The notes under the pieces were generated by a model, which saw only the letters and a program-made list of their open reading frames with translations, had not been told where the DNA came from and did no database searches. A stretch of 32,109 nucleotides of DNA from an uncultured Bacteroidota bacterium. GTDB lineage: Bacteria > Bacteroidota > Bacteroidia > Bacteroidales > CG2-30-32-10. This document shows positions 1 through 32,109 of this stretch, piece by piece (positions within the stretch are counted from its first letter, which is position 1; every line of letters starts with the position of its first letter). The stretch is taken from assembly GCA_903889915.1 (NCBI GenBank), contig CAISZK010000201.1:1-32109 (forward strand), read 5' to 3'. The position numbers were made by a program, and so were the translations under genes.

Positions 1-112
1 AGTAAGTCCATTAGAAGTTGGCCTATTATTCTTCAACAATTTTTAATTATCTTTGAAGACAGATGTAGGCTCTAAATATCCAGTTTACACAATCTGCTTT
101 ATACTCTCATTT

Positions 113-180
113 CTCAGGTTCGGGCGCGTTTCGCGTTCGCAAATCAATCAGGAATTTTTATGTCATCACTCCGTGACTTT
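113..180 (+). repeat. Direct repeat copy 1, left of the 21-bp array
   Basis: A ~68-base stretch beginning CTCAGGTTCGGGCGCGTTT and ending in CCGTGACTTT recurs with a few substitutions and a small insertion at 599-672. Shared blocks include AAATCAATCA and GAATTTTTATGTC. The two copies bracket the tandem hairpin array at 262-450. No transposase or coding sequence accompanies them. Confidence 0.75.
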
Positions 181-261
181 GGTTTTCCTTGATTTTTTTT
201 ACTCATCTCTATCCATGAAATAGGGGAAATAAAATTGAAGCGGAACATGAATTTTGGGCTA

Positions 262-450
262 CCTCTCAAAAGTTGAGAGGTTCCTCTCAAAAGCTGAGAG
301 GTTCCTCTCAAAAACTGAGAGGTTCCTCTCGAAAACTGAGAGGTTCCTCTCGAAAACTGAGAGGTTCCTCTCGAAAACTGAGAGGTTCCTCTCGAAAACT
401 GAGAGGTTCCTCTCAAAAGCTGAGAGGTACCTCTCGAAAGTTGAGAGGAA
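262..450. repeat. Tandem array of nine 21-bp hairpin units
   Basis: Nine uninterrupted 21-bp units start at 262, 283, 304, 325, 346, 367, 388, 409 and 430. Each unit is CCTCTC, a 7-base middle, GAGAGG and a 2-base linker (usually TT). The arms are invariant in all nine units, while the middle takes four forms (AAAAGTT, AAAAGCT, AAAAACT, GAAAACT) plus GAAAGTT in the last unit. Each unit can fold as a 6-7 bp stem with a 5-7 nt loop. The unit junction GAGAGGTTCCTCTC is also palindromic, so a second register is possible. Because 21 is a multiple of 3, several frames stay open through the array, but the resulting 7-residue peptides have no credible start and I do not call a gene. Confidence 0.9.
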
Positions 451-598
451 GGTCAAAAAACCTAAAATAGCACAAAAGTTAAGCAAATATTGAGGTGTAA
501 AAAATGGTATAACAACAACTTATAAAAACTTTAATAAATAATGACAAATTTCACTTCGTACAAAAGCCCTGTAGAAACGAAGCGAAATAAGGAATAAC

Positions 599-672
599 CT
601 CAGGTTCGGGCGCGTTTCCTTATGCGTTCGTAAATCAATCATGAATTTTTATGTCGTCACATCCGTGACTTT
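599..672 (+). repeat. Direct repeat copy 2, right of the 21-bp array
   Basis: Imperfect copy of 113-180. It differs by an insertion after GCGCGTTTCC and by scattered substitutions. It contains a small perfect hairpin, GTCAC ATCC GTGAC, which is imperfect in copy 1. Downstream, 714-751 contains short repeats of the type TTCGTAA. Confidence 0.75.
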
Positions 673-787
673 TTCCCGAAATTCCAACTTTGGCTTTATG
701 AGTAAACGCCGTTTCGTAATTCGTATATTCGTAAAGAATTCGTAATTCGATGAAATAATCCAGGCAAATCATTTTAAAACTTTATCC

Positions 788-795
788 TATCTTTG
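788..795 (+). promoter_or_regulatory. Candidate -7 promoter box for the barrel protein gene
   Basis: TATCTTTG matches the Bacteroidota primary-sigma -7 consensus TAnnTTTG. I see no good -33 TTG at the usual spacing. Transcription from here would leave a ~35-base leader before the ATG at 837, but only a few bases before the alternative ATG at 810. This favours the 837 start. Confidence 0.45.
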
Positions 796-836
796 CAATA
801 GGAAATAATATGGCCCACAACAAAAACCCCCGAACA

Positions 837-1517
837 ATGAAAAAAATTATCACCCTCACATTCATCTGCCTCTCCTTCTATTCTCCTTTTCTGTTTGCAC
901 AGGACAAAGGGAAATTGCAGTTGGATATTGAAGCGCCCATAAAATTTTCGAATGGCAAAAGCACAATTCAGACCTTTCATTATAAAGGCATAGAAACTTT
1001 GAATTATCCAAAATTCGCTCTTTATCGCAATCCTGTTTATGGCATAAACCTCAATATTCTTTACGGATTAACGGAATCGTTCAAAATTGGCATAGGCTCG
1101 GGGATGAACGGCGAGTTTTTTGAAAGTTCCCCGGTGTATTCGGCGGAATATTACAACCGGCTGATGATACCCGTTTATGCAAAGGTCATGTATCAAAAAG
1201 TATTGAGCGAAAGAATGGTTTTTGTCACCTGTTTGAATGCCGGCTATCAATATTTCGACAACAGGATCGCCAACGATTCAAATGGTTTCTTTTTTCGGGA
1301 CAAAGGAGGGTTCCTTGGCGGACTTGACCTGGGGGCAGGCTACCGCACTTCAAAATTCTTATTTTCCGTAAAACTCGGCTACGAACTCAATATTTTCAGT
1401 CATACTTATCGCCTTGACTATGGCTCCCACCCTGCCGGGATAACAAAGGAGAATGTGATTGATTTCAATACTTTTTACCGCCTGATACGACTAACTTTCG
1501 GAGTTAATATTTTCTAA
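837..1517 (+). CDS. Exported outer-membrane beta-barrel-like protein
   Basis: 226 residues from the ATG at 837. The N-terminus MKKIITLTFICLSFYSPF followed by LFAQ is a typical signal peptide with cleavage after the Q or just before it. An in-frame ATG at 810 would add nine polar residues ahead of the signal and is less likely. The mature part has alternating hydrophobic and polar segments with many Tyr, Phe and Gly residues (for example GLDLGAGYRTSKFLFSVKLG) and ends on an aromatic residue (VNIF), as in small outer-membrane barrels of the OmpW/PorT-like fold. I do not recognise a specific family. It stands alone between two repeat-rich spacers. Outer-membrane location is inferred from composition only. 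Confidence 0.65.
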   Translation: MKKIITLTFICLSFYSPFLFAQDKGKLQLDIEAPIKFSNGKSTIQTFHYKGIETLNYPKFALYRNPVYGINLNILYGLTESFKIGIGSGMNGEFFESSPVYSAEYYNRLMIPVYAKVMYQKVLSERMVFVTCLNAGYQYFDNRIANDSNGFFFRDKGGFLGGLDLGAGYRTSKFLFSVKLGYELNIFSHTYRLDYGSHPAGITKENVIDFNTFYRLIRLTFGVNIF

Positions 1518-1573
1518 AGACATCAGAGGAAATTCGAAAGTTTACCACTAAGGACACTAAGAACACGAAGAAA

Positions 1574-1593
1574 CACTAAGAAATTACTTAGTG
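1574..1593. repeat. Small perfect hairpin CACTAAG/CTTAGTG
   Basis: A 7-bp stem with loop AAATTA, preceded by degenerate repeats of the ACTAAGGACACTAAGAACAC type (about 1546-1580). It lies ~55 bases after the barrel gene stop, but no T-tract follows, so it is a poor candidate for an intrinsic terminator. Confidence 0.5.
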
Positions 1594-1604
1594 ATGTTAC
1601 GCAC

Positions 1605-1770
1605 GACGATAAAATCCCGAAGGGATGATATTATTATAGCAAATAGAATACAAAGAATTCCAAAACCCGGAAGGAGTGAAATTATATGATGTTACCCCTT
1701 CAGGCAATGTCATGTTTTATGCGGTTTTTAATGGCAATTATAATAATTTCTCCGGACGCTAATAATTCCT
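1605..1770. repeat. Interspersed palindrome-bearing repeat (REP-like), probable
   Basis: This non-coding stretch holds a series of short G/C palindromes in AT-rich DNA: ATCCCGAAGGGAT at 1614-1626, then ACCCGGAAGGAGT, CCCCTTCAGG and TCTCCGGA. The same style, with ATCCCAGAGGGAT and CTCCTCCGGAG, occurs at 25845-25957. I recall sequences of this kind as interspersed repeats in Bacteroidota genomes, but I could not search for them here. No gene is visible. Confidence 0.45.
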
Positions 1771-1780
1771 AAAAGGAAAA

Positions 1781-1944
1781 GAAAAAACCTTATTTCTCTT
1801 GTTCTTTAACCTTAATAGAAAAAAACATTCTCACAAATCCAACCTTATAACCTTATTTTCCTTGCAATAAGGTTATAAGGTTAAGGTGACTGCGTGTGTC
1901 ATCTTTTCTATTAAGGTTGAAAAAATAAAAAATAAGGTTTTTTC
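1781..1944. repeat. Nested triple inverted repeat, 164 bp
   Basis: Three perfect inverted repeats sit inside one another: outer 1781-1795 with 1930-1944 (15 bp, GAAAAAACCTTATTT), middle 1808-1822 with 1904-1918 (15 bp, AACCTTAATAGAAAA), and inner 1841-1857 with 1866-1882 (17 bp, AACCTTATAACCTTATT) around the 8-base loop TTCCTTGC. Internal loops of 12/11 and 18/21 bases separate the stems. All arms contain the core CCTTA. There is no ORF of note. The element could be a structured RNA, a cruciform-prone element or a small non-autonomous repeat. Confidence 0.85.
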
Positions 1945-2013
1945 GAAATTAATTATCCTGATAAAAGCTAAAAACTTAGTGGCTTTCCGTTCTGGTATAA
2001 TTTCGGATATTCA

Positions 2014-2107
2014 AATGGTCAATGGTCAATGGTCAATCATCAATGAGTTGCAATGACTATTGACTTTTGACTAATGACTATTGACTAATGACTAATGACT
2101 AATGACA
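2014..2107. repeat. Heptanucleotide tandem repeat, TGACTAW/AATGGTC type
   Basis: A degenerate 7-bp array: first AATGGTC units, then TGACTAA and TGACTAT units. It ends 3 bases before the stop codon of the minus-strand gene at 2111. The same heptamer in the same orientation is found at 6486-6587, again at the 3' end of a minus-strand gene. Confidence 0.85.
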
Positions 2108-2110
2108 ATT

Positions 2111-2464
2111 TTAGATCTTTTGTTTGAGTGCCGTTTCCCACTCTTCAAAATTCTTCACGATCATGCGGTGGGTTACATTTTGCTTATCGGTAATTTCAAG
2201 AACATTTTTCGAAACACCATGTTTTCCCTGGGCTACAGACTGAATATCTTTATAACCGAGTTCGAAAATGTTGTTCGATTTTTCAACTTTACTTTTCAAT
2301 AATGCTCCGAATAATCCTCCGCCACCAACTCCGGTTTTGTGGGCTTCGAGTTTGATTTTATCAGGTGTCATTATTAAAGAACCCTGTTGCAGGTTGATCT
2401 TTGATTTAAGATAACCTACTGATTCTTTCTTTAGAATCTCTTGTGCTTGATTGTTTGTATCCAT
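2111..2464 (-). CDS. Small PH/GRAM-like domain protein
   Basis: 117 residues with no signal peptide or membrane segment, so probably cytoplasmic. The pattern resembles bacterial PH-like or GRAM domains: a strand around GSLIMTPDKIKLEAHK, a Gly-rich turn (VGGGGLFG), further strands with IFELGYKDIQSVAQGKHG and VLEITDKQNVTHRMIV, and a closing helix (NFEEWETALKQKI). That kind of domain often binds lipids or peptides, but nothing here identifies a ligand. The start codon at 2462-2464 is preceded by a degenerate AT-rich tandem array, and the stop is followed directly by a heptamer array. Family assignment is by pattern only. Confidence 0.6.
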   Translation of the reverse strand: MDTNNQAQEILKKESVGYLKSKINLQQGSLIMTPDKIKLEAHKTGVGGGGLFGALLKSKVEKSNNIFELGYKDIQSVAQGKHGVSKNVLEITDKQNVTHRMIVKNFEEWETALKQKI

Positions 2465-2469
2465 GATTG

Positions 2470-2550
2470 TATATTTCTGATTTATGATTTGAGATTTTTG
2501 ATTTTAAATTTGGAATTTGGATCTTGGAATTTGGAATTTGTATCTTGGAA
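2470..2550. repeat. Degenerate AT-rich tandem repeat, TTGGAATTTG type
   Basis: Short degenerate units (GATTTATGATTTGAGATTTTTG, then TTGGAATTTGG and TCTTGGAATTTG) fill the spacer between the subtilase stop (2556) and the PH-like gene start (2464). The last unit ends about eight bases from the subtilase stop codon. Confidence 0.75.
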
Positions 2551-2555
2551 TTTGA

Positions 2556-4268
2556 TTATTCTACTTTCATTATTTTACGTGTCAATTTCTTGCCATTGGT
2601 GGTAATCCTGAGAATATACACACCTTTTGAGAGTGCAGAAATATTGTCTAATGCAAAATAGTTACAGCCTTCATTCTTGTGTAGTTTTGGCTTTGATAAA
2701 ACTTTTTTACCGGCAATGTCGAAAATATCAATATCCACATATTCAGTGTCGCTTGAATAGAAAATTACATAAAGAATATTGGTGACCGGATTTGGGAAAA
2801 CATTAAATGAATTATCATCAAGATTGAATACCTTGATCCCTGAAAGAATCAGGTTTGCTGCTGCAAAATTAGGGATACCCCAACCCTCGAGGGTGTCGGG
2901 ATGTGTGTATTGGCTTGCACTTTGCTTGATGGCTTCAATTATTTGCATATTGGTCATCGTGGGGAATGCCTGCCACAGGCATGCTGTTGCGCCTGTCAAA
3001 ACAGGTGTTGCAAATGAAGTTCCGTTTCCACCCGAAACCGCACCGTTTGTATGTACCACAACTGTGCCTTCGCCTTCTGTGGCAACTGTAGGTTTTATTC
3101 TTCCATCAGAAGTTGGCCCTATTGAACTGAAATTTGAATAATTACCAATGTCATTCACAGAGCCAGTTGTAAGAATACTGTCAGCATCAGCAGGAGCGCC
3201 TATATTGTGCCATGCAGTGCCACCACCTGAGTTACCGGCAGCATTGCAAACGATCATTCCTTTTTCGGCGGCAATAGTGGCAGCAATGCTTCCCGGGCAA
3301 GTGCGTCCGTTCATATCAGCGTAGGTATGTCCCATCCAGGGTTTATCAAAAGTGGTGTAGCCCAAAGATGAATTGATCACATCCGCGCCAACACTGTCGG
3401 CAAATTCAGCAGCCGAGGCCCAGTTATATTCTTCAATGATATTCTCGCTGTTTGCATCTTCCGAACGAAGCAGCCAGTAATTTGCTTTGGGCGCTGTGCC
3501 AACAATAACACCCGAAGTATTAGCACCCATAATTGATAGCACCTCCATACCGTGCTCCATTTGCGTGAACACATTTCCACCGGGGTTGACAAAATCTTTT
3601 GTTCCGAGTATCTGGTTATTTATCCACAGACTGTCGAATTCATGAATGGTATCGGCATTATTAAAACCGGCATCAATGACTGCGATGGTCATTCCTTGTC
3701 CTGAAAATCCAAGGTTGTGCAGGTAATCCAGATTGATCATCGTTACCTGGTTCGCTGCCAAACCATAATTATAGGTATTGGAATTGATCTTCATTTCATT
3801 TACAGATGCTGGGTTTTCAAGTAAATTACCGGCTTTTGATGTCAGGTTCACTTCATACGTCATCTTCTTTTCGGGGATATTGTTTTTATAGCCTTCAGGC
3901 ATCATCCTTGTAACACTGTCCACACTTAATACGAAAGGAAAAGACCTGATCTTTGCATAGGCTATGGAATCGGTGGTGTAAATAGTAACACTGTTGAACC
4001 ATTTTGAAATGCACAGCAAAGTAACGCCGGTGCTCACCACACTGTCAATATAGGCAGGGTTTACCGGAAGGTCATTATTTTTTATTGTTATGCCCTGGTT
4101 GTTTCGCCTTGCAATTGCTTTGGCAGAAAGAAATGCCGAAGGGTTACTGATAGAATATGGTGAGTTGTGCCTGTCAGTGAATTTTACGAGATATTTATGA
4201 GGAGCCAACTGTGCGCTTGCCTGCAAACCGAAAATCACAACAAAAATTACGAGAATACTATGCTTCAT
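2556..4268 (-). CDS. Subtilisin-like serine protease (S8) with T9SS sorting domain
   Basis: 570 residues. A signal peptide covers about residues 1-20 (ending ASAQ). The catalytic triad is visible: Asp199 in AVIDAGFNNAD, His239 in MEHGMEVLSIMG and Ser418 in GTSFATPVLTGA; the oxyanion Asn is probably in CNAAGNSGGG. Residues ~20-180 precede the catalytic domain and may act as a propeptide. The C-terminal ~80 residues match the type A T9SS sorting domain: FNVFPNPVTN, then GKKVLSKPKL, GVYILRITTNGKK and a basic tail. The protein is therefore expected to cross the outer membrane through T9SS and be released or anchored. Its substrate is unknown. The Asp motif reads DAG rather than the usual D-S/T-G, an accepted variant in this family. 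No promoter box is obvious upstream. Confidence 0.93.
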   Translation of the reverse strand: MKHSILVIFVVIFGLQASAQLAPHKYLVKFTDRHNSPYSISNPSAFLSAKAIARRNNQGITIKNNDLPVNPAYIDSVVSTGVTLLCISKWFNSVTIYTTDSIAYAKIRSFPFVLSVDSVTRMMPEGYKNNIPEKKMTYEVNLTSKAGNLLENPASVNEMKINSNTYNYGLAANQVTMINLDYLHNLGFSGQGMTIAVIDAGFNNADTIHEFDSLWINNQILGTKDFVNPGGNVFTQMEHGMEVLSIMGANTSGVIVGTAPKANYWLLRSEDANSENIIEEYNWASAAEFADSVGADVINSSLGYTTFDKPWMGHTYADMNGRTCPGSIAATIAAEKGMIVCNAAGNSGGGTAWHNIGAPADADSILTTGSVNDIGNYSNFSSIGPTSDGRIKPTVATEGEGTVVVHTNGAVSGGNGTSFATPVLTGATACLWQAFPTMTNMQIIEAIKQSASQYTHPDTLEGWGIPNFAAANLILSGIKVFNLDDNSFNVFPNPVTNILYVIFYSSDTEYVDIDIFDIAGKKVLSKPKLHKNEGCNYFALDNISALSKGVYILRITTNGKKLTRKIMKVE

Positions 4269-4289
4269 TATTATTAATTTTATTTTTAA

Positions 4290-4335
4290 AAGTCCTGTAT
4301 CTTCAACCCTTCAAACCTTCAGCCTTCACCTTTCA
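4290..4335. repeat. Degenerate CCTTCAA tandem repeat overlapping a stop codon
   Basis: Units such as CCTTCAA, CCTTCAG and CCTTCAC run through the spacer upstream of the subtilase. The last unit supplies the TGA stop (4333-4335, minus strand) of the lipoprotein gene. Confidence 0.65.
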
Positions 4336-5019
4336 ATTTCCGTAAGCAACTATTTTCATTGTATAGTCAACGCCACCGACAATAGAATCATTGTAGGGAG
4401 GCAGCAGAGTAACATCCTTGTATCGTTTGTAAATAAGTCCGACATGATTGGCAAAGATCTCCACCTGATTTTTTGCATTGAGAAGGTTTGTGGTATCAAT
4501 ATCCTGAATAACAGTCACGGTTGAATCGAAAGTATTACCATTAACGGTGTAAGGCTGAAAAATATTTGAGTATTTATAGTTCTGCGCATTCAGCGTGTTA
4601 AAGGCATTGCCATTCCAGGTAGAGCCTTTGGCAATAGGGAATATCATCTTTACAAAGCGAACATTTTCTTCAACTTTTTCGGCAGTTGATTGCGTAAGGT
4701 TAGAAGCCCATACATCTTTTAAATAAAAAGGAACGGTATCGTATTGTTTGTAGCGTTCGAGCCTTTGCGTTGGTCTGTTTGAATTATCCAGAAAGGTTGA
4801 CTCAAAGTATTCTTTTATCTGAAAATGTGATTTGGTGACCGTGCCATGAAACTGATCGTAGTAGGTTGAATCAACATCATACAAAACCCAGTGACCAACA
4901 TTTGAGGGATAATAACTATAGCCAAGATCAACAGGTTTGACCTCTGTTTTTTTGCAGGAAAATAAACCCAGCGTGAGTAAACCTACAATTGCATAATACA
5001 GTAAAACTTTTGATTTCAT
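4333..5019 (-). CDS. Hypothetical exported lipoprotein
   Basis: 228 residues from the ATG at 5017-5019. The N-terminus is a lipoprotein signal with lipobox LGLFSC (Cys22) followed by KKTEVKP. An in-frame ATG at 5046 would add nine residues (MKKDINFVV) before it. The shorter start gives a normal signal length, and a -7-like box TAACTTTG (5025-5032, minus strand) lies between the two. The mature part contains GHWVLYDVDSTYYDQ and several Thr/Tyr/Asp-rich strands, a composition common in Bacteroidota surface lipoproteins. No known enzymatic motif is seen, and I do not recognise the family. Anchoring in the inner leaflet of the outer membrane is inferred. Confidence 0.75.
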   Translation of the reverse strand: MKSKVLLYYAIVGLLTLGLFSCKKTEVKPVDLGYSYYPSNVGHWVLYDVDSTYYDQFHGTVTKSHFQIKEYFESTFLDNSNRPTQRLERYKQYDTVPFYLKDVWASNLTQSTAEKVEENVRFVKMIFPIAKGSTWNGNAFNTLNAQNYKYSNIFQPYTVNGNTFDSTVTVIQDIDTTNLLNAKNQVEIFANHVGLIYKRYKDVTLLPPYNDSIVGGVDYTMKIVAYGN

Positions 5020-5102
5020 CACCACAAAGTTAATATCTTTTTTCATTTGTTGACTTAAAAATTAAAACAGAAACTACATTTTAACTTTTCAAACAACCCC
5101 CG

Positions 5103-5140
5103 CAACATCCAACATCCAACATCCAACAACCCACATCTAA
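5103..5140. repeat. Heptanucleotide tandem repeat AACATCC, 3' of mnmA
   Basis: Three and a half AACATCC units followed by degenerate ones (ACCCACATCTAACAT), ending 4 bases from the mnmA stop (5145). It is the reverse complement of the GATGTTG/GATGTTA array on the other side of mnmA (6243-6391), so mnmA sits between inverted copies of one repeat. Confidence 0.8.
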
Positions 5141-5144
5141 CATG

Positions 5145-6233
5145 TCACACCATGATCACCCCACCCCCAACCACATCATCATTTTCATAAAACACCGCCG
5201 ACTGTCCGGGTGTGATTGCATTTACAGATGAACTGAAAACAACAGTGGCAACATCATCTTTTATTGAAAGTGTGCTTTTCGTTCCTTTGTCTTTATATCT
5301 GATCTTCGTTACCACCTCAATGTCTTCAGGAGGCCGGGCATATTTGATCAGGTTCAATTTCCCAACCCTCATTGTGCTCTTTTGAAGATCTTCTTTTTTC
5401 CCTAAAACAATCACATTGGTTTCAGGATTTATACTGACGACATACATGGGTGTCCCGGTTGCAATGACAAGCCCTTTGCGCTGTCCAATAGTGTAGAATG
5501 GATAGCCTTTGTGTTTCCCGAGGATTTTACCATCGGTCGAAACAAAATTACCGCCATCAACTTTTGCAGCCAGCCCGTCAACCTTGTTATTTAAAAAAGA
5601 CCTGTAATCATCATCCGGAATAAAACAGATCTCATAGCTTTCCCTTTTCTGCACAAGATTATCGAAACCTGCCAGAGCAGCCATTTTTCTTATTTCAGAT
5701 TTTTCTAAAGGACCAAGCGGGAACACAGTCCTTTTAAGAAATTCCTGCGTAAGCCCCCACAGCACGTATGATTGATCTTTTGTCTCATCAAGACCTTTGG
5801 ATAAAACAAATCTATCATTTTCATTTTTCACCTTTGCATAATGCCCGGTGGATATAAATTCACAATCGAGCTTATCGGCCTTCTCAAGTAACAAGCCCCA
5901 TTTGATAAAAGTGTTGCAGCGTACGCAAGGATTGGGAGTGGCGCCGGCAAGATATTCTTCAATAAAGTCATCAACGATCATCTTGTTGAATTCCTCACGC
6001 ACATCAAGCACATAATGGCGGAAACCCATACGGGCTGCTACTTTGCGTGCATCATTGATCGAATCAATACTGCAACAACCCGTTTCTTTTTTCGAAGAGC
6101 AGGAAGATGCATAATCCCATGTTTTCAGTGTAAATCCAATGACTTCATAGCCCTGTTCATGCAACAACAACGCAGCAATGGAACTGTCAATTCCACCACT
6201 CATTGCCATAAGTACTCTGCCTTTGTGGGACAT
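5145..6233 (-). CDS. mnmA: tRNA-specific 2-thiouridylase MnmA
   Basis: 362 residues, the usual length. MnmA activates U34 of tRNA-Lys/Glu/Gln with ATP and inserts sulfur to give 2-thiouridine. Visible signs are the PP-loop AMSGGIDSS (residues 10-18), the acceptor Cys106 in NPCVRCNTFIKWG, STGHYAK (128-134), and the second catalytic Cys203 in YEICFIPDDDY. GQRKGL and a C-terminal beta-barrel with TPGQSAVFY follow. The segment SCSSKKETGCCSIDS (44-58), with two adjacent Cys, is an insertion I associate with Bacteroidota MnmA paralogues. The gene is flanked by inverted heptamer arrays, and no other tRNA-thiolation gene is near. Confidence 0.96.
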   Translation of the reverse strand: MSHKGRVLMAMSGGIDSSIAALLLHEQGYEVIGFTLKTWDYASSCSSKKETGCCSIDSINDARKVAARMGFRHYVLDVREEFNKMIVDDFIEEYLAGATPNPCVRCNTFIKWGLLLEKADKLDCEFISTGHYAKVKNENDRFVLSKGLDETKDQSYVLWGLTQEFLKRTVFPLGPLEKSEIRKMAALAGFDNLVQKRESYEICFIPDDDYRSFLNNKVDGLAAKVDGGNFVSTDGKILGKHKGYPFYTIGQRKGLVIATGTPMYVVSINPETNVIVLGKKEDLQKSTMRVGKLNLIKYARPPEDIEVVTKIRYKDKGTKSTLSIKDDVATVVFSSSVNAITPGQSAVFYENDDVVGGGVIMV

Positions 6234-6242
6234 GGTTTATTG

Positions 6243-6391
6243 AGATGTTAGATGTTAGATATTAGATGTTAGATGTTGGATGTTAGATGTTAGATGTTAG
6301 ATGTTAGATGTTAGATGTTAGATGTTAGATGTTAGATATTGGATATTGGATATTGGATGTTGGATGTTGGATGTTGGATGTTAGATATTGG
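6243..6391. repeat. Heptanucleotide tandem repeat GATGTTA/GATGTTG/GATATTG, ~21 copies
   Basis: About 149 bases of 7-bp units with three common variants (TTAGATG, TTGGATG, TTGGATA) grouped in blocks. It begins 10 bases upstream of the mnmA start codon and so occupies the place where the mnmA promoter and leader would be. No TAnnTTTG box is visible in it. Confidence 0.92.
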
Positions 6392-6407
6392 AAAAGTGTT
6401 CAAGGTT

Positions 6408-6470
6408 GCTGCATTTTACATTTTAAATTCAACATTTTACATTTTACATTTTTACCATTAAAATTTCAAA
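6408..6470. repeat. Degenerate ATTTTAC heptamer repeat
   Basis: Units of ATTTTAC/CATTTTA, broken by TTTAAATTCAAC. A similar block occurs at 18755-18787 downstream of the SRP RNA gene. Confidence 0.7.
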
Positions 6471-6485
6471 TGTCCATTCATTTAC

Positions 6486-6587
6486 AATGACCATTGACTA
6501 TTGACTATTGACTATTGACTATTGACCAATGACCATTGACTAATGACTATTGACTAATGACTATTGACCAATGACTATTGACCATTA
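6486..6587. repeat. Heptanucleotide tandem repeat TGACTAT/TGACTAA/TGACCAT, overlapping a stop codon
   Basis: About 14 units of 7 bp on the plus strand, same heptamer and orientation as 2014-2107. The rightmost units overlap the TAG stop (6575-6577, minus strand) and the last codons (Asn-Gly-Gln) of the MORN-like gene, so the array forms the end of that reading frame. Confidence 0.9.
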
Positions 6588-7342
6588 TCTATATTGTCTG
6601 TTTTTTCTACTTTTTCAGTTTTATCCTTTTTATCAGGTATCAGAATTTCTGTTTTTTTGAGAATTCCTTTGTCATAAGTTTCTTTCTTTTTAGCCAAACC
6701 CTCTTCAGTGAAATGCATCCAAACTCCATCTTTCAGTCCGGCTTTATACAGTCCCGACATCAGAACTTTTCCTGAAGGAAAATAGAATTTGAACAGTCCT
6801 TCTCTTTTATCGTTGATGATCTTACATTCCGACTTGAGACTACCATCACTATAATACATTTTCCACAGACCATTGCGAACACCATTTACCCAATAGACTT
6901 CTTCATTGAGAACACCATTGCTATAGAAAAATTTCCAGTCACCATTTTTGAGACAGTTTTTGTAATGCTCTTCAGCGTTTACCGTGTCATTTTCCGTATA
7001 GTATTTCCAAACGCTGTCCTTTTTCTGATTGGTAAAAAAACCATCAGCTTCTTTCTTTCCGCTGGGATAATACATAATTGTAGAGCAAAATTTCCCACCG
7101 GTTGCAAACTTTGAAACAGCTTTTAGTTTCCCGTTATTATAATAATATTTAAACTCCCCTGTAGGCATATCATCCTTAAACCTTCCTTCATATTTGAGGG
7201 TGTCATGAGAGTACTTCTTCCAATATCCTTGTTTTTTGCCTTTGACATCGGTCTTGTTAAGCGTATCGCTTTTTGTAACCTGGGCAAAAGATACTGTGGC
7301 AATGAGTATAGCGATCAGAAATATCAAAATGTGTTTTTTCAT
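6575..7342 (-). CDS. Exported MORN-repeat (YwqK-like) protein
   Basis: 255 residues. A signal peptide is evident (MKKHILIFLIAILIATVSFA, cleavage near AQ). The rest is a run of MORN-variant repeats of the antitoxin YwqK type, about 22-24 residues each: GRFKDDMPTGEFKYYYNNGKL, KKDSVWKYYTENDTV, KNGDWKFFYSNGVLNEE, RNGLWKMYYSDGSLKSE, REGLFKFYFPSGKVLMSG and LKDGVWMHFTEEGLAKK. Such proteins are common exported or periplasmic proteins of Bacteroidota; their function is not established. The C-terminus is Lys/Asp-rich (DKKDKTEKVEKTDNIDN) and its last codons and stop come from a tandem DNA repeat. It starts 34 bases after the gmhB-like stop and could be read through from that operon. Confidence 0.85.
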   Translation of the reverse strand: MKKHILIFLIAILIATVSFAQVTKSDTLNKTDVKGKKQGYWKKYSHDTLKYEGRFKDDMPTGEFKYYYNNGKLKAVSKFATGGKFCSTIMYYPSGKKEADGFFTNQKKDSVWKYYTENDTVNAEEHYKNCLKNGDWKFFYSNGVLNEEVYWVNGVRNGLWKMYYSDGSLKSECKIINDKREGLFKFYFPSGKVLMSGLYKAGLKDGVWMHFTEEGLAKKKETYDKGILKKTEILIPDKKDKTEKVEKTDNIDNGQ

Positions 7343-7376
7343 ACCTTGAAAATATTTTCCAGTTAACGAATAAAAG

Positions 7377-7952
7377 CTAATTTAATTGTGTTGAAAATTC
7401 CTTCAAATCCCGTGCCCAAAAGCAAACCACTTCAGGATGATCTTTGGCCATGACCGGATCTTCATTTACCAGCACAGTGATCATGCTCAACCGGTGTCCG
7501 AATTCCATATCACTAAAGGAATCACCGGCCATCACTGCTTTTTTAAAATTGATCTCCGGAAATTTTTTCTTTGCTTTGAGAGCCATGCCGACATTGGGCT
7601 TCCTGTCTATATTATGCAGACTTTCCCTGGTAAGTGGTGCGTAAAAAATGGCATCAATTGCTCCGCCATTTTTTTCAATTTCCTTCAACATTTTTTCATG
7701 CAATGCGGCAAGTTCATTCTCAGTTATTATTCCTTTGCCAATGCATTGTTGGTTTGTTACAATAACAACCTTTCCGAAAATCTTATTAAAGCTTTTGATG
7801 GCATCAAGCACACCCGGTAAAAATTCAAAATCTTCCCAACGCAGGATATAATTGCCAATTATTCTTTTGTTGACCACTCCATCCCTGTCAAGAAAAAGTG
7901 TCCAGGTTTTATCAATGTTATATTCTTTTAAATTCACTTTGCGCTTTTTCAT
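7377..7952 (-). CDS. gmhB: D-glycero-D-manno-heptose bisphosphate phosphatase-like HAD protein (GmhB-like)
   Basis: 191 residues from the ATG at 7950-7952. The frame is open further upstream to 8072, but that would overlap hddC by 155 bases and add a tail unlike the family; the chosen start overlaps by 35 bases. It is a HAD-IIIA phosphatase: nucleophile Asp22 and acid Asp24 in LFLDRDGVVN, motif 2 VIVTNQQ, RKPNVGM, and the metal-binding AGDSFSDMEF. GmhB removes the C7 phosphate of D-glycero-D-manno-heptose 1,7-bisphosphate; here it would supply heptose 1-phosphate to HddC. The Cys-rich zinc loop usual in GmhB before the RKP motif is absent (YAPLTRESLHNIDRKP has no Cys). The role rests on the neighbouring gmhA and hddC. 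Confidence 0.82.
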   Translation of the reverse strand: MKKRKVNLKEYNIDKTWTLFLDRDGVVNKRIIGNYILRWEDFEFLPGVLDAIKSFNKIFGKVVIVTNQQCIGKGIITENELAALHEKMLKEIEKNGGAIDAIFYAPLTRESLHNIDRKPNVGMALKAKKKFPEINFKKAVMAGDSFSDMEFGHRLSMITVLVNEDPVMAKDHPEVVCFWARDLKEFSTQLN

Positions 7953-8619
7953 AATCTTCAGGAATACCAATGTCAAGAAAATATCCATTGGAAGGGTATC
8001 CGCAAAATTTAATTTTGTAATAGTATTGTTCCAAATAATCTTTTTCGAAGGAAAATTTCTCAGCAAAAACATGCTTGATAAAAATCTTTTTGTTCAGAAG
8101 ATAAACCCCGCCATTGATCATTCCTTGCCCTGGTTTATTTTTCTTTTCAGAAAAACCAGTTATTCTGTTTCCACTGGTGATCTCTACGCTTCCGTACCTT
8201 TGCACATCCTCCATATTTTTTAGGGCCAAAGAAACTTCAACTTTTTCCTTTCTGTGCATCGAATAAAATGAAGAAATGTCAACTTTGAATAAAGTATCAG
8301 CATTCACTATCAGGACATCATTGAATTCTGCGTATTCCAACGCTCTTTTAATACCACCGCCGGTTCCCAGAGGGGTATCTTCTACGGAATAAACAACCTC
8401 GCAGCCTTTATAATTATTGGAAAAATGGTTTTTAAAAACTTCGTGTCGGTAACCAACAGAAAAAATAAATTTGTTGACATTCTGCTCGATCAGGTAATCC
8501 ATGATGTATTCAACAAAAGGTCTGCCACAAACAAGAGCCATGGGTTTGGGCAGATCGGGAACTGCTTTCTGCAACCTTGTTCCTAAACCGCCGGCAAGTA
8601 AAATAACTTCATTTTTCAT
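7918..8619 (-). CDS. hddC: D-glycero-alpha-D-manno-heptose 1-phosphate guanylyltransferase (HddC)
   Basis: 233 residues, a sugar-phosphate nucleotidyltransferase of the GT-A-like fold. Visible motifs are the nucleotide-binding LAGGLGTRL (8-16) with PKPM (24-27), GTGGGIKRAL (85-94), and the metal site NADTLF (Asp108). It would transfer GMP from GTP to D-glycero-alpha-D-manno-heptose 1-phosphate. Sequence alone does not separate GTP from other NTP use; the specificity is taken from the gene neighbours. Its ATG overlaps the gmhA stop (ATGA type, 8616-8619) and its end overlaps the gmhB-like start, so gmhA-hddC-gmhB are translationally coupled. Confidence 0.88.
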   Translation of the reverse strand: MKNEVILLAGGLGTRLQKAVPDLPKPMALVCGRPFVEYIMDYLIEQNVNKFIFSVGYRHEVFKNHFSNNYKGCEVVYSVEDTPLGTGGGIKRALEYAEFNDVLIVNADTLFKVDISSFYSMHRKEKVEVSLALKNMEDVQRYGSVEITSGNRITGFSEKKNKPGQGMINGGVYLLNKKIFIKHVFAEKFSFEKDYLEQYYYKIKFCGYPSNGYFLDIGIPEDYEKAQSEFKRI

Positions 8620-9188
8620 TTTGGGAAAATATTTGATTCAACAATTTCGCACAGGATATGTCCTATTGTGATGTGAGATTCCTGTATGCGTGCTGTGTTT
8701 TCTGAGGGCACATTGATCAACACATCTGAAAGATCTTTCATTTTACCACCAGTAGCGCCGGTCATCCCTATGGTTACCATTCCTGATTTCTTTGCACATT
8801 CAAATGCTTTTATCACATTCGGAGAGTTGCCGGAAGTTGAAAGTCCTACAAGAATATCACCTTTATTTCCGCAACCTTTAACCAGGCGGGCATATACTTC
8901 ATCGTAGCCATAGTCATTGGCAACAGCCGTGAGATACGAAGTGTTTACATGAAGAGCCTCGGATGGCAGAGGATCGCGGTCGTAGTTAAACCTGCCTGAA
9001 AGTTCTGCAGCCAGATGTTGTGCATCAGCTGCACTGCCACCATTGCCACAAAACAGGACTTTTCCTTTCGACTTCAGTGATAAAATCATTTCATTTGCTG
9101 CTTTTTCAATAGAGCCAATTAATACGGCATCATCAATGATTTTATTTTTAACCGAAACAGAATCTTTTATTGCCTGCCTGATATCCAT
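8616..9188 (-). CDS. gmhA: Sedoheptulose 7-phosphate isomerase (GmhA)
   Basis: 190 residues, a SIS-domain isomerase converting sedoheptulose 7-phosphate to D-glycero-D-manno-heptose 7-phosphate in the cytoplasm. Motifs are the phosphate loop GNGGSAADAQHLAAEL (48-63), GLSTSGNSPNV (115-125), and RIQESHITIGH (167-177). His58, Glu62, Gln169 and His177 line up with the metal and catalytic residues of the E. coli enzyme. It is the first gene of a tight three-gene operon (gmhA, hddC, gmhB). A -7 box lies about 16 bases upstream of the start. Confidence 0.95.
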   Translation of the reverse strand: MDIRQAIKDSVSVKNKIIDDAVLIGSIEKAANEMILSLKSKGKVLFCGNGGSAADAQHLAAELSGRFNYDRDPLPSEALHVNTSYLTAVANDYGYDEVYARLVKGCGNKGDILVGLSTSGNSPNVIKAFECAKKSGMVTIGMTGATGGKMKDLSDVLINVPSENTARIQESHITIGHILCEIVESNIFPK

Positions 9189-9204
9189 ATTTAAGAAATT
9201 TCAG

Positions 9205-9212
9205 CAAAGATA
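9205..9212 (-). promoter_or_regulatory. Candidate -7 promoter box of gmhA operon
   Basis: On the minus strand this reads TATCTTTG, matching TAnnTTTG. It is 16 bases before the gmhA ATG, giving a leader of roughly 12 bases. No convincing -33 TTG was seen. Confidence 0.45.
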
Positions 9213-9433
9213 AGAAATTTGCGTTTTCTGTTAGCAGTTCAGAGATTTTGTTTGAATATAAATGAACATAAGTTAGTAACAGCACCATCCATCATTACTC
9301 CCTAATGAAACAATTTTGAATCACCAGCAATTTATCGTAGTAAACCTTTGATGGGCCAAATTTCGAAATAAAATTTTCAACTGTTCTTTATACGTTTTAC
9401 AACGCTTATTCTATCTGGAATTCATTGAATAGG

Positions 9434-10837
9434 TTACCTTTTTCTCCAATAAAAATAAAACGGAATTCCTGTAAGGATCAGACCAATGCCGACAAGGCTT
9501 TCCACAGGTCGCTGAACAAAAGAACTGACGACAAGTACAAGACAGAAAATAATAAATAATGCAGGGATCACAGGATATCCGAATATCTTTTCCTTATAAT
9601 GATCTCTAATTTTTAAAACAAATAATCCAAAAGCGCCGGACCCATAGAATATAAATGCGGCAAAAATCAGCATGTCCGTAAGCTGATCAAATGTGCCCGA
9701 CATCACCAGCAAACACGACCACACGCATTGAATGAATAAAGCCCTGTGAGGTGTTTTATATTTTGAATGAGCCTTGTCAACATTGCGAAAAAACAAGCCC
9801 TCTTTTGCCATCGCATAATAAATGCGTGACGATGACATGATGCTGCTGTTGGTGGTTCCGAAAGTTGAAATGAGAATAAGAGATGAAATAATTATAAAAC
9901 CGGCAGGTCCCATCACTGTTTTCGTTATTTCTGCTGCAGCAATATTATTTTGAGCTCCCGCCATTGCAGCATACGAATCCACGGGCATGACATAAAGAAA
10001 TGCATAATTGACCACAAGGTAAAAAGCGGTAACAATAAGCACACCCCCGATAATTGAAATAGGAAGATCTCTCTTGGGATTTTTCACTTCCCCTGCAAGA
10101 AACGTGATGTTGACCCAACCATCGAAAGCCCAAAAGGCACTGAGCATAGCCGCAAAGACAATGCTTGTCAGTCCCCAAAAATTCAAGCTGCTTATTTCAC
10201 CATAATGTTGCGATTGTTGATGTAGATTGGCACTGCTTCCAATGCCTGAACCAAAACAAATTCCCAGTAAAAACAATATGCCAAGCAACTTGGCAATGGT
10301 GAAAAAGTTGACAGTCCAGCCTCCGTATTGTACACCAAAATAATTAATGAGTGTGATCAGAATGATGATCAATATTGCGATTCCTTTCACTCCGATATTA
10401 TCAAACGGATAGATGATACCAAACAAACCAATATTTGATATAGCTTCAGAGAATGTCGGGAGTTTTGTCATATTGTTAACCGACTGACTGAACACATAAG
10501 CTATGGAAGCAATGGATGCGGATTGTATGACAGCAAAGGCTGTCCAGCCATAAAGAAATGAAAAAAACTTTCCGAAAATGATCTTTAAATACTGATACTC
10601 CCCTCCTGCTTCTTTGTTTATTCTTGAAAGTCCCGAATAGCTGATTGCACCAAACAAAGTAATGATTCCCGCCAGCAACCAGCAGAGGAGAATAAGGTTT
10701 GACGAATACAAAGTCCCTGCCATAGGAGCAACTTTCTTGAAGATGCCTGAGCCTATCATGGAACATATCACAACCATCAGGGCACTGAATAACCCAAGCT
10801 TTCTTGAAAGACCAGATTTTTCTGAAGGATGAGACAT
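9434..10837 (-). CDS. APC-family amino acid permease
   Basis: 467 residues with about 12 hydrophobic membrane segments spread over the whole length, typical for the amino acid-polyamine-organocation family. TM1 carries the unwound-helix motif GSGIF (29-33) after VVICSMI, and the GEVKNPKRDLP loop after TM6 is a family signature. This should be an inner-membrane secondary transporter of amino acids, exchange or proton-coupled; the substrate cannot be read from the sequence. It is monocistronic in appearance: its own -7 box upstream and 245 bases of spacer downstream to gmhA. Confidence 0.92.
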   Translation of the reverse strand: MSHPSEKSGLSRKLGLFSALMVVICSMIGSGIFKKVAPMAGTLYSSNLILLCWLLAGIITLFGAISYSGLSRINKEAGGEYQYLKIIFGKFFSFLYGWTAFAVIQSASIASIAYVFSQSVNNMTKLPTFSEAISNIGLFGIIYPFDNIGVKGIAILIIILITLINYFGVQYGGWTVNFFTIAKLLGILFLLGICFGSGIGSSANLHQQSQHYGEISSLNFWGLTSIVFAAMLSAFWAFDGWVNITFLAGEVKNPKRDLPISIIGGVLIVTAFYLVVNYAFLYVMPVDSYAAMAGAQNNIAAAEITKTVMGPAGFIIISSLILISTFGTTNSSIMSSSRIYYAMAKEGLFFRNVDKAHSKYKTPHRALFIQCVWSCLLVMSGTFDQLTDMLIFAAFIFYGSGAFGLFVLKIRDHYKEKIFGYPVIPALFIIFCLVLVVSSFVQRPVESLVGIGLILTGIPFYFYWRKR

Positions 10838-10867
10838 AAGTTGAAAAGAGTAATTCTAAAAACTTCG

Positions 10868-10875
10868 CAAAAGTA
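10868..10875 (-). promoter_or_regulatory. Candidate -7 promoter box of the APC permease gene
   Basis: The minus strand reads TACTTTTG (TAnnTTTG), 30 bases ahead of the ATG. No good -33 element at the usual distance. Confidence 0.4.
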
Positions 10876-10979
10876 TGCAATTTGAGTTTAAATGACACCT
10901 GAATATGATTGGAAATTTGTCAGCCAACCAGTGTTATCAGCATCCTTCATATCCCATTTCCCATTAAAAAAAATTGTGT

Positions 10980-11009
10980 AAAAAAACGCCCCCTTTTCAG
11001 AGAGCGTTT
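10980..11009 (-). terminator. Intrinsic terminator of the acyl-CoA dehydrogenase gene
   Basis: On the minus strand AAACGCTCTC, loop TGAAAA, GGGGGCGTTT forms a 10-bp stem with two G-U pairs. A run of T follows (A-tract 10980-10986 on the plus strand). It lies 57 bases after the stop at 11066. Confidence 0.8.
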
Positions 11010-11065
11010 GATCTTTTCATTAAACAAGAATTTCAATCTTTCGATTTCCGCAAAAACTGACTTTT

Positions 11066-12850
11066 CTAAAACCTATAGGTATTATCTTCTATCAACTTGG
11101 ATGCAATTCTTCTTCTGGCTTCTTTCAGGTTCACCTGTTCAACGGTGGTAAGCTTTCTTAAGCCATTCATGATCTTTGTATATTCTTCACCTGTGGCAAA
11201 TGAATTCAAAGCATCCATTGCAGATTTGTAAATTGACGAAGCTGCTTCATAAAGAAACACGTCGCAGATGTCTTTATAAACTGGAAATTCCTGCTCGCTT
11301 TTTATGCCCTGCAGTTTTTCCACTCTTAAAACAAGCGATTCGGCTGCATAAAGATGAATAAGCATATCGGAAATGCTCATCATAATTTCCTGCTCGGTGC
11401 TGTATTGTTTGCAAATGGAGTCGTAAGCTTTTCCGAGCATTAAAATGACAGCTTTCTTAAGATTCTCTACGTAGAAATATTTCTTTTCAAAATATCCTGT
11501 AACAGAAGTTGAGTCTTCTTGAATATCATTCAGTGTGTCGTAAATTGATCTTGAAAAACTGAACAATTCGCAATTGGCTTTTTTGGCCATTTTCAGAAAC
11601 ATGTCAGAAGCGACAAGGCGATTGATCTCATTGGTTCCCTCAAATATTCTGTTGATGCGGGAGTCACGGTAAGCCTTGTCAACAGGCATTTCTGCTGAAA
11701 AACCCATTCCTCCATGAATCTGTACAGCTTCGTCAACGATGTAATCAAGATTCTCCGAACCGAGAACTTTCAGAATGGCTGCTTCCATTGCATATTCGCC
11801 CAATGCTTCAAGATAAGCCTGCGCCTTCTCCATACCATCTGCAATATGCATTTTGATGGTTTCATCAACATATTTGCTTGTGCGGTAAACAGCGCCTTCA
11901 CTGACAAACTGACGGATGACCTGTTCTGATAACTTGTATTTTATTGCACCAAAATTGGCAATGTGAGTACCAAACTGCTTACGTTCGTTGGCATAATTTA
12001 CAGAATGCATAATTGCCCTGCGTCCGGCACCGAGTGAGTTTGCGCCAAGTTTAATACGGCCGATATGCAGAATGTTCAATGCGATTCTAAAACCTTCGCC
12101 TCTCTTGCCAAGCATATTTTCAACCGGAACCATGCAGTCGTTAAAGAATATCTGCACTGTTGATGAACCTTTGATGCCCATCTTTTTTTCTTCAGGGTTA
12201 AAAGAAACACCCGGGAAGTTGCGCTCTACTATAAAAGCGCTAAGAATTTTGTCATTATCAATTTTGGCGAAAACTGTCAGCACATCAGCAAAACCACCAT
12301 TGGTGATCCACATCTTCTGACCATTCAGAATATAATGTTTACCATCTTCTGAAAGTACGGCTTTTGTTTTTCCTGAGTTGGCATCTGATCCTGCATTAGG
12401 CTCAGTCAGGCAGTAGGCACCTGCATATTCGCCTGAAGCAAGCTTTGGCAAATACTTCGTTTTCTGTTCCTCTGATCCATAGTATAAAATCGGTAAAGAA
12501 CCTATGCCCGTATGGGCTGAAAAAGCAACTGCAAAAGAATATCCTGCACCCAAAACATCAGATGCAAGCATTGAAGTGACAAAAGATTGTCCAAATCCAC
12601 CGTACTCTTCGGGAATGGAAATACCCATCAAACCCAATTCACCTGCTTTGGAGATAAGGCCCCTCATAATACCCGGTTCCATGCTGTCAATCCTGTCAAG
12701 ATTAGGAAAAACTTCTTTTTCAAGAAAGTCCTGACACATGCCGGAGATCATCTTCTGTTCTTCATCAAATTCTTCAGGAATAAAAACGTCTAAAGCTTTT
12801 GATTTAGTTAAAAGGAATTCGCCGCCACCTAAAACTTTATTATTTTTCAT
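11066..12850 (-). CDS. Acyl-CoA dehydrogenase, long form
   Basis: 594 residues, against ~380 for short/medium-chain enzymes. The first ~420 residues are the canonical flavoprotein core: FAD/substrate loops YCLTEPNAGSDANSGKT and WITNGGFADVLTVFAKI, then QIHGGMGFSAEMPVDKAYRD and the catalytic base Glu404 in RIFEGTNEINRL. The extra ~170 helical C-terminal residues recall the VLCAD/ACAD9 group and the long bacterial homologues. It would oxidise an acyl-CoA to the 2-enoyl-CoA and pass electrons to ETF in beta-oxidation; the chain length preferred is not evident. No other beta-oxidation gene is in the window. It has its own promoter (12870-12899) and terminator, so it is a single-gene unit. Confidence 0.93.
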   Translation of the reverse strand: MKNNKVLGGGEFLLTKSKALDVFIPEEFDEEQKMISGMCQDFLEKEVFPNLDRIDSMEPGIMRGLISKAGELGLMGISIPEEYGGFGQSFVTSMLASDVLGAGYSFAVAFSAHTGIGSLPILYYGSEEQKTKYLPKLASGEYAGAYCLTEPNAGSDANSGKTKAVLSEDGKHYILNGQKMWITNGGFADVLTVFAKIDNDKILSAFIVERNFPGVSFNPEEKKMGIKGSSTVQIFFNDCMVPVENMLGKRGEGFRIALNILHIGRIKLGANSLGAGRRAIMHSVNYANERKQFGTHIANFGAIKYKLSEQVIRQFVSEGAVYRTSKYVDETIKMHIADGMEKAQAYLEALGEYAMEAAILKVLGSENLDYIVDEAVQIHGGMGFSAEMPVDKAYRDSRINRIFEGTNEINRLVASDMFLKMAKKANCELFSFSRSIYDTLNDIQEDSTSVTGYFEKKYFYVENLKKAVILMLGKAYDSICKQYSTEQEIMMSISDMLIHLYAAESLVLRVEKLQGIKSEQEFPVYKDICDVFLYEAASSIYKSAMDALNSFATGEEYTKIMNGLRKLTTVEQVNLKEARRRIASKLIEDNTYRF

Positions 12851-12869
12851 TTTTTAAAAATTTAGCTTG

Positions 12870-12899
12870 CAAAAGTACTAGATAATATTTAGCAAACAA
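12870..12899 (-). promoter_or_regulatory. Promoter of the acyl-CoA dehydrogenase gene
   Basis: On the minus strand TTG (12899-12897), 19 bases, then TACTTTTG (12877-12870). This is the best-spaced -33/-7 pair I found in the window. The expected leader is about 13-15 bases. Confidence 0.6.
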
Positions 12900-13129
12900 C
12901 ATGATAATATTAAACAGCAAATAAATGTTGAAGATAAGTATCAGCATAAATTTCAATAAAAAAATTAATATAACTGATAACTAAGAATAAACACATCTCA
13001 ATGAAAGAGTCAGTTAAATCAATTCAGGAGAAATAAATTTTCAACAATATTTTGTTAATAAAATTTGACAGAGGCTGTTCCCGATTTTATTTATGCGGTA
13101 AACAAAAGATATGCAGGAGTGACCATCCT

Positions 13130-14152
13130 TTATATTTTCCAGGTAGAAAGCCCTGTTGTTGTAAATTCGTAACGTTTGGCCTGCCCGCCAAAAGCATTGA
13201 GTGCTTCAATAACTTTATACCGTGTATTTCCCGGACAATAAAAGAAAATAAAACCACCACCACCTGCACCTGATATTTTACCTCCAGTAGCGCCATTCTT
13301 CATTGCTGTTAAATAGAGATCATCAATGAACTTGTTTGAAACACCTGCAGCCAGTTGTTTTTTATACTTCCAACCAAAATCAAGTATCTTACCAATTTCA
13401 TCAATATTTCCTTTCAGCAAACATTCTTTCATCATGATGGCTTGCTCCTTGAGTTTATGCATTGCATCAATTGACTTCATGTTTTTTTCACGAACATTTT
13501 TCTGTTGTTTTTCAATGATCGCAGAAGACATGCGACTGGTTTCAGTGTAATACAAAACCAAATTGTTTGCGAGTTCAGCAAGGTGATGGTCTTTCACGCG
13601 GAGCGGGTTTACGATCACTTTGTCGTTCTTCATAAACTCCATAAAATTGACGCCTCCAAAAGTTGCAGAATACTGGTCCTGCTTTCCACCGGCCATTCCA
13701 AGATCAATGCGTTCTATCTCATAAGCCAGATGGGCAATGTCGTATTCACCCAATGGCAATTTCAGCCATTCACAAAAAGCGCCCAGTATGGCAACCATCA
13801 AAGTAGATGAAGTGCCAAGTCCTGATCCTGCAGGAGCATCAACGAAAGTAGATATCTCGAAAGACAATGGTTTTTTTGTAAAATCTTTTACAATTCTATT
13901 ATAGACGCCTTTCAACAAGTCAAGTTTCCCGTCAATAAGCAGTTTTGATGAGGACTTGATCGAGTATTCTTCATTTTTGTCAATGGAACGAAAGACAATT
14001 TTGCCATTGTCTGTAGGCATGATGGTAGCAAAAGCATACATACTGATGGTGGCATTGAGAATAGCACCACCGAACAGATCAGAATATGGGGCTACATCTG
14101 TACCGCCCCCTGCAAGACCAAGACGCAAAGGAGCTTTACTGCGGATAAGCAT
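13130..14152 (-). CDS. hddA: D-glycero-alpha-D-manno-heptose 7-phosphate kinase (HddA), GHMP family
   Basis: 340 residues. GHMP kinase features are the N-terminal APLRLGLAGGGTDVAPY (7-23), the ATP loop DAPAGSGLGTSS (105-116), and the C-terminal GGKISGAGGGGFIFF. The RLGLAGGGTD start is typical for HddA-type and related sugar kinases. It would phosphorylate C1 of D-glycero-D-manno-heptose 7-phosphate, the step between GmhA and GmhB in the GDP-heptose route. It is separated from gmhA-hddC-gmhB by the permease and dehydrogenase genes (about 4 kb). A -7 box precedes it; no clear terminator follows. Confidence 0.88.
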   Translation of the reverse strand: MLIRSKAPLRLGLAGGGTDVAPYSDLFGGAILNATISMYAFATIMPTDNGKIVFRSIDKNEEYSIKSSSKLLIDGKLDLLKGVYNRIVKDFTKKPLSFEISTFVDAPAGSGLGTSSTLMVAILGAFCEWLKLPLGEYDIAHLAYEIERIDLGMAGGKQDQYSATFGGVNFMEFMKNDKVIVNPLRVKDHHLAELANNLVLYYTETSRMSSAIIEKQQKNVREKNMKSIDAMHKLKEQAIMMKECLLKGNIDEIGKILDFGWKYKKQLAAGVSNKFIDDLYLTAMKNGATGGKISGAGGGGFIFFYCPGNTRYKVIEALNAFGGQAKRYEFTTTGLSTWKI

Positions 14153-14173
14153 AAAAAAGAATTTTATTTTTTA

Positions 14174-14181
14174 CAAAGATA
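14174..14181 (-). promoter_or_regulatory. Candidate -7 promoter box of hddA
   Basis: The minus strand reads TATCTTTG, 21 bases before the hddA ATG (leader about 16 bases). The -33 element is not evident. Confidence 0.45.
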
Positions 14182-14421
14182 CAAATTTTGTTTGTTGTCG
14201 GTGGTTCATCGTTATTGTTGTAGTAGTTTTGAAGTTGTTCTGAGAGGATTGTTTAAAATTTAAGGCTTAAATTCCAAAGATATGATGATACAATTTGCTC
14301 AAATTAAATGGCGACAATAATTGGATAGTTAAAAGTCAAAGTAATTACAGATGAAAACCTGGTGAAATACCTCAGTATGTAAAAGATTACCTGATCCACC
14401 GTGAGTAAAAGATTAATAAAA

Positions 14422-14459
14422 TGAGCAGTAATAGTATTTTAAAATATTATTACTGCTCA
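14422..14459 (-). terminator. 38-bp palindromic terminator after gldN
   Basis: TGAGCAGTAATAGTATTTT directly abuts its near-perfect complement (19-bp arms, one G-U). Reading on the minus strand it is followed by TTTTATTAATCTTTT, as expected for an intrinsic terminator 30 bases after the gldN stop. Further on, GTAAAAGATTA occurs twice (14379-14389 and 14405-14415). Apart from the hddA -7 box, the rest of 14153-14421 shows nothing. Confidence 0.8.
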
Positions 14460-14489
14460 CACAACTAAATGTTTGAAATTTACTTCCGG

Positions 14490-15320
14490 CTAATATTCCC
14501 AAAGATCATGCTCTGTCAGGAAAATGTCGTTTTTAATTCTGTCCGACTCAAGCAAAGCATCCATTCCTTTCGCATATTCCTGTATAGTTCGATCATAAAC
14601 ATTGGATTCTTTATAAATATAACTGCCGAACATTCGCTTAAAGAAAAGATCATCATAAGTCAAACGCTGCACTGTATTGAAACGGTTGAACACTTTTGCT
14701 TTTACAAATACATTCCTTGCTTGTGGAAAATAAACCCAGAATAAAGGTTTTGACCCTTTTAAAGTCACACCATCGCTTTCATATTCTTCAAGTATAGGAC
14801 AAATTCCAATAATTCTGACATCCATCACCGATCGTTGTTTGTCAAAAAACCAGTCTTCCTTTAGTCTTATTTTCGTAACCGTTGTCGGGTCGAATTTCTT
14901 TACGATAGTCGTTTCAACCATGTTGTAAGGAGGCTCTGTTTGTGGCAGAGTCACGTGTTCAGTATCCGTCAGGCTTGCATAGATCTGCTGAACACTAAAC
15001 GGAATATAAAACTGGTCATCACCAGGTTCAAAAGCTGTAATAGAAGAATCCTTCAAAGCATCAAGCAATACCTGCATGAAGCTTTTAAGTCCATCTACTG
15101 CTACAGTAGGATAGTAAAACGGCAGGTTGATCTTTTCTCTCATATCAATTACCCGCCAAATTCTTTTCGACCAGAAGACATCAGCCTCCCGGAGGGGTGA
15201 ATAAGGAACCACACTTTTTGCACTGTCCGCATCATAGACATTTGGTCTTTGAGCGTTTACGAAGGAAACACCTGTTGAAAGTATCAGCAGGCACACAATT
15301 TTTGAAATGAATGTTTTCAT
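14490..15320 (-). CDS. gldN: Gliding motility / type IX secretion protein GldN (PorN)
   Basis: 276 residues with a signal peptide (MKTFISKIVCLLILSTGVSF, VNAQ). The mature part has the GldN pattern: VPYSPLREADVFWSKRIWR followed by IDMREKINLPFYYP, KIRLKEDWFFDKQRSVMDVR, IIGICPILEEY, PLFWVYFPQARNV, LTYDDLFFKRMFGSYIYKES and NVYDR. GldN/PorN sits in the periplasm with the lipoprotein GldK/PorK, forming the ring of the T9SS under the outer membrane. Normally gldK-L-M-N are contiguous; here gldN stands alone with its own terminator, and gldL and gldM are not in the window. It could be a second or relocated copy. The start follows a 390-base spacer. Confidence 0.93.
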   Translation of the reverse strand: MKTFISKIVCLLILSTGVSFVNAQRPNVYDADSAKSVVPYSPLREADVFWSKRIWRVIDMREKINLPFYYPTVAVDGLKSFMQVLLDALKDSSITAFEPGDDQFYIPFSVQQIYASLTDTEHVTLPQTEPPYNMVETTIVKKFDPTTVTKIRLKEDWFFDKQRSVMDVRIIGICPILEEYESDGVTLKGSKPLFWVYFPQARNVFVKAKVFNRFNTVQRLTYDDLFFKRMFGSYIYKESNVYDRTIQEYAKGMDALLESDRIKNDIFLTEHDLWEY

Positions 15321-15713
15321 GACTGATAGTTTTTAATGAATAATAACTTGAACTTTCTACTACCAGTATAACGCTCGACAAATATGATTTATTGTGTGAA
15401 AATGAAAATTTCTTAAAAAAAGTTAAAGGAATTTTTAAGGTAAAAAATCCAAATTCAAAGATGCTGCAAAATCAAGGGAATGCTGATTTGACGGGCATTT
15501 CAGCCAATTGAAATTATCATAAAAATTCTGTCTGATTTGAAATTATTTGATGTTTTTTATTGGAAAAATGTTTGATTATTGGAGAAATGTTTTAGACTCG
15601 GTTTATAAGAATTGTTTAGGGTGAGTAAGCGATAAACAAAGAAGAAGGAATCCAATATTCTCAAGGTAACTTTGAACTATTCCCAACTTTAAACTTTGAA
15701 TGAACAGGTAATT
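15321..15713. other. Intergenic spacer, no gene seen
   Basis: 393 bases of AT-rich DNA upstream of gldN and downstream of the GT4 gene. I see a near-miss -7 box on the minus strand (CATATTTG, 15374-15381), a 19-base direct repeat built on ATTGGARAAATGTTT (15558-15592), and a short AACTTTAAACTTTGAA repeat near the GT4 stop (15684-15700). No ORF, tRNA or clear terminator is visible. Confidence 0.6.
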
Positions 15714-16847
15714 TCAGCAGGCTTTCTCCACGGCATCAATCATGCTTTTCCACGAATACTTTTCTTTCTCCAGACTCGCATTTGCAGAAAATTCTTGTTC
15801 TTTATTTTCCGAATAGAAAGTTAGAATTGCGGCGGATATTTCGGAAATAACAGGGTTGACAACATAGCCCACTTTACCATGTGGAACAATTTCGGAAAGT
15901 CCTCCAACATCAGTAACGATCATAGGTTTGCAAAAATGATAGGCAATTTGTGTCACCCCGCTTTGAGTGGCATCTTTGTAAGGTTGCACAACTATATCCG
16001 CAGCACAAAAATATTCTGCAACTTTTTCATCAGGTATGAAATCATTGTGCATGATCACAAATTCTTCAAGTTTGTGTTTTTTGATGATCTCAAAATAAGG
16101 TTTATTATCAGTGTAAAATTCACCTGCCACAAGCAACCGCAGTGACTTGTCTTTCTCCAGACAAGCTGGAAAAGCTTCGAGTAAAAGATCAAGTCCTTTA
16201 TAGTCCCTGATAAAGCCAAAGAACAACATATATTTTAAAGAAGGATCGAGTGATAGTTTTTCCTTTGCAATCTCTTTTGGTATGATAGCCCCAAAGTTAT
16301 CGTACAATGGATGCGGACAGAATATCTTTGGCTTCTTAGAATCGAAAGTTTCAAGATCAGTTAAAACTGACTTCGACATGGCAACAAAGCCATCAACAGA
16401 TTTCACAAAATAATTAGCAAGGAGCCTGTCCCCTCCCCTTTTCTCGTGAGGAATAATGTTATCAATAATCGAAATGATCCTGGTAAATTTATTTTTCTTA
16501 ATGATGCGTGCAATCTTTCCAAAACAAGGTGCCATGAATGGCATCCAGAATTTGATAATTACTATATCTGGTCTCTGTCGCCGTATTTTATTCCCGACTT
16601 TTAGCCAATTAAAAGGGTTGACAGAATTCACTGAAACTTCAATGTGCAGGTCAGCGGGTGCAGGGCTTTCAGAATATTGTGTTTTCCCCGGAAAAAGAAA
16701 GGAAGGATATTGCAGGCTGAATGTTTCAATAGTCACATCATCACCATTAGCCATGAATGCTTTTGCAAGGCGTTCATTGTAGGTGGCAAGTCCACCTCTT
16801 AACGGATATGCTGAACCAATGATGACTATTTTTCGTTTTCCGGTCAT
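15714..16847 (-). CDS. Glycosyltransferase family 4 (GT-B)
   Basis: 377 residues, GT-B fold. The N-terminal domain begins KIVIIGSAYPLRGGLATYNE, the glycine-rich donor/acceptor loop of GT4 enzymes. The C-terminal domain has LFFGFIRDYKGLDLLLEAF, LRLLVAGEFY, FIPDEKVAEYFCAADIVVQPY, and the nucleotide-binding stretch TQSGVTQIAYHFCKPMIVTD followed by GGLSEIV. It would move a sugar from a nucleotide donor to a lipid-linked or cytoplasmic acceptor on the inner face of the inner membrane. The sugar is unknown; nearby GDP-heptose genes make a heptosyl or mannosyl role possible but this is inference. No signal peptide or TM segment. Confidence 0.9.
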   Translation of the reverse strand: MTGKRKIVIIGSAYPLRGGLATYNERLAKAFMANGDDVTIETFSLQYPSFLFPGKTQYSESPAPADLHIEVSVNSVNPFNWLKVGNKIRRQRPDIVIIKFWMPFMAPCFGKIARIIKKNKFTRIISIIDNIIPHEKRGGDRLLANYFVKSVDGFVAMSKSVLTDLETFDSKKPKIFCPHPLYDNFGAIIPKEIAKEKLSLDPSLKYMLFFGFIRDYKGLDLLLEAFPACLEKDKSLRLLVAGEFYTDNKPYFEIIKKHKLEEFVIMHNDFIPDEKVAEYFCAADIVVQPYKDATQSGVTQIAYHFCKPMIVTDVGGLSEIVPHGKVGYVVNPVISEISAAILTFYSENKEQEFSANASLEKEKYSWKSMIDAVEKAC

Positions 16848-17001
16848 TCGCGTTATTTCTTTTTAAAAAGACTACTGATAGGGGGATTATTACAGTTATG
16901 AATTTAATGTGAAAAGTAAGTTGCTATGATAACTTCAAATGATTATTGTAATTTCAAATTACCAATGCAACAAAAGTTATCTGATCTGCCAGGTTCATTA
17001 C

Positions 17002-17943
17002 TTAAGATATCCCAAGTTTTTTTTCTATCAGGTAAATATTTCTTTCCGTAGAGTTGCGTGAAACCATTTCAGCAATGAACCCTGTAAGGAACATTTGAGC
17101 ACCAATTATCATGCATAGCAATCCGAAAAAGAACAAAGGTCTTTCTGTCATTTTATAACTTGCAAAAACAATTTTCGCGTAAGCAAGATAGGCAGCAATG
17201 ATAAATCCTGCGAGGAAAAGAAAAGTTCCCCAAAGGCCAAAGAAGTGCATAGGGCGCTTTCCGAATTTTCCAACAAAAGATATTGACATGAGATCCAGCG
17301 GGCCATTAATAAATCTGGAGAATCCGAATTTTGTTTTTCCGAATTTGCGCTCTCGGTGAATTACTACCTTCTCTCCTATTTTTGTAAAACCTGCCCATTT
17401 TGCAATAACAGGAATATACCTGTGCATCTCTCCATATACTTCAATGCATTTGACAACATCATTTCTGTAGGCTTTCAAACCGCAGTTAAAATCATGAAGT
17501 TTGATTTTGCTCATGCGACGTGCAGCCCAATTGAATAATTTAGTGGGTAAAGTTTTTGAAATAGGATCATATCGTTTTTTCTTCCACCCTGAGACAAGAT
17601 CAAATCCATCTTCTTTGATCATTCTGTAGAGTTCCGGAATTTCATCAGGCGAATCCTGCAAATCGGAATCCATTGTTATAACGACATCTCCCAGCGCTTC
17701 CTGGAAGCCGCAATTGAGAGCCGCTGATTTGCCATAGTTTCGTCTGAATTTTATTCCTTTTATATTTTCATTTTTGGAAGTGAGTTCTTCGATGACATTC
17801 CATGATTTGTCCTTGCTGCCATCGTCAACAAAGATGATCTCATAAGAAAATTTATGCTCAGTCATTACTTTTACAATCCATTCGGAGAGTTCACCAAGCG
17901 ACTCTTCTTCACTAAAAAGTGGAATGACCACTGAAATATCCAT
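17002..17943 (-). CDS. Glycosyltransferase family 2, DPM1/GtrB-like with two C-terminal TM segments
   Basis: 313 residues. The GT-A domain starts ISVVIPLFSEEESL, with FVDDGSKDKSW (Asp40-Asp41) and the metal motif MDSDLQDSPDE (Asp92, Asp94). Two membrane segments follow near residues 230-256 (LWGTFLFLAGFIIAAYLAYA) and 268-292 (FFFGLLCMIIGAQMFLTGFI). This layout matches enzymes making polyprenyl-phosphate sugars at the inner membrane (GtrB, ArnC, DPM1 relatives). The donor is not evident. It begins 8 bases after the DUF4199 stop, so the two genes are probably co-transcribed, a pairing I recall as common in Bacteroidota. Confidence 0.9.
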   Translation of the reverse strand: MDISVVIPLFSEEESLGELSEWIVKVMTEHKFSYEIIFVDDGSKDKSWNVIEELTSKNENIKGIKFRRNYGKSAALNCGFQEALGDVVITMDSDLQDSPDEIPELYRMIKEDGFDLVSGWKKKRYDPISKTLPTKLFNWAARRMSKIKLHDFNCGLKAYRNDVVKCIEVYGEMHRYIPVIAKWAGFTKIGEKVVIHRERKFGKTKFGFSRFINGPLDLMSISFVGKFGKRPMHFFGLWGTFLFLAGFIIAAYLAYAKIVFASYKMTERPLFFFGLLCMIIGAQMFLTGFIAEMVSRNSTERNIYLIEKKLGIS

Positions 17944-17951
17944 GTGTAATT

Positions 17952-18500
17952 TTATTTAAAGTTACTCTCGAACGAATTATCTTTTTTCTGTGTGAAAATT
18001 GAAATAATAAGAGATGCAATAAAACAACCGAATGTCATTCCAAGAACTGTAAACAATGACATGATCCAGGGTTGGACAAACATCCTTGTATAGTGCATAC
18101 TCTGCTCAATAATTTCGGGAGTAAATCTGGGATCACTTGCCATTGCTTCTTCTTTTTTACGCAGTATCTCACTTATAAGATCTGTGTCAATAAATTTTGC
18201 AAAGAAAAAGAAATAAATGGAAAACAGGATAGCACAGAAAAGTCCAATAAGTACTCCTGTTCCCAGTGATTGACCGTAAGAAATAAACCCGTTATTAATC
18301 TTCTTTCTGTAATTCAATATTCCAAATACAATTCCAACTATCATTATGATCATAGAAAGATAGCGAATAAAACTGTCCGTTTCTACATTGAGCATGTAAA
18401 AAAGTAAGGAGAGGATAATTTGAATCACTCCTAATATCAAACCATAATTTAATGCATTATGGGAAACGGTGACTTTTTTTTCAGGTGTTTGTTGTTCCAT
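17952..18500 (-). CDS. DUF4199-family membrane protein
   Basis: 182 residues with four hydrophobic segments: ~15-37 (ALNYGLILGVIQIILSLLFY), ~45-63, ~78-104 (GTGVLIGLFCAILFSIYFFFF) and ~145-168. The YRKKINNGFISYGQSLGTG stretch between TM2 and TM3 is the DUF4199 hallmark. Function is unknown. It is the first gene of a two-gene unit with the GT2 gene. An upstream -7 box fits a ~20-base leader. Confidence 0.85.
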   Translation of the reverse strand: MEQQTPEKKVTVSHNALNYGLILGVIQIILSLLFYMLNVETDSFIRYLSMIIMIVGIVFGILNYRKKINNGFISYGQSLGTGVLIGLFCAILFSIYFFFFAKFIDTDLISEILRKKEEAMASDPRFTPEIIEQSMHYTRMFVQPWIMSLFTVLGMTFGCFIASLIISIFTQKKDNSFESNFK

Positions 18501-18525
18501 ATAATTTCAGTTTACATAACTCTTG

Positions 18526-18533
18526 CAAATGTA
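18526..18533 (-). promoter_or_regulatory. Candidate -7 promoter box of the DUF4199-GT2 unit
   Basis: The minus strand reads TACATTTG (TAnnTTTG), 25 bases ahead of the ATG. No -33 TTG found at the usual spacing. Confidence 0.4.
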
Positions 18534-18593
18534 ATAAATTGTTCAGACTGTAAATTATTTTTTGAGAAATAATGCACGAGCCGAAATTTTTAA

Positions 18594-18601
18594 TACTTTT
18601 G
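18594..18601 (+). promoter_or_regulatory. Promoter -7 box of the SRP RNA gene
   Basis: TACTTTTG matches TAnnTTTG and ends 4 bases before the GGGTAAG that starts the SRP RNA stem, the spacing expected for a -7 element. Confidence 0.6.
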
Positions 18602-18605
18602 CAGC

Positions 18606-18702
18606 GGGTAAGTCTTATACGACCAGCTCCTGTTCAACTCCCCCAGGTTCGGAAGGAAGCAAGGGTAAAATGGTCGAGCGGTGCGATATAAGGGGCTTAC
18701 CC
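18606..18702 (+). ncRNA. ffs: Small signal recognition particle RNA (4.5S type)
   Basis: About 97 bases. The conserved apical domain is clear: CCCAGGTTCGGAAGGAAGCA followed by AGGGTAAAATGG, with the GGAA tetraloop at 18651-18654 and the asymmetric loop bases around it. The ends pair as GGGTAAG (18606-18612) with CTTACCC (18696-18702), and further in TTATA with TATAA. It lacks an Alu domain. The RNA binds Ffh and directs ribosomes to the membrane. A -7 box is immediately upstream and a T-run immediately downstream. Confidence 0.96.
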
Positions 18703-18711
18703 TTTTTTTTT
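18696..18711 (+). terminator. T-run terminator of SRP RNA
   Basis: The closing stem arm CTTACCC is followed directly by nine T (18703-18711). The long terminal helix of the SRP RNA itself serves as the terminator stem. Confidence 0.75.
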
Positions 18712-18712
18712 G

Positions 18713-18790
18713 TGATTTTTGATTTTTGATTTGAGATTTCTCAGAACTTTTACATTTTGAATTTGTAATTTTGCATTTTACATTTTTATG
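18713..18790. repeat. Degenerate GATTTTT and ATTTTAC repeats
   Basis: TGATTTTTGATTTTTGATTTG (18713-18735, interrupted) and ATTTTGCATTTTACATTTTT (about 18767-18787). They resemble the blocks at 2470-2510 and 6408-6470. No gene is seen. Confidence 0.65.
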
Positions 18791-18875
18791 ATTTGAGATT
18801 ATTTAATAGCTGTCATTATCAATGCCACTATTGAGATTTCAGCAAAGATTAAATCATTAAATAATTAACGTAAAT

Positions 18876-18910
18876 TTGACACGACAGCAGACTCTTTATT
18901 TGTAAATTTG
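18876..18910 (+). promoter_or_regulatory. Candidate promoter of the YciO/Sua5 gene
   Basis: TAAATTTG (18903-18910) fits the -7 consensus and TTG (18876-18878) may be the -33, though 24 bases apart is long. Expected leader is ~16 bases to the ATG at 18932. The box overlaps the alternative TTG start at 18908, which argues against that start. Confidence 0.45.
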
Positions 18911-18931
18911 AATATCAGAAAAAGTTCACCA

Positions 18932-19552
18932 ATGTTAATTCGCATCTATCCTGAAAACCCCAACAGCCGGCACATTCAACAGGTCGTGGAATGCCTGCAC
19001 GATGGTGGTATTATTATCTACCCTACGGATACGGTTTATGGAATTGGTTGCGACATTTTTCAACACAAAGCTGTGGAACGTATCGCACAGTTGAAAGACA
19101 TCAGACCTGATAAAGCCAACTTTTCATTCATCTGTTACGACCTTAGCCATATTTCTGATTTCACAAAACAGATCAGTAACCCCATTTATAAATTGATGAA
19201 GAGGACGCTTCCCGGTCCATTTACGTTTATTTTAAACAGTAGCAGTAAAGTTCCTAAACTTTTTGAAAGCAAAAAGAAAACGGTTGGTATCCGTGTTCCT
19301 GATAATTTAATTGCAAGGCAAATCGTGAATGAACTTGGAAATCCTATCATGAGTACTTCAGTTAAAGGTGAGGAGGAAAACATTGAAACGATCACCGATC
19401 CTGAATTAATTTATGAACGTTACAAGGACCTTGTAGATATTGTTATTGATGGTGGCTTCGGCGGGATCGAGCCTTCTACAATTATTGATTGCACCCATGA
19501 TGAGTACGAGATCATCAGGCAGGGAAAGGGAATCATTGAAGATTATTTGTGA
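18932..19552 (+). CDS. YrdC/Sua5-fold protein, YciO subfamily (putative threonylcarbamoyl-AMP synthase)
   Basis: 206 residues from ATG 18932; an upstream in-frame TTG at 18908 lies inside a promoter-like box and is not preferred. The fold is clear: IIIYPTDTVYGIGCDIFQ, RPDKANFSFICYDLS, LMKRTLPGPFTFIL, KTVGIRVPDN, NPIMSTSVK and PSTIIDCT. The FSFICYDLSHIS segment and the length match YciO rather than the longer Sua5 proteins. Sua5/TsaC makes threonylcarbamoyl-AMP for t6A37 in tRNA; whether YciO relatives do this in vivo is less certain. It is convergent with the next gene and shares a bidirectional terminator. Confidence 0.87.
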   Translation: MLIRIYPENPNSRHIQQVVECLHDGGIIIYPTDTVYGIGCDIFQHKAVERIAQLKDIRPDKANFSFICYDLSHISDFTKQISNPIYKLMKRTLPGPFTFILNSSSKVPKLFESKKKTVGIRVPDNLIARQIVNELGNPIMSTSVKGEEENIETITDPELIYERYKDLVDIVIDGGFGGIEPSTIIDCTHDEYEIIRQGKGIIEDYL

Positions 19553-19642
19553 AAATCCCCGTAAAAATTCCAAGCCCCAAATTCCAATTTAAAGACTTAA
19601 GGCTTTTGGTTTGTAAGGGCGTTTTTAGATGATATTATGCAC

Positions 19643-19676
19643 AAAAAAAGCTGTCATTGAATGACAGCTTTTTTTT
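19643..19676. terminator. Bidirectional intrinsic terminator
   Basis: An A-run (19643-19649), the stem GCTGTCAT / ATGACAGC (19650-19657 with 19661-19668, loop TGA) and a T-run (19669-19676). It works in both directions: for the YciO gene on the plus strand and for the small exported protein at 19691 on the minus strand. Confidence 0.92.
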
Positions 19677-19690
19677 CATCTCTTTCCAAT

Positions 19691-20200
19691 TTAATTATCC
19701 TGATGATCATGCAACTTGGGATCTGGCTTGTAATCGGTCGTATCTTTATTTAAAGCGATGATACTTGAATAACCAAAATGACCATCGAAACTAAAGTATT
19801 TTAAACGGTAATAGGTAACTTTCGTATCAAGATTAGGGTCTTCATAAGAGTAGTCATTTACTCTAAGACTTTTGCCAGCGCCTTTTACATATCCTATTTC
19901 TTTAAAATTTGTGCTGTCAGTTGATTTCTCTGTTATGTAGAAATTGACGTTCAATTCTGAAGCAGTACGCCAATTTAACACCACTTTACTATCTGTTTTC
20001 TTGCACGAAAAATATATTAGTTCTACTGCAGGATTATCAACAACGGGAGAAACCTGTGTTGTCATTGCAACAGGTATTGTAATCTGACAAGACACTTTTC
20101 TTATGGTCATTTCATCTGAGGCCTGTAGTTTAGTAAACAAAAGTACAACAAACGTGATGAAGAATATTTTCAGAAAAATTTTAAAACGAAGACTGTTCAT
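19691..20200 (-). CDS. Small exported Fn3-like protein without sorting domain
   Basis: 169 residues with an N-terminal hydrophobic signal (FLKIFFITFVVLLFTKLQAS). Residues ~60-150 match the Ig/Fn3-like domain that normally sits just before the T9SS sorting domain in large Bacteroidota secreted proteins: VVLNWRTASELNVNFYITEK, STDSTNFKEIGYVKGAGKS, YSYEDPN and TYYRLKYFSFDGHFGYSSII. Here it ends in a polar tail (KPDPKLHDHQDN) with no sorting domain, so it is either a free-standing module or a remnant of a larger gene. The reading frame itself is intact and ends at its own terminator. Confidence 0.8.
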   Translation of the reverse strand: MNSLRFKIFLKIFFITFVVLLFTKLQASDEMTIRKVSCQITIPVAMTTQVSPVVDNPAVELIYFSCKKTDSKVVLNWRTASELNVNFYITEKSTDSTNFKEIGYVKGAGKSLRVNDYSYEDPNLDTKVTYYRLKYFSFDGHFGYSSIIALNKDTTDYKPDPKLHDHQDN

Positions 20201-20650
20201 TTCTTTTTTTTTGGTTTTATACGCATGTCAATTAAAAATGTTTTACTTTTTTTCATGTTGTTTTACAAGTAAAATTTTTAGAGAAAAAAACACCATAAAT
20301 TTGATCCCTTACAAAATTACAAAAATAGCCTGTTCTATTTTGCTCCAATATTAAATTATTATTGCTTGCTCCACATGTAAAAGTAACAATAAAAAAGGTC
20401 GCTAACATCAGTGTTTCTGCTGAATTCTATCATAATTTTAGTTGTCATAAATAAGTAAAAGTACGCTCTTTTTATCCCGATAATTTAATTTGATTTTAAT
20501 AACCTACTTGGATTTATTGAATTTCATTAACAAAATGTAAAAAAGTGGTGTCTGTGCCAACAAAAAAAAACGCCAATCTCAATGTATAAATAACGCTCAA
20601 TCAACCAGAAAAAATTTATTAACAAAATAGTACTCATAAAATTCTCTCTA
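20201..20650. other. AT-rich intergenic region, no gene seen
   Basis: Divergent spacer between the small Fn3-like gene (minus) and susC (plus). It is strongly AT-rich with A- and T-runs. I find no tRNA, no ORF with coding character and no clear palindrome. The susC promoter candidate lies just beyond it. Confidence 0.6.
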
Positions 20651-20653
20651 ATA

Positions 20654-20686
20654 TTGGAGTCATTTGAGAATATGTTGATATATTTG
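20654..20686 (+). promoter_or_regulatory. Candidate promoter of the susC-susD operon
   Basis: TTG (20654-20656), 22 bases, then TATATTTG (20679-20686), fitting the -33/-7 consensus with slightly long spacing. It gives a ~65-base leader before the susC ATG. No sigma/anti-sigma pair or hybrid two-component regulator gene is adjacent. Confidence 0.45.
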
Positions 20687-20703
20687 TCATAACAAAACAG
20701 AGG

Positions 20704-20724
20704 TGCTCATTTTTCTTTTGAGCA
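20704..20724 (+). promoter_or_regulatory. Leader hairpin upstream of susC
   Basis: TGCTCA (20704-20709) pairs perfectly with TGAGCA (20719-20724) around a 9-base U-rich loop, within the predicted 5' leader, 33 bases before the start codon. It could affect mRNA stability or translation; the role is unproven. Confidence 0.4.
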
Positions 20725-20757
20725 AAATAAACTTATAATTAACTAAAATCTTTAAAC

Positions 20758-23700
20758 ATGAAAAAAATTACTCTTTTACTAGGAGTACTCTTTTTGTGCA
20801 CCACAGCGATGTTTGCACAAAAGACGATTACAGGGAAGGTGACCAGCAAACTTGATGGTAGCGCCTTGCCCGGAGTTACGGTTGTAGTAAAAGGATCCAC
20901 AACCGGTACCATCACAGATGCGGATGGCAAGTACAAACTTTCAGTTCCAGCAACAGCGGCAACGCTGACTTTTACCTTCATTGGTATGGTGTCACAAGAC
21001 GTAGAAATTGGTACAAAAACAGCAATTGACGTTGTGCTTGTACCAAGTGCAACTCAATTAGAAGGAATGGTGGTAACAGCTCTGGGTGTGACAAGAGAAA
21101 AGAAATCTCTTGGATATTCGACGCAGGAAGTCAAAGGAGACCTTGTTTCGAATGTTGCGACAGACAATGTTACAAATGCATTATCCGGAAAGATTGCCGG
21201 TATTCAGGTTACAAAGACAACAAACATGGGCGGATCCACAAATATTATTCTTCGTGGAAGCAAGTCATTGACCGGTGACAACCAGGTTTTGTTTGTAGTT
21301 GATGGTGTTCCTGTAAATAATCAGGTAACGAATTCACGAAATCAAACGGAAGCAGGCATTGGTTACGATTATGGAAATGCTGCATCAGATATCAATCCTG
21401 ATGACATTGAATCCGTAAACGTTCTGAAAGGCGCTGCTGCTACTGCTCTCTATGGTTCAAGAGCCGCCAACGGTGTCATTATGATCACAACGAAAAAAGG
21501 TGCTGGCGCTATCGGAACTGGTAAAAAAGGAATTGGTATTACAATTAATTCAGGAGTTACTATCGGTTTTGTTGATAAAAGTACCTTCCCTGAATATCAA
21601 AATAAATACGGCGCCGGTTATGGAAAGTATTATGGAGATAACGGAGATGCATACTTTAATACATATCCTGCCTCTGCTTTCGGACAAACAGGTCCTGACC
21701 AATTATGGGTTCCTACTACTGAAGACGCTTCTTTCGGCGCTCCTTTTGATCCAAGCATGTTGGTATATCAATGGGATGCTGTTGATCCGCAATCACCAAA
21801 TTATCAAAAAGCAACTCCATGGAAAGCTGCTGATAACGGGCCTATCACATTTTTCAAAACTCCTGTGACATTAAATAATAGTATTGCTATTGAAAATGCA
21901 TTCGATAAGGGCTCATACAGGTTGTCATACACAAATTACAATCAGGATGGCCTGATGCCTAACAGTACATTGAAGAAAAATAATATTTTATTAAACGGCA
22001 CATGGAATGTCACTGATAAACTCACTGCTACAGGTTCTGCAAATTATATTGTTGAGAATGCCATTGGAAGAAATTCCACTGGTTACAGTGATAATATTCT
22101 CGGTTCTTTCCGTCAATGGAACGAGACCAATGTTGACATCAAAGAACAATGGGATTTATACAATCTGACAAAAAGAAATACAACATGGAATTATGCCGAT
22201 CCTACGGACCCAGGAGCAGGCCCTATTTATTGGGACAATTACTACTGGACACGTTATGAAAATTACGAATCAGACGGAAGAAACCGTTTTATCGGAAATT
22301 TATCATTGGATTATAAAGTTACCAAATGGTTTGATATTTTCGGTCGTATTTCAGGTGATGAGTATTCCACTTTACAGGAAGAAAGAAGAGCTGTCGGAAG
22401 TATCGGCACTCCATTTGGCGTTGGTACCGGTGCTGACGGAAGTATTGATCAAAACAATGAACAATCAGGTTACCTCAGGAGAGACATTAATTATAGTGAG
22501 TATAACTACGATTTAATGGGCAACTTCAACAAAGATATTACCAAAGACCTTAGCTTTAAAGGCATCCTTGGATTGAATATCAGAAGGACTGATTATAAAA
22601 GAACCATTGCATCAACAAGCGGCGGTTTGGTTGTTCCTGAATTATATTCCTTACAGAACAGTGTAGGTCCACTGCCATTAACAAAAGAAGCTGCTCAATT
22701 AGTAGGTGTAAATGGCGTTTACGCAAGCGGTTCATTTGGATACAAAAGCATCGTTTACCTGGACGTTACCGCCAGAAGAGATCAGTCATCAACATTACCA
22801 AAGGCAAATAATTCTTATTATTATCCTTCTGTTTCCGGTAGTTTTGTTTTTACAAATGTACTTCCTCAAAAGGATTGGTTATCTTATGGAAAAGTACGTC
22901 TGAATTATGCAAGCGTCGGTAATAGCGCATCATTTGATCAACTGGTTGATAATTATCAAATATTAACTCCATTCAACAGCCCAATGACAGCCGTTGAAAC
23001 CACACAGAAAGATTCAGTTCTGAAACCTGAAAAAACAAATAGTTTAGAAGGTGGTCTGGAAATGTATTTCTTCAAAAGAAGAATAGGTTTTGATTTGGCT
23101 TTGTATAACACAAAAACCACTAACCAGATTCTTCCTCTTGCAGTTTCAAAAGCAACTGGATTTACATACAAAGATATCAATGCCGGTGAAATTCAAAACA
23201 AAGGTATTGAGTTAACCTTAACAGGTATTCCTCTCCAGACTAAAAATTTCAAATGGAATGTAACTCTTAACTGGGCCACAAATAAAAACCAGGTTGTTTC
23301 ATTGTTGCCTGGTGTAGATAATATGCAATTAGGTTCTTTCCAGGGTGGAGTTACAATTAACGCTCAGGTTGGTCAGCCTTATGGTGTGATTGAAGGAACC
23401 GATTATACTTATTATTATGATAAGGATGGGACACCTCATAAAATTATTGATGCTGCAACAGGATTACCTGTGCCAACTTCCACTTCAGATAAAGTGCTTG
23501 GTAAGATGACCCCTGACTGGACCGGTGGTATCACCAATACTTTCACCTACAAAAACTGGGCATTTAGTTTCTTAATTGATTGCCAAAAAGGCGGAAGCAT
23601 TTTCTCACTCGACATGTATTATGGATTAGCTGATGGTATTTACAAGGAAACTGATTATGTCAATGATCTTGGCAACCCTGTCAGAAATCCTGTAAATTAT

Positions 23701-24132
23701 GTTGACCCCAACGATTACAGCCTTGGATGGACCAATGCTGATGCAGGTGGTTACATTGAAGAAGGAGTAAATCTTTCAACCAATTCTCAGGGACAAGTTG
23801 TTTCGACTCCTAACAAAACAAGACTTGACGCAAGCAGTACATACGGCTTCGGTTATCTTGTTGAACCAAACAAAGGTTTCGTTTATGATGCAAGTTATGT
23901 AAAACTAAGAGAAGTTAGTTTATCTTATTCTTTACCATCTGCACTTCTGAAAAAATGCTTTATTACAGGCGCTACTTTCAGTCTGGTTGCTGCAAACCCA
24001 TGGATCATTTACAAGAATCTGCCTCATGCCGATCCTGAATCAGGTCTTGGAGCCGGAAACATGCAAGGGTATTCTACCGGTTCTTTACCATCAACACGTG
24101 ACTTTGGATTTAACGTAAAACTCACCTTCTAA
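20758..24132 (+). CDS. SusC/RagA-family TonB-dependent outer-membrane transporter
   Basis: 1124 residues, normal for the family. A signal peptide covers 1-20 (ending MFA). A carboxypeptidase-D regulatory-like domain follows at ~22-96 (TITGKVTSKLDGSALPGVTV). A TonB-box-like stretch LEGMVVTALGVTRE is near 101-114. The plug domain carries NALSGKIAGIQVTKT, ILRGSKSLTGDNQVLFVVDG and ESVNVLKGAAATALYGSRAA, NGVIMITTKKG. The rest is a 22-strand barrel ending FGFNVKLTF. It imports a bound nutrient through the outer membrane with TonB/ExbBD energy and pairs with the SusD lipoprotein encoded 12 bases downstream. The substrate is unknown because no glycosidase or peptidase gene is attached. Coding base use is more even than in the AT-rich spacer before it. 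Confidence 0.97.
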   Translation: MKKITLLLGVLFLCTTAMFAQKTITGKVTSKLDGSALPGVTVVVKGSTTGTITDADGKYKLSVPATAATLTFTFIGMVSQDVEIGTKTAIDVVLVPSATQLEGMVVTALGVTREKKSLGYSTQEVKGDLVSNVATDNVTNALSGKIAGIQVTKTTNMGGSTNIILRGSKSLTGDNQVLFVVDGVPVNNQVTNSRNQTEAGIGYDYGNAASDINPDDIESVNVLKGAAATALYGSRAANGVIMITTKKGAGAIGTGKKGIGITINSGVTIGFVDKSTFPEYQNKYGAGYGKYYGDNGDAYFNTYPASAFGQTGPDQLWVPTTEDASFGAPFDPSMLVYQWDAVDPQSPNYQKATPWKAADNGPITFFKTPVTLNNSIAIENAFDKGSYRLSYTNYNQDGLMPNSTLKKNNILLNGTWNVTDKLTATGSANYIVENAIGRNSTGYSDNILGSFRQWNETNVDIKEQWDLYNLTKRNTTWNYADPTDPGAGPIYWDNYYWTRYENYESDGRNRFIGNLSLDYKVTKWFDIFGRISGDEYSTLQEERRAVGSIGTPFGVGTGADGSIDQNNEQSGYLRRDINYSEYNYDLMGNFNKDITKDLSFKGILGLNIRRTDYKRTIASTSGGLVVPELYSLQNSVGPLPLTKEAAQLVGVNGVYASGSFGYKSIVYLDVTARRDQSSTLPKANNSYYYPSVSGSFVFTNVLPQKDWLSYGKVRLNYASVGNSASFDQLVDNYQILTPFNSPMTAVETTQKDSVLKPEKTNSLEGGLEMYFFKRRIGFDLALYNTKTTNQILPLAVSKATGFTYKDINAGEIQNKGIELTLTGIPLQTKNFKWNVTLNWATNKNQVVSLLPGVDNMQLGSFQGGVTINAQVGQPYGVIEGTDYTYYYDKDGTPHKIIDAATGLPVPTSTSDKVLGKMTPDWTGGITNTFTYKNWAFSFLIDCQKGGSIFSLDMYYGLADGIYKETDYVNDLGNPVRNPVNYVDPNDYSLGWTNADAGGYIEEGVNLSTNSQGQVVSTPNKTRLDASSTYGFGYLVEPNKGFVYDASYVKLREVSLSYSLPSALLKKCFITGATFSLVAANPWIIYKNLPHADPESGLGAGNMQGYSTGSLPSTRDFGFNVKLTF

Positions 24133-24144
24133 AACTTAAATAAC

Positions 24145-25602
24145 ATGAAAAAGATAATAGCAATTTTATTAGTTTTTGCATTGTTCGCTTCCTGTAAGAA
24201 GCTAACAGATCTTAACAAAAACACCAAAGATCCTTCTACAACCACCGGAGAATCGCTTTTCACCGGAGCTCAGAAAAAACTATTTGAGCAAATGGTTACT
24301 TCAAATGTTAACTACAATATCTGGAGACTTATTGATCAGTATTGGAACGAAACAACTTATCTTGATGAAACCAATTACAACCTTGTTAACAGGACCATTC
24401 CTGATAACCATTGGGACAGGCTTTATGAAGATGTACTGAAAAATCTTACTGAATCTTCAAAGATAATTACAAGCACAACTTATGCAGATCCAAGCCCTGC
24501 TGTTAAACAAAACAAACTTAAGATTGTTGACATCATGTCGGTTTATGCATGGAGTGTACTTGTTGAAACTTTTGGAAATATTCCTTACTCACAAGCATTC
24601 AATTCTACTTATGTTCTGCCTGTATACGATGATGGCAAAACCGTTTACAAAGATTTAATCGCAAGGTTAGATGTAGATTTGGCAGGACTGGATGCTAACT
24701 GGGGAAGCTTCGATGCTGCCGACAACATGTATCAGGGCGATGTTTCGCACTGGATCAAATTTGCCAATTCCCTTAAATTAAGAATGGGAATGGTACTTGC
24801 AGATGACGATCCTGCCTTTTCTCAGGCAACAGTGAATTCAGTTGATTTCACCAATCTGATATCTTCAAATGCTGACAATGCAGTACTTATTTATTTAGGT
24901 TCTGCACCAAATACCAATCCTATGTATGAAGACCAGGTGGCTAGCGGAAGACACGATTTTGTGGCTGCAAATACTCTTGTTGATACCATGAACAACCTGA
25001 ACGACCCAAGACGTCCCTTCTACTTCACACAAGTGGATACTTCCTCCATTGACACCATACATAAGTATGCTTATCTTGGAGCCAACTACGGTCACTCCAG
25101 TAATTACCATGCCTTTTCACATGCAGCAACTGCAATGTGGCTTCCAACTTTCCCCGGAACAATTTTTGAATATTCAGAAGTTGAGTTCCTGCTTGCCGAA
25201 GCTGTTGAAAGAGGTGGTTATACTGTGACCGGTACTGCTGAATCACATTACAACAATGCGATTACTGCTTCTATTGAATATTGGGGTGGCGCTACTTCCG
25301 ATGCTGTAACATACCTTGCTCAGCCAAATGTTGCTTATGCAACAGCTCCGGGCAATTTCAAACAGAAAATCGGTGTACAGCAATGGATCGCTTATTACAA
25401 CCGTGGCTTCGAAGGCTGGACTGAACAACGCAGAATGGATTTCCCTGTTTTGATCCCTGGTCCTAATGCTTTGTCAGCATACCCGGTTCGTTACACTTAT
25501 CCAATCGAAGAGCAGACTTTGAATGGTGCAAATTATAATGCTGCTTCCACTGCAATAGGTGGAGACCTTGTAACCACTAAACTTTTCTGGGATAAATACT
25601 AA
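24145..25602 (+). CDS. SusD/RagB-like nutrient-binding lipoprotein
   Basis: 485 residues. The lipoprotein signal has Cys17 in LFASCKKLTDLNK. The mature protein is helical and TPR-like; NYNIWRLIDQYWNETTYLDE near the N-terminus and FEYSEVEFLLAEAVERGGY in the middle match the SusD-like_2 (PF12771) branch, followed by QQWIAYYNRGFEGWTEQRR. It acts as a lid over the SusC barrel at the cell surface, capturing the substrate. It is transcribed with susC (12-base gap) and followed by a strong terminator. Confidence 0.95.
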   Translation: MKKIIAILLVFALFASCKKLTDLNKNTKDPSTTTGESLFTGAQKKLFEQMVTSNVNYNIWRLIDQYWNETTYLDETNYNLVNRTIPDNHWDRLYEDVLKNLTESSKIITSTTYADPSPAVKQNKLKIVDIMSVYAWSVLVETFGNIPYSQAFNSTYVLPVYDDGKTVYKDLIARLDVDLAGLDANWGSFDAADNMYQGDVSHWIKFANSLKLRMGMVLADDDPAFSQATVNSVDFTNLISSNADNAVLIYLGSAPNTNPMYEDQVASGRHDFVAANTLVDTMNNLNDPRRPFYFTQVDTSSIDTIHKYAYLGANYGHSSNYHAFSHAATAMWLPTFPGTIFEYSEVEFLLAEAVERGGYTVTGTAESHYNNAITASIEYWGGATSDAVTYLAQPNVAYATAPGNFKQKIGVQQWIAYYNRGFEGWTEQRRMDFPVLIPGPNALSAYPVRYTYPIEEQTLNGANYNAASTAIGGDLVTTKLFWDKY

Positions 25603-25625
25603 TTCCGGAACTATTATTTCAAAAG

Positions 25626-25660
25626 AAAAAGGCTGCCTTATTGGCGGCCTTTTTCTTTTT
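25626..25660 (+). terminator. Intrinsic terminator of the susC-susD operon
   Basis: AAAAAGGCTGCC, loop TTATT, GGCGGCCTTTTT forms a 12-bp stem with one G-U pair, followed by CTTTTT. It starts 24 bases after the susD stop. The outer A/T pairs mean it could also act on the opposite strand. Confidence 0.93.
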
Positions 25661-25844
25661 AGCATGCAGGGAGATTTTCTTTTTTTCAAGGGCTATTTTA
25701 AATCAATTTATCAATATCAGAGAATTATTGTAATTTTGAAAAGGAATAATCAAAGCATTATTTCAAAAAAAAAGTCATTAGTGTCCGCAGAGATTATTAC
25801 AATCGTGTTTAAAACCGCATTAAATATTACTTTCCAGAAGATAT

Positions 25845-25957
25845 CGCCCCGACAGGGCTTCTTTTTCTCTGGTGCTATTTTTATTGCAAAGATACCACTC
25901 CTCCGGAGTTCAGAGGCCATAGGGAACTGCAATCCCAGAGGGATGTTATCTTTGTAA
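25845..25957. repeat. Interspersed palindromic repeat with outward -7 boxes
   Basis: Non-coding block with the hairpins GCCC CGACA GGGC, ACTCC TCC GGAGT and ATCCC AGA GGGAT. The last two lie between near-perfect inverted ends TTGCAAAGATA (25884-25894) and TATCTTTGTAA (25947-25957). Each end contains TATCTTTG reading outward, a match to the -7 promoter consensus. Similar G/C palindromes occur at 1605-1770. The rest of 25661-26121 is AT-rich and shows no gene. Confidence 0.6.
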
Positions 25958-26121
25958 TAAAGAAAATGAATTGGTACTTAAGTCACGTAGTGGCGATATA
26001 AAAATTAACCGGACAACAATGAGAAAAAATACTGAACATTATAAAAGCCATAATAAGAACAAGAGTTTTGTATCAACTCTTACCACAATAATCTCATAAC
26101 ACTTTGTTCAAATAAATCATA

Positions 26122-26931
26122 ATGGACACAATCAGAAAAACACAAATCATCATCAATTCAACCATCTTATTTGTGGTTGCTTCAACACTGGAAATGACTT
26201 TGCATGAGTTTGGACATTTCTTCGCTGCAATAATGGTGCATGCAAAAGGAATTTCAATTCACCACAATTATGTTTCAAATGTTGATGATGGAATATCGCT
26301 TCAAAGCTTACTATTTATTAAAGGTGCAGGGCCTTTCATAAGTCTGCTGATTGGCATTCTTTTTCAATGGATATGTTCACATCAGACTAAGCGAAACATG
26401 CTATTCCTGTTCAATCTCTACATGTCGGCTTTCGGTTATATTGGTTTCTTCGGCTACCTGATGATCGCACCCATGTTTACCGGCGGCGACACGGGTTATA
26501 TTTGCTATGCTCTTGGTTTTCCGATCTGGCTTACCATTTCAATAGCATTGGCAGGCGCTGTGGCTTTATTTTTTCTGGTGAATAGCCTGGCAAATTACTT
26601 TGTTGAAATGGGATCAAAAGAGGTGATTGAGAACGGTGAAACGAGGTCACAATTTATTCAATTGTTGCTTGTGTACCCTATATTTATTGGCATCGTAATA
26701 ACCACAGCATTGAATTTTCCCATTCCGGTTTTTCTAAGTTTGATCGCTCCCATCTGCAGCCCTTTTTCTTTTTTCTGGGGCTACAAAAATGCGCTGACAA
26801 AAATCTATTCTTATGACAAAGCCAACAAAGAATTTGAATCATTGAACAAGCTTCATTTCTGGTTATTCTTTTTGCTGGGAATTACAATTATTTATAACAG
26901 GTTGTTGGTGTATGGAATTTTTGCAAACTAA
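26122..26931 (+). CDS. M50-like membrane zinc metalloprotease homologue
   Basis: 269 residues, about seven hydrophobic segments. The zinc motif HEFGHFF sits near residue 29-35 at the end of the first membrane segment (MTLHEFGHFFAAIMVHAKG), as in site-2-protease-like M50 proteins. The usual second motif (N-x-x-P...LDG) is not seen; GGDTGY, near residue 118, may supply an acidic ligand as in M50B-like proteins. If active it would cut substrates in or near the inner membrane; it may instead be an inactive relative. It is followed 13 bases later by a small exported protein, likely in the same transcript. Confidence 0.7.
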   Translation: MDTIRKTQIIINSTILFVVASTLEMTLHEFGHFFAAIMVHAKGISIHHNYVSNVDDGISLQSLLFIKGAGPFISLLIGILFQWICSHQTKRNMLFLFNLYMSAFGYIGFFGYLMIAPMFTGGDTGYICYALGFPIWLTISIALAGAVALFFLVNSLANYFVEMGSKEVIENGETRSQFIQLLLVYPIFIGIVITTALNFPIPVFLSLIAPICSPFSFFWGYKNALTKIYSYDKANKEFESLNKLHFWLFFLLGITIIYNRLLVYGIFAN

Positions 26932-26944
26932 ATCTAACTGTCAA

Positions 26945-27436
26945 ATGAAAATCTTAATTACAATATCACTGTTGGTGTTTGCATCAGTTGGATTTTGTCA
27001 AACCACCGAATCTCTATTATACAATGGACGCGGACAACTGAAAGCAGATACTTCATTTAGTATTTCCGGTAAACAATTAGAACTTTGGAAAGGAGTTGAA
27101 AACCTTTTCATAAAAGAATTGATTTCCGACGTTCAATATTCCACCGTTGCTAAAGAAAATAATTTGTCGGGGCTTTCAATAATTTCTTTTGATTTAGATT
27201 CTGCAAAGCAATTGAAGAATTTTAAGATCATCAAACAGGTCGGTGGCGGACTGGAGGAATGTCTGAAAATTTTCATCAAATCTTTTCAATACCTAAACAC
27301 ATTGGCGCCTGCAGATAATAGTTCATTGACTTACTATATCTCTGTGGACTTTGAGCTAATAGATGCCGCAAAGACAATGGTTACAACACATGCTATTCCT
27401 GTAGCAAAAGTTAAGTTTGATTACATTCAATATTGA
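26945..27436 (+). CDS. Exported protein with TonB C-terminal-like domain
   Basis: 163 residues from the ATG at 26945. An ATG at 26912, overlapping the upstream gene, would add 11 residues ahead of a proper signal peptide (MKILITISLLVFASVGFC). Residues ~60-120 follow the TonB_C pattern: DVQYSTVAKENNLSGLSIIS then FDLDSAKQLKNFKIIKQVGG and GLEECLKIFIKSFQYL, resembling the P-x-A-x-x-x-x-x-G stretch, the G-x-V-x-V strand and the GGG-L-E-E helix of that fold. Without the TM anchor and Pro-rich spacer of TonB it is a periplasmic or secreted stand-alone domain. It probably forms a two-gene unit with the M50-like gene. Confidence 0.68.
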   Translation: MKILITISLLVFASVGFCQTTESLLYNGRGQLKADTSFSISGKQLELWKGVENLFIKELISDVQYSTVAKENNLSGLSIISFDLDSAKQLKNFKIIKQVGGGLEECLKIFIKSFQYLNTLAPADNSSLTYYISVDFELIDAAKTMVTTHAIPVAKVKFDYIQY

Positions 27437-27444
27437 GAAAGGTT

Positions 27445-27490
27445 TCCCTAAACTTTAGACACTTTAGACACTTATAACTTTAGTCACTTT
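27445..27490. repeat. Degenerate ACTTTAGAC repeats overlapping the rlmF stop
   Basis: Repeats of about 9 bases (ACTTTAGAC, ACTTTAGAC, ACTTATA, ACTTTAGTC, ACTTT) fill the 43-base spacer between convergent genes, and the TAA stop of rlmF (27480-27482, minus strand) lies in the last full unit. Confidence 0.7.
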
Positions 27491-28457
27491 CTTTCCGCCA
27501 CCTCTCCCCCATCCACGCTCTTTGTTGTTCTTTGGTTTGAAAAGTCCATGCTACTATGCTGCTTGATTTGTTCCCCTGCCCCATCGGAATTGTTTTCACC
27601 TCCACCGCTTCGGCAAGTTTCAGCGCTTCGTAAATGCTTCTCAAATGTGTTTGTTTTCCAATCAGTGTTGAATACCACAGGCAGTTTGTTGAGAAAAGTT
27701 TACTCTGACGGATCATGTCGCGAACAAATTTCTCCTCTCCTCCTTTGCACCACAGTTCGCTGTTCTGACCGCCGAAGTTTCGTTTGGGTTTTGTTATTTC
27801 TTCTTCGTTCAGATTCGACAGCTTTCGCATTGTGCCTGCGGTTGCTTCAGCATAAGAAGCATAGAATGGCGGATTGCAAATTGAAAGATCGAAGAATTCA
27901 TCTTTGTATAAAATGCCAAAGAAAATATCGTTGGGTTGCTTCTGCAACCTGATCTCAATCTTTCCCTGCAGCACAGCATTCATTTCAATAATTTTGTTTG
28001 CAGATTCAATCGCTACAGTATCTATTTCAGAACCTGTGAACGACCAGCCATATTCTTTGATGCCAATGATGGGATAAACGCAATTGGCGCCAATGCCAAT
28101 GTCGAGGCATCTGATCTTATCGCCCTTTGGAATTTTGCCGAAATTGTTGTTGCCTAACAGGTCGGCCATGTAATGGATGTAGTCCGCTCTGCCGGGAATG
28201 GGCGGGCACAAATAAAATTTAGGGATGCTCCAGTAGTCAATGTCGTAATATTGTTTCAGCAACGCCTTGTTCAGCATGATCACCGCCCTGGGATCAGCAA
28301 AATCAATGGATTCATCATCGTAAATATTCTTCTTTACAAACGGAGCCAGTTCAGGATTGGCAGCAATCAGTTCTTTGAAATCATACCGTTCACGATGTTT
28401 GTTGCGTGGATGCAGGCGGGGTTTTTGTTTTGGGTGTACTTTTTTTTCAGGAAGCAT
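27480..28457 (-). CDS. rlmF: 23S rRNA (adenine-1618-N6)-methyltransferase RlmF
   Basis: 325 residues, the usual length. The N-terminus is basic (PEKKVHPKQKPRLHPRNKHR), followed by family blocks RYDFKELIAANPELAPFV, DFADPRAVIMLNKALL, WSIPKFYLCPPIPGRADYIH, the SAM loop CLDIGIGANCVYPI (117-130) and the catalytic NPPF (195-198, ICNPPFYAS). Then GGQNSELWCKGGEEKFV and the C-terminal MGQGNKSSSIVAWTF. It methylates N6 of A1618 in 23S rRNA using S-adenosylmethionine. It appears to be a single gene, convergent with the TonB_C-like gene. Confidence 0.97.
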   Translation of the reverse strand: MLPEKKVHPKQKPRLHPRNKHRERYDFKELIAANPELAPFVKKNIYDDESIDFADPRAVIMLNKALLKQYYDIDYWSIPKFYLCPPIPGRADYIHYMADLLGNNNFGKIPKGDKIRCLDIGIGANCVYPIIGIKEYGWSFTGSEIDTVAIESANKIIEMNAVLQGKIEIRLQKQPNDIFFGILYKDEFFDLSICNPPFYASYAEATAGTMRKLSNLNEEEITKPKRNFGGQNSELWCKGGEEKFVRDMIRQSKLFSTNCLWYSTLIGKQTHLRSIYEALKLAEAVEVKTIPMGQGNKSSSIVAWTFQTKEQQRAWMGERWRKESD

Positions 28458-28597
28458 GTTTGAATTGTAAGAAGTTTTGTTAATCAGATAAACAGAAATG
28501 GAAAGAAAATTTATTGTTAATGAGGAAGGCCATATTAGGTTTCCGGGCTTTCTACGGTCAAATGTCTTGCACTATGTTGAGCTGTTAAAACATCAAA

Positions 28598-28780
28598 TTA
28601 CTTCAACCATTTGCTCAGTTTTTTTTCAGCTTCTTTCTTTGAAACTGTCTTTCCGTTCAAAGATTGCGGCAGCCCTTCGTTAACCTTTTCTATGAAGATC
28701 AATTTATCCAATAATTCATCAATGTTGAAACTATTTGGAAGTTTATCCAGGGTTTGAATTAATGTTTGCTTTGTTAGCAT
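28598..28780 (-). CDS. Small antitoxin-like protein, no partner seen
   Basis: 60 residues: a helical N-terminal half (LTKQTLIQTLDKLPNSFNID), then ELLDKLIFIEKVNEGL and a Lys-rich tail (SKKEAEKKLSKWLK). This pattern (helix, IDELIDxLIFIEKVxxGL, then KxEAxxxLxKWL) is frequent in small Bacteroidota and cyanobacterial proteins encoded next to RelE/ParE-type toxins. Here the 140 bases downstream to rlmF carry no toxin ORF, and the upstream gene (28903) is not a known toxin. It is either an orphan antitoxin or a different small regulator. The start codon is ATG at 28778-28780. Confidence 0.6.
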   Translation of the reverse strand: MLTKQTLIQTLDKLPNSFNIDELLDKLIFIEKVNEGLPQSLNGKTVSKKEAEKKLSKWLK

Positions 28781-28902
28781 GGTTTAAAATGTTCGTTTTT
28801 ATTTCAACAAAAATAATAAATTTTGAGCATTAAAAAAAATAATCCAAACCCCACGAATCGGGTTGAATATTGAAGAAACATCAAATCGGTTCCTGTGTCT
28901 TA

Positions 28903-29961
28903 TCACACTTCTTTATGCCCGTTATAATCTTTAACACTAATATTGACAAAAACTCCACAACGAGTGGAAGACCCAAACATTTCAATACGTTGGTACAATG
29001 AAGTTGCAACAAATGGTTTTGTATTTCCGGATTTTTCGAAATACTCAGCAACTGTTCTGACTGAAGCTATGCCAATGCTGACTTCAGCATAAAAATTAAC
29101 ACCTGAATTTTTCACTTGTTGCAAGTATATTTCGACATCAATTTCTTTCTGCAATTCCTTATAACCGTTCAGCTTTTCTGCTAGTAATTCTTTTATCTCA
29201 TTCCAGTTTTCTTCTTTGTATTCAATTTCCAGGCAGGCTTTGCGAAGATCGTCAATCTGGTTATTGAATGAGGATATTTTTCTGAGAATGTTATCACGGA
29301 GATATTCCAATTGTTCTGCAGTAAAATCAGAAATATCCGGAATTTTATATAGTGTCTGACAAATAAAATCAGGAAGCTTTTCAGTATTGGATTTTTGTTT
29401 CATTATTTCCCAATCAATAACATCAGGAAAAAGTTTCGGGTCAAGTTCAAGAACAGGGATGTAATCCGCCAGGCATAGAACCTTTTTTAGTTTTTCAATG
29501 TAATACTCAAGTCCTAAACTATCCTGATTATAATGGGATCCAAATTCTATTAATTCTTTATCACAAAAATACATCAGCTCCCAAATTTTAAGTCTTTTCA
29601 AATCATCTTCTGCAATCTCTTTGTGGTTTTTTCTCATATCAGCAATGTTTTGCTTAAGCCTGGAATATGCTACCAACACTTCTTTACTTTTAATTTTCAA
29701 ACCTCGTATTTGTCTTAAAACTCTTTGAGCATCTGCTAAACTTTTATACTCTTTTGATTCCTTAGGAAATCGCCTTATAGACCATGTCAGATAATCATCT
29801 TCGGTCAAAACAGAAAAAATTGTTAATTGAATGTCAAGAAACGAAGAAACTCTTGATTCAATTGCCAATGGGTTTGAAATGAGCAAAAGGATTTTTGTAA
29901 TAAGACTGTCATTAAAGCTGATTTTTATTGTTAGGTCGTGTTGAATATGATACAATTTCAT
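28903..29961 (-). CDS. Unrecognised 352-residue protein, mostly helical
   Basis: No family recognised. No signal peptide; probably cytoplasmic. The N-terminal ~80 residues mix short strands and helices (MKLYHIQHDLTIKISFNDSL). Long charged helices with coiled-coil character follow: 85-125 (RVLRQIRGLKIKSKEVLVAY) and 230-285 (NNQIDDLRKACLEIEYKEEN). The C-terminus is a small strand-rich segment (FYAEVSIGIASVRTVAEYFE then GSSTRCGVFVNISVKDYNGH). Neighbours give no hint: the antitoxin-like gene is 122 bases downstream and an FGE-fold gene is upstream. Codon use looks like the surrounding genes, so recent transfer is not evident. Confidence 0.7.
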   Translation of the reverse strand: MKLYHIQHDLTIKISFNDSLITKILLLISNPLAIESRVSSFLDIQLTIFSVLTEDDYLTWSIRRFPKESKEYKSLADAQRVLRQIRGLKIKSKEVLVAYSRLKQNIADMRKNHKEIAEDDLKRLKIWELMYFCDKELIEFGSHYNQDSLGLEYYIEKLKKVLCLADYIPVLELDPKLFPDVIDWEIMKQKSNTEKLPDFICQTLYKIPDISDFTAEQLEYLRDNILRKISSFNNQIDDLRKACLEIEYKEENWNEIKELLAEKLNGYKELQKEIDVEIYLQQVKNSGVNFYAEVSIGIASVRTVAEYFEKSGNTKPFVATSLYQRIEMFGSSTRCGVFVNISVKDYNGHKEV

Positions 29962-30034
29962 TTCGCAATTTTTTGCTAAAGTAGGGATTTTTGAATTTGA
30001 AAAGTTATGTGTAAAGAAAATTTAAAGTGCTTTT

Positions 30035-30898
30035 TTACTTTTCAATAATTTGCATAAAATACCGGAATCCCAGATCTACTGCGGATTTTGTGTAATGCAT
30101 TCTTGATTTAAGTGTAACATCGCCCCCGGTGCTTTTCCAACTTCCTCCGCATGCCGTTCCTTTTTCTTTTACCATCTCTGCAACGTTTCCACAAACATTA
30201 TAGAGGCCATAGTTGTTAGGTGAATAAGATGAAACAGGGCAGGTAATATCAGCGCCATCCTCTATCCAACCTATATTATTGGAAGGAAAAGCATAGTCAA
30301 CAACCAACTTTTTTGTTATTGTATCTATTTTTATAGACTCATCACCATACTGCCTGAAGTTGCACATAAATTTGCCATTCTGAAATAACCTGTTGCCCCA
30401 CGGATAGAGCAATAGATCCTCGGTTGCCCCTGTGGCCGCATTTTCCCATTCTTTTTGTGTTGGCAAACGGAACAATACTTTTTTGAAATGTCGTTTGGAG
30501 TCAGCATTGTATTTGTCGGTCAACCACGCGCAATACTTTACGGCTGCTTCATAAGTAACATTAACCACAGGGTAGTTATCATAAGCCGGATGGCGAAAAT
30601 AGTAGGTAACGAATGGTTCGTTGTAAGCCAATTTATCCCTCCAGTTCAATGAGTCGGGCAGATAAATTTTGATCATGTCAGTCTTGTTATCTTTAATCAG
30701 ATCAAAACCCCAATAGCGATATAGCAGGTTGGTCACTTCATATTTTCCGGCATACAACGAGTCGGTTATTTTAGCCACTGATTTATCAATTTCCTTCACA
30801 CTGAAGCTCGCATCAGCCGGTTTCCCTTTATCTTTCGGAACAAATGCCATCATGATAATGGCTATAAAAAATGCTAAACACAAAATTGACTTTTTCAT
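30035..30898 (-). CDS. GldK/GldJ-like FGE-sulfatase-fold exported protein
   Basis: 287 residues. The hydrophobic N-terminus (MKKSILCLAFFIAIIMMAFV) is a signal or anchor. The rest is the formylglycine-generating-enzyme fold: YEVTNLLYRYWG (the EVTN block), PVVNVTYEAAVKYCAWLTDK, FRLPTQKEWENAATG, YPWGNRLFQNGKFMCNF, YGLYNVCGNVAEMVKEKG, GGSWKSTGGD and GFRYF. The Cys pair of catalytic FGE, after the GGSW block, is missing (GGSWKSTGGDVTLKSRMHYT), so the protein is likely structural or binding, as are the T9SS proteins GldK and GldJ. The isolated position and lack of a lipobox Cys in the usual place argue against it being the main GldK. A -7 box lies upstream. Confidence 0.8.
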   Translation of the reverse strand: MKKSILCLAFFIAIIMMAFVPKDKGKPADASFSVKEIDKSVAKITDSLYAGKYEVTNLLYRYWGFDLIKDNKTDMIKIYLPDSLNWRDKLAYNEPFVTYYFRHPAYDNYPVVNVTYEAAVKYCAWLTDKYNADSKRHFKKVLFRLPTQKEWENAATGATEDLLLYPWGNRLFQNGKFMCNFRQYGDESIKIDTITKKLVVDYAFPSNNIGWIEDGADITCPVSSYSPNNYGLYNVCGNVAEMVKEKGTACGGSWKSTGGDVTLKSRMHYTKSAVDLGFRYFMQIIEK

Positions 30899-30923
30899 AA
30901 TTGAGGATTTTTAAATAATAACT

Positions 30924-30931
30924 CAAAAATA
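30924..30931 (-). promoter_or_regulatory. Candidate -7 box of the FGE-fold gene
   Basis: The minus strand reads TATTTTTG (TAnnTTTG), 26 bases before the ATG. No -33 TTG at the usual distance. Confidence 0.35.
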
Positions 30932-31146
30932 GATAAATTATTGTGTTGGGATTAAAAATAATTTTTTGAAAAATCAAAAATGAGTGAGCCATGCTGAAAG
31001 AATCTTTAATCAAAAATCTCACAATCCTCCCTTCTTCACAAGCTTTAAAACCAAATCCCCTCAAAGCATCTAACACCACTTCATTTGTCAAGAACCCTGC
31101 AATTGATTGTTGAATAATTCAATGCATTTGTTAAATTCATTGAAAG

Positions 31147-31462
31147 AGACATTATCCTTACGGAGAGAGATATTTCCGTAAGGAAGTGAGACATCTCCGT
31201 AAGGGAAATAGATATTTCCGTAAGGAAGAGAGACATTTCCCTTACGGAAATAGACATCTTCGTAAGGGAAATAGATATTTCCGTAAGGAAGAGAGACATT
31301 TCCCTTACGGAAATAGACATCTCCATAAGGGAAATAGATATTTCCGTAAGGAAGAGAGACATTTCCCTTACGGAAATAGACATCTCCGTAAAGGAAATAG
31401 ACATTTCCGTAAGGAAGAGAGACATTATCCTTACGGAAACAGACATCTCCGTAAGGATAATG
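31147..31462. repeat. Tandem array of fifteen 21-bp hairpin units with 63-bp super-period
   Basis: Units start with AGACAT or AGATAT every 21 bases exactly, from 31147 to 31441. Three types occur: A (ATATTTCCGTAAGGAAGAG), B (CATTTCCCTTACGGAAAT) and C (CATCTCCGTAAGGGAAAT). The order is B', A, C, A-B-C three times, A, B', C', giving a 63-bp super-period. B pairs with the following C over ~13 bp (ATTTCCCTTACGG with CCGTAAGGGAAAT). The terminal B'-C' pair (31423-31437 with 31448-31462, CATTATCCTTACGGA) is a perfect 15-bp stem, and B' at 31150-31164 can also pair with C' at the far end. Open frames across it are a by-product of the 21-base period. Confidence 0.92.
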
Positions 31463-31586
31463 ACTCATTCCCTTTTGCAGGATAATTATTCGAAGGTGAT
31501 AATTAAATTTGCAACTTTTGAATCATTGAATTGTAAAAATACCTAAAATAAAAATCGAAATTGAAAGGCTGTTAAAGAGCGGAAAT

Positions 31587-31626
31587 AAAAAAACGGATTG
31601 TCTTGGATACTTTGAAGACAACCCGC
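31587..31626 (-). terminator. Intrinsic terminator of the Fn3-type gene at the right edge
   Basis: On the minus strand GCGGGTTGTCTT, a 10-base loop and AAGACAATCCGT form a 12-bp stem with two G-U pairs, followed by a T-run (A-tract 31587-31593 on the plus strand). It lies 61 bases after the stop at 31687. Confidence 0.85.
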
Positions 31627-31686
31627 TTTATTGAAATTCCCTGCTGAAAAACTATTTCATGATCTTTCTGAATTTAGATCAAAATT

Positions 31687-32109
31687 TTATTTAACACGTA
31701 CGGTAATCACTTCTGACCATTGTTCTGGTCCGTCTTTTGATATCACGCGACTCTTGAAAAAGTATTCCTTCCCTGATATAAGACCTGGAACAGTTGTCTC
31801 AGCAGCCAAAGTTGGCGGAATACGCACAAGATTCCAGTTAGCAGGATCGCCCAAATCAGCGCAAACTGCCCATTCCGTTGCCTGATAATCATATTTAACT
31901 ATCCCTGTCAAATCAACTTCACCCACCCTGGTTGAAGATCCGGCAAATTTCTTTTTGTTTGAATGACCACTTCCTTTGATCTCCATGTGTGCATCAGCAG
32001 CAATGGTTATCGCATTTGCAGGATCCAGGCGACACAATTTTTCAACATAACGACGTAAACCCTGAGCCCCATCGTAACCAATATTCCAGATTGGTAATCT
32101 ATTGTCAAC
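31687..32109 (-). CDS. Fn3-domain protein, 5' end outside the window
   Basis: The reading frame is open to the window edge; 140 residues are visible and the true start lies beyond 32109. A TTG at 32037 could be mistaken for a start, but the frame continues upstream without a stop (YDGAQGLRRYVEKLCRLDPA). The visible part contains one fibronectin type III-like domain: VDLTGIVKYDYQATEWAVCA, NWNLVRIPPTLAAETTVPGL, SGKEYFFKSRVISKDGPEQW and SEVITVRVK at the C-terminus. Bacteroidota have many short proteins of this type, of unknown role. No sorting domain follows the Fn3 domain. The gene ends at its own terminator. Confidence 0.78.
   Translation of the reverse strand, partial: VDNRLPIWNIGYDGAQGLRRYVEKLCRLDPANAITIAADAHMEIKGSGHSNKKKFAGSSTRVGEVDLTGIVKYDYQATEWAVCADLGDPANWNLVRIPPTLAAETTVPGLISGKEYFFKSRVISKDGPEQWSEVITVRVK

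Follow-up and report, generated by a model that had tools for sequence, protein, structure and literature searches.

The closest known system to the locus described here is BrickBuilt, a minisatellite MITE of Porphyromonas gingivalis that consists of a leader, a 23-nt tandem repeat and a tail, is present in 19 copies, always intergenic, and is transcribed (PMC4596501). The DNA analysed here (denoted the window) is the 32,109-nucleotide contig C201, one of the 476 that make up a draft genome of 5.55 Mb, and it includes a small SRP RNA of Bacteroidales type. Within it we found an array of 21-bp units that resembles BrickBuilt in belonging to the Bacteroidales, in being multi-copy and intergenic, in having a spacer-free repeat of similar length bounded by a conserved leader and tail, and in its long predicted stem-loops.

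The array and its cassette

The array occupies positions 31142-31456 and is composed of 15 units of exactly 21 bp arranged in a 63-bp super-period, with no internal indel; TRF called it as a 63-bp unit in 5.0 copies with 91% match. The exact period, the unit number and the super-period that had been noted from the letters were thus confirmed. The array is intergenic, between two minus-strand genes: 244 bp to its left is the start of an FGE-sulfatase-domain gene, and 231 bp to its right the end of an unassigned gene. Past the right-hand gene, at 31588-31635 on the minus strand, we noticed by eye a terminator-like hairpin and T-run, so the transcript of this gene may stop short of the array.

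Upstream of the array, on the plus strand at 31001..31146, lies a conserved, non-coding head with the core GATTGTTGAATAATTCAATGCATTTGTTAAATTCATTGAAAGAGAC from 31105, and downstream, at 31457..31500 of the same strand, a short tail containing AATTATTC, which is inverted relative to GAATAATT of the head. The cassette (denoted family I) is built of a head of about 146 bp, a 21-bp minisatellite and a tail of about 45 bp. The head was detected at seven places in its own genome, with E from 4.6e-88 to 1.5e-16, and the alignments of the copies start at a shared point on the left, about 104 nt ahead of the core. A 21-bp array is borne by six of the seven, and the seventh, C284, retains a short degenerate remnant. 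The unit sequence differs in almost every family I array, those of C201 and C171 being close. Most other copies have related tails, AATTATTCAA in C251, C29 and C230b and GATTATTCAA in C171, and in C29 head and tail share a 12-bp inverted match. By eye, the spacer of C230a is inverted relative to the head, reading GGTCTC where C230b has GAGACC.

The genes next to the heads are unrelated (FGE-sulfatase, TPR, CstA, ankyrin, IPP transferase, FkbH), with one exception: C201 and C29 lie in a larger duplication that includes a homologous gene, at 75% identity over 140 residues. Outside this pair, the idea that duplicated genes carried the heads along was therefore rejected. Among 294 other genomes of the order the head had no real match; short matches occurred at four places, none of them beside 21-bp arrays. 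A search of GTDB contigs, which may omit same-genome records, returned one chance match. The outer ends of the cassette are not clearly inverted, an internal inverted match of 8-12 bp (GAATAATT/AATTATTC) being seen instead, and no empty site, target duplication or linked transposase was found for family I in this genome, the only one of its genus among those compared. We also observed that window positions 1-110, reverse-complemented, match the end of contig C251 (L009) just outside the tail of a further cassette of family I, reflecting either a shared repeat or adjoining contigs.

Hairpins, dyad symmetry and coding capacity

A terminator scan of the array detected three minus-strand hairpins, each of 18 pairs with a 4-nt loop. 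Two are the internal hairpin of the 63-bp unit, at 31297..31336 and, 63 bp further on, at 31360..31399; the former carries a C-A mismatch on the plus strand. The third, at 31423-31462, is the terminal hairpin, and its arm variants, ATTATCCTTACGG and CCGTAAGGATAAT, are as the sequence-only reading had described them. The C-A mismatches that it had reported in units 8/9 and 11/12 are likewise real on the plus strand, and the minus strand has G-T at these places; units 5/6 show the opposite, with G-T on the plus strand. In addition, the two ends of the array form an inverted repeat, with GAAAGAGACATTATCCTTACGGAGA at 31142..31166 and TCTCCGTAAGGATAATGACTCATTC at 31446..31470 (plus strand), which pair over 17 contiguous positions plus six more around A-A mismatches and make up the closing stem of the minimum-energy fold.

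Folding of each strand, which had been proposed as a check, was compared with arrays in which the 21 columns were permuted identically in all units, so that repetition and composition were retained. The window array folds far better than these controls (Z = -3.7 on the plus strand and -4.3 on the minus strand). The symmetry extends to other arrays: self-complementarity of the unit profile exceeded that of permuted profiles across 19 unrelated arrays, a set including the window array that prompted the work, with combined Z of 5.9 and 4.9 in two tests. These results come from the profile and fold tests, the whole-consensus palindrome match score being uninformative. In about half of the 19 arrays the dyad was not significant. 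Taken together, foldability and the class-wide enrichment of dyads show that chance in a single array does not account for the symmetry.

The sequence-only reading had gone further, suggesting from coordinated arm changes that the fold matters. Foldability and dyads bear out part of this; covariation does so less, since double changes in the 19 arrays showed a weak excess, 44 observed versus 27 expected (Z 2.2). The left-most unit had been offered as carrying the same variant and pairing with the right end. Both the ATTATCC variant and the pairing are present, but this unit is in part the last stretch of the conserved head (GAAAGAGACATTATCC, shared with C171, and GAAAGAGACCAAATCC in other copies); it is thus an edge unit and not a separate compensatory event. 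Moreover, by eye, the core CGTAAGG is inverted to CCTTACG in five units of the C201 array. Inverted cores and the flipped unit orientation between copies suggest template-switch copying, a caution that had accompanied the original claim and that fits these patterns. Edge-unit origin of the variant and the fit of the inverted cores to template switching together weaken the case for compensatory change, and arm matching in the window array alone does not show selection on an RNA fold.

These data bear on whether the array might be transcribed into a structured RNA whose hairpins serve as a protein sponge, stabiliser or terminator. The strong folding of both strands and the three 18-pair hairpins are consistent with such an RNA, as are the transcription of BrickBuilt (PMC4596501) and TACATTTG, which looks promoter-like by eye in two copies of the conserved head. 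Against it, several copies, C29 among them, fold no better than column-permuted arrays, one core pair is mismatched in the family I copies C201, C171 and C251, and G-T versus A-C mismatches favour no single RNA strand throughout. A known RNA family was rejected, the array having no Rfam match at gathering score. Finally, an exact 21-bp phase, which is the more general constraint on these arrays, is nothing that an RNA hairpin requires. We consider a structured RNA distinctly unlikely.

A coding role is suggested by the unit length itself, because 21 bp could encode the seven-residue coiled-coil repeat of small proteins. One 21-bp array, L046:10674-10953, does look coding, with ALNAPVR heptads, silent third-position changes (z 3.7) and an ATG near its start, and some arrays of the genome G003 lie within ATG-started frames. 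In general, however, open frames are at chance (41 versus 35, Z 1.2, against a null of flanking intergenic 21-mers with a matched difference pattern), ATG frames are not in excess (12 versus 10.6 expected), and in L039, L163 and L164 all six frames are closed. The head lacks a codon pattern as well, the share of silent changes being similarly low in all six frames (0.15-0.20). Coding is thereby refuted as a general explanation of head or arrays, and we hold it very improbable as the account of this one; single arrays such as L046 may be coding.

A genome-wide class with a 21-bp step

The window contains a second 21-bp hairpin array (family III, CCTCTCGAAAACTGAGAGGTT, nine units at 262..450), which folds better than its column-permuted controls, with Z of -4.3 and -3.1; in a relative at C383 the outer pair of the hairpin changes from C-G to A-T. 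Family II (TACCGTACGGTA..., 63-bp period) has three copies, at C23, C324 and C195, and repeats the head-array-tail build with related head and tail. In a 445-kb sample of the genome, counted without 77-bp CRISPR rows, heptamer arrays and long-frame arrays such as L044, 10 of 12 non-coding arrays have units of 21n bp, the others being of 47 and 103 bp. Proportional extrapolation from this sample, window included, gives about 120 intergenic 21n-bp arrays per genome. In same-family genomes we found five such arrays in 208 kb of G003 and one in 44 kb of G001; two were seen in G007, of another Bacteroidales family, and a single short array in G015, and the samples of G004 and G002 had none.

Several other repeats were noted alongside. 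A CRISPR-like array with a 77-bp step and the repeat GTTGTGATTCGCTTTCAATTCGTATCTTTGACATCACGATAAACAAC lies at G000:C12:11442-12716 (L042). Heptamer arrays (TGACTAT, AGATGTT, AATTTGG) are numerous in the genome, in the window at 2054-2110 and 6243-6592 and elsewhere, and are separate from the 21-bp class, whose units hardly repeat at 7 bp internally (lag-7 identity 0.14-0.49). Exceptions to the 21-bp rule are a few arrays of 20, 23, 43 and 47 bp: L074:8096-8384 breaks the rule with about 14 copies of 20 bp (89% match, no indel), L177:9647-9751, from another Bacteroidales family (G022), is an intergenic 23-bp array with the BrickBuilt unit length, and L139:6089-6347, from the same-family G003, is a different hairpin array of 43 bp with long inverted arms CATGGTCGATACCC / GGGTATCGACCATG.

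The array sequences differ between loci, and nearly all keep the exact 21-base step. Twenty-nine arrays with 329 units contain 1280 substitutions from the array consensus versus one phase slip, in C195, a ratio flattered by the gap-free detection of the arrays and by super-period amplification, which multiplies substitutions. TRF reported indels in 3 of 20 repeats of the 21n set versus 27 of 55 other tandem repeats of the genome, a comparison that is imperfect for the same reasons. These observations suggest that spacing matters more than sequence in these arrays. Twenty-one bp corresponds to roughly two helical turns of DNA. Within units, no periodicity of two cycles (10.5 bp) is present in the A/T content, so intrinsic curvature was rejected as the reason for 21 bp; the low 10.5-bp A/T power argues against curvature and not against protein binding or extrusion. 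A one-cycle signal is present in the purines (p 0.002), which is expected from dyads with a pyrimidine arm and a purine arm.

The arrays might also be neutral minisatellites, grown by slippage and unequal exchange alone, with the 21-bp length and the palindromes as functionless mutational by-products of template switching or of a polymerase or repair footprint. Such an origin, which we judge possible if somewhat doubtful, would accommodate the way in which array sequences turn over among copies that share a head, the inverted cores, the occurrence of 21n arrays in every orientation of neighbouring genes and the abundance of heptamer arrays; a polymerase footprint has been proposed for 7-nt repeats, in work cited in PMC4679880. 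It fits less well with the unit lengths of non-heptamer arrays, which are 21, 42, 63 and 84 and not 35, 49, 56 or 70, with the single slip against so many substitutions, or with the indels of the other tandem repeats.

The reading that we favour, with roughly even confidence, is that the array forms the repeated portion of a dispersed, non-coding, BrickBuilt-like non-autonomous cassette, homogenised at the DNA level and held to its 21-bp phase by a constraint on the DNA, possibly, in its simplest form, that of two helical turns. Dispersal to seven sites with nearly all neighbours unrelated, units particular to nearly every array, exact phase despite heavy substitution, dyad enrichment and no general coding argue for it. 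Counted against it are the failure to find clear terminal inverted repeats, a target duplication, an empty site or a linked transposase, the larger duplication holding C201 and C29, the arrays without significant dyads and those of 20, 23, 43 and 47 bp. The cassette would have spread as a non-autonomous mobile element by means of a transposase encoded elsewhere in the genome. Slippage or unequal exchange would then grow and homogenise the arrays, and hairpin-primed template switching would invert cores and sharpen palindromes. The least certain step is that the phase may be kept since successive dyads, two helical turns apart, would lie on one face of the DNA, in which case extrusion or the binding of a putative dimeric protein would work only in phase.

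More broadly, some Bacteroidales might keep about a hundred intergenic two-helical-turn arrays, in which dyad and phase are selected and sequence is free, as a helix-phased chromosomal scaffold with an architectural protein or cruciform extrusion as its putative readout; this we regard as unlikely. If the phase is truly kept during sequence turnover, selection in a bacterial satellite would act on spacing and not on sequence.

Comparison with described repeats

An array class of this kind was not found in the open-licence literature, and the main text of a survey of prokaryotic satellites (PMC6749651) mentions neither Bacteroidetes nor a 21-nt unit. REP/BIME elements with their RAYT genes are similar in being short intergenic palindromes in many copies, and the present genome has six Y1 transposase genes. 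The RAYT loci examined here, in contrast, carry other repeats of other periods, and a 21-bp array lies near one of the six Y1_Tnp loci, on C324. To our knowledge, REPs form no long exact 21-bp arrays and retain a genome-wide consensus. A RAYT/REP origin, which would call for palindromes next to the RAYT gene and shared with it, was therefore rejected.

Heptamer repeats (STRR, TAACTGA; PMC4679880) are likewise abundant intergenic tandem repeats and are common in this genome too, but their unit is 7 nt, against 21-bp units with little 7-bp repetition inside. The repeats of archaeal Borgs (PMC9879509) are alike in that the tandem repeats are numerous, unrelated and specific to their arrays, some having predicted hairpins and about half lying between genes; they differ in being perfect and, because only 14-38% of their intergenic unit lengths are divisible by three, in having no fixed 21-bp step.

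BrickBuilt itself has a 23-nt unit with a single family consensus and ends in IS5-family-like terminal inverted repeats (GAGACC...GGTCTC), whereas the unit here is 21 nt and differs in nearly each array, and the outer ends are not clearly inverted. The window cassette was therefore rejected as a BrickBuilt copy on its unit length and its lack of a family-wide consensus; with its intergenic position and its multi-copy array flanked by leader and tail, it extends the single BrickBuilt example to a class of many families in the Bacteroidales.
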